Below are positions 1-37,175 of a stretch of 37,175 nucleotides of DNA, in pieces (the first letter of the stretch is position 1; the number at the start of each line of letters is the position of its first letter). Below the pieces are notes generated by a model. The model worked only from the letters and a program-made list of their open reading frames with translations, was not told where the DNA came from and did not search any database. Made by a program: the position numbers and the translations under genes. This stretch comes from Allokutzneria sp. NRRL B-24872 (GTDB taxonomy: Bacteria; Actinomycetota; Actinomycetes; Mycobacteriales; Pseudonocardiaceae): contig NZ_MUMH01000012.1 of the NCBI RefSeq assembly GCF_002155965.1, positions 1 to 37,175 of the forward strand, in the 5' to 3' direction.

Positions 1-73
1 CCGCAACCTGATGCAAACCCGTGAGTGCACGCAGGCCGTTGACCACGCCAGGCAGCCGCCAAGCTTCGACCAT
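1..73 (-). CDS. Possible N-terminus of an unknown protein, cut by window edge
   Basis: An open frame starts at an ATG (71-73) and runs off the left edge after 24 codons without a stop; it begins MVEAWRLPGVVNG. A G-rich Shine-Dalgarno-like run (GGGGGC) lies just upstream. It is placed 3' of the integrase on the same strand and directly downstream of a LexA-like box and a TATGCT -10 box, so it could be an SOS-induced gene of the integrated element. I do not recognise the family from so few residues, and it may be a chance frame. Confidence 0.3.
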   Translation of the reverse strand, partial: MVEAWRLPGVVNGLRALTGLHQVA

Positions 74-119
74 CACGCCCCCAGCGAGTCCCGCAGAACC
101 GATAGTTGCCACGCTTCGC

Positions 120-142
120 AGCATAATTGAACATGTGTTCGA
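120..142 (-). promoter_or_regulatory. LexA (SOS) box with adjacent -10
   Basis: Bases 127-142 read TTGAACATGTGTTCGA, 15 of 16 matches to the actinobacterial LexA consensus TCGAAC-N4-GTTCGA. On the minus strand a TATGCT (-10, TANNNT) at 120-125 directly abuts it, so LexA bound there would block a promoter reading left, toward the partial frame at 1-73. No good -35 is visible. Confidence 0.6.
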
Positions 143-179
143 AAGCGACTGTGCCGGTGTCCCCGGTGCAGCACGGCGT

Positions 180-1436
180 CTACGGTCTCCGCTTCGGCAT
201 ACGCGAGCCGAGGATCTCGGCGGCTTTGCGGTCGGTGGCGGCGACCCAGGCGGCGTAGACGCGCAGAGTGGTCGCGCCGCCTCCTCCGTGGCCAAGACGA
301 CCCGCGACCGTGCGGAGGTCGATCCCCGCTGTCAGAAGCTCCGTTGCCGAGTAGTGGCGAAGCGCATGAAGGTGGGTGTCGATTCCGAGCCTGGTTGCCA
401 TGTCCTTGTACCGCTGCGTCACGGCGTTGGGCGAGTAGGGCTCAGTGTGGCCCGGCGTCCGCGTGCCGGTGAAGACGAAGAGATCATCTGTGAACTTGCT
501 GTCGAGTTCGCGTACTCGCGCGGCAACTCGATCTCGGTGCTCCTTGAGCAGGACAATGGTTTCCGTATCAAGGGCGATACGGCGGTTCTGGTGGGTCTTC
601 GTGTCCTTCTCCTTGCCACCAACCCAGTTGCGGCGGAGGTCGATCACTTCGGCATCGAAGTCGATACAGGAGAACCGAAGACCTACAAGCTCGCCGCGAC
701 GCATGCCCGTCGTCACCGCGAGCCAAACGAGGGTGCCCCAGTCATCGTCCATGCGGAACGCTTCGTCGACGAGCTTTGCAGCTTCGGCGGACGTCGGCGG
801 GTCTGGCTCCGGCGGCTTCTGCCTCGGCCGACGTGCGATGCGCGCTGGATTGCCGTCGATCCACTGCCAGCGCTCAGCGGCTCCCAGGGTCCCGCTGATG
901 ATTGCGTGAAGCTGGCGAACGGTAGACGCCGCCATGGGTTTGCACTTGTGGACACGGCACTCTTCAGCCCCGCAATCGTGCTCGCCATCCTTCTTGTGCT
1001 GTTCAATGAATGGCGTCCCGTCACAACGAATGCGACAGCGGCGCAGCGCCGTGTAGAAGCTTTCAAGCGTGTGCGCGCTCAGCTTGTTCACTGATTCAGT
1101 GCCCAGCGCGGGTTTGATTGTGCGCTCGATGTAGCCCAAGTACGTCTTGCGAGTGCTGTCCTCGATCTCGCTCGTGCGCATCCACTCGTCAAGGGCGTAG
1201 CTGAGCTTCACAGATGAAGGCGTCTTGCGTTGCTTGTCGACGCGTACAGCGAACTCGTTGAGCTTCTTCTGCGCCCGCTTCTGGGCGGCTTCGTCGGTGC
1301 CCTGGATGGTCTCGCGGAGGTAGACCCGCTTGCCCGTGACGGGGTCCAGTCCGGCGTACACCTTGACGCGGAGCGTGCCTCCCCGCCGCTCGATCTCGCC
1401 CCGCTTCCGAGGCTGCTTTGCGCGCGCAACACCCAT
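180..1436 (-). CDS. int: Tyrosine-type site-specific integrase
   Basis: This is a phage-type tyrosine recombinase of 418 aa that would integrate and excise a mobile element at a tRNA gene. The catalytic set is complete: R246 (TGMRRGEL), K280, H357 and R360 (HALRH), H383 (RLGHG) and Y394 (LRVYA). An N-terminal arm-binding region rich in K/R is followed by a core-binding domain. That domain carries a Cys/His-rich insertion at about residues 134-165 (RCRIRCDG to CRVHKC), a pattern I know from actinobacterial integrases. An ATG at 1481 would add 15 residues. I prefer 1436 because it follows a GGGG run and because the upstream ATG sits inside two direct repeats that look like protein-binding sites. 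The gene begins 83 bases from the encoded CCA end of tRNA-Leu. Confidence 0.93.
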   Translation of the reverse strand: MGVARAKQPRKRGEIERRGGTLRVKVYAGLDPVTGKRVYLRETIQGTDEAAQKRAQKKLNEFAVRVDKQRKTPSSVKLSYALDEWMRTSEIEDSTRKTYLGYIERTIKPALGTESVNKLSAHTLESFYTALRRCRIRCDGTPFIEQHKKDGEHDCGAEECRVHKCKPMAASTVRQLHAIISGTLGAAERWQWIDGNPARIARRPRQKPPEPDPPTSAEAAKLVDEAFRMDDDWGTLVWLAVTTGMRRGELVGLRFSCIDFDAEVIDLRRNWVGGKEKDTKTHQNRRIALDTETIVLLKEHRDRVAARVRELDSKFTDDLFVFTGTRTPGHTEPYSPNAVTQRYKDMATRLGIDTHLHALRHYSATELLTAGIDLRTVAGRLGHGGGGATTLRVYAAWVAATDRKAAEILGSRMPKRRP

Positions 1437-1471
1437 AGCCCCAGGTAACTCGCACCCGGGGCCGCACCCAA

Positions 1472-1490
1472 TGATCAACATGTGATCAAC
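1472..1490. repeat. Two TGATCAAC direct repeats, 11-base period
   Basis: TGATCAAC occurs at 1472-1479 and again at 1483-1490, one helical turn apart, between the integrase and the tRNA. The position fits integrase arm-type sites, excisionase sites or an operator of int. This is inferred from placement only. Confidence 0.5.
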
Positions 1491-1521
1491 TTTTTCGGTT
1501 GTTTCGCCTGGTGAGGCGTGG

Positions 1522-1595
1522 TGCCCCCGGTGCGACTCGAACGCACACTGGACGGATTTTGAGTCCGCTGCCTCTGCCGATTGGGCTACGGGGGC
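1522..1595 (-). tRNA. tRNA-Leu (anticodon CAA)
   Basis: A full cloverleaf can be drawn: acceptor stem GCCCCCG with CGGGGGC, anticodon stem GCGGA/TCCGT enclosing loop CTCAAAA (anticodon CAA, reads UUG), and T arm GTGCG-TTCGAGT-CGCAC. The discriminator is A1522, and CCA is encoded at 1519-1521. The variable loop is short (5 bases), unusual for tRNA-Leu in general, but I recall this short form in actinobacteria. A TAGACT -10 box lies upstream at 1608-1613 on the minus strand. The gene stays intact beside the integrase, as expected when the element rebuilds the 3' end of its target tRNA. Confidence 0.95.
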
Positions 1596-1607
1596 GTGTT
1601 CGGGAGC

Positions 1608-1613
1608 AGTCTA
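1608..1613 (-). promoter_or_regulatory. -10 box for tRNA-Leu
   Basis: TAGACT on the minus strand fits TANNNT and lies 12 bases before the mature tRNA start. A weak CCGACA about 19 bases further upstream may be the -35. Confidence 0.4.
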
Positions 1614-1659
1614 CGGGGTCTGTCGATCACGTTGTCGGGGAGGTCGGCCAGCAGGGGTC

Positions 1660-1881
1660 TCAGTCGTCGTCGCGCTCGGAGCGGTGGGTGAGGCGGCCGC
1701 GGGTCAAGAGGTGCAGGAGAGTCCAAGCGCCCCAGAGCAAGCAGAAGAAGAGGGCGTAGCCGGAGAGCTGGACGGGGGCCGGGCGGGCGGAGAGGTCGAG
1801 CAGGTCGAAGAGGGCGAACAGGAGCGTTGTCCCGGCCGCGGTGGCGATGCCGCCGCGCCAGTGGGTTGGATGCCGGGACAT
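1660..1881 (-). CDS. Small two-helix membrane protein, unknown
   Basis: The 73-aa product has two hydrophobic segments, at about residues 12-30 and 40-58, and ends in a charged tail (RSERDDD), so it is probably an inner-membrane protein. An AGGAGGAGC Shine-Dalgarno immediately precedes the ATG at 1881. It starts 13 bases after the stop of the gene at 1895-2338, so the two are almost surely cotranscribed. I do not recognise a family. Confidence 0.7.
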   Translation of the reverse strand: MSRHPTHWRGGIATAAGTTLLFALFDLLDLSARPAPVQLSGYALFFCLLWGAWTLLHLLTRGRLTHRSERDDD

Positions 1882-1894
1882 GCTCCTCCTGCCG

Positions 1895-2338
1895 TTAGGG
1901 CTTGGGGCCGAGTTTGATGACGAGCCACAGGACGGCGGCGGCGACGGGGCGTTTGAGCTTGTTCACCATCCAAGCCCACGGGACGATGCCGCCGATGCAG
2001 CCCGCGACGAGGTTCTCGATGCGGGAGACAGCGTCGTTCTGCTTACCGGTGTTGACCAAGTGGACCAGTTCCGAGATCGCGGCGCTGGTCAGAGCTCCGG
2101 CTACGCAGCGGGCGATGAGCGGCAGGGCGACGGCGATGAAGACGGGCAGTGCACGGGGTGCGATCTCGCCGTTGTCGCTGGCCTCGGCCTTGGCAGTGGC
2201 GTAGTCGCGCTCCAGTGCGGCTGCTTGCTGGACGTACACGGCGCGAGCGGCCTCGTCCTGCGGGAACAGGACCGCGGCGGCCTGTTCGGGCGTTGAGTTG
2301 TTCGGGACGGCGTTGAGCTTCTCAATCAGCTGTTCCAC
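1895..2338 (-). CDS. Small protein with hydrophobic C-terminal half, unknown
   Basis: The product is 147 aa. The GTG at 2338 is chosen because a GGGGGG Shine-Dalgarno (2344-2349) lies five bases upstream; the frame stays open much further but its composition there is that of the antisense of the kinase gene. Residues 1-60 are polar and helical, with a possible coiled coil at 30-52. Residues 62-90 and about 108-143 are hydrophobic (ALPVFIAVALPL; GCIGGIVPWAWM), ending in a short basic tail. The layout resembles pore-forming or holin-like proteins only in a general way. It shares an operon with the 73-aa membrane protein and is divergent from the kinase at 2400. Confidence 0.7.
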   Translation of the reverse strand: MEQLIEKLNAVPNNSTPEQAAAVLFPQDEAARAVYVQQAAALERDYATAKAEASDNGEIAPRALPVFIAVALPLIARCVAGALTSAAISELVHLVNTGKQNDAVSRIENLVAGCIGGIVPWAWMVNKLKRPVAAAVLWLVIKLGPKP

Positions 2339-2399
2339 GTGTTCCCCCCAAATCTGGATGAAGCGGACGCTAAGTGGAGTTCTTCGATTGAGAGGACGA

Positions 2400-2960
2400 A
2401 TGGGGTTGCGGTCACCTGATGGGGTCGTGCGTTCTCTGGACAACCGGGGCGTGCCTGAGCTGCCGACGTTGGTGGTGGTGAGCGGGGTGCCAGGGGCGGG
2501 GAAGACGACGTTGGCGCATGCGCTGGCGAAGCGGTTGGGGTGTCCGGCGGTGTGCCGGGATGAGATCAAGGAGGGGATGGTGCACGCGACGCCGAGCGCA
2601 GACAGGGAGGAGTTGAGTCGGCGGACGCTGCAGGTGTTCTTCGGAGTGGTGGAGCAGCTGCTGCGCGCGGGGGTGACGACGGTGGCGGAGGCGGCGTTCC
2701 AGGATCGGTTGTGGAGGCCGGGGTTGGAGCCGTTGCGAGGCCTGGCGAAGCTCAAGGTCGTGCACTGCGTGGTGGACGCGGAGACGGCGCTGGCCAGGAG
2801 AAGGCATAGGTGGGCGGAGGACCCGGCGCGGCGGGCGCATGAGGATGGGGTGGCGCCGCAAGGGAGCTTCGTGCGACTGAAAACCAGGGGCATCGAGGTG
2901 GACACCACGGACGGGTACGAGCCGGACCTCCAAGCGATCACGGACTTCATGAAGTTGTGA
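2400..2960 (+). CDS. P-loop (zeta-toxin/AAA_33-like) kinase
   Basis: This 186-aa protein has a Walker A motif GVPGAGKTT at residues 29-37, a CRDEIKEG segment typical of small ATP-dependent kinases of the AAA_33/zeta family, and a later R-rich lid (ALARRRHRW). It should phosphorylate a small molecule or macromolecule in the cytoplasm; the substrate is unknown. The ATG at 2400 follows GAGAGG four bases upstream; an in-frame ATG at 2298 would overlap the divergent gene. No antitoxin gene is visible, so a toxin role is not supported. It ends 21 bases before the ABC permease, suggesting joint transcription. Confidence 0.8.
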   Translation: MGLRSPDGVVRSLDNRGVPELPTLVVVSGVPGAGKTTLAHALAKRLGCPAVCRDEIKEGMVHATPSADREELSRRTLQVFFGVVEQLLRAGVTTVAEAAFQDRLWRPGLEPLRGLAKLKVVHCVVDAETALARRRHRWAEDPARRAHEDGVAPQGSFVRLKTRGIEVDTTDGYEPDLQAITDFMKL

Positions 2961-2981
2961 AAGTTGTGTAGCTTGAAGCGC

Positions 2982-4550
2982 GTGACGGGGACGTGGCGGT
3001 TGGTGCGACTGGTCCTGCGGCGGGAGCGCGTGGTGCTGCCGGCGTGGGTGGGCCTGGCGCTGCTGATGATCATCGGGATGGTGCCGTACTACGACCGGCG
3101 GCTGCCCTCGGCGGAAGCGCGGCAGGCGTTGGTGGACGAGGTGGTGGGGAACCGCGTCCTGCTGGGCTTCGGCGGGGAGATCGCGGGGCCGGACATCGGG
3201 AGCCTGGTGGCGTGGAAGATCGGGGACCCGGTCTATTCGCTGGTGGGCGTGTTCGTGCTGCTCATGGTGGTCAGGCACACGCGCGCGGAGGAGGACGAAG
3301 GGCGCGCGGAGCTTCTGGGGGCGGGGGTCGTCGGGCGACACGCGCAGTTGACGGCGACGGTGCTGGTGACAGTGGCCGCGTGCCTGGCGGTGGGGGTGTT
3401 GTCGGCACTGGGGATGGTGGCGCTGGGCGTGGAGCCGGTGGGCACGGTGGCGTTCGGGTTGTGCGTGGTGGCGCCGGGCGTGGTGTTCGCGGCGGTGGCG
3501 GCCCTGGCGGCGCAGCTGGCGGGCAACGCGCGGAGTGCGAGCGTGCTGGCGGCGGGGGTGCTGGGCGCGGGCTACGTGGTGCGGTTCGTGGCGGACGCGA
3601 GCGGCGAAGGGTGGTTGAGGTGGTTCTCGCCGCAGGGCTGGAGCCACCTGGTGGACCCGTACGGAGAGCGCGCGTGGGCGGTGTTCGTGGTGCCGACGGT
3701 GGTGGCGGGACTGGTCCTAGCAACCGCGTACGCGTTGAACGGGCGGCGTGACCTGGGCGTGGGGGTGCTGCGGGCGCGGCAAAGGACGTCGAAGCCGGTG
3801 CGGGGGCCGTTGGCGTTGGCGTGGCGGCTGCACCGGGGATTGCTGGCGGGGTGGTCGCTGGGGTTCGTGGCGGTGGGCCTGCTGCTGGGCGGAGTGGCGA
3901 GCGACGTCCCGGACCTGGCGGAGCGGGCGGGCGACACGGTGAAGGAGTTCTTCGCGCGCTACTCGGACTCCCCCTCGGCGACGTTGGGCGACGCGTTCCT
4001 GTGGTTGATCGTGCTGACGATGGGCTACACGGCGGCGCTGTACCCGGTGCTGGCGACGTTGCGGCTGCGCGCGGAGGAGTCCTCGGGCCGGGCGGAAGCA
4101 TTGCTGGCGACGGAGGTGAGCCGGGTTCACTGGGCGGCCAGCCACCTGGTGTTCTCGGTGCTGGGCTCGGCGGTGGTGCTGGGCGCGGGCGGCGTGGCGG
4201 CGGGCCTGGCGAGCGGCCGGGTGGGCGCGTTGGTGGAAGGCGCGCTGGTGCAGCTGCCGGCGGTGTGGATCGTGGCGGGTGTGGCGGCGCTGGCGGTTGG
4301 CGTGTTGCCCAGGCAAGCGGCGGCGATCGGTTGGTCCACCTGGGTGTTTGTGAACGTGTTCGGCGAGATCGTGGGGCCCGCGATGGGCATCGACTACTGG
4401 GTGGCGGACCTGGTGGTGCCGTTCCACCACCTGCCGAAAGTGCTCTCCGGCGGAGCTCTTGAGCTCGCTCCGCTGCTGCTCATGACGGGTCTGGCGGCCG
4501 CGCTGATCGGGGCGGGTCTGGTCGGGTTGCGGCGGCGCGACCTGGGCTGA
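2982..4550 (+). CDS. ABC-2 type exporter permease (TnrB3-like)
   Basis: The product (522 aa) is an integral membrane protein with about twelve hydrophobic segments in two similar halves, resembling the permeases of actinobacterial drug and polyketide exporters of the TnrB3 type. The GTG at 2982 (VTGTWRLVRLVLRR) is preferred because family members start with this motif; a TTG at 2964 is also in frame. The Shine-Dalgarno is weak, which fits coupling to the kinase gene 21 bases upstream. Such permeases are usually next to their ATPase, but none occurs in this window, so the partner must lie elsewhere. Confidence 0.85.
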   Translation: MTGTWRLVRLVLRRERVVLPAWVGLALLMIIGMVPYYDRRLPSAEARQALVDEVVGNRVLLGFGGEIAGPDIGSLVAWKIGDPVYSLVGVFVLLMVVRHTRAEEDEGRAELLGAGVVGRHAQLTATVLVTVAACLAVGVLSALGMVALGVEPVGTVAFGLCVVAPGVVFAAVAALAAQLAGNARSASVLAAGVLGAGYVVRFVADASGEGWLRWFSPQGWSHLVDPYGERAWAVFVVPTVVAGLVLATAYALNGRRDLGVGVLRARQRTSKPVRGPLALAWRLHRGLLAGWSLGFVAVGLLLGGVASDVPDLAERAGDTVKEFFARYSDSPSATLGDAFLWLIVLTMGYTAALYPVLATLRLRAEESSGRAEALLATEVSRVHWAASHLVFSVLGSAVVLGAGGVAAGLASGRVGALVEGALVQLPAVWIVAGVAALAVGVLPRQAAAIGWSTWVFVNVFGEIVGPAMGIDYWVADLVVPFHHLPKVLSGGALELAPLLLMTGLAAALIGAGLVGLRRRDLG

Positions 4551-4632
4551 AACGATCAGGAGAGCGCTGCGTTTACGTGATCGTCGGCCTGGTAACTACC
4601 CACTGGGCAGCGCGCCCCCCTGAGGAGACGAC

Positions 4633-6759
4633 ATGCAGCCGTGGCCGGGTCAGGCTTATCCACTCGGTGCGACGTACGACGGCACCGGCACCAACTTCGC
4701 ACTTTTCTCCAGTGTCGCCACGAAGGTCGAGCTGTGCCTGTTCGACGACGAGGGCGAGGAGACGCGGGTCCGACTGCACGAGGTGGACGCCTTCGTGTGG
4801 CACGGCTACCTGCCGCACGTGATCCCGGGACAGCGCTACGGCTACCGGGTCCACGGCCCGCACGAGCCGGAGAACGGCATGCGCTGCAACCCGAACAAGC
4901 TCCTGCTGGACCCGTACGCGAAGGCGGTGGACGGGGAGTTCGAGTGGCACGAAGCGCTCTTCGACTACCGCTTCGACGACCCGGACGCGCTCAACGAGCT
5001 GGACTCGGCGCCGTACGTGCCGAAGGCGGTGGTGATCAACCCGTTCTTCGACTGGTCGGCGGACCGCGCGCCGAAGACGCCGTACCACCGGACGGTGATC
5101 TACGAGACGCACGTGCGCGGGCTGACGATCGACCACCCGGACATCCCGATGGAGCTGCGCGGCACCTACGCGGGCCTGGCGCACCCGGTGATGATCGACT
5201 ACCTGACGAAGCTCGGGGTGACCGCGGTCGAGCTGATGCCGGTGCACCAGTTCATCCCCGAGCACTCGCTGGTGGAGCGCGGGCTGACGAACTACTGGGG
5301 CTACAGCACACTCGGGTACTTCGCGCCGCACGACGCCTACGCCTCGCAGACGATGCAGGGCAACCAGGTGCAGGAGTTCAAGGCGATGGTCCGCTCGCTG
5401 CACCAGGCGGGCATCGAGGTCATCCTGGACGTGGTCTACAACCACACGGCGGAGGGCAACCACCTCGGCCCGACGCTGAGCCTGCGGGGCATCGACAACG
5501 CGGCGTACTACCGGTTGGTCGAGGACGACCAGCGCTACTACATGGACTACACGGGCACCGGGAACTCGCTGAACGCGCGTGATCCGCACACGTTGCAGCT
5601 GATCATGGACTCGCTGCGGTACTGGGTGACCGAGATGCACGTGGACGGGTTCCGCTTCGACCTCGCCTCCACGTTGGCGCGCGAGTTCTACGACGTGGAC
5701 CGGCTGAGCGCGTTCTTCGACATCGTGCAGCAGGACCCGATCATCAGCAGGGCCAAGCTGATCGCGGAGCCGTGGGACGTCGGGCCCGGTGGCTACCAGG
5801 TCGGCAACTTCCCTCCACTGTGGACGGAGTGGAACGGGCAGTACCGCGACACGGTGCGCGACTTCTGGCGCGGGGAGCCCGCGACGCTGGGCGAGTTCGC
5901 TTCGCGCATCACGGGTTCTTCCGATCTCTACCAGGACGACGGGCGCAAGCCGTTCGCGTCGATCAACTTCGTCACCGCGCACGACGGCTTCACCATGACC
6001 GACCTGGTGTCCTACAACGAGCGGCACAACGAGGCCAACGGCGAGGGCAACAACGACGGGCACTCCGACAACCGCTCGTGGAACTGCGGCGCGGAAGGGC
6101 CGACCGACGACGAGGGCGTGAACGCGTTGCGGCGGCGGCAGATCCGCAACTTCATCGCGACGCTCGCGGTCTCGCAGGGTGTGCCGATGATCTCCCACGG
6201 CGACGAGATCGGGCGGACGCAGAACGGCAACAACAACGCCTACTGCCAGAACAACGAGCTGAGCTGGGTGGACTGGAAGCGCGCCGCCGAGCACGAGGAC
6301 CTGTACGAGTTCACGTCCTCGATGCTGGAGCTGCGGCGCGCGCACCCGGTGTTCCGCAGGCAGCGGTTCTTCCGAGGTCGTCCGTTGCGGCGCGGCGAAG
6401 AGCTGCGGGACATCGCGTGGTTCACGCCGTCAGGGCGCGAGATGACCGACGAGGACTGGGAAGCCGGGTTCGGCAAGTGCATCATCGTCTTCCTCAACGG
6501 CGAGGGGCTGACCGACCGGGACGAGCGCGGCGAGCTGGTGACCGACGACTCGTTCCTGTTGTGCTTCAACGGACATGACGGGGAGATCGAGGTGACGGTG
6601 CCGGACGGCGGCTACGGCGAGGAGTGGGCGGTCGTCGTGGACACGGCCTCCGGCGAGGTCTTCGCGGACGACCGCTCCTCCCCCACGCACGCGTTGCTGG
6701 GCGGTCAGCAGATCATGGTGAAGGACCGGTCCCTCGTCGTGTTGCAGCGCACGCGATGA
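4633..6759 (+). CDS. glgX: Glycogen debranching enzyme GlgX/TreX
   Basis: This 708-aa GH13 enzyme hydrolyses alpha-1,6 branches of glycogen to release linear malto-oligosaccharides. An N-terminal CBM48-like beta domain (about 1-130) is followed by the TIM barrel with catalytic D343 (VDGFRFDLAS), E379 (IAEPWD) and D451 (TAHDGF), and by a C-terminal beta domain from about 590. GAGGAG six bases upstream sets the ATG. Its stop overlaps the treY start as ATGA, so the products GlgX, TreY and TreZ are made from one message and act in sequence on the same glucan. Full length for the family. Confidence 0.97.
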   Translation: MQPWPGQAYPLGATYDGTGTNFALFSSVATKVELCLFDDEGEETRVRLHEVDAFVWHGYLPHVIPGQRYGYRVHGPHEPENGMRCNPNKLLLDPYAKAVDGEFEWHEALFDYRFDDPDALNELDSAPYVPKAVVINPFFDWSADRAPKTPYHRTVIYETHVRGLTIDHPDIPMELRGTYAGLAHPVMIDYLTKLGVTAVELMPVHQFIPEHSLVERGLTNYWGYSTLGYFAPHDAYASQTMQGNQVQEFKAMVRSLHQAGIEVILDVVYNHTAEGNHLGPTLSLRGIDNAAYYRLVEDDQRYYMDYTGTGNSLNARDPHTLQLIMDSLRYWVTEMHVDGFRFDLASTLAREFYDVDRLSAFFDIVQQDPIISRAKLIAEPWDVGPGGYQVGNFPPLWTEWNGQYRDTVRDFWRGEPATLGEFASRITGSSDLYQDDGRKPFASINFVTAHDGFTMTDLVSYNERHNEANGEGNNDGHSDNRSWNCGAEGPTDDEGVNALRRRQIRNFIATLAVSQGVPMISHGDEIGRTQNGNNNAYCQNNELSWVDWKRAAEHEDLYEFTSSMLELRRAHPVFRRQRFFRGRPLRRGEELRDIAWFTPSGREMTDEDWEAGFGKCIIVFLNGEGLTDRDERGELVTDDSFLLCFNGHDGEIEVTVPDGGYGEEWAVVVDTASGEVFADDRSSPTHALLGGQQIMVKDRSLVVLQRTR

Positions 6760-9038
6760 GCTCGGCGCCCAGCTCGACCTACCGCCTGCAGCTCGGCCCC
6801 GGCTGCACGTTCGCGGATGTGTCGGAGCTCGCGGAGTACCTGGATCTCCTTGGTGCTGGGGCGGTGTACGCGTCGCCGGTGTTGCAGGCGGCGCCGGGCT
6901 CCACGCACGGCTACGACGTGGCGGACACGACGCGGGTGTCGGAGTCCTTGGGCGGCGAGGAGCAGCGGCGCCTGCTCGCGGAGCGGCTGCGCAAGCTGGG
7001 CATGGGCCTGGTGGTGGACGTCGTCCCGAACCACATGGGTGTGGCGAAGGCGGAGGCCAACGCCTGGTGGTGGGATGTGCTCAAGCACGGCCGGGAGTCG
7101 GTGCACGCCAAGTACTTCGACATCGACTGGGGTCGTGGTGCGGTGTTGATCCCAGTGCTCGGCGATGACTCGGCGGAGGACGATCTCCGCGTTGAGGACG
7201 ACCGGCTCGTGTACTACGAGCACGTCTTCCCGATCGCGCCGGGGACTGGCGAGGGCTCGGCACGGGACGTGCACGCGCGGCAGCACTATCGCCTGGTGTC
7301 GTGGCGACGCGCGTCGGCGGAGCTGACCTATCGGCGGTTCTTCGACATCAACGAGCTGGCCGCGGTGCGGGTGGAGGACCCAGAGGTCTTCGAGGCTGCG
7401 CACGCGGAGCTGCTGCGGTGGGTGGCTGCGGGGGAGGTCACGGGCCTGCGCATCGACCACCCGGACGGGCTGACCGAGCCGGGCGAGTACATGCGGCGGT
7501 TGCGCGCGGCAGCGCCGGACTCGTGGCTCGTGGTGGAGAAAATCCTTGCGCCAGAAGAAGAACTGCCGCCGTCGTGGCCCGTGGACGGGACGACGGGGTA
7601 CGAAGCGCTGCGCGAGGTGTGCGGGCTCTTCATCGACTCGAACGGTGAAGTCGCGGTGACGGCGCTCGCGGCTGAGGCCGGGGTTCCGGTCAGCGTTCAC
7701 GACGTCGAGCACGGGTGCAAGCGCGCGGCGGCGAACGTGATGCTGCTGGCGGAGGTCAGGCGGATCGCACGGCTGCTGCGCGTGGACGACGCGGAGGCGG
7801 CGGTCGCGGAGCTGCTGGCCGCGTTCCCGGTGTACAGAAGCTATTTGCCGGAGGGCGACGGTCACCTCCAGGTCGCGGTGGACGCGGCGTGCCGGGCTCG
7901 GCCGGAGCTGGCGGCGTCGATCACCGCGATCGGCGAGCTGATGCGCGCGGAGCCGGAAAGCGAGCTGACGCAACGGATTCAGCAGACTTCGGCGATGGTG
8001 ATGGCCAAGGGCGTAGAGGACACGGCGGGCTATCGGCTGACGCGGTTCGCCGCGCTGAACGAGGTCGGCGGCGCGTTCGACCGGTTCGGCGTCGACGTGG
8101 AGGAGTTCCACGCGAAGTGGTCGGCGCGGCAGGCTGGTTGGCCGCGCACGATGACGACGCTGTCGACGCACGACACCAAGCGCTCGGAAGACGTTCGCGC
8201 CCGGCTCGCGGTGCTGAGCGAGATGCCGGAGGAGTTCGCGGCGGCGGTGCGGCGGTGGAGCGCGCGGCGGGCGTTGCCGGAGCCGACGCTGAACCTGTTG
8301 GCGTGGCAGACACTCGTGGGCGCGTGGCCGATCGACGTGGAGCGGCTGGGCGGCTACCTGGCCAAGGCCGCGAAGGAAGCGAAGCTGCGCACGACCTGGG
8401 TGGACGCGAACGCGGAGTTCGACGAGCAGGTGCAGCGTTGGGTGCGCGACGTGCTCTCGGACACGGAACTGCTTTCGGACGTGGAGCGACTGCTGGAGCG
8501 CGTTCGCGTGCCGGGGTGGTCGAACTCCTTGGGACAGAAGCTCTTCCAGCTCGCCGGTCCCGGCGTTCCCGATGTGTACCAGGGCACGGAGCTGTGGGAC
8601 TACTCGCTGGTCGACCCGGACAACCGTCGACCGGTGGACTTCGACGCGCGGCGGAACCTGTTGCGACGCTTGGATGCTGGATGGTTGCCGGACCTGGACG
8701 AGCTGGGGTCGGCGAAGCTGCTCGTGACCGCGCGGACGCTGCGTCTGCGGCGTGATCGGCCGGAGCTGTTCGAGTCGTACCGCCCGATCCGGGCGGAGGG
8801 TGTCGCGGCGCGGCACGCGGTGGCTTTCGCGCGCAGCAACGACTTGGTGGCCGTGGCGACTCGGTTGCCGTTGGGGCTCAACGCTTCGGGCGGCTGGGGT
8901 GACACCCGACTGCCGCTGTTCGACGGCTCGTGGACCGATGTGATCACCGGGCGCGCGGTGGACTCGCGTGCGCCGTTGCTGGCCGATCTGCTCAGCCCCT
9001 ACCCGGTCGCTTTGCTTGTGAGGGAATCGAATGCTTGA
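6756..9038 (+). CDS. treY: Maltooligosyl trehalose synthase TreY
   Basis: TreY (760 aa, GH13) converts the reducing-end alpha-1,4 bond of malto-oligosaccharides into the alpha,alpha-1,1 bond of trehalose. The opening STYRLQLGPGCTF and the motif VVDVVPNHMGV are diagnostic. The nucleophile is D234 (GLRIDHPDG) and the likely acid/base Glu lies in WLVVEKIL. The ATG at 6756 overlaps the glgX stop (ATGA), so the longer open frame upstream is not used. The 3' end overlaps treZ by eight bases, which makes translational coupling likely. Confidence 0.97.
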   Translation: MSSAPSSTYRLQLGPGCTFADVSELAEYLDLLGAGAVYASPVLQAAPGSTHGYDVADTTRVSESLGGEEQRRLLAERLRKLGMGLVVDVVPNHMGVAKAEANAWWWDVLKHGRESVHAKYFDIDWGRGAVLIPVLGDDSAEDDLRVEDDRLVYYEHVFPIAPGTGEGSARDVHARQHYRLVSWRRASAELTYRRFFDINELAAVRVEDPEVFEAAHAELLRWVAAGEVTGLRIDHPDGLTEPGEYMRRLRAAAPDSWLVVEKILAPEEELPPSWPVDGTTGYEALREVCGLFIDSNGEVAVTALAAEAGVPVSVHDVEHGCKRAAANVMLLAEVRRIARLLRVDDAEAAVAELLAAFPVYRSYLPEGDGHLQVAVDAACRARPELAASITAIGELMRAEPESELTQRIQQTSAMVMAKGVEDTAGYRLTRFAALNEVGGAFDRFGVDVEEFHAKWSARQAGWPRTMTTLSTHDTKRSEDVRARLAVLSEMPEEFAAAVRRWSARRALPEPTLNLLAWQTLVGAWPIDVERLGGYLAKAAKEAKLRTTWVDANAEFDEQVQRWVRDVLSDTELLSDVERLLERVRVPGWSNSLGQKLFQLAGPGVPDVYQGTELWDYSLVDPDNRRPVDFDARRNLLRRLDAGWLPDLDELGSAKLLVTARTLRLRRDRPELFESYRPIRAEGVAARHAVAFARSNDLVAVATRLPLGLNASGGWGDTRLPLFDGSWTDVITGRAVDSRAPLLADLLSPYPVALLVRESNA

Positions 9039-10746
9039 GGTCTGGGCTCCGGAGCGCGAGCGGGTTCGGGCGGTTGTCGGCGACGCGACCGTTGAGCTGC
9101 GGCGCGGCGACGACGGCTGGTGGCGCGGCGAGACGGCCAGCGAGGGCGACTACGCGTTCCTGCTGGACGACGACAGCACCGAGCAGCCCGATCCGCGGGC
9201 GACGTGGCAGCCCAACGGCGTGTTCGGGCGGTCGCGGCACTACGACCACGGTGCCTTCGAGTGGAGCGACCAGGGCTGGACGGGGCGCGCGCTGCCGGGC
9301 TCGGTGATCTACGAGCTGCACATCGGCACGTTCACCGCCGATGGCACCTTCGACTCGGCGATCGAGCGCCTGGATCACTTGGTGGACCTGGGAGTCGACC
9401 TCGTCGAACTGCTGCCGGTGAACGCCTTCGACGGGCCGCACGGCTGGGGCTACGACGGTGTGCTCTGGTACGCGGTGCACGAGCCCTACGGCGGGCCGGA
9501 CGGGCTGAAGCGCTTCGTGGACGCGTGCCACCGGCGCGGGCTGGGCGTGCTGTTGGACGTGGTGCACAACCACCTCGGGCCGTCCGGGGCGAACCTGGAG
9601 CGCTTCGGTCCGTACTTCGCGGGCCAGAACATCTGGGGTCCGTCGCTGAACCTGGACGGGGCGGGCTCCGACGAGGTGCGGCGCTACGTGCTGGACAACG
9701 CGCTGGGCTGGCTGCGGGACTTCCACCTCGACGGGCTGCGCCTGGACGCGGTGCACGCGCTGGTGGACCGGCGGGCCACGCACCTGCTGGAGGAGCTGGC
9801 GGAGGAGGTCGAGGTGCTGTCCGCGCACGTCGGCAGGCCGCTGGCGCTGATCGCGGAGTCCGACCTCAACGACGCGAAGCTGGTGACCTCGCGCGAAGCC
9901 GGCGGCTACGGGCTGGGCGCGCAGTGGAGCGACGACCTGCACCACTGCCTGCACACGGCGCTGACCGGCGAGCGGCAGGGCTACTACGCGGACTTCGGGT
10001 CGTTGGAGTCGCTGGCGAACACGCTGCGCGGGGTGTTCTTCCACGCGGGCACGTGGTCGTCGTTCCGGGGCCGCACGCACGGCAGACCAGTAGATACGCG
10101 GTACCTGCCGGGACACCGTTTCCTCGCGTACTCGCAGAACCACGACCAGATCGGCAACCGCGCGACCGGCGACCGGCTGTCGGCGACGCTGTCCCCCGGG
10201 CTGCTCGGCTGCGCGGCGGCGATCGTGCTGGGTTCGCCGTACACGCCGATGCTGTTCATGGGCGAGGAGTGGGGCGCGAGCACGCCGTGGCAGTTCTTCG
10301 CCTCCTTCCCCGACCCCGGGCTGGCCGATGCGGTGCGGACCGGGCGGCGGCGGGAGTTCGGCGAGCACGGCTGGGGCGAGGCGGATGTCCCCGATCCGAT
10401 GGACACCGCCACATTCGAACGTTCGAAGTTGAAGTGGGCCGAGTCCGGTGAGGGACATCACCGCGAGCTGCTGGAGACCTACCGCGCGCTGCTGCGGTTG
10501 CGGCGCGAGCGCACGGAGCTGACCGACCCGAGACTGCACCTGTTGCGCGTGGAGCACGACGAGGACGCGCGGTGGTTGGTGCTGCACAGGGGTTCTCTGC
10601 GGGTGGTGTGCAATCTGGGCGCGGAAGCGGTGGAGATTCCGCTCGGCCCGATCCGGGAGACGCTGCTGCACAACGGTGAGGTCGCTCTGTTGGGGGAAAC
10701 GCTTCGCGTCTCCGCGGAAACCTTCGCGATCGTGGCGTGTGATTGA
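9031..10746 (+). CDS. treZ: Malto-oligosyltrehalose trehalohydrolase TreZ
   Basis: TreZ (571 aa, GH13) cuts free trehalose from the maltooligosyl trehalose made by TreY. A CBM48-like N-domain (about 1-85) precedes the barrel (IYELHIGTFT). Catalytic residues are D239 (DGLRLDAVHA), E276 (LIAESDLND) and D372 (QNHDQIGNR). The ATG at 9031 lies inside the end of treY. This gene closes the glgX-treY-treZ operon; no clear intrinsic terminator follows in the 108 bases before the tiny ORF at 10855. Trehalose made here is a typical actinobacterial osmolyte and reserve. Confidence 0.97.
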   Translation: MLEVWAPERERVRAVVGDATVELRRGDDGWWRGETASEGDYAFLLDDDSTEQPDPRATWQPNGVFGRSRHYDHGAFEWSDQGWTGRALPGSVIYELHIGTFTADGTFDSAIERLDHLVDLGVDLVELLPVNAFDGPHGWGYDGVLWYAVHEPYGGPDGLKRFVDACHRRGLGVLLDVVHNHLGPSGANLERFGPYFAGQNIWGPSLNLDGAGSDEVRRYVLDNALGWLRDFHLDGLRLDAVHALVDRRATHLLEELAEEVEVLSAHVGRPLALIAESDLNDAKLVTSREAGGYGLGAQWSDDLHHCLHTALTGERQGYYADFGSLESLANTLRGVFFHAGTWSSFRGRTHGRPVDTRYLPGHRFLAYSQNHDQIGNRATGDRLSATLSPGLLGCAAAIVLGSPYTPMLFMGEEWGASTPWQFFASFPDPGLADAVRTGRRREFGEHGWGEADVPDPMDTATFERSKLKWAESGEGHHRELLETYRALLRLRRERTELTDPRLHLLRVEHDEDARWLVLHRGSLRVVCNLGAEAVEIPLGPIRETLLHNGEVALLGETLRVSAETFAIVACD

Positions 10747-10854
10747 GTCCGAAAACACCCGTTTAGCGCCGTGAACGTGCTCTTGTGCAGGTAGCGGGCC
10801 CACTCGGCAAGAAGTCAAATGGTCTGGCAGTGTCGCGCGGCGGACAGATCAGGC

Positions 10855-10934
10855 ATGATTCGTTTCCGATACGTGATCTGCGTGCTCGCCTTCGTGAGCA
10901 CGGTGCTGACGTCGGGTGCGGATGAGAGGTCTCA

Positions 10935-10938
<4 letters not shown>
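10855..10938 (+). CDS. Tiny ORF (27 aa) coupled to the GGDEF/HD-GYP gene
   Basis: An ATG at 10855 opens a 27-codon frame beginning MIRFRYVICVLAFVSTVLTS. It is short, positively charged at the N-terminus and then hydrophobic, like a lone signal or membrane peptide. Its TGA overlaps the ATG of the next gene (ATGA at 10935-10938), so translation of the large gene could depend on it. The Shine-Dalgarno is poor (GATCAGG). It may be a leader peptide, a small membrane peptide, or chance. Confidence 0.35.
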
Positions 10939-13043
<2,105 letters not shown>

Positions 13044-13062
13044 CCGTGCGGCTGGCGGAGTG

Positions 13063-13722
13063 CTACGCGGGCAGGTCGGCGAGGGTGTTCCAGAACTGGT
13101 GCTCGTAGTGCTGGAGGAGGCGGATCTGGTCCTCCACGGCTTCGCCGGTCCAGCCTGACGCCGTGCCTGCCTCGACGGCGGCCGTCGCGAACTGAGCGCC
13201 CGAAGGGTCGGGGTCGGCGAAGAGGTCGAAGAAGCCGCAGCCCTCGTCGTCGAAGCCGTAGTGCTCGCGCAGGCCCCGCGACGCGGAAGCGCAGTAGCCG
13301 CCCCAGCCGCCGAAGCCCGCGACCAGGGTCACGAGCACGTCGAGCGGGTCACCGTTGAGCGCGAGCGAAGCGACGTAGGACGGGTAGGACTGGCAGCCGG
13401 GCTGCGTCTTGTAGGCGCGCACGGCGTCGGCGTCCATGCCGCACTGCTTCGCGAGCACGGCGACGCGCTCCAGTGCGACGGCCTCCCCGGCGGCGAGGCC
13501 GGAGAAGAACTGCCGGGCGTTGGGCTCCTCGGCGCGCGCGGCGAGGGTGAGGAAGGCCCGCCAGTCACTGGTGATCACGCGGTGCTGCTCGGCGGCGAGC
13601 GCGCCGATGGTCGACAGGGGCGCCTGCCCGCTCTCGATGAGGCGGATCAGTCGGTTCTCGCCACCGGCCTCGTCGAACTGCTGTTGGGCCGCGGCCAGCC
13701 GTGCGTCTGCCGATCCGGTCAT
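13063..13722 (-). CDS. TenA/PqqC-like (haem-oxygenase fold) protein
   Basis: The 219-aa all-helical product fits the TenA/THI-4/PqqC superfamily: AAEQHRVITSDWRAFLTLA near residues 43-60 and the C-terminal QHYEHQFW, which matches the conserved YExxFW end of TenA proteins. A Cys at about 139 (GGYCASASRG) lies where TenA has its nucleophile, though the surrounding residues differ. Thiaminase II or a related amine-hydrolysing role is possible; no thiamine genes or TPP riboswitch are nearby. AGAAGG upstream of the ATG is the ribosome site. Divergent from the decarboxylase at 13911. Confidence 0.75.
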   Translation of the reverse strand: MTGSADARLAAAQQQFDEAGGENRLIRLIESGQAPLSTIGALAAEQHRVITSDWRAFLTLAARAEEPNARQFFSGLAAGEAVALERVAVLAKQCGMDADAVRAYKTQPGCQSYPSYVASLALNGDPLDVLVTLVAGFGGWGGYCASASRGLREHYGFDDEGCGFFDLFADPDPSGAQFATAAVEAGTASGWTGEAVEDQIRLLQHYEHQFWNTLADLPA

Positions 13723-13762
13723 CGCCTGCCTTCTCCCTGAATCGTTGCCGTGCCGGGAATCT

Positions 13763-13801
13763 CGCGAGGGAAGCGTATGTCAGCGCGGAGGCTTCCTCGC
13801 G
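13763..13801. repeat. Inverted repeat between divergent genes
   Basis: CGCGAGGGAAGC (13763-13774) pairs with GCTTCCTCGCG (13791-13801), one G bulged, around a 16-base loop. It lies in the 188-base space between the TenA-like gene and the decarboxylase and would form in the 5' leader of the TenA-like gene. The role is unknown. Confidence 0.4.
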
Positions 13802-13910
13802 CCGAAGGTGTGCCTTATCGAAGGATTCACGGGCCAGCGGAGTCGAATTGGCCGTTGACCGATGGTCCCTTCGACACGAAGGCTGAGGTGTCCGCTGAAA
13901 GGGGTAATCC

Positions 13911-15335
13911 GTGCCACCGTTTCCCGACGACAGCGTCGAATTGCTCGAACTGGTCGCGCGCTACCAACGGAAACTGCTCTCCGCGCCGCCGGATCAGCTC
14001 GTCCGCCCCGAGGCGACGGAGTCGGGTCTGCCGCCGGGTGATCTCGCGCTCCCGGAGGACGGGATCGGCGCGGACCCGGCGGTGACCGAACTGTCGGAGC
14101 GCTTGCTGGAGACGGCGATCCGTTCGGCGGGGCCGCGGTTCTTCCACTTCGTGATCGGCGGCGTGACCCCGGCCGCGCTGGCGGCGGACATGCTCACCTC
14201 CACGGCTGACCAGAACACGGGCATGTGGGTCAGCTCGCCGATCGGCGCGCACACGGAGGTCCTCGCGCTGCGGTGGTTGCGAGAACTCTTCGGCTTGCCC
14301 GCGGCGTGGTCGGGCGTGATCACCTCCGGCGCGACGATGGCGAACTTCGTCGGGCTCGCCTCCGCGCGCCGGTGGTGGGGCGCGAAGCACGGGGTCGACG
14401 TGGACGTCGAGGGTTTGTCCGGATTGCCGCGGATTCCCGTTCTGGCGAGCGGACATCTGCACTCCAGCGCGGTGAAGTCCTTGGGAATGCTCGGGATCGG
14501 CCGCTCCTCGGTGCGATTCCACCGCAACGACGACGGCAGTGTCGACCTCGCGGGCATGCGCGCGGACCTGGCTTCGCTCGGCGGCGCCCCGGCGATCATC
14601 TCCGCGAGCGCGGGCGAGGTGAACGCCGGGGCCTTCGACCCGATCGAGGAGCTGGCCGACCTCGCCGAGGAGTTCGGCGCGTGGTTGCACGTGGACGGCG
14701 CGTTCGGGCTGTTCGCCGCGCTCTCCGAGCGGACGCGGCACCTCGTCGCCGGGGTGGAGCGGGCGGACTCGGTCGGCTCGGACGGGCACAAGTGGCTGAA
14801 CGTGCCCTACGACTGCGGCTTCGCGTTCGTGCGGCACCCGGAGCTGCTGGGGCCGATCTTCACCAACACCGCCGCGTACCTGCCCGGAGTGGACCTGGAG
14901 CGGCCGAACTACGGCAACCTCGGGCCCGAGAGTTCGCGCCGCGCAAGGGCTTTCGCGGTGTGGGCGACGCTGGCCGCCTACGGCCGCTCCGGCTACCGGA
15001 GGATGGTGGAGCGCCACCTCGACCTCGCGCAGCGGCTCGCCGAGCGCGTCCGCGCGGAGCCCTCGCTGGAGCTGCTGGCCGACGTTCCGCTCAACATCGT
15101 GTGCTTCCGCTACCACCCCGACGACGTCGCCGACGCGGAGCTGGACGCGCTGAACACCGCGATCGCCGATGCGGTGATCACCGACGGGCGCGTGCACTTC
15201 GGCTCGACGACCTATCGCGGGATGGTGGCGTTCCGGCCCGCCATCGTGAACTGGCGGACCGAGAACGCCGACATCGACCTGATCGTCCAGGTCGTGCTGG
15301 AGCTAGCTCAGCGCGTGCGCGAGGTCGGCCCATAG
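13911..15335 (+). CDS. PLP-dependent (group II) amino acid decarboxylase
   Basis: This 474-aa enzyme is of the aromatic-amino-acid/diaminobutyrate decarboxylase family (fold type I). The PLP lysine is K294 in SDGHKWLNVPYDCG and the ring-contacting Asp is D262 in LHVDGAFG. The N-terminal VSSPIGAHTEVLALRWL and GVITSGATMANFVGL segments are typical. The substrate cannot be read from sequence. The GTG at 13911 follows AAGGGG. Its 3' end overlaps the convergent PLP lyase gene by 33 bases. Confidence 0.9.
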   Translation: MPPFPDDSVELLELVARYQRKLLSAPPDQLVRPEATESGLPPGDLALPEDGIGADPAVTELSERLLETAIRSAGPRFFHFVIGGVTPAALAADMLTSTADQNTGMWVSSPIGAHTEVLALRWLRELFGLPAAWSGVITSGATMANFVGLASARRWWGAKHGVDVDVEGLSGLPRIPVLASGHLHSSAVKSLGMLGIGRSSVRFHRNDDGSVDLAGMRADLASLGGAPAIISASAGEVNAGAFDPIEELADLAEEFGAWLHVDGAFGLFAALSERTRHLVAGVERADSVGSDGHKWLNVPYDCGFAFVRHPELLGPIFTNTAAYLPGVDLERPNYGNLGPESSRRARAFAVWATLAAYGRSGYRRMVERHLDLAQRLAERVRAEPSLELLADVPLNIVCFRYHPDDVADAELDALNTAIADAVITDGRVHFGSTTYRGMVAFRPAIVNWRTENADIDLIVQVVLELAQRVREVGP

Positions 15336-16502
15336 GTCTTCGGCGTGCTCGATGCCCACCGACATCCTGATGGTGCCCTCGGTGATGCCCGCGGCAGCGA
15401 GCCCGGCCGCGTCGAGCTGCCGATGCGTACTCGAAGAAGGTTGCAGCACAAGGGTTTCCACGCCGCCGAGGGAGGCGGCGAGGGTCGCGAGCCGGACTCG
15501 TTCGAGGAACCGGACCGCGCCCTCGTGGCCCTCGGCGATGTCGAAGCTCACCAGCGAGCCGAAGTCGCTGAGCAGCTTGACGGCCGTCTCGTGGTCGGGG
15601 TGGCTCGCCAAGCCCGGCCAGCGCACCGCGCTGATCGCCGGGTGCGCTTCGAGGCGTTCGGCGAGCACGCGCGCGTTGGCGCACTGTTTCGCTTGGCGCA
15701 GCGCCAAGGTCTGGAGCCCGCGCGCGGTCAGCCAGGCCGCGAACGGGTCCGCAGACGCGCCGTAGTCGAGCACCTGGTGCCAGGTCTGGCGGTAGAGCTC
15801 TTCCTCCGCGAACACCGCGATGCCGCCTATGACGTCGGAGTGGCCGCCGAGGAACTTCGTGCTGGAGTGCACGACGACGTGCGCGCCGTGCTCCAGCGGG
15901 CGGAACAGCAGCGGTGACGCGAAGGTGTTGTCCACCACCACGGTCAGCCCAGCTTCGCGCCCGATCCCGGCCAGCGCGGGCAGATCGTTGACGCGCGTGG
16001 TGGGGTTGGCGATGGTCTCCAAGTAGAGCAGCTTCGTGTTGGGGCGCAGCGCCTCCGTCAACTCCTGCGCCGTGCCGGAGATGAAGGTGACCTCGACGCC
16101 GAAGCGCTCGGAGAGATCGCGCAGCACGGAGACGGTGCCGCCGTAGAGGGCGCTCTGCGCGACGACGTGGTCGCCGGAGCGCAGCCGGGCCAGCAGCACC
16201 ACGCTGATCGCGCCCATGCCGGAGGCGGTGGCCACGGCGGCGACCCCGCCTTCGAGGTCGGCGACGGCGTGCTCCAGCGCGCGCGTCGTGGGGTTGCCGT
16301 GCCTGGTGTAGGAGTAGGCGCCGTCCGGGACGGAAAGCGCTTCGGCGAGGCTCGCGCTGTCGGCGAAGGCGAAGGTGGAGCTCTGGAAGATCGGCAGGCT
16401 GAGCGGGCGGACCCCGTCGAGCTGCGGTGCGCGGATGTGCACGGCCCGGGTGCTGGGGTCGACTGGTGCATGATCAGCGTCGTACGGTGGCGAGGAACCC
16501 AT
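15303..16502 (-). CDS. Cys/Met metabolism PLP lyase (trans-sulfuration family)
   Basis: The product (399 aa) belongs to the cystathionine gamma-synthase / methionine gamma-lyase family. The PLP lysine is K216 (HSSTKFLGGHSDVIGG), with the phosphate-binding YSYTRHGNPTTRALE and the VVDNTFASP segment. The SSSTHRQLD segment near the C-terminus fits this family; gamma-lyase, gamma-synthase and beta-lyase activities cannot be separated here. The ATG at 16502 (MGSSPPYDAD) is chosen since residues farther upstream run into the promoter of the divergent MocR gene. That regulator, itself PLP-binding, is its likely controller. Confidence 0.9.
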   Translation of the reverse strand: MGSSPPYDADHAPVDPSTRAVHIRAPQLDGVRPLSLPIFQSSTFAFADSASLAEALSVPDGAYSYTRHGNPTTRALEHAVADLEGGVAAVATASGMGAISVVLLARLRSGDHVVAQSALYGGTVSVLRDLSERFGVEVTFISGTAQELTEALRPNTKLLYLETIANPTTRVNDLPALAGIGREAGLTVVVDNTFASPLLFRPLEHGAHVVVHSSTKFLGGHSDVIGGIAVFAEEELYRQTWHQVLDYGASADPFAAWLTARGLQTLALRQAKQCANARVLAERLEAHPAISAVRWPGLASHPDHETAVKLLSDFGSLVSFDIAEGHEGAVRFLERVRLATLAASLGGVETLVLQPSSSTHRQLDAAGLAAAGITEGTIRMSVGIEHAEDLWADLAHALS

Positions 16503-16539
16503 GACACGAGCTTGATGACCGGGCCCGGTTGACCGGCAG

Positions 16540-16561
16540 CACCAATCAGGGCCAATTGGTG
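16540..16561. promoter_or_regulatory. Inverted repeat, candidate MocR operator
   Basis: CACCAAT (16540-16546) and ATTGGTG (16555-16561) form a perfect dyad with an eight-base spacer; the right half also contains the palindrome CCAATTGG. It lies between the divergent lyase (ATG 16502) and the MocR gene (ATG 16568), ending seven bases before the latter, where an autorepressor would bind. Confidence 0.55.
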
Positions 16562-16567
16562 TGCCGA

Positions 16568-18043
16568 ATGAGAAACCTGTCCTGCGAGGACCTCGTGACA
16601 CTGCTGGGCCGCTGGTCCGGCGGTCGTGGCGCGCTGTACCTGTTGCTGGCCGCGCGGTTGCGCGCGCTGATCGACGACGGCCAGCTCGCGGCGGGCACCG
16701 CCCTGCCGACCGATCGCGCGCTCGCGCTGGCGCTGGCCGTGGGGCGCAGCACGATCATCTCCGCCTACGACGTGCTGCGGCAGGAGGGCCGGATCGTCCG
16801 CAGGCAGGGCAGCGGGACCCAGGTCGCCGACACCCGCGCCCCCTCGGCCCCGACCGGCGCGGAGGGCAGCATGAACACGCTGTTCCTGCACCTGCTGGAG
16901 CCGCCGGACGACGTGGTGCAGCTCGGCTGCGCGGCCCCGACCGTTCCCCCGCCGGAGCTGGCCGAGGCCTACCGCAGGGCGATGAACAGGTTCTTCGAGC
17001 CCGACATCGGCTACCACCCGGCCGGGCTCGGCGAGCTGCGCGCGGCGATCGCCCGGCGCCACACCGCGCGCGGGGTGCCGACCGGGCCGGAGCAGATCAT
17101 GATCACCACGGGCGCTCAGCAGGCGCTGGCGCTGATCACCACGACCTTCCTCAGCCCGGGCAACGGCGTGGTGTGCGAGACGCCGAGCTACCCGGGAGCG
17201 CTGGAGCTCTTCCGCGCCGCAGGTGCGGTGATCAGCGCGGCGGAGTGCGGGCCCGGCGGCCTGGACCACGTGGAGTTCCTGCGGCTGCTCGCCGACGAGC
17301 GCACCCGGTTGGGCTACCTCGTCCCCACCCACCACAACCCGACCGGGGCGGTGCTGCCGCCGTTGCTGCGTCGGCGGATCGTGCTGCGCGCGGCCGAGCT
17401 GGGCGTGCCGCTGGTGGAGGACGAGGCGCTGGCGGAGCTGAGCTTCGACGGCACCGTCGCGCCCTCGCTGGCCAGCTACGCCCCCGATGGCGACATCCTC
17501 TCGGTGGGATCGTTGAGCAAGCTGGTGTGGGGCGGGCTGCGGATCGGCTGGGTACGCGGTCCCGCGTCCCGGATCTCGCGGCTGGCGCGGGTGAAGGCCC
17601 TGCACGACATGGGCAGCTCGGTGCTCCCGCAGCGCGCCGTGCTGGAGCTGCTGCCGCAGTTGCCGGAGGTGCGGGCGCGCCGGGTCGCGGAGCTGCGCGA
17701 ACGGCACGACCACCTGCGCGAGCTGCTGGCGCTGCGGTTGCCGGAGTGGCAACCGAGTCCGGTGACCGGCGGGCAGCACCTGTGGGTGCGGCTGCCGAGG
17801 GGCAGCGCGTCGGCCTTCGCCCAGATCGCGCTGCGCCAAGGGATCGCGCTGCTGGCCGGGCCGGGGTTCTCCGCGCGCGGGGACTGCGACGACCACCTGC
17901 GCATCGCCTTCCTCGCGCCGTCGGAGGAGCTGACCGCCGTGGTGGACCGGCTGGCCTCCGCCTGGGACAGGTTCTCTGCTAACAGAGCTTCATCGGTAGT
18001 TGGTGAAGTATTGACGGCCTCGCGGGCGCCGACCAAGGTCTGA
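16568..18043 (+). CDS. MocR/GntR-type regulator with aminotransferase domain
   Basis: The 491-aa protein has an N-terminal winged helix of the GntR type (about 15-85; LPTDRALALALAVGRSTIISAY) fused to a fold type I aminotransferase-like domain (about 105-475) with PLP lysine K318 (SVGSLSKLVWGGLRIGW). MocR proteins use PLP or its adduct as effector and control nearby PLP or amino acid genes. An upstream TTG at 16529 would add 13 residues but overlaps the dyad at 16540-16561, so the ATG at 16568 is preferred. It is divergent from the Cys/Met lyase, its most likely target. Confidence 0.93.
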   Translation: MRNLSCEDLVTLLGRWSGGRGALYLLLAARLRALIDDGQLAAGTALPTDRALALALAVGRSTIISAYDVLRQEGRIVRRQGSGTQVADTRAPSAPTGAEGSMNTLFLHLLEPPDDVVQLGCAAPTVPPPELAEAYRRAMNRFFEPDIGYHPAGLGELRAAIARRHTARGVPTGPEQIMITTGAQQALALITTTFLSPGNGVVCETPSYPGALELFRAAGAVISAAECGPGGLDHVEFLRLLADERTRLGYLVPTHHNPTGAVLPPLLRRRIVLRAAELGVPLVEDEALAELSFDGTVAPSLASYAPDGDILSVGSLSKLVWGGLRIGWVRGPASRISRLARVKALHDMGSSVLPQRAVLELLPQLPEVRARRVAELRERHDHLRELLALRLPEWQPSPVTGGQHLWVRLPRGSASAFAQIALRQGIALLAGPGFSARGDCDDHLRIAFLAPSEELTAVVDRLASAWDRFSANRASSVVGEVLTASRAPTKV

Positions 18044-18076
18044 GGGATCGTGTGTCGGTTCACCAGGAGGTCACCG

Positions 18077-20002
18077 ATGTCCGTTTCCCCTGCATTACGG
18101 GTAAGCACAGCAGTGGCGGTCGCCGCCGCGCTCGTGCTGCCCAGCCCCACCGCCTCCGCACTTGACGGCAGCCGTCAAGCAGACTTCACCTCGGCCGCCA
18201 AGGAGTTCGGCGTCCCGGAGAACGTGCTGCTGGGCGTGTCGTTCCTGGAGTCGCGGTGGGACGTCAACGCGGGCGCGCCGAGCCGGGGCGCGGGCTACGG
18301 CCCGATGCACCTGACCGACGCTGCGGCGCTCGACGTGGACGAGCACGACCATCACGGCTCCGAAGCCGAGGACCCGCGCGGTGACCTCAGCCGCCCGCTC
18401 GCGCCGGTGGACAGCGCACCCCAGCAAGGCGTTCCCGCCGAGCTGCGCACGATCGAAGCCGCGGAGCGGCTGACCGGCGTCGACCGCGCGGTGCTGCGGA
18501 GCAACGCGCGGCAGAACATCCGGGGCGGCGCGGCGCTGCTCGCCTCGCACCAGCGCGAGCTGGGCAGCTGGTACGGCGCGGTCGCGAAGTACAGCGGCGC
18601 CAAGGACACCGCGACCGCGAAGCGCTTCGCCGACGACGTCTTCGAGGTGATCCGCACGGGCGAGGCGCGCACCACCGACGACGGTCAGGCGGTGCGGCTG
18701 GTCGGCCAGGACCTCAAGCCGGACACCGGGATCGTGGACCGAATGGGACTCAGGCCCAGCGCTCCCAATGAGGCCGAGTGCCCGCGCGAACTCGGTTGCG
18801 AGTGGTTGCCCGCCGCCTACGAGCACCACACGCCGAGCAACCCGGAGAAGTACGGCAACCACGACAAGGCCAACCGGCCCGTGGACATGCCGATCAAGTA
18901 CATCATCATCCACGACACCGAGGGCTACTGGGACACCACGCTCCGGCTGATCAAGGACCCGAAGTGGGCGAGCTGGCAGTACTCGCTGCGCTCCTCCGAC
19001 GGCCACATCGCGCAGCACATCAAGGCCAAGGACGTCGCGTGGCAGGCGGGGAACTGGTACGTCAACACGCACTCGATCGGCCTTGAGCACGAGGGCTTCG
19101 CGGCGAAGGGCACCTGGTACACCGAGGCGATGTACCGCACGTCCGCGCGGCTCGTGCGGTACCTGGCGCAGAAGCACGGCGTGCCGCTGGACCGCGCGCA
19201 CATCCTCGGCCACGACAACGTGCCCGGCGTCTCGCCCGCCAAGGTACGCGGTATGCATTGGGACCCTGGTCCCTACTGGGACTGGGCGCACTACTTCGAC
19301 CTGTTGAAGGCGCCGTTCACCCCCCGCGGCGGTGACCGCTCCGGCATCGTCACGATCAAGCCGGACTACGCCACCAACCACCCGCCGATGTACGGCTGCG
19401 ACGACAAGAAGCCCGCCGAGCCGTGCCCGACCCGTGGCACCTCAACGGTCTTCCTGCACACCGAGCCGCGCGCGGACGCGCCGCTCGTCAAGGACATCGG
19501 CCTGCGCCCCGACGGCGGCAACAGCACGCGCCAGGTCAGCGACATCGGCGCGCGCGTCGACACCGGCCAGCGCTTCGCCGTCGCCGGGCGCTCCGGGGAC
19601 TGGACCGCCATCTGGTACCTCGGCCAGAAAGCCTGGTTCCACAACCCATCCGGTACTCCGACCGCCGTTCCTGGAACCGGGTTCGTCGTGACACCCCGGC
19701 CCGGTTTGGCCTCCGTACCAGTGTTCGGCATCGCGTACCCCGAGGCGTCCGCCTACGAGGGCACCGGCGTTCCCGTGCAGACCGTGGAACCGTTGCAGTA
19801 CACCATGTTGCCCGGCCAACGCTATGTCGCCGCTGACCTCGCGGTGCCCTCGGAGTACTACTTCGCGAAGGAGTGGAACGGTCCCCGGATCGTCGTGCGC
19901 GGGCACGAGCGGTACTACCAGGTGTTCCTCGGCCACCGCATCGCCTACGTGAAGGCCGCCGACGTGCACGTCCTCCCCGGCCCCATCGGCGCTCCGCGCT
20001 AA
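18077..20002 (+). CDS. Secreted N-acetylmuramoyl-L-alanine amidase (Amidase_2)
   Basis: This 641-aa exported enzyme cuts the amide between muramic acid and the stem peptide. A signal peptide (about 1-30, ending PTASA) is followed by a lysozyme-like helical region (about 35-190; GVSFLESRWDVNAG). The Amidase_2 domain (about 255-410) has zinc ligands H279 (IIIHDTEG), H379 (LGHDNVPG) and D396 (WDPGPYWDW). The C-terminal 200 residues resemble SH3-like wall-binding repeats. AGGAGG seven bases before the ATG at 18077 decides the start. The gene follows the MocR gene by 33 bases. Confidence 0.93.
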   Translation: MSVSPALRVSTAVAVAAALVLPSPTASALDGSRQADFTSAAKEFGVPENVLLGVSFLESRWDVNAGAPSRGAGYGPMHLTDAAALDVDEHDHHGSEAEDPRGDLSRPLAPVDSAPQQGVPAELRTIEAAERLTGVDRAVLRSNARQNIRGGAALLASHQRELGSWYGAVAKYSGAKDTATAKRFADDVFEVIRTGEARTTDDGQAVRLVGQDLKPDTGIVDRMGLRPSAPNEAECPRELGCEWLPAAYEHHTPSNPEKYGNHDKANRPVDMPIKYIIIHDTEGYWDTTLRLIKDPKWASWQYSLRSSDGHIAQHIKAKDVAWQAGNWYVNTHSIGLEHEGFAAKGTWYTEAMYRTSARLVRYLAQKHGVPLDRAHILGHDNVPGVSPAKVRGMHWDPGPYWDWAHYFDLLKAPFTPRGGDRSGIVTIKPDYATNHPPMYGCDDKKPAEPCPTRGTSTVFLHTEPRADAPLVKDIGLRPDGGNSTRQVSDIGARVDTGQRFAVAGRSGDWTAIWYLGQKAWFHNPSGTPTAVPGTGFVVTPRPGLASVPVFGIAYPEASAYEGTGVPVQTVEPLQYTMLPGQRYVAADLAVPSEYYFAKEWNGPRIVVRGHERYYQVFLGHRIAYVKAADVHVLPGPIGAPR

Positions 20003-20006
20003 AGCC

Positions 20007-20053
20007 CTGAACGGGTCGTTCAGTGCGTTGACTGCACTAAACGACCCGTTCAG
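20007..20053 (+). terminator. Long hairpin after the amidase gene
   Basis: CTGAACGGGTCGTT (20007-20020) pairs perfectly with 20040-20053; after one C-A mismatch the stem continues AGTGC/GCACT around a seven-base loop. The stem begins five bases after the stop. There is no T tract, as is common for actinobacterial hairpin terminators. Confidence 0.7.
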
Positions 20054-20122
20054 CTCCTTCACCGCGTCAAACAAGCCGTTGGCGCGCCCCACCACTCCCC
20101 CCGAACCGCCGTCGTTTAAGTG

Positions 20123-20199
20123 CTGAATGACTCGTTCAGGTGGTTGAGCGGACTGAACGAGTCATTCAGGTGGTTGAACGGACTGAACGAGTCATTCAG
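20123..20199. repeat. Three palindromic units at 30-base period
   Basis: CTGAATGACTCGTTCAG at 20123-20139 is followed by its exact reverse complement CTGAACGAGTCATTCAG at 20153-20169 and 20183-20199, each starting 30 bases after the last. The spacers are similar (GTGGTTGAGCGGA, GTGGTTGAACGGA). Unit 1 can pair with unit 2 as a perfect 17-base stem with a 13-base loop. The array lies between the convergent amidase and metX genes and probably ends transcription from both sides. Confidence 0.75.
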
Positions 20200-20229
20200 G
20201 CGCTCAACGCACCAAGCGGGCCATTGGGG

Positions 20230-21363
20230 TCAGCGGGGGTCGAGCAGGTCGGTGACGATGCGCCCGACCTGGTCGGCCTCGATGAGCAGGCCGTCGTGGC
20301 CGTAGTCGGAGCGCACCACCTGCAACGGCCCGGCGGTCGGGATGTGGTCGGCGATGAACTGCTGCTGCTCCAACGGATAGATGCGGTCGCTGTCCACACC
20401 CGCCACCGCGACCCGAGCGGTGACCCGGCCCAGGGCCGCCTCGACACCACCGCGATCCCGGCCGACGTCGAAGCTGGTCATCGCCCGGGTGAGCGCGACG
20501 TAGCTCCCGGCGTCGAAGCGGTGCGCCAGCTTCCGCGCGTGGTGGTCCAAATAGGACTCGACGGCGAAGCGGTCCTCACCGGGCTGGCGCGAGTGGCCGA
20601 AGCGCGCCTCCAACTCCGCCGGAGCGCGGTAGGTGGTGTGCGCGATCCGCCGCGCCAGGCTGAGCCCGAGGTGCGGGCCGACCGGCTTGTCGTAGTAGTC
20701 CCCTTCGTGCCACCCGGGATCGCTGTAGATGGCGCTCAACTGCGTGTAGCACCAGGCGATCTGCTCGGCCGAGGCGACCGCGGTGCCCGCGAGCACCAGC
20801 GCGGATTCCACCCGATCGGGCTGGTCGACGATCCACTCCAGCGTCCGCATGCTGCCGAGGGAACCGCCGATCACCGCGGCCCAGCGGCGCACGCCGAGCG
20901 CGTCGGCCAGGTGCGCCTCGGCGCGGGTCATGTCCCGCACGGACAGCGCGGGGAACCGACTTCCCCACGGTTTCCCTTGCGGGTCAAGGGAAGACGGCCC
21001 GGTGCTGCCCTGGCAGCCGCCGAGCGCGTTGGTGCACACGATGAACCAGCGCTCGGGGTCGACGGCGCGACCCGGCCCGACCAGCTCGCTCCACCAACCC
21101 GGCGTGGGATGTCCCTCCCCCGCCTCGCCGATCACGTGGCTGTCCCCGGTGAGCGCGTGCTCCACCAGGATCGCGTTCCCGCCGTCGGGCGCGAGGGTGC
21201 CCCACGTCTCGTAGGCGAGCTTGCCGCCGAGCAGGACCCCGCCCGACTGCAACGGGAACGGGTCGGGCAGCGCGAAGAACTTCCGCTGTCCGGGGTGGTC
21301 CCCCTCCCGCCACGCGGCCGTGACGGGAAGGGGGGCCGAGATGTCCGGGCGCACCAGGGTCAT
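20230..21363 (-). CDS. metX: Homoserine O-acetyltransferase MetX
   Basis: This 377-aa alpha/beta hydrolase-fold enzyme activates homoserine with acetyl-CoA for methionine synthesis. The nucleophile is S168 in IGGSLGSM, the family acid lies in AGVDSDRIYP (D324 or D326) and the base is H356 (YGHDG); the NALGGCQGSTGPSS segment is typical of MetX. Its ATG overlaps the metY stop (ATGA at 21360-21363), and no separate ribosome site is evident, so it is translated by coupling. It is the second gene of metY-metX, controlled by the leader at 22741-22818. Confidence 0.96.
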   Translation of the reverse strand: MTLVRPDISAPLPVTAAWREGDHPGQRKFFALPDPFPLQSGGVLLGGKLAYETWGTLAPDGGNAILVEHALTGDSHVIGEAGEGHPTPGWWSELVGPGRAVDPERWFIVCTNALGGCQGSTGPSSLDPQGKPWGSRFPALSVRDMTRAEAHLADALGVRRWAAVIGGSLGSMRTLEWIVDQPDRVESALVLAGTAVASAEQIAWCYTQLSAIYSDPGWHEGDYYDKPVGPHLGLSLARRIAHTTYRAPAELEARFGHSRQPGEDRFAVESYLDHHARKLAHRFDAGSYVALTRAMTSFDVGRDRGGVEAALGRVTARVAVAGVDSDRIYPLEQQQFIADHIPTAGPLQVVRSDYGHDGLLIEADQVGRIVTDLLDPR

Positions 21364-22664
21364 TGACGCAACGCCGCCTTTGCCGCGCGAAAACCCGAAT
21401 CCAGATCGGCTTTCAGGTCCTCGACGCCCTCGATTCCGACGGCGAGCCGCACCAGGCCGGGAGTGACCCCGCTGGCCAGGCGTTCCGCCTCGGAGAGCTG
21501 ACTGTGGGTAGTACTCGCGGGGTGGGCGACCAGGCTGCGCACATCGCCGATGTTGACCAGGTGGCTGAACAGCTCCAACCCGTCCACGAACGCGCGACCC
21601 GCTTGCACACCACCGCGAAGCTCGAAAGCTACCACCGCCCCCGCGCCGCGCGGCAGGTACCGCTGCGCAAGATCGAACCACGGGCTGTCCGGCAGGCCCG
21701 CGTAGTGCACGGCCTCGACCTCGTCCCTGGCCGCGAGCCACTCCGCGAGCGCCCGCGCGTTGGCCACGTGCCGCTCGATGCGCAGCGACAGCGTCTCGAT
21801 CCCTTGCAGCAGAAGGAAAGCGTTGAACGGCGAGAGCGCGGGTCCGAGGTCGCGCAGCCCCTGAACGCGAAGTTTCGCCGCGAAAGCCCCGTGTCCGAGC
21901 ACCGGCCAGTACCGCAGCCCGTTGTAGCTGGGGTCGGGCTCGTTGAAGCCGGGGAAGCGCTCCGGCTCCAGGCCGAAGTCGAACTTGCCGCCGTCCACGA
22001 CGACGCCGCCGATCGCGGTGCCGTGCCCGCCCAGGTACTTCGTGGCCGAGTGCACCACGATGTCCGCGCCGTGGTCCAAGGGCCGCAACAGGTACGGCGT
22101 CGGCACGGTGTTGTCGACGATGAGCGGGACGCCCGCCGTGTGCGCGATGTCGGCCACCGCGGTGATGTCCAGGACGTTGCTGCGCGGGTTGGCCAGCGTC
22201 TCGGCGAAGAAAGCCTTGGTGTTGGGCCGGATCGCGGCCCGCCACGCGGTCAGGTCGTCCGGGTCCTCGACGAAGCTGACCTCGATGCCGAGCTTGGGAA
22301 GGGTGTAGTGGAACAGGTTGTAGGTGCCGCCGTAGAGCGAGGCGCTGGAGACGATGTGGTCACCCGCGCTCGCCAGCGTCAGCACGGTCAGCGTCTCCGC
22401 CGCCTGTCCCGAAGCCAGCGCCACGGCCGCGACCCCGCCCTCCAGCGCGGCGAGCCGCTGCTCCAGCGCGTCCTGGGTCGGGTTGTTGATGCGCGTGTAG
22501 ATGTTGCCCGGTTCGGCGAGGCTGAACAGGTTAGCCGCGTGCTCGGTGTCGCGGAAGACGAACGAGGTCGTCTGGTAGATCGGCACCGCGCGCGCTCCGG
22601 TCGCGGGGTCGGCCTGGGTGCCGGAGTGGACCTGCTTCGTCTCGAACGACCAGTTTTCGGGCAT
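21360..22664 (-). CDS. metY: O-acetylhomoserine sulfhydrylase MetY
   Basis: The 434-aa PLP enzyme joins sulfide to O-acetylhomoserine to give homocysteine. PLP lysine K209 lies in VVHSATKYLGGHGTAIGG; YTRINNPTQDALE binds the phosphate; the length of about 430 aa and the insertion FDFGLEPERFPGFNEPDPSY separate it from cystathionine synthases. The ATG at 22664 (MPENWSFETK) follows GAGGAG with seven bases spacing; an ATG at 22679 would lack this. Its product uses the ester made by MetX from the same message. An attenuator-like terminator lies just upstream. Confidence 0.96.
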   Translation of the reverse strand: MPENWSFETKQVHSGTQADPATGARAVPIYQTTSFVFRDTEHAANLFSLAEPGNIYTRINNPTQDALEQRLAALEGGVAAVALASGQAAETLTVLTLASAGDHIVSSASLYGGTYNLFHYTLPKLGIEVSFVEDPDDLTAWRAAIRPNTKAFFAETLANPRSNVLDITAVADIAHTAGVPLIVDNTVPTPYLLRPLDHGADIVVHSATKYLGGHGTAIGGVVVDGGKFDFGLEPERFPGFNEPDPSYNGLRYWPVLGHGAFAAKLRVQGLRDLGPALSPFNAFLLLQGIETLSLRIERHVANARALAEWLAARDEVEAVHYAGLPDSPWFDLAQRYLPRGAGAVVAFELRGGVQAGRAFVDGLELFSHLVNIGDVRSLVAHPASTTHSQLSEAERLASGVTPGLVRLAVGIEGVEDLKADLDSGFRAAKAALRQ

Positions 22665-22692
22665 GGCTGTACTCCTCAACGGGATAAGCGAG

Positions 22693-22717
22693 AAAAAGGG
22701 CGCGCGAAATACGCGCG
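22693..22717 (-). terminator. Attenuator hairpin upstream of metY
   Basis: On the minus strand CGCGCG-TATTT-CGCGCG is followed by CCC and TTTTT, a classical intrinsic terminator. It lies after the leader peptide and 29 bases before the metY ATG, so it should stop transcription unless prevented. A second small hairpin GGGC-TGA-GCCC includes the leader stop codon. Confidence 0.65.
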
Positions 22718-22740
22718 AGAAGAGGAAGGAGGGTCGGGGC

Positions 22741-22818
22741 TCAGCCCGCGAAGCGGCGACAGCCCATGCTGTTCACGCGGAGAAGGTCCACGTGCAGACG
22801 CCGTACCAGTCCGGTCAC
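22741..22818 (-). CDS. Leader peptide for metY-metX (RLHVDLLRV type)
   Basis: A 25-codon frame starts at GTG 22818 and contains RRLHVDLLRVNSMGCRR. This matches the core R(R/L)HVDL-x-R-V-x-S...C of short leader peptides annotated in front of sulfur genes in actinobacteria. It is probably leaderless: TAGTCT at 22826-22831 (minus strand) lies seven bases from the GTG and there is no Shine-Dalgarno. Stalling or release at its Cys codon or stop would alter the hairpins downstream and so control metY-metX by sulfur amino acid supply. The mechanism is inferred. Confidence 0.7.
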   Translation of the reverse strand: MTGLVRRLHVDLLRVNSMGCRRFAG

Positions 22819-22825
22819 GCTGCGC

Positions 22826-22831
22826 AGACTA
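22826..22831 (-). promoter_or_regulatory. -10 of leaderless metY leader transcript
   Basis: TAGTCT (minus strand) is placed seven bases before the leader GTG. The -35 is weak (TGGGCC at 22850-22855, 18 bases away). Confidence 0.5.
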
Positions 22832-22871
22832 ACAGCGGCGCACAGCGACGGCCCACGATGTGAGAGCTTTC

Positions 22872-22901
22872 TTGACCGCATTCCCGGAGCACCCCGACCA
22901 T
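22872..22901 (+). promoter_or_regulatory. Promoter of leaderless osmC leader transcript
   Basis: TTGACC (22872-22877) and GACCAT (22896-22901) are separated by 18 bases, and the -10 ends six bases before the leader GTG at 22908. This is a good housekeeping-type -35 and a fair -10 for a leaderless start. Confidence 0.6.
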
Positions 22902-22907
22902 TGCGAC

Positions 22908-22973
22908 GTGATCCTCACCAAAAGGCGTCACGTCGACCTGTGCCGGTCGACCACATCGCGCTGTCCGGCCTGA
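22908..22973 (+). CDS. Leader peptide for osmC (KRRHVDLCR type)
   Basis: A 21-codon frame from GTG 22908 contains TKRRHVDLCRSTTSRCPA with two Cys codons, a very close match to the known KRRHVDLCR leader-peptide core. It is preceded by a promoter that would make a leaderless message. It ends 39 bases before the osmC ATG, and its TGA lies within a seven-base hairpin stem. The sister leader for metY-metX is read from the other strand, 90 bases away. Cysteine-sensing attenuation is the likely role, by analogy with cysteine-responsive upstream ORFs of mycobacteria. Confidence 0.75.
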   Translation: MILTKRRHVDLCRSTTSRCPA

Positions 22974-22994
22974 CGGAATCCCTTTCCCCGTCAG
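22970..22994 (+). promoter_or_regulatory. Hairpin overlapping leader stop, before osmC
   Basis: CTGACGG (22970-22976) pairs with CCGTCAG (22988-22994) around an 11-base loop and is followed by CCTTTCCC. The leader TGA (22971-22973) is inside the stem, so a ribosome finishing the leader must keep it open. Confidence 0.55.
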
Positions 22995-23012
22995 CCTTTC
23001 CCAGGAGCGCGC

Positions 23013-23513
23013 ATGTCCCTGTCCGAAGTCATCGACGCCACCCGCGACGCCGTCACCGACGACGTGAACCGGGCGACGGTCACCTTCCGCACCACCAACG
23101 CCCTCGTCCCCGGCACCCCCACCCAGGTCAGCGTCGAGGCCCGCGGGCACGGCTTCGCCGTCGACGAACCCGCCTCCCTCGGCGGCACCGACGTCGCCCC
23201 CAACCCCGTCGAGTACGCCCTCGCCGCGCTCGGCTCCTGCCAGGTGATCACCTACCAGTTCTGGGCGGCGCGGCTGGGCATCCAGCTCGACGGGATCTCC
23301 GTGACCGTGGAGGGCGACCTCGACGTGCGCGGCTTCTTCGGCTTCGCCGAGCACATCCGGCCCGGCTTCACCGCGATCCGCGTGCAGGTCTCGCTGACCG
23401 GGCCGGAAACCCGCGCCCGCTACGAGGAGCTTCGCTGGAACGCCGACCGGCACTGCCCCGTGCTCGACCTCTTCCGCGCGGAAACCCCCACCCGCACGGC
23501 GCTGGCGCTCTAG
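23013..23513 (+). CDS. OsmC/Ohr-family thiol peroxidase
   Basis: The 166-aa cytoplasmic protein has the two reactive cysteines of OsmC/Ohr proteins: C76 (LAALGSCQVITYQF) and C148 (DRHCPVLDLF). Such proteins reduce organic hydroperoxides using a dithiol. AGGAG lies six bases before the ATG. It is the first full gene after the Cys-containing leader at 22908 and is divergent from metY-metX, linking peroxide defence to sulfur amino acid status. Confidence 0.92.
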   Translation: MSLSEVIDATRDAVTDDVNRATVTFRTTNALVPGTPTQVSVEARGHGFAVDEPASLGGTDVAPNPVEYALAALGSCQVITYQFWAARLGIQLDGISVTVEGDLDVRGFFGFAEHIRPGFTAIRVQVSLTGPETRARYEELRWNADRHCPVLDLFRAETPTRTALAL

Positions 23514-23578
23514 CCGGACACCGTCAGGCGTCTGCCCAAGTCCACCGGGGTTTGCCAGGTACGCAAAGGCGCACGGAC

Positions 23579-23584
23579 TAGCCT
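23579..23584 (+). promoter_or_regulatory. Possible -10 for nuclease-helicase 1
   Basis: TAGCCT fits TANNNT and lies 34 bases before the GTG at 23619. No convincing -35 is seen. Confidence 0.35.
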
Positions 23585-23618
23585 GGTCTGACGATCAAGC
23601 GTCCGCACGGGGGGTCCG

Positions 23619-25499
23619 GTGGCTCTGGTTCGACGAAGCGCTCAGCAACTGCTGCCCGAGGCGCAGGCGGGACGCCTGCATCTCGAGCTCGCGGAGAAGG
23701 CGCGGGTCAGCTTCGAGTCCGGGGTCGGCGCGTCGGAGATCCGGTCTTGGGAGAAGAGCCTTCCGGTGTTCCTCGCCGACGTGGTCGACGCCGGCCTCGG
23801 TCACGTCGAGGTCCTGCTCGAGCACAAGCTTCCGCACAACCCCAAGCGGGTCGACGTCATCCTGTGCGGCACGCACCCGAAGCGAGGTACGCCCTCCTAC
23901 GTCGTCGTCGAACTCAAGCAATGGTCCACTGTGGACCAGACCGAAGGCGACATGGTCGTCATCCCCCGGTACGGCCAGCCGGTGCTGCACCCATCCGACC
24001 AGGTCCGCGGCTACTGCGAGTACCTCATCGACTCGACCCCCGCCCTGGCCGAGCGCCCCGGCGCGCTGCACGGCTTCGCGTACCTGCACAACGCCACCAA
24101 GAGCGGGGTGTGGCGGATCTCCAACTACGCCTTCGACGAGTACGGCCTGTACACGTTGGACACGAAGGCCGAAATGGCCGACAAGCTCAGGGAGCTGTTG
24201 GACACCACGCCCAGCGCGCGTGACGCGGCACGCCACGCGGCCGAGGAGTTCCTGTCCTTCAAGCACGCTCCGTCCAAGCCGCTGCTTGACCAGGTCGCGG
24301 TGGAGGTCAAGGAGCGGGAGCAGTTCGTCCTGGTCGACGAGCAACAGGTCGCGTTCAAGATGGTGAAGCGGGCTGTCGAGCAGGCGCGCGTTTCCAAGCA
24401 GCAGACCGTGGTGGTCATCCTAGGCGGCCCTGGCTCCGGCAAGAGCGTCATCGCGCTGAGCCTGCTCGGTGAGCTGGCCAGACAGGGACGACGGGTCTAC
24501 CACGCCACCGGCTCGAGCGCCTTCACCAACACATTGCGGAAGCTGGTCAAGGGCCGCACAGGCAACATCTTCAAGTTCTTCAACAGCTTCACCACGAGCG
24601 AGGAGCAGTCGCTCGACATGATCATCTGCGACGAGGCGCACCGAATCCGGGAAACCAGCTCCAATCGTTTCACCTCCAAGGCGGTCCGTGACAGAGGCCG
24701 CCGCCAGGTCAACGAACTGATCGACGTCGCGCGCGTACCGGTGTTCCTGCTCGACGAGCACCAAGTGGTGCGTCCAGGAGAGATGGGCTCGCTCGCGGAG
24801 ATCACCGCAGCGGCTGAGGCGCTCGGATGCCGCGTCGATGTCGTGCGACTGTCCGGGCAGTACCGCTGTGGCGGCTCGGAGTTCTTCGACACCTGGGGCG
24901 CGGGCTTGCTCGGCACCGGGACGCGCCAGCCGACGACCTGGTCGTCTCTGGCGGCGGAGACCGACGAGAAGTTCCTCGTGCGCAGCGCGGACTCGGTCGA
25001 GGAACTAGAGCAGTGGCTGCTCGAGCGGCAACAGGAGTTCGGGGGTACCGCCAGGATCGCTGCCGGGTACTGCTGGCGGTGGAGCGCCCCGGTCAGCAAA
25101 GACGGCGTCAAGGTGCTGGTTCCCGACGTGCAGATCGGTTCGTGGCAGCGCCCGTGGAACGCCAAGCCGAATGAGAGGGTCGCGGACGCTCCTGAGTCGC
25201 ACTACTGGGCGAGCGATCCCCGAGGCTTCGGCCAAGTCGGATGCGTGTACACCGCTCAGGGTTTCGAGTACGACTGGGCGGGCGTGATCTTCGGACCTGA
25301 CTTCGTCCGCAGGGAAGGCTCATGGGTCGCCGAGACCAAGCACTCACACGACCCTCTTGTGAAACGGGCCGAGAGCGCGCACTTCCACTCGCTGATCAGG
25401 AACACGTACAAGGTTCTGCTGACCAGAGGCATGCGTGGAGTGTGCCTGTACTCGACGGACCCCGAGACTCAGGAGTACCTCCGCAAGATGACGGGCTGA
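23619..25499 (+). CDS. PD-(D/E)XK nuclease-DUF2075 helicase fusion 1
   Basis: The 626-aa protein joins an N-terminal nuclease-like domain to a superfamily 1-type helicase of the Schlafen group 3-like (DUF2075) family. The nuclease signature is D79 (RVDVILCG) with E98-x-K100 (VVVELKQW). The helicase has Walker A GGPGSGKS at 269-276, Walker B CDEAH at 337-341, then PVFLLDEHQVVR, a GTARIAAG segment, VYTAQGFEYDWAG and the final YKVLLTRGMRGVC. GGGGGG five bases before the GTG sets the start. It likely acts on DNA or RNA in the cytoplasm. A paralogue faces it three bases away. By eye its GC is lower than that of the neighbouring operons, hinting at acquisition. Role in phage defence or repair is inferred. 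Confidence 0.85.
   Translation: MALVRRSAQQLLPEAQAGRLHLELAEKARVSFESGVGASEIRSWEKSLPVFLADVVDAGLGHVEVLLEHKLPHNPKRVDVILCGTHPKRGTPSYVVVELKQWSTVDQTEGDMVVIPRYGQPVLHPSDQVRGYCEYLIDSTPALAERPGALHGFAYLHNATKSGVWRISNYAFDEYGLYTLDTKAEMADKLRELLDTTPSARDAARHAAEEFLSFKHAPSKPLLDQVAVEVKEREQFVLVDEQQVAFKMVKRAVEQARVSKQQTVVVILGGPGSGKSVIALSLLGELARQGRRVYHATGSSAFTNTLRKLVKGRTGNIFKFFNSFTTSEEQSLDMIICDEAHRIRETSSNRFTSKAVRDRGRRQVNELIDVARVPVFLLDEHQVVRPGEMGSLAEITAAAEALGCRVDVVRLSGQYRCGGSEFFDTWGAGLLGTGTRQPTTWSSLAAETDEKFLVRSADSVEELEQWLLERQQEFGGTARIAAGYCWRWSAPVSKDGVKVLVPDVQIGSWQRPWNAKPNERVADAPESHYWASDPRGFGQVGCVYTAQGFEYDWAGVIFGPDFVRREGSWVAETKHSHDPLVKRAESAHFHSLIRNTYKVLLTRGMRGVCLYSTDPETQEYLRKMTG
23922..23938. repeat. 17-base perfect palindrome inside nuclease-helicase 1
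   Basis: TGGTCCAC-T-GTGGACCA is a perfect odd palindrome within the coding sequence, just after the ELKQW codons. It could be a protein-binding site or chance. Confidence 0.35.
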
Positions 25500-25502
25500 G
25501 TC

Positions 25503-27353
25503 CTACCTCGCGTGCTCACGGAGGTACTCGGCCGTCTCCTGGTCGACGGAGTACACGCACACGCCGCGCAGCGCCCGGGTGAGCAATACCTTGTAGGAGT
25601 TGAGGATCAGCCGAGCGGCCGTTCGTTCGACCGTGCTCTGACTCCCCCGGAGCCCGCTGAACGCACCGTGGTCACAGGACTTCCCGAGCTGTGCCCGCCA
25701 CCGTCCGCGCCGCACCACGAGATCCTCGCCGAAGATGACTCCAGCCCAGTCGTACTCGAACCCTTGCGCGGTGTACACACACCCGACTTGGCCGAACCCC
25801 TTGTCCCCGAAGGACCAGTGCGAGGCCGACGGCACGCCCTCTACGGCGAACTTCTGTTTGGCGTTCCACGGGCGGTGCCAGTCGCCGATGACGACATCGT
25901 TCACCAGCTTCCCCTCTTGTGGGTCCGTCCAGGGCCAAGAAAATCCCGCAGCGATCCGAGCAGTGCCAGAGACGTTCGCCTCCTGGCTGCGCAACCAGTC
26001 CTCCATGGCGTGTGGAGTCGACTTGAAACGCACGGCGAAGTCGTCCTCCTGGCCAGCGACGAGATCGGACCACGCGATCGGTTCGCCGTCAGCGAGGCCG
26101 AGCAGCCTGAGGACCCACTCGTCGTAGAGCGCGGATCCGCCATAGCGGAACTGGCCGTTGAGTTCGATCTTGACAAGGTCGCAGTCGTTGTTCGCGGCGG
26201 CCTCCGCGATCCGATTGACCGTTCCGATCTCGCTGTGCCGCACCGCTTGGTGCTCGTCGAGCAGGAACACCGGCACGCTCGCGACCCTGATCAGGGAGTC
26301 GATCTGGCTCCCTCCTCCGGTGTCGGTGTTCCTGACGCGATGCGCCTCGTCGCAGATGAGCACTTCGAGGTGGTTCTCCGCGTGCTCCCGGAAGTCGAAG
26401 AAGTACTTGAACAGCTCCTTCGCTCGACCGGTTTCGCGTGTGGTCACCTTGCGCAGTGACTCCGTGAACGCCTTCGATCCGGTCGCGTGCATGACTCGTC
26501 GTCGTTGGTGCGCAAGGGTGTCCATCAAGCTCAGGGCCAACGCGCTCTTGCCGGAGCCGGGCCCACCGACCACCACGACGACCTTCTTGCGGCCGTTCCC
26601 GGCCTTGTCGTCCAGCTCGCGGAGAACCGTTCTGAACGCGACCTGCTGTTCGTCCAGCAGCACGAACCGGTCACGACGGCGGATCTCCTGTCCCGAGAAC
26701 CACAGCATCGGTCCGCTCGGCGCGGCCACTGCGGACATCAACGCCTCGGCGCAGCGCTCAGCGGCTTCCGCGAGTCCCGGGGCGCGGTCGAGAACTCCGC
26801 CGAGCCGTTTCATCAGGCCCGCACGGTTGTTCTTGAAGTAGAGGCCCGTGTACGCGTCGCCGGATTCACGTGCCGGCGCGATTTCGTTGTGCAGGTAGGC
26901 GACGGCGTGGACCATGTCCGAACAGCGAGCGAGCGACGGCACGAAGTCCAGCAGGTATCTGCGGTACTGGGTGACCTGCTCCAACGGGTCGAGTCGGATC
27001 GTCCCCGACCTGCCGAACCTGGCGAGCCCGCCGTCGATGAAGACGACGTCGGTCCACTGCTTGAGTTCCACCAGAACGTAGGAAGGCAGGCGGTCCTCAG
27101 GGCTCAGCCCGCACAGGATCAGGTCGATCCGCCGCGAGCTGTACGGAAGTCGCCGCTCCGCCAAGACGTGGACCTCGCCGAAGCCCTCCTCCACCAGTTG
27201 GCCGAGGAACAGCCAGAGGCTCCGCTCCCAGGAAAGCTTCTCCGCGTTCTTCGCGGAGAAGCTCGCGCGCTGCGCGCCAGCGCTCAGCAGCCGCGCGAGC
27301 TCCTCCGCGCCCAAGTCCCACAACGAACGGACGCTGCCCACTGCGTGCTGCAT
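25503..27353 (-). CDS. PD-(D/E)XK nuclease-DUF2075 helicase fusion 2
   Basis: This 616-aa paralogue has the same architecture: nuclease residues D77 (RRIDLILCG) and E96-x-K98 (VLVELKQW), Walker A GGPGSGKS at 263-270, Walker B CDEAH at 334-338, PVFLLDEHQAVR, GTARIAAGF, RPWNAK, VYTAQGFEYDWAG and YKVLLTRALRGVC. Blocks common to both copies cover the full length, but the linkers and the stretch after the ExK motif differ clearly, so the duplication is old or the two were acquired separately. GGGGGAG lies just before the ATG at 27353. The stop is three bases from that of copy 1, leaving no room for a terminator. Confidence 0.85.
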   Translation of the reverse strand: MQHAVGSVRSLWDLGAEELARLLSAGAQRASFSAKNAEKLSWERSLWLFLGQLVEEGFGEVHVLAERRLPYSSRRIDLILCGLSPEDRLPSYVLVELKQWTDVVFIDGGLARFGRSGTIRLDPLEQVTQYRRYLLDFVPSLARCSDMVHAVAYLHNEIAPARESGDAYTGLYFKNNRAGLMKRLGGVLDRAPGLAEAAERCAEALMSAVAAPSGPMLWFSGQEIRRRDRFVLLDEQQVAFRTVLRELDDKAGNGRKKVVVVVGGPGSGKSALALSLMDTLAHQRRRVMHATGSKAFTESLRKVTTRETGRAKELFKYFFDFREHAENHLEVLICDEAHRVRNTDTGGGSQIDSLIRVASVPVFLLDEHQAVRHSEIGTVNRIAEAAANNDCDLVKIELNGQFRYGGSALYDEWVLRLLGLADGEPIAWSDLVAGQEDDFAVRFKSTPHAMEDWLRSQEANVSGTARIAAGFSWPWTDPQEGKLVNDVVIGDWHRPWNAKQKFAVEGVPSASHWSFGDKGFGQVGCVYTAQGFEYDWAGVIFGEDLVVRRGRWRAQLGKSCDHGAFSGLRGSQSTVERTAARLILNSYKVLLTRALRGVCVYSVDQETAEYLREHAR

Positions 27354-27391
27354 GGCTCCCCCGAGATGCTGGCCTCTCCCCTTTCACTGAT

Positions 27392-27415
27392 CTTGTCACC
27401 CGACTGGGCGACAAG
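27392..27415. promoter_or_regulatory. Dyad upstream of nuclease-helicase 2
   Basis: CTTGTCACCC (27392-27401) and GGGCGACAAG (27406-27415) are inverted repeats with one mismatch around GACT. The site is 39 bases upstream of the ATG at 27353, in the promoter zone, and may be an operator. It could also be a terminator for nothing visible upstream. Confidence 0.45.
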
Positions 27416-27463
27416 TTGCGGGAGGCGCAAACCGCGCCCTGGGAGAACGCCTGAACCTCGGGC

Positions 27464-27769
27464 TCAGCGGCGGGCCTTCGCCTTGGTGCGGCGCCTGCGC
27501 TTGCGCTTGGCGGGGGCCAGGACCGCCTCGGCGATCGCGACGCCGAGCGAGGCGATGCCGAGCTGGATGAGCAGTTCGATCCAGTCGATGCCCGGGGTCT
27601 CGCTGAGGTTGAACAGGCCCGCGAGCAGGGTGCCGACCAGGGCCGAGCCGATGCCGACGAGCGCGGTGAGCCAGAGCGGGATGCGCTGCTTGCCGGGCAG
27701 CACGATCCGGGCCATGACGCCGATGACCACGCCCATGACCACGGCGCTGATGACGACCGAGACCGACAC
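27464..27769 (-). CDS. GlsB/YeaQ/YmgE-type stress membrane protein
   Basis: The 101-aa product has three hydrophobic helices (about 4-24, 31-52, 64-85), the GVMARIVLPGKQ loop typical of this family and a very basic tail (KRKRRRRTKAKARR). The family is linked to general stress; the biochemical role is not known. AAGGAGAG precedes the GTG at 27769. It is a single gene, divergent from the kynurenine formamidase. Confidence 0.8.
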   Translation of the reverse strand: MSVSVVISAVVMGVVIGVMARIVLPGKQRIPLWLTALVGIGSALVGTLLAGLFNLSETPGIDWIELLIQLGIASLGVAIAEAVLAPAKRKRRRRTKAKARR

Positions 27770-27833
27770 GTTCTCTCCTTCGACGCTGTGCAGGGATGAT
27801 CAGCTTCCCAGACCCCACCGACAGTCCCTTTGC

Positions 27834-27845
27834 TAGCGTCCAGCC
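27834..27845 (+). promoter_or_regulatory. -10 of a leaderless formamidase transcript
   Basis: TAGCGT (27834-27839) is six bases before the GTG at 27846, and no Shine-Dalgarno is present, so the message probably begins at the start codon. Confidence 0.5.
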
Positions 27846-28601
27846 GTGACCGACTCCCGCGAAGTGCTGTCCCGCCCGGCGCCGGGGCCGGACAGCTCGG
27901 TGACCTACGGCGAACACCCGGACCACGTCGCCGACCTGTGGTTCCCGCGCGGCGACGGGCCGTTCCCGGTCGCGGTAGTCATCCACGGCGGCTTCTGGCG
28001 GGCGGAGTACGACAGGGTGCACGCGCGCCCGATGTGCGTGGCGTTGCGCGAAGCGGGCTACCTGGTGTGCGCGCCGGAGTACCGCCGCACGGGAGCGGAG
28101 GGCGGCTGGCCGGCCACCTTCGACGACACGGGAGCCTGGCTCGAAGCGCTGCCGGAGCTGGTGGGGCCGCGCGCGGACACGAGCCGGGTGGCGCTGATCG
28201 GGCACTCGGCGGGCGGCCACCTGGCGTTGTGGGCGGCGACCCGCGCGGAGGTCAGGGGCGTGGTCTCGCTGGCGGGCGTGTGCGACCTGGAGCTCGCGTC
28301 GCGGCGGCGCTTGGACAACGACGCGGTGGGCGTTCTCCTCGGCGGCACACCGGAATCGGTGCCGGACCGCTACGAGGTGGCCGACCCGATGCGGCTCACC
28401 CCGACCGAGGTGCGCACGGTGCTCCTGCACGGAGACGCCGACGACATCGTGCCGGTCGAGGCGAGCCGCACCTACGCGGCGCAGGCCGGACCGCTGTGCG
28501 AACTCCGCGAACTCCCGGGCACAGGCCACTTCGCCGTGATCGACCCGCTCTCCACGGCCTGGCCCGAAGTCCTCCGAGCCTTGGCGGACGTGCTCGCGTA
28601 G
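27846..28601 (+). CDS. kynB: Alpha/beta hydrolase, probable kynurenine formamidase
   Basis: The 251-aa enzyme has the oxyanion motif VIHGGFW, nucleophile elbow GHSAGGHLALW, a late Asp (LHGDADDIVPV) and His (GTGHFAVID), as in the arylformamidase-type esterase family that removes formate from N-formylkynurenine. The neighbouring kynureninase and tryptophan dioxygenase, read from the other strand toward it, make this role likely; without them it would be called a general esterase. The symbol follows function; the protein is of the hydrolase type rather than the metal-dependent KynB type. Confidence 0.8.
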   Translation: MTDSREVLSRPAPGPDSSVTYGEHPDHVADLWFPRGDGPFPVAVVIHGGFWRAEYDRVHARPMCVALREAGYLVCAPEYRRTGAEGGWPATFDDTGAWLEALPELVGPRADTSRVALIGHSAGGHLALWAATRAEVRGVVSLAGVCDLELASRRRLDNDAVGVLLGGTPESVPDRYEVADPMRLTPTEVRTVLLHGDADDIVPVEASRTYAAQAGPLCELRELPGTGHFAVIDPLSTAWPEVLRALADVLA

Positions 28602-28622
28602 TTCTCCGCCCGGGTCGCCCGT

Positions 28623-28684
28623 ACCCGTTTCGTACTCATAGCGGCGTGAAACGCTCCCAAGGCCGTTATGAGTACGAAACGGGT
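28623..28684. terminator. Long bidirectional hairpin terminator
   Basis: Arms 28623-28645 and 28662-28684 are inverted repeats matching at 22 of 23 positions (key core GTTTCGTACTCATA), with a 16-base loop. It sits between the convergent formamidase and kynU genes and would end both transcripts; no T tract. Confidence 0.75.
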
Positions 28685-28730
28685 TCTCTGGACGACTGCG
28701 GGGCGTGATGAGGCGGGCGGACGTGCTCGC

Positions 28731-29897
28731 CTAAGCCAGCTCGGCGAGGGTGGTGGCGGCGCGGAGGGCGTCGGTGTAGCGGTTGTAGAGGGCGGCGAAG
28801 CCGAAGCGGAGCACGTTGGGCGGGCGGAAGTCGCCGATCACGTCGCGAGCGATCAGCGCGTCCATCACCGATGCGGCATCCGAACACGCCAACGAGACCT
28901 GACTGCCACGAGAAGAATCCCGAGGCGTCACAACGGAAACGCGCGAGCCGACGAGCGAATCCACGCACTCGATGAAGAACCCGGTCAGCGCGAGGTTCTT
29001 GGCGCGCACGTCGGAGATGGTCACGCCGTCCCACACGTCTAGCGCGGCGTCCAGCGCGAGCAAGGACAGGATGTCCGGCGTGCCGCAGCGACCGCGGGCG
29101 ATCTCGGAGGACGGCTCGAAGTCGGGAGCCATGGCGAACGGTGCCTTGTGCCCGTTCCACCCGGCGAGCGGCTGATCGAACGAAGCCTGCAAACGTGTTG
29201 GCACGTAGAGAAAAGCGGGCGCACCGGGACCGCCGTTGAGGAACTTGTACGTGCAGCCCACGGCGAAGTCGACACCGTTCGCGTCGAGGTCCACGGGGAG
29301 AGCGCCAACGCTGTGGCACAGGTCCCACAGCACCAACGCGCCCGCCGCGTGCACCGAAGCGGTGACGGCGGCGACGTCGTAAGCCCGGCCGGTTCGGTAG
29401 TCGACCTGGTTGGCCAACACCACAGCGGTGTTCGCGTTGAGCTCCAGCGCATCCAGCGGAGCCGCGCGCACGGTGGCACCGGTCAGCCGCGCCACCGAGG
29501 ACGCGATGTAGCCATCGGTGGGAAAAGTCGCGGCGTCGACGACGATCTCGTTGCGGCCCTTGGACATCCGCAAGGCAGCGACCAACGCCTTGAACAGGTT
29601 CGCGCTGGTGGAGTCGCCGACGACGACCTGGCCGGGCGCGGCGCCGACGAGGGGCGCGATGCGGTCGCCGACGCGCTCCGGAGCGGTCCACCAGCCCTCG
29701 CCCCACGAGCGGATCAGCCTGCGGCCCCACTGGTTGCGGACGACGTCCTCCATCCGCTCGGCGACCGAGAGCGGCGGTGCGCCAAGGGAATTGCCGTCGA
29801 GGTAGACCACCGAGTCGTCGAGGTCGAACAGCTTCCGGCAGGAAGCGAGGGGGTCGGTCGCGTCGAGTTCGCGGGCGCGCTCGGCGAGGGAAAGCAT
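28731..29897 (-). CDS. kynU: Kynureninase
   Basis: The 388-aa PLP enzyme cleaves kynurenine to anthranilate and alanine. VYLDGNSLGAPP near the N-terminus, WDLCHSVGALPVDLD and the PLP lysine K218 in GCTYKFLNGGPGAPAF are diagnostic. The ATG at 29897 follows GGGAG with five bases spacing and lies 16 bases after the kynA stop, so the two form an operon kynA-kynU. Length is normal for the family (about 400). Confidence 0.95.
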   Translation of the reverse strand: MLSLAERARELDATDPLASCRKLFDLDDSVVYLDGNSLGAPPLSVAERMEDVVRNQWGRRLIRSWGEGWWTAPERVGDRIAPLVGAAPGQVVVGDSTSANLFKALVAALRMSKGRNEIVVDAATFPTDGYIASSVARLTGATVRAAPLDALELNANTAVVLANQVDYRTGRAYDVAAVTASVHAAGALVLWDLCHSVGALPVDLDANGVDFAVGCTYKFLNGGPGAPAFLYVPTRLQASFDQPLAGWNGHKAPFAMAPDFEPSSEIARGRCGTPDILSLLALDAALDVWDGVTISDVRAKNLALTGFFIECVDSLVGSRVSVVTPRDSSRGSQVSLACSDAASVMDALIARDVIGDFRPPNVLRFGFAALYNRYTDALRAATTLAELA

Positions 29898-29913
29898 CAA
29901 CACTCCCAGGAAG

Positions 29914-30744
29914 TCAGACGTAGCTGCGGGCGGTCCACAGCTCGGGGAAAACGGTGCGCTGCGTGCGCTTCTCCAGCCACGCCACGCCCGCCGAGCCACC
30001 GGTGCCGACCTTGGCGCCCATCGCGCGGCGGGTGGCGAGCAGGTGGTCGTAGCGCCAGCGCGCGAACTCCTCGGCGATGTCGGTCAGCACCTCGCCGAGC
30101 TGCTGGGTGTCGTGGTGCTCGGCGCGCGAGGAGTAGATCTCCGTCCACACCCGCTCCACACCCGCATCCGCCTGGTAGACACGCGAGCGGTCGCGCTCCA
30201 GAACCGACGCCGGGATCGCGTAACCCCTGCGGGACAAGTACTCCAGCACGTCGTCGTACAGGCTCGGCGAGCGCAGCGCGGACTCCAGCTCGGCCTCGAC
30301 GGCGGGCACGGCGCGGTGCGGGACGATCATGGAAGCCGACTTCTCGCCGAGCAGGAACTCCATGTGCCGGTACATCGCCGACTGGAACCCGGAGCCCTCG
30401 CCGAGGTTGCTGCGGAAGGCGTTGAACTCCTCCGGCGTCATCCTGGCGATCGAGCGCCACGCCGCGTTCACCCCCTGCAGGTGCAGCACGCTGCGGTGCA
30501 GGGTGCGCCGCGCGGAGTCGAGGTCGTCGGCGCGCAGCTCCTGCTGGGCCTGCTGCCACTCGAAGCAGAGCAGCCCGAAGTACAGCTCCATGATCTGCGT
30601 GATCACCAGGAACGACATCTCGCCCGGATCGCTCGACCACCGCTGTTGCAGGGAGTGCAGCACCGAGGCGTGCACGTAGTCCTCGTAGGGGGTGGTGCCC
30701 GCGAAGTCCAGGTTGGGCTCTTGGGTCGTCTTCACCCGCATCAT
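29914..30744 (-). CDS. kynA: Tryptophan 2,3-dioxygenase
   Basis: The 276-aa haem enzyme opens the indole ring of tryptophan to N-formylkynurenine. HASVLHSLQQRW, FLVITQIMELYFGLL and the C-terminal RWRYDHLLATRRAMG with haem ligand H234 and the GTGGS loop identify it. GGAG lies before the ATG at 30744. It leads the kynA-kynU operon and is divergent from an Lrp/AsnC gene, an arrangement like that of KynR-controlled kyn operons in proteobacteria. Confidence 0.96.
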   Translation of the reverse strand: MMRVKTTQEPNLDFAGTTPYEDYVHASVLHSLQQRWSSDPGEMSFLVITQIMELYFGLLCFEWQQAQQELRADDLDSARRTLHRSVLHLQGVNAAWRSIARMTPEEFNAFRSNLGEGSGFQSAMYRHMEFLLGEKSASMIVPHRAVPAVEAELESALRSPSLYDDVLEYLSRRGYAIPASVLERDRSRVYQADAGVERVWTEIYSSRAEHHDTQQLGEVLTDIAEEFARWRYDHLLATRRAMGAKVGTGGSAGVAWLEKRTQRTVFPELWTARSYV

Positions 30745-30802
30745 GGTGCTCCGCGAATCCGCTGGGTGGAATGGACGCCGACGGCCAATGCGGGCCTTGC
30801 GC

Positions 30803-30816
30803 TTTCCAGCCGGAAA
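30803..30816. promoter_or_regulatory. Dyad TTTCC-AGCC-GGAAA, candidate Lrp site
   Basis: Five-base arms flank AGCC in the 98-base region between kynA and the Lrp gene, just upstream of the leaderless -10 of the latter. It is a reasonable autoregulatory site, but short. Confidence 0.4.
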
Positions 30817-30829
30817 CAGATCGCCGACC

Positions 30830-30842
30830 TAGGCTTACGGTC
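30830..30842 (+). promoter_or_regulatory. -10 of a leaderless Lrp transcript
   Basis: TAGGCT (30830-30835) lies seven bases before the ATG at 30843, with no ribosome site between, suggesting a leaderless message. Confidence 0.5.
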
Positions 30843-31298
30843 ATGAACACGCCGCTGGACAAGGTCGACTGGGCCCTGCTCGACGCGCTCCAGGAGGACG
30901 CTCGGCTGTCCTACAACGAGCTGTCCCGCCGCGTGCACGTGTCGGCGCCGACGGTGGCCCAGCGCGTGCGGCGACTCGAAGCGGCCGGAGTGATCCAGGG
31001 CTACCACGCGCGCGTGGACCCGACGGCGGCCGGACGGCCGGTGATCGCGCTGGTGCGGATGAAGTGCTACGGCGCGCGCTGCATCACGGTGCACCCGGAG
31101 CTGCTGGCGGACTGCCCCGAGGTGATGGAGGTCGTGCGCCTGACCGGCGACATCTGCTCGGTGGTGAAGGTCGCCGCGCCGACGATCCGCGCGCTGGAGC
31201 AGCTGCTGGAGCGGCTGTCGCGCTACGGCGAGACCTCCAGCGCGATGGTGCTGTCCACGCCCATCGACTGGCGCCCGGTTGCCCCGCCGACCGCATAA
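30843..31298 (+). CDS. Lrp/AsnC-family regulator (KynR-like)
   Basis: The 151-aa protein starts with an HTH of the Lrp/AsnC type (LDKVDWALLDALQEDARLSY, then SAPTVAQRVRRLEAAGVIQGY) and ends in a RAM ligand-binding domain (about 75-145). Being divergent from kynA, it is likely the kynurenine-responsive activator or repressor of kynA-kynU. Its stop codon (31296-31298) lies within the left arm of the 52-base palindrome that controls the next gene. Confidence 0.92.
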   Translation: MNTPLDKVDWALLDALQEDARLSYNELSRRVHVSAPTVAQRVRRLEAAGVIQGYHARVDPTAAGRPVIALVRMKCYGARCITVHPELLADCPEVMEVVRLTGDICSVVKVAAPTIRALEQLLERLSRYGETSSAMVLSTPIDWRPVAPPTA

Positions 31299-31344
31299 CA
31301 AGAACTCTTGCTAAACAAGTCTTTAGCAAGATACCTTGTTATGC
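31293..31344. promoter_or_regulatory. 52-base nested palindrome over a promoter
   Basis: GCATAACAAG (31293-31302) mirrors CTTGTTATGC (31335-31344), and inside it CTTGCTAAA (31307-31315) mirrors TTTAGCAAG (31322-31330). The AT-rich site contains -35 TTGCTA (31308-31313), an 18-base spacer and -10 TACCTT (31332-31337), seven bases before the ATG at 31345. It looks like a double operator for the regulator encoded next. Confidence 0.75.
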
Positions 31345-31938
31345 ATGCCCACCAAGAAGCACAGCAACATCCAGGACCCCAAGCAGCTCAGGGCGCTCGC
31401 CCACCCGCTGCGCTGGAAGATCATCGATCTGCTCACCGTGCAGGGGCAGTCCACCGCGACCAGGTGCGCGGAGGCGCTCGGCGAGAGCGTGGCGAACTGC
31501 TCCTACCACCTGAACACGCTGGCCAAGTACGGCTACGTGGAGCAGGCGCCCGGCGGCCAGGGCCGGGAGAAGCCGTGGCGGATCGCCAGCACCGAGCAGT
31601 CGTGGGACGTCAACGCCACCGACTCCAGCCCGGAGAGCGCCGCGGCGGGACAGGCCGCGACCGAGGCGTTCCTGGACTTCGAGGCGACGCGGATGAAGTC
31701 GGCGCTGCGCCGAGGCCCGTCCGAACCGGAGGAATGGCGCAAGGCCAACGGTTTCTCGGCCACCTTGGCGTTCGTGACGCCCGAGGAGCTGAAGGAACTG
31801 CGCGCGGAGATGACCGCGCTCCTGCAGCGCTACCACGACCGCTTCGAGAACGCCGAGCTGCGCCCGGAAGGCCACCGAGCGGTGCGGCTGTTCCTCGCGA
31901 GCACGCTCGCGGACACCCCCGACAAGGAAGGTGATTAG
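31345..31938 (+). CDS. Winged-helix (ArsR-like, HTH_20) regulator
   Basis: The 197-aa protein has a winged helix at about 10-80 (LRALAHPLRWKIIDLLTVQG; TRCAEALGESVANCSYHLNTLAKYGYV) and a helical C-terminal domain with a GFSATLAFVTPEELKEL segment seen in HTH_20-type regulators often paired with exporters. The message is probably leaderless, as the ATG directly abuts the palindrome 31293-31344, so it likely represses itself. No transporter follows in this window; its targets are unknown. Confidence 0.88.
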   Translation: MPTKKHSNIQDPKQLRALAHPLRWKIIDLLTVQGQSTATRCAEALGESVANCSYHLNTLAKYGYVEQAPGGQGREKPWRIASTEQSWDVNATDSSPESAAAGQAATEAFLDFEATRMKSALRRGPSEPEEWRKANGFSATLAFVTPEELKELRAEMTALLQRYHDRFENAELRPEGHRAVRLFLASTLADTPDKEGD

Positions 31939-31942
31939 AGCC

Positions 31943-32134
31943 GTGGACCCGTTGCAGATCTACCAGATGCACCAGTACCGAGCGGAAGAACTGCACGCGA
32001 GCGCGCGGCGACGCGGCTTCCTCGCACGACTGCTCAAGAAGAGGAACCCGTCGCGACGGCAACAGGAAGCGGGGCTTCAGCGGCGGAGCCCCCGCACCTC
32101 GACGAGAACCGCGCCCGGATTCTTCGGAGTCTGA
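31943..32134 (+). CDS. Small basic hypothetical protein
   Basis: The 63-aa frame begins VDPLQIYQMHQYRAEELH and becomes strongly basic (LARLLKKRNPSRRQQ). A GGAAGG run ends 11 bases before the GTG at 31943; a GTG at 31931 overlapping the previous stop is also in frame. It lies four bases after the regulator stop and is probably cotranscribed. The N-terminal half looks conserved-like; I do not recognise the family. Confidence 0.55.
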   Translation: MDPLQIYQMHQYRAEELHASARRRGFLARLLKKRNPSRRQQEAGLQRRSPRTSTRTAPGFFGV

Positions 32135-32166
32135 GGTGCAGGGCCGCGCGAATCGCGTTGAACGTC

Positions 32167-32364
32167 CTATGTGGACGAACGCTCAGCGATGACGCTGAGC
32201 GGCTCGTCGTCTCCCCTGCGGCTGCCGCGGCGCTCCTTGCGCAGCGCGCGGTCCAGGCTCTTCGCCAGCATGGCGCATGCCATCACGGCCGCCATGATGG
32301 CCGCTACCGCCAACACCAGGGTGAACACGTTCGACCACGCGATACTGTTGACCCACTCCTCCAT
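32167..32364 (-). CDS. Small single-helix membrane protein
   Basis: The 65-aa product (MEEWVNSIAWSNVFTLVLAV...) has one membrane helix at about 11-35 and a basic cytoplasmic tail with KERRGSRRGDDE. AGGAGG seven bases before the ATG at 32364 is an excellent ribosome site and decides the start; the longer frame upstream is not used. A TAAACT -10 box lies at 32393-32398 on the minus strand. Function unknown. Confidence 0.7.
   Translation of the reverse strand: MEEWVNSIAWSNVFTLVLAVAAIMAAVMACAMLAKSLDRALRKERRGSRRGDDEPLSVIAERSST
32180..32201 (-). terminator. Hairpin inside the 3' end of the small membrane gene
   Basis: CGCTCAGCG (32180-32188) and CGCTGAGCG (32193-32201) form a perfect nine-base stem with a four-base loop, in the last codons of the gene ending at 32167. 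It may serve as terminator overlapping the coding end. Confidence 0.35.
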
Positions 32365-32392
32365 CGCGACACCTCCTGCTGAGTAATGCTCC

Positions 32393-32398
32393 AGTTTA
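32393..32398 (-). promoter_or_regulatory. -10 for the small membrane protein gene
   Basis: TAAACT on the minus strand fits TANNNT, 28 bases before the ATG at 32364; no standard -35 is evident. The rest of 32399-32558 shows no gene. Confidence 0.4.
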
Positions 32399-32558
32399 GG
32401 CGATTTTTCGCAGGAGGAGAACATCCGTTAACGCGGTTCAACCGGACAGTCGCCGAGGGACACGGGCATATCCCTGGAGGACAACGGATTCGTCATCAGC
32501 CGGTGACCGGGCCGACACCGAATGAAGTCCACAATGGACATAAATCGCAGTCGCGACG

Positions 32559-33566
32559 TCAGCGCTGCAACGTGGCCGAAGGGGTCTCGCCGTAGCGCTG
32601 GCGGTAGGCGGCGGCGAAGCGCCCGGGGTGCCAGAATCCCCATCGCGAGGCCACCTCCGTCACGGTGGTCACCGCGCTCGGGTCGGCGGCCCGCAGCTCG
32701 TCGTGCACCCTGGCCAGCCGGACCTCGCGCAGGTAGGCCATGGGCGTGGTGTCCAGGTGCCGCCGGAAACCGCCCTGCAGCGCGCGGACGCCGACACCGA
32801 CGGCCTCGGCCAGGTCCTCGACCGTGAGCGCTTCGGCGGCGTGGCCCTCGATGAGGTCGATGGCGCGCCGCACCGTCTTCGGCATCGACGCGGCCTGATC
32901 GGCGTGCAGCGCGTCGGAGAAGTTGGAGCGCTGCGCCAGCAGCAGCCCGGTGATCAGCGACTGCTCCAGGTGCTCGGCGACCAGCGGGGCGGGCGTCGCC
33001 GCGCGCTCCAGCTCGGCGCACGCCCACCGGATCTGGGCCAGCCACGCGCGGGCCTGCGGCGTGCCCAGGTCCATGCCCAGGTCGAAGCGCAGCACCCCGC
33101 GCGGCGGTCGGCCGAGCAGCTGGTGCAGCCGGCTCTCGACGGCCTCGCGGTCGAGCCGGACCACCAGCTGCGGGGTGCCGCCGTCGAGCACCATGTCCAC
33201 GTCGTCGGTCGGCCCGGGCACCGAGGCCCGGTTGGCACCCAGCACCACCTCGTGCCGCGCGCTGCGGATCACCCCGCTCCCCGATTGGGGGATCTGCACG
33301 GCGAAGAAGCCGTCGATGGCCTCGGCCTGGACGCGCACCCGCGCGCCGTAGTCGACGTAGTGCAGCCCCACGCGGCCGAACTGCGCGCCGTGCTGCCGCG
33401 CGTCCAGTCGCGCGCCCGGCCCGATCAGCTCCACCCGGTGCGGGCAGAAGGACCGGGTGATCTGCTCGCGGAAGGCGTCCAGGTCACGGGTGCGGAGCAG
33501 GGTGTGACCGTCCAGCGGGAGCCGGTGCGAAGCGCGGCGCGGTCCCGCATGTGGACCTTCGAGCAT
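32559..33566 (-). CDS. AraC-family transcriptional regulator
   Basis: The 335-aa protein has an N-terminal sensor domain of the AraC_binding_2 type (about 25-200; FGRVGLHYVDYGARV) and a C-terminal double HTH (about 240-335; ALTVEDLAEAVGVGVRALQGGF, then TVTEVASRWGFWHPGRFAAAYRQRYGE). GGAGG lies upstream of the ATG at 33566; the much longer open frame beyond is antisense to the SDR gene. It is divergent from that SDR-like gene and likely controls it. Confidence 0.92.
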   Translation of the reverse strand: MLEGPHAGPRRASHRLPLDGHTLLRTRDLDAFREQITRSFCPHRVELIGPGARLDARQHGAQFGRVGLHYVDYGARVRVQAEAIDGFFAVQIPQSGSGVIRSARHEVVLGANRASVPGPTDDVDMVLDGGTPQLVVRLDREAVESRLHQLLGRPPRGVLRFDLGMDLGTPQARAWLAQIRWACAELERAATPAPLVAEHLEQSLITGLLLAQRSNFSDALHADQAASMPKTVRRAIDLIEGHAAEALTVEDLAEAVGVGVRALQGGFRRHLDTTPMAYLREVRLARVHDELRAADPSAVTTVTEVASRWGFWHPGRFAAAYRQRYGETPSATLQR

Positions 33567-33583
33567 CCCGGTGAACCTCCCCA

Positions 33584-33603
33584 AGTGAAATGTGCACTTC
33601 ACT
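33584..33603. promoter_or_regulatory. Dyad AGTGAA-N8-TTCACT between AraC and SDR genes
   Basis: A perfect six-base inverted repeat with an eight-base spacer, 17 bases upstream of the AraC-type gene start. Candidate operator for the divergent pair. Confidence 0.45.
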
Positions 33604-33690
33604 GCGCAAACTGTATCGAGGGTGCGTCGGGGGGCTTGGCGACACCACGCCCACCGCGTCATCGTGGTGGCAGCCCAGGGAATGAGGATT

Positions 33691-34434
33691 ATGCGGGAGC
33701 TGGCCGGCAGGTCCGTTGTGGTGCTGGGCGGGTCCACCGGCACCGGGGCGACCCCCATCGGCGCCGCCGTGCTGGACGCGCTGCGCGAGGCCGGGGCGCG
33801 GGTGCTGCTCGGCGACGCCCGCCCGGACGAGCGGGTCGGCCCCGGCGTGCGCTTCGCCCGGTGCGAGCTGACCGACGACGCCCAGGTCTCGGCCTGCCTG
33901 CGGCGCGCGGCCGACGAGCTCGGCGGGCTGGACGCGGTGATCAACCTCGGCGCGAGCCCCGCCGGGCAGGGCGCGGAGCGCTTCCACTGGCTGGACTCCC
34001 TCAACTCCGGCGTGGTCAGCGCGGCGATCACGGCCCGCGCCGCCCACCGCCACCTGCGCGGAGCCGGTGGGGCGATCGTGAACCTGACCTCGGACGGCAC
34101 CGCGCGGCGCAGCCGCTGGCTGGCCCCGGTCGGCAAGGCCGCGCTGGTGGAGCTGACCAGGAGCATCGCGGCGGACTTCGCCGAGGACGGCATCCGGGTC
34201 AACTCCGTCTCCCCCGCGTGGACCTGGTCGGAGGTGCTGGACCAGTTCACCGGCGAGGCCGCCGAACCAGGTGGTACGCCGTTCCACCCGCTGGGCCGCG
34301 TCGCCGATCCGGCCGAGGTCGCCGAGGTGGTGCTGTTCCTGTGCTCGCCGTCCTCGGCCTTCATCACCGGCTCGGACTGGGCGGTCGCGGGCGGGTACAC
34401 CTCGATCGGCGCGGTCAGCGGTACGGGTTCCTGA
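33691..34434 (+). CDS. SDR-fold protein lacking the catalytic tyrosine
   Basis: The 247-aa protein has the short-chain dehydrogenase fold: glycine-rich GGSTGTGA at 13-20, NLGAS, NLTSDGTA with S134, the helix with K149 (VGKAALVELTRSIAADF), IRVNSVSPAW and the ending ITGSDWAVAGGYTS. The position of the catalytic Tyr (YxxxK) is Ala145 (APVGK), and no Tyr lies nearby, so ordinary oxidoreductase chemistry is doubtful. The start is uncertain: ATGs at 33682 and 33691 are both possible; TGAGG precedes the second. Its 3' end overlaps the convergent secreted protein gene by 20 bases. Confidence 0.85.
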   Translation: MRELAGRSVVVLGGSTGTGATPIGAAVLDALREAGARVLLGDARPDERVGPGVRFARCELTDDAQVSACLRRAADELGGLDAVINLGASPAGQGAERFHWLDSLNSGVVSAAITARAAHRHLRGAGGAIVNLTSDGTARRSRWLAPVGKAALVELTRSIAADFAEDGIRVNSVSPAWTWSEVLDQFTGEAAEPGGTPFHPLGRVADPAEVAEVVLFLCSPSSAFITGSDWAVAGGYTSIGAVSGTGS

Positions 34435-35332
34435 CGTAGCTGGAGCTCTGACCGCCCGCGTTGCCGAAGTAGTCGCGGACCACCCTGGCCGGATCGGTGG
34501 CCAGCTCGCCCCGGCCCGGCTTGTCGTTGTGGTCGTCCCAGCCCCACGGCGCGTTCGCGGCGTTGTCCTTGCCGTTGTCCCCGGCGAAGGTCCCCCACGC
34601 GTGGAAGGTCGCCGAGTCGCCGCGGTGCGCCCACAGCCCACCGACCTCGAAGATGTTGATCAGCTGGTAGCCCACCGAGCGGTCGTTGCCGCTGCTGGGC
34701 ACCTCACCGGCGCCGCGGGTCGGGTAGTAGACGATGCCGTCGCCGCCGGGGAAGTCCTTGCCGTTCCAGCGGTAGAGCCCGTGCCCTTTCGCCTCCTGAA
34801 AGGTCGACGCCCGCGCGAGGCCGTCGTGCGCGGTGGTCAGCACGGTGCCGTCGATGTTCTCGCCGCCGCTGGTGAACGGGCTGCCCGCGGGCGTGTAGGA
34901 GTAGAAGTCGCGGTGCGCCACGGTGATCATCGCGCGCAGCGTCCCCCACTGGCCGCCCTTCTCGACGACGGCGAGGACGCCCTCCAGGTCGTTCTCGTGC
35001 TCTTCGAGCGGGTTCCAGTCGCTCCAGTCACGCGGGTGGAAGAAGGCGTAGAGCAGGTAGTAGAAGTTCGCGTTCTCGGTCACCGAGTAATAGGCCGCTC
35101 CGCGCAGGTTCTGCTTTTGCTGCGCCTGGTTCTCCCAGTTGTCCTTGCCCTTCCAGTTCCCGTCGAAGTCGATGGGCGAGAGGTAATCAGCGCTGGCGTT
35201 CGAGGAATCAGTGTCCTGGTAGTGCACGGGCGCCCAGTGATAGGCCAGATCGGCGTCGCTTACAGCAGCGGAGGCCGGAGCCGGAAGGAGACTCGCCGCC
35301 AACGCGGCAACGAGGGCGAGAACAGTGCGCAC
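34415..35332 (-). CDS. Secreted protein with HENDLE motif, unknown
   Basis: The 305-aa product has a clear signal peptide (VRTVLALVAALAASLLPAPASA, about 1-22 written here only to its cleavage region). The mature part is rich in W, Y, H and D: LAYHWAPVHYQDTD, FYYLLYAFFHPRDW, EEHENDLEGVLAVV and VAHRDFYSY. The HENDLE segment recalls the HxxDxE signatures of the Vps62-like and NLP-type secreted proteins, but the likeness is loose. GGAGG before the GTG at 35332 fixes the start. Probably an exported, metal-binding protein of unknown role. Confidence 0.8.
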   Translation of the reverse strand: MRTVLALVAALAASLLPAPASAAVSDADLAYHWAPVHYQDTDSSNASADYLSPIDFDGNWKGKDNWENQAQQKQNLRGAAYYSVTENANFYYLLYAFFHPRDWSDWNPLEEHENDLEGVLAVVEKGGQWGTLRAMITVAHRDFYSYTPAGSPFTSGGENIDGTVLTTAHDGLARASTFQEAKGHGLYRWNGKDFPGGDGIVYYPTRGAGEVPSSGNDRSVGYQLINIFEVGGLWAHRGDSATFHAWGTFAGDNGKDNAANAPWGWDDHNDKPGRGELATDPARVVRDYFGNAGGQSSSYVRNPYR

Positions 35333-35404
35333 GGGACCTCCGGGGCGGACGAAGATCAAAAGAGCCTGCCAGCGGCGGGCGCTGGAGAACAGGTCCAAAG
35401 GGAC

Positions 35405-35434
35405 GCAGCTCCCGGCGAGAACGCCGGGAGCTGC
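35405..35434 (-). terminator. Hairpin terminator after the M23 peptidase gene
   Basis: GCAGCTCCCGGCG (35405-35417) pairs perfectly with 35422-35434 around an AGAA loop (TTCT in the transcript). It lies 19 bases past the stop at 35453 and before the next gene at 35332. Confidence 0.8.
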
Positions 35435-35452
35435 CCCCAGGTCCGCCGGTCG

Positions 35453-35971
35453 TCAGCAGCCGGTGCTGCTGGTGATCGAGGTGTTGCCGAAGTAGGCGAT
35501 CGCCTTGCCGTTGAGCACCGCGCGCTTGACGACGCCGTTGAGCTTCTGCTCGTAGTGCAGGTGGGGGCCGGTCGATCCGCCGGTGCTGCCGACCTTGCCG
35601 ATGATCGTTCCGGTGCTCACGCTCGCGCCCAGTGCCACGTTGAACGCGCTGAGGTGCGCGTACAGGGTCTGCCAGCCGCCGCCGTGGTCGACGACGATGT
35701 ACTTGCCGTAGCTCGAACCGCCGAGGTCGCGGCGGGTGACGACCTTGCCCGCGGCGCTGGAGCGGACGTTCTTGCCCTGGGCGTCGCCGCGCTGGAAGTC
35801 CACCGACAGCTGCGGGTTGTGGTTGGTCCGGGTGTTGGCGTTCCACACCTGCCCGCAGTCGAACGGGGTGCGCAGGTTGGGGGCGGCCGTGGCCGGGGTG
35901 GCGAGGGCGAGCAGGGTGGCGGCGCTGGTGGCCAGCGCCGCGACCGCCGTTCTGACGGTAACGGTAGCCAT
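35453..35971 (-). CDS. Secreted M23 (LytM-type) peptidase
   Basis: The 172-aa product has a signal peptide (about 1-30, ending TPATAA) and a small LytM domain with zinc ligands in [10 protein letters not shown] (His and Asp) and the PHLHYEQ motif; [21 protein letters not shown] is the conserved core. It should cut peptide bridges of the cell wall outside the cell. GAGG before the ATG at 35971 fixes the start. The 136-base leader contains a promoter-like TAGGCT and a strong hairpin. It follows the solute-binding lipoprotein on the same strand. Confidence 0.92.
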
Positions 35972-36008
35972 CTGATCCTCACTTCTTCGGACATGCAGGG
36001 AGAGTCCG

Positions 36009-36052
36009 TCAGCGCAATCCCGCCGGCGACAGGGAATGGCGGGACGCGCTGA
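36009..36052 (-). promoter_or_regulatory. 5'-leader hairpin of the M23 gene
   Basis: Two stacked seven-base stems, TCAGCGC/GCGCTGA outside and TCCCGCC/GGCGGGA inside, with an AA/C internal loop and a 13-base apical loop. A near-perfect direct repeat TTCGGACAT-R-CAG occurs at 35986-35998 and 36070-36082 on either side. It may regulate the wall peptidase or end the upstream transcript. Confidence 0.45.
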
Positions 36053-36060
36053 TGCGAAGA

Positions 36061-36066
36061 AGCCTA
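36061..36066 (-). promoter_or_regulatory. Possible -10 of the M23 gene
   Basis: TAGGCT on the minus strand, just upstream of the leader hairpin; the -35 is not clear. Confidence 0.35.
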
Positions 36067-36107
36067 GGATTCGGACATACAGGATCGATACAAAACAAGA
36101 ACATCGT

Positions 36108-37136
36108 TCAGCTTTGAGTGACGAACTCATTCGTGAACGTGTCTTCCAGAACGACGGAAATGCGCGCTATCTCGGCGTCGAACTGCCGGAGAATGCCCGA
36201 GACCGCCTCGGCCCCGTTGATGGGGATGGCACCGTCCTGGGAAAAGGCGTCCTTGGCGTGCGCTATGGCCTGGACGTAGGTCTCGAAATCGCCGCCCGCG
36301 TACTCGCGAGGCATCTTCTCGGCGATCTCGGCGGCGGTGTGCTTGCGCATCCAGTCGAGCGTCCGGACGATCGCCCTGGTCAGCTTGCCCGCGACCACCG
36401 CGTTGTCGCCGACCCAGGTCGAGCCGGAGTAGAGCACCGTCGCGGGGTAGGTGGACACGCCGAACTCCGCGCGCACCCCGGCCGCGGTCCTGGTGTCGCT
36501 GAGCACGCGCACCCGGTCGACGCCGAAGCGCTTCTGCAGCAGGGAGAACGCGGGGTCGATCATGACGGCGGCGTCCACCTTGCCGGTTTCCATGGCCTCG
36601 ACGGCACTCGTGTCACCCCCTATGGCCTGCGCCTGGGCGTCCTCTGCGTGCAGCCCGTTGCGCACGAGGAGGTACTTGAGCAGGAAGTCCGTCGAGGAGC
36701 CCGGTCCGGTGACGCCGACCTTGGCGCCCTTGAGATCGGCGATGGAGGTGATCCGCTTGGTGGTCTTCGGCGAGACGGCGAGCACCAGCGAGGGGTAGCG
36801 CAGCATGTTCACGAACGCCTTGACCGGCTTGCGCTGCGCCTGCATCTGGATGGCGTGGTCGTAGAAGCCGCTGACCACGTCGACCTCACCGGCCTGCAAG
36901 CCCTTGAGCGCCTTCGCGCCGGACTGGAACTCCTGCAGGCGCACGTCGAGGCCCTCGTCGGCGTAGTGGCCGAGGCGCTGCGCGAGCGTGGTGGGCAGGT
37001 ACACCAGCAGCGGCAGCCCACCGACCCCGATGCGGACCACCGGCGGGCCTTCCGGCTCCTTCTCGAAACCGCAGGCGCTGGTGGTGACCGCCAGCACGGT
37101 GACAACCGCCGCCGCGACCAGTTTGCGCAGCTGCAC
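36108..37136 (-). CDS. ABC transporter solute-binding lipoprotein (NMT1/SsuA-like)
   Basis: The 342-aa protein has a lipoprotein signal with lipobox TSAC and binding-domain features of the NMT1/SsuA/TauA family: [60 protein letters not shown] and [11 protein letters not shown]. Such proteins bind nitrogen- or sulfur-containing organic compounds (sulfonates, thiamine precursors, nitrate) for uptake; the ligand is not readable. The GTG at 37136 follows GGGAGG by six bases. The permease and ATPase genes must lie upstream, beyond the right edge, or elsewhere. Confidence 0.9.
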
Positions 37137-37175
37137 GAGCACCCTCCCCCCACCCACGAACACCCTCCCCCACGC

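Follow-up and report, generated by a model that had tools for sequence, protein, structure and literature searches.

Two divergent leader peptides between metY-metX and an osmC-like gene of Allokutzneria: a candidate pair of cysteine-responsive attenuators

The divergent metY–osmC region and its leader frames

The window analyzed here is a stretch of 37,175 nucleotides from Allokutzneria sp. NRRL B-24872 (contig NZ_MUMH01000012.1, forward strand). Within it, metY (ATG at 22664, minus strand) and an osmC-like gene (ATG at 23013, plus strand) are arranged divergently around 348 nt of intergenic DNA. The metY stop overlaps the start of metX as ATGA. The product of the osmC-like gene matches its Pfam family and scores below the cut-off of the NCBIfam family OsmC_like_Se (70.6 of 95). 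The features of the region are as follows:

20230–21363, minus strand: metX, homoserine O-acetyltransferase (NF047917, 493.5, cut-off 475)
21360–22664, minus strand: metY, O-acetylhomoserine sulfhydrylase, ATG at 22664 (PRK07812, 818.8 bits, cut-off 703)
22662–22670, minus strand: metY start region ACAGCCATG
22701–22717, minus strand: terminator-like hairpin with CCCTTTTT in the spacer on the metY side; G034 shares the stem but not the T run
22741–22818, minus strand: metY-side leader uORF VTGLVRRLHVDLLRVNSMGCRRFAG, GTG 22818–22816, TGA 22743–22741, 25 amino acids
22759–22768, minus strand: leader segment CATGGGCTGT, holding the Cys codon TGT (22761–22759), complementary to the metY start region
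22826–22831, minus strand: −10-like TAGTCT, 7 nt before the minus GTG
22852–22866, no strand: dyad CCCACGATGTGAGAG / CTCTCACATCGTGGG, 15 bp, candidate shared operator upstream of both promoters
22872–22877, plus strand: −35-like TTGACC of the plus leader, 18 nt upstream of the plus −10; kept in G034
22896–22901, plus strand: −10-like GACCAT, 6 nt before the plus GTG; kept in G034
22908–22973, plus strand: osmC-side leader uORF VILTKRRHVDLCRSTTSRCPA, GTG 22908–22910, TGA 22971–22973, 21 amino acids
22962–22964, plus strand: C-terminal Cys codon TGT of the plus leader, whose earlier Cys codon is TGC
23013–23513, plus strand: osmC-like gene, ATG at 23013 (Pfam PF02566, 76.8 bits)

An earlier note on this DNA had described two GTG-started frames, one per strand, and both are present as claimed, with a GTG-to-GTG spacing of 89 nt (90 in the note). 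A six-frame search of the 37-kb window for their shared motif, R[RLIKG]H[VI]D[LYFQH], gave two occurrences and no more, one in each of these leaders. That such a coincidence on opposite strands is hard to obtain by chance is borne out by dinucleotide shuffling of the intergenic region: of 20,000 shuffled versions, 10 contained the motif at all and none contained it on both strands. The frames also belong to one leader-peptide family: both match NCBIfam NF042934—the plus leader above the cut-off of 27 (33.6 bits, E 2.1e-08), the minus leader just below it (25.3 bits, E 8.3e-06). Because of this score under the curated cut-off, the minus leader is treated as a relative of the family and not as a filed member.

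Two other genomes of the genus, G034 and G068, were compared with the source genome (G000). In G034, the nearest relative, both HVDL-type leaders are conserved: the minus leader shows three synonymous and no amino acid changes, the plus leader one synonymous change and one amino acid change (I2L). The in-frame codons directly 5′ of the GTGs behave differently, with one synonymous and six amino acid changes in the 21 codons before the minus GTG and no synonymous and three amino acid changes in the 16 before the plus GTG. Hence, residue-changing differences outside against mostly synonymous ones inside the frames favor the GTG starts and the leaderless layout. In G068, both leaders are lost, and metY and osmC are themselves remnants there; the loss in close relatives that would have spoken against the frames is thus seen only together with decay of their genes.

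This leaderless-looking layout, which the earlier note had proposed, is reflected by −10-like hexamers 7 nt (minus) and 6 nt (plus) before the GTGs, both kept in G034. A strict sigma-70 consensus scan of positions 22640–23040 returned no promoter, and the promoter assignments hence rest on comparison. A riboswitch, of the SAM type or any other, was rejected as the control element of the locus, as an Rfam search of positions 22500–23200 gave no match at E up to 5.

The leader family and its cysteine codon

For a wider view, 53 metY orthologues of 73–100% identity were taken from 91 rows, the other 38 (67% or less) being left out. Leaders were detected by protein-level regular expressions plus reading, which yielded 22—21 by pattern and that of L083 by reading—and left 31 orthologues without a recognized leader, counting as leaderless the decayed, Cys-free frame of L113. 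The 21 pattern-found leaders align as R-x-HVD-x-x-R-V-T-S-M-A-C, in which R, H, V, D, the second R, and C do not vary, whereby the constancy of R, H, V, and D is partly given by construction, since the search pattern demanded R, H, V or I, and D. L083 departs from this consensus with HAN in place of HVD. The start codon lies six codons before the R-x-HVD block in 17 of the 21, and 18 of the 21 carry TANNNT 6–8 nt before the start, with starts as chosen by the script.

Short open frames are common in GC-rich DNA, and with the minus frame under the NF042934 cut-off one might read the two frames as products of chance. This is highly improbable. Next to the synonymous-rich change in G034 and the empty outcome of the shuffles, the aligned metY leaders vary mainly at third codon positions (entropy 0.95, against 0.50 and 0.49 at the others) and are found in 13 genera as judged by genus labels. 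Both frames are real, conserved mini-genes.

The cysteine content of these mini-genes is low. The minus leader bears one Cys, as does the metY leader of G034, and the plus leader two separated ones, so that contiguous Cys codons are absent from both leaders of the pair. At the conserved position, the codon is TGT in all 21 aligned metY leaders, although TGT was not part of the protein-level search, and also in all six leaders facing osmC. Elsewhere, TGT makes up 17 of 150 Cys codons at nine named loci, 5 of 26 in six frames of the window, and none of 13 in the covered portions of the downstream genes. A family-wide TGT rule was rejected, because 30 further family leaders (L033–L062) split evenly into 15 with TGT and 15 with TGC; the rule hence belongs to the metY and osmC targets. 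Among the 15 TGC leaders, 12 stand before genes whose beginning resembles that of the sulfite reductase gene behind leader L004, which is the only one of these genes checked against Pfam, and two before TauE-like genes (the target of L042 is unassigned); the leader L004 itself and three of the 15 TGT leaders likewise stand before sulfite-reductase-like genes. The constancy of TGT could be demanded by RNA pairing or by the slowness of a wobble codon. As the leaders are related sequences, these codon counts and the swap and recoding controls below depend on each other.

The family itself is widespread: in the bacterial family of the host, at least 97 of 100 genomes have an NF042934 match at E up to 0.001, and at least 92 have one above the cut-off. 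The source genome contains five such leaders, including the metY/osmC pair. Of the others, L004 lies ahead of a nitrite/sulfite reductase gene and L001 ahead of an SDF symporter gene; single examples checked in other genomes stand before TauE, ABC-permease, DUF4395, and SBP56 genes. The common thread of these targets would appear to be a sulfur regulon. Two pattern searches for divergent leader pairs found one of 396 genomes of the phylum (the source) and four of 297 genomes of the family (the source and three more); a reversed control pattern matched 5 of the 297, and since the pair pattern misses even the pair of G034, these searches cannot speak to the rarity of such pairs.

Proposed control at the DNA and RNA level

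Between the two promoters lies the dyad CTCTCACATSGTGGG at 22852–22866. Exact copies occur singly in the source genome, in G034, and in the Crossiella-like G016, G055, and G086—always at the metY/osmC locus—and none is present in the same-genus G068. Relative to the minus leader, the dyad sits at −47 to −32 and scores 11 of 13 (shuffle p ≤ 0.01); relative to the plus leader, it sits at −57 to −42 and scores 10 of 13, which is not significant (p = 0.07). A related dyad scoring at least 11 of 13 precedes 14 of the 21 metY leaders, the other seven showing no significant one. Eleven of these 14 lie between about −57 and −40 relative to the leader start and that of L085 at −63 to −48, whereas the two Allokutzneria dyads, at −47 to −32, are about one helical turn nearer. 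The pattern TCYCA-N5-TGRRMR (at most one mismatch) is found within 300 nt upstream of 33 of the 53 metY genes and in none of 53 coding stretches, a contrast to be read with the dyad patterns having been derived by eye on the very metY genes that were then counted and the coding control not being matched in composition.

By class, the pattern precedes 16 of 22 metY genes with a leader and 17 of 31 without. As it also stands before metY genes that have no recognized leader, the dyad forms a layer separate from the leader. It is a possible methionine or sulfur operator, and its position—a possible site of joint control, in line with the earlier note—suggests one candidate operator that would serve both sides. 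The fact that the dyad can act leader-free also lends itself to a simpler reading, in which the dyad alone regulates and the frames do no more than receive ribosomes by leaderless initiation and pass them on to the downstream gene. Such a division of labor is rather doubtful, given that the peptide is conserved, its TGT codon is constant, and the gaps of 29–230 nt from leader stop to gene are unlike tight coupling.

A second layer might lie in the RNA. Pairing is possible between the leader segment CATGGGCTGT and the metY start region ACAGCCATG, and likewise between CGCGCTGTCC of the plus leader and the osmC ribosome-binding site. In a simple folding model, the openness of the metY AUG rises from 0.02 in the free RNA to 0.42 with a ribosome on the Cys codon and that of the osmC AUG from 0.03 to 0.53, while the Shine-Dalgarno stretches show no opening on stalling (0.35 to 0.25 for metY, 0.33 to 0.29 for osmC). 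The metY AUG of G034 behaves in the model as in the source (0.37 free, 0.02 refolded, 0.50 stalled); the osmC AUG of G034 closes on stalling (0.66 free, 0.56 refolded, 0.15 stalled). Among the 52 metY starts that were read—the start region of L086 was left out—ACAGCCATG is found at eight, and each of these eight genes is preceded by a leader with M-A-C or M-G-C at its end.

Controls on this pairing give a divided picture. When partners were swapped among 27 leaders, 2 of 1000 swaps paired as well, with 3 of 1000 for the six osmC-facing leaders and 93 of 1000 for metY alone. Synonymous recoding gave p = 0.017 for the minus and 0.05 for the plus leader, 0.23 and 0.20 for those of G034, and p = 0.12 when combined over the 27 leaders. 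Many other metY leaders, above all those with long gaps, show little or no pairing with the start. Leader–start pairing did not stand up as a general rule on these grounds, and at the metY/osmC locus it is plausible as far as the model goes.

Leader translation might instead control termination before the gene, be it intrinsic or Rho-dependent. The terminator-like hairpin at 22717–22701 and the C/T-rich spacers, noted by eye on both sides, are consistent with this. Precedent comes from a 2005 study (PMC1262725), in whose accessible text actinobacterial leader ORFs containing Cys codons are reported upstream of mycobacterial cys operons, with no clear terminator, and Rho is suggested. Those leaders resemble the present pair in both respects; they differ in that no conserved RNA structure is described there before methionine operons, and "metY" is absent from the accessible text. 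However, the hairpin of G034 has no T run and no terminator-like site was found on the osmC side, so that no conserved intrinsic terminator is present: there is one site, on the minus side only. Transcriptional attenuation is therefore judged unlikely as the main mode, and a terminator-type form of the attenuator proposed in the earlier note is weakly supported.

The reading we favor, with a confidence somewhat above even, is that of a leaderless, cysteine-responsive pair of leader attenuators around one candidate operator, acting mainly on translation. Two divergent cis-acting leader peptides of the actinobacterial Cys-leader kind would tune metY-metX and osmC as a sulfur-assimilation unit. 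A ribosome would start on the GTG at the 5′ end of each mRNA and read the leader. With cysteine, that is Cys-tRNA, in plentiful supply, it would run through, and the RNA around the TGT codon would refold onto the start region of the next gene, keeping translation of this gene low. With cysteine scarce, the ribosome would halt at TGT and cover the RNA segment, whereby the downstream start would open. The dyad would add a transcriptional layer. We infer leader translation, the cysteine signal, stalling, and the RNA switch as steps of this scheme, and likewise a protein at the dyad with an action on both sides. The two mini-genes would thus probably let the cell tune both neighbors to its cysteine supply. 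What speaks against this reading, besides the sub-threshold score of the minus leader, the divided pairing controls, and the non-significant dyad score on the plus side, is that 31 of the 53 metY orthologues and 14 of the 19 osmC homologues have no recognized leader, and that in two Crossiella-like genomes with divergent metY and osmC the leader is confined to the metY side. The odds we give to this attenuator pair, to nascent-chain arrest, to transcriptional attenuation, and to ribosome feeding overlap.

Arrest of the nascent chain is the variant that the peptide itself brings to mind. TnaC-type arrest peptides bear conserved residues before the stall codon; the likeness to the metY/osmC leaders is an analogy only, with no shared sequence claimed and stalling being a proposal here. 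The R-x-HVD-x-x-R-V stretch might stall the ribosome from the upper exit tunnel with TGT in the A site, cysteine or a related metabolite setting the release, so that the peptide and not the codon alone would be the sensor. In the 21 aligned metY leaders, the conserved R, H, V, D, and R precede the Cys by 6 to 13 residues, amid synonymous variation, and a mere codon counter would have no need of them; moreover, the metY leaders of the source and of G034 offer one Cys and no run. Against this, the invariance of R, H, V/I, and D is partly built into the search pattern, L083 has HAN, and the equally constant Cys codon is explained by codon counting. Arrest is hence a tentative option that we do not expect to hold. 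Similarly speculative is a combined form—a double-sided cysteine gauge in which R-x-HVD-x-x-R-V-T-S-M-A arrest peptides with an obligatory TGT point in opposite directions around a shared operator as a movable module.

The favored attenuator pair builds on a known kind of switch and a catalogued family; its unusual side is the back-to-back use around one candidate shared control site. NF042934 is filed as a cis_reg_atten "putative leader peptide" and holds the same short R-x-HVD...C peptide kind as both leaders; compared by description only, its name and description line state no target, mechanism, or pairing. Further known systems of a similar kind are the Cys-rich leader families Ms4527A and Ms5788A (NF042936 and NF042933), which we take to be the attenuators of Canestrari 2020. 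The minus leader scores 21.7 bits against Ms4527A and the plus leader 27 bits against Ms5788A, both weak hits that fall far short of the 45-bit cut-offs. In Mycobacterium smegmatis, according to the accessible text of PMC9031893 and PMC13236596, leaderless ORFs that contain contiguous Cys codons adjust the translation downstream of them to cysteine (Canestrari 2020). Hereby, Ms4527A and Ms5788A bear contiguous Cys codons, whereas the present leaders have one (minus) or two separated ones (plus).

More generally, the accessible literature on RNA-level cysteine sensing in actinobacteria concerns Cys-codon runs in mycobacteria. Among the matches listed from open-licence papers, searched by titles and the starts of abstracts, there was no paper on a divergent metY/osmC leader pair, and a search of open-licence papers by family and leader names returned none. 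What makes this variant worth testing is that the leaders are paired divergently, that one of them faces osmC, and that TGT is constant. A leader with only one conserved Cys, an invariant rare codon, and a conserved peptide motif also allows codon supply and nascent-chain arrest to be told apart by a few point changes.

osmC as a probable sulfur gene and the possible mobility of the leader cassette

The earlier note had proposed a joint sensing switch covering homocysteine synthesis and peroxide defense. The joint part of this claim is consistent with the shared family, the conservation in G034, the sulfur context of both leaders, and the possible joint site; the peroxide branch is less supported. 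The sulfur context is given by metY-metX on one side and, on the other, by osmC sharing operons with metY elsewhere: G019 and G080 show the order leader-osmC-metY on one strand, where metY is a paralogue with about 56% identity; in two Cyclobacteriaceae, the order is osmC-metY-metX. With OsmC relatives sitting in metY operons, peroxide defense as the main role of this osmC is less likely, as far as gene order can tell.

A possible parallel comes from Pelagibacter, where osmC and metY, both behind SAM-V riboswitches, are among the transcripts most raised by sulfur limitation; in the accessible text of the same study, OsmC is nonetheless discussed as a peroxidase (PMC5069961). As proposed for the present case, the two genes come under one kind of translational switch. 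SAM-V is, however, a ligand-binding RNA without a leader peptide, and the metY/osmC region has no Rfam match. Less firmly than the mini-genes themselves, metY-metX and osmC can be read as one sulfur unit, which would tie an OsmC-like protein, usually filed under peroxide defense, to methionine synthesis by direct sulfhydrylation.

Nineteen of 100 genomes of the host family have an osmC homologue; five of these carry a leader on the osmC strand (L063, L064, L096, L109, and L110) and 14 no recognized one. metY adjoins osmC in 6 of the 19, and an osmC leader is present in four of those six against one of the other 13, neighbor counts for whole-genome loci being limited to flanks of 1.5 kb. Among 12 osmC homologues from named contigs (L006–L017), a leader is found at L012 only. 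Across 296 genomes of the class, eight have an osmC homologue at E up to 1e-25; the seven besides the source have no metY within the flanks, and six of them have no leader.

The genomes of Crossiella type indicate how osmC might have come by its leader. G016 and G086 have a divergent metY and osmC, with a leader oriented toward metY and no counterpart before osmC. G055 has lost metY, and its leader keeps the orientation away from osmC. Relative to G055, Crossiella sp. SN42 (L012) shows an inversion of 190 bp, subsequent to the loss of metY, that comprises dyad, promoter, and leader, and the leader now reads into osmC (L012:3738–3927 against L108:1237–1426, 92% identity, with flanks of 96–98%). 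From these two sequences, it seems that osmC captured the cassette of metY. The locus of Allokutzneria sp. A3M-2-11, probably the same genome as G068, shows a full-length match to metX next to remnants of metY and osmC, and a search there yielded no leader. Leader cassettes are hence kept, lost, and flipped together with their genes.

Some side observations remain. In Allokutzneria sp. A3M-2-11, the decayed metY and osmC are adjacent to each other beside the full-length metX (L032:3480–4200). Outside the bacterial family of the host, a leader-like frame, RRHIDPLYVAAGTC, lies 69 nt before the osmC homologue L156, the last of the seven found in the class besides the source. In the source genome, leader L003 (G000:C67:10540–10593) precedes a gene of 326 codons that gave no Pfam match over its first 200 residues and is a possible additional member of the sulfur regulon. 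Finally, leaders L062 and L038—and, by likeness, L037, L039, and L053—stand before SBP56 and DUF4395 genes, for both of which this hints at a part in sulfur metabolism.
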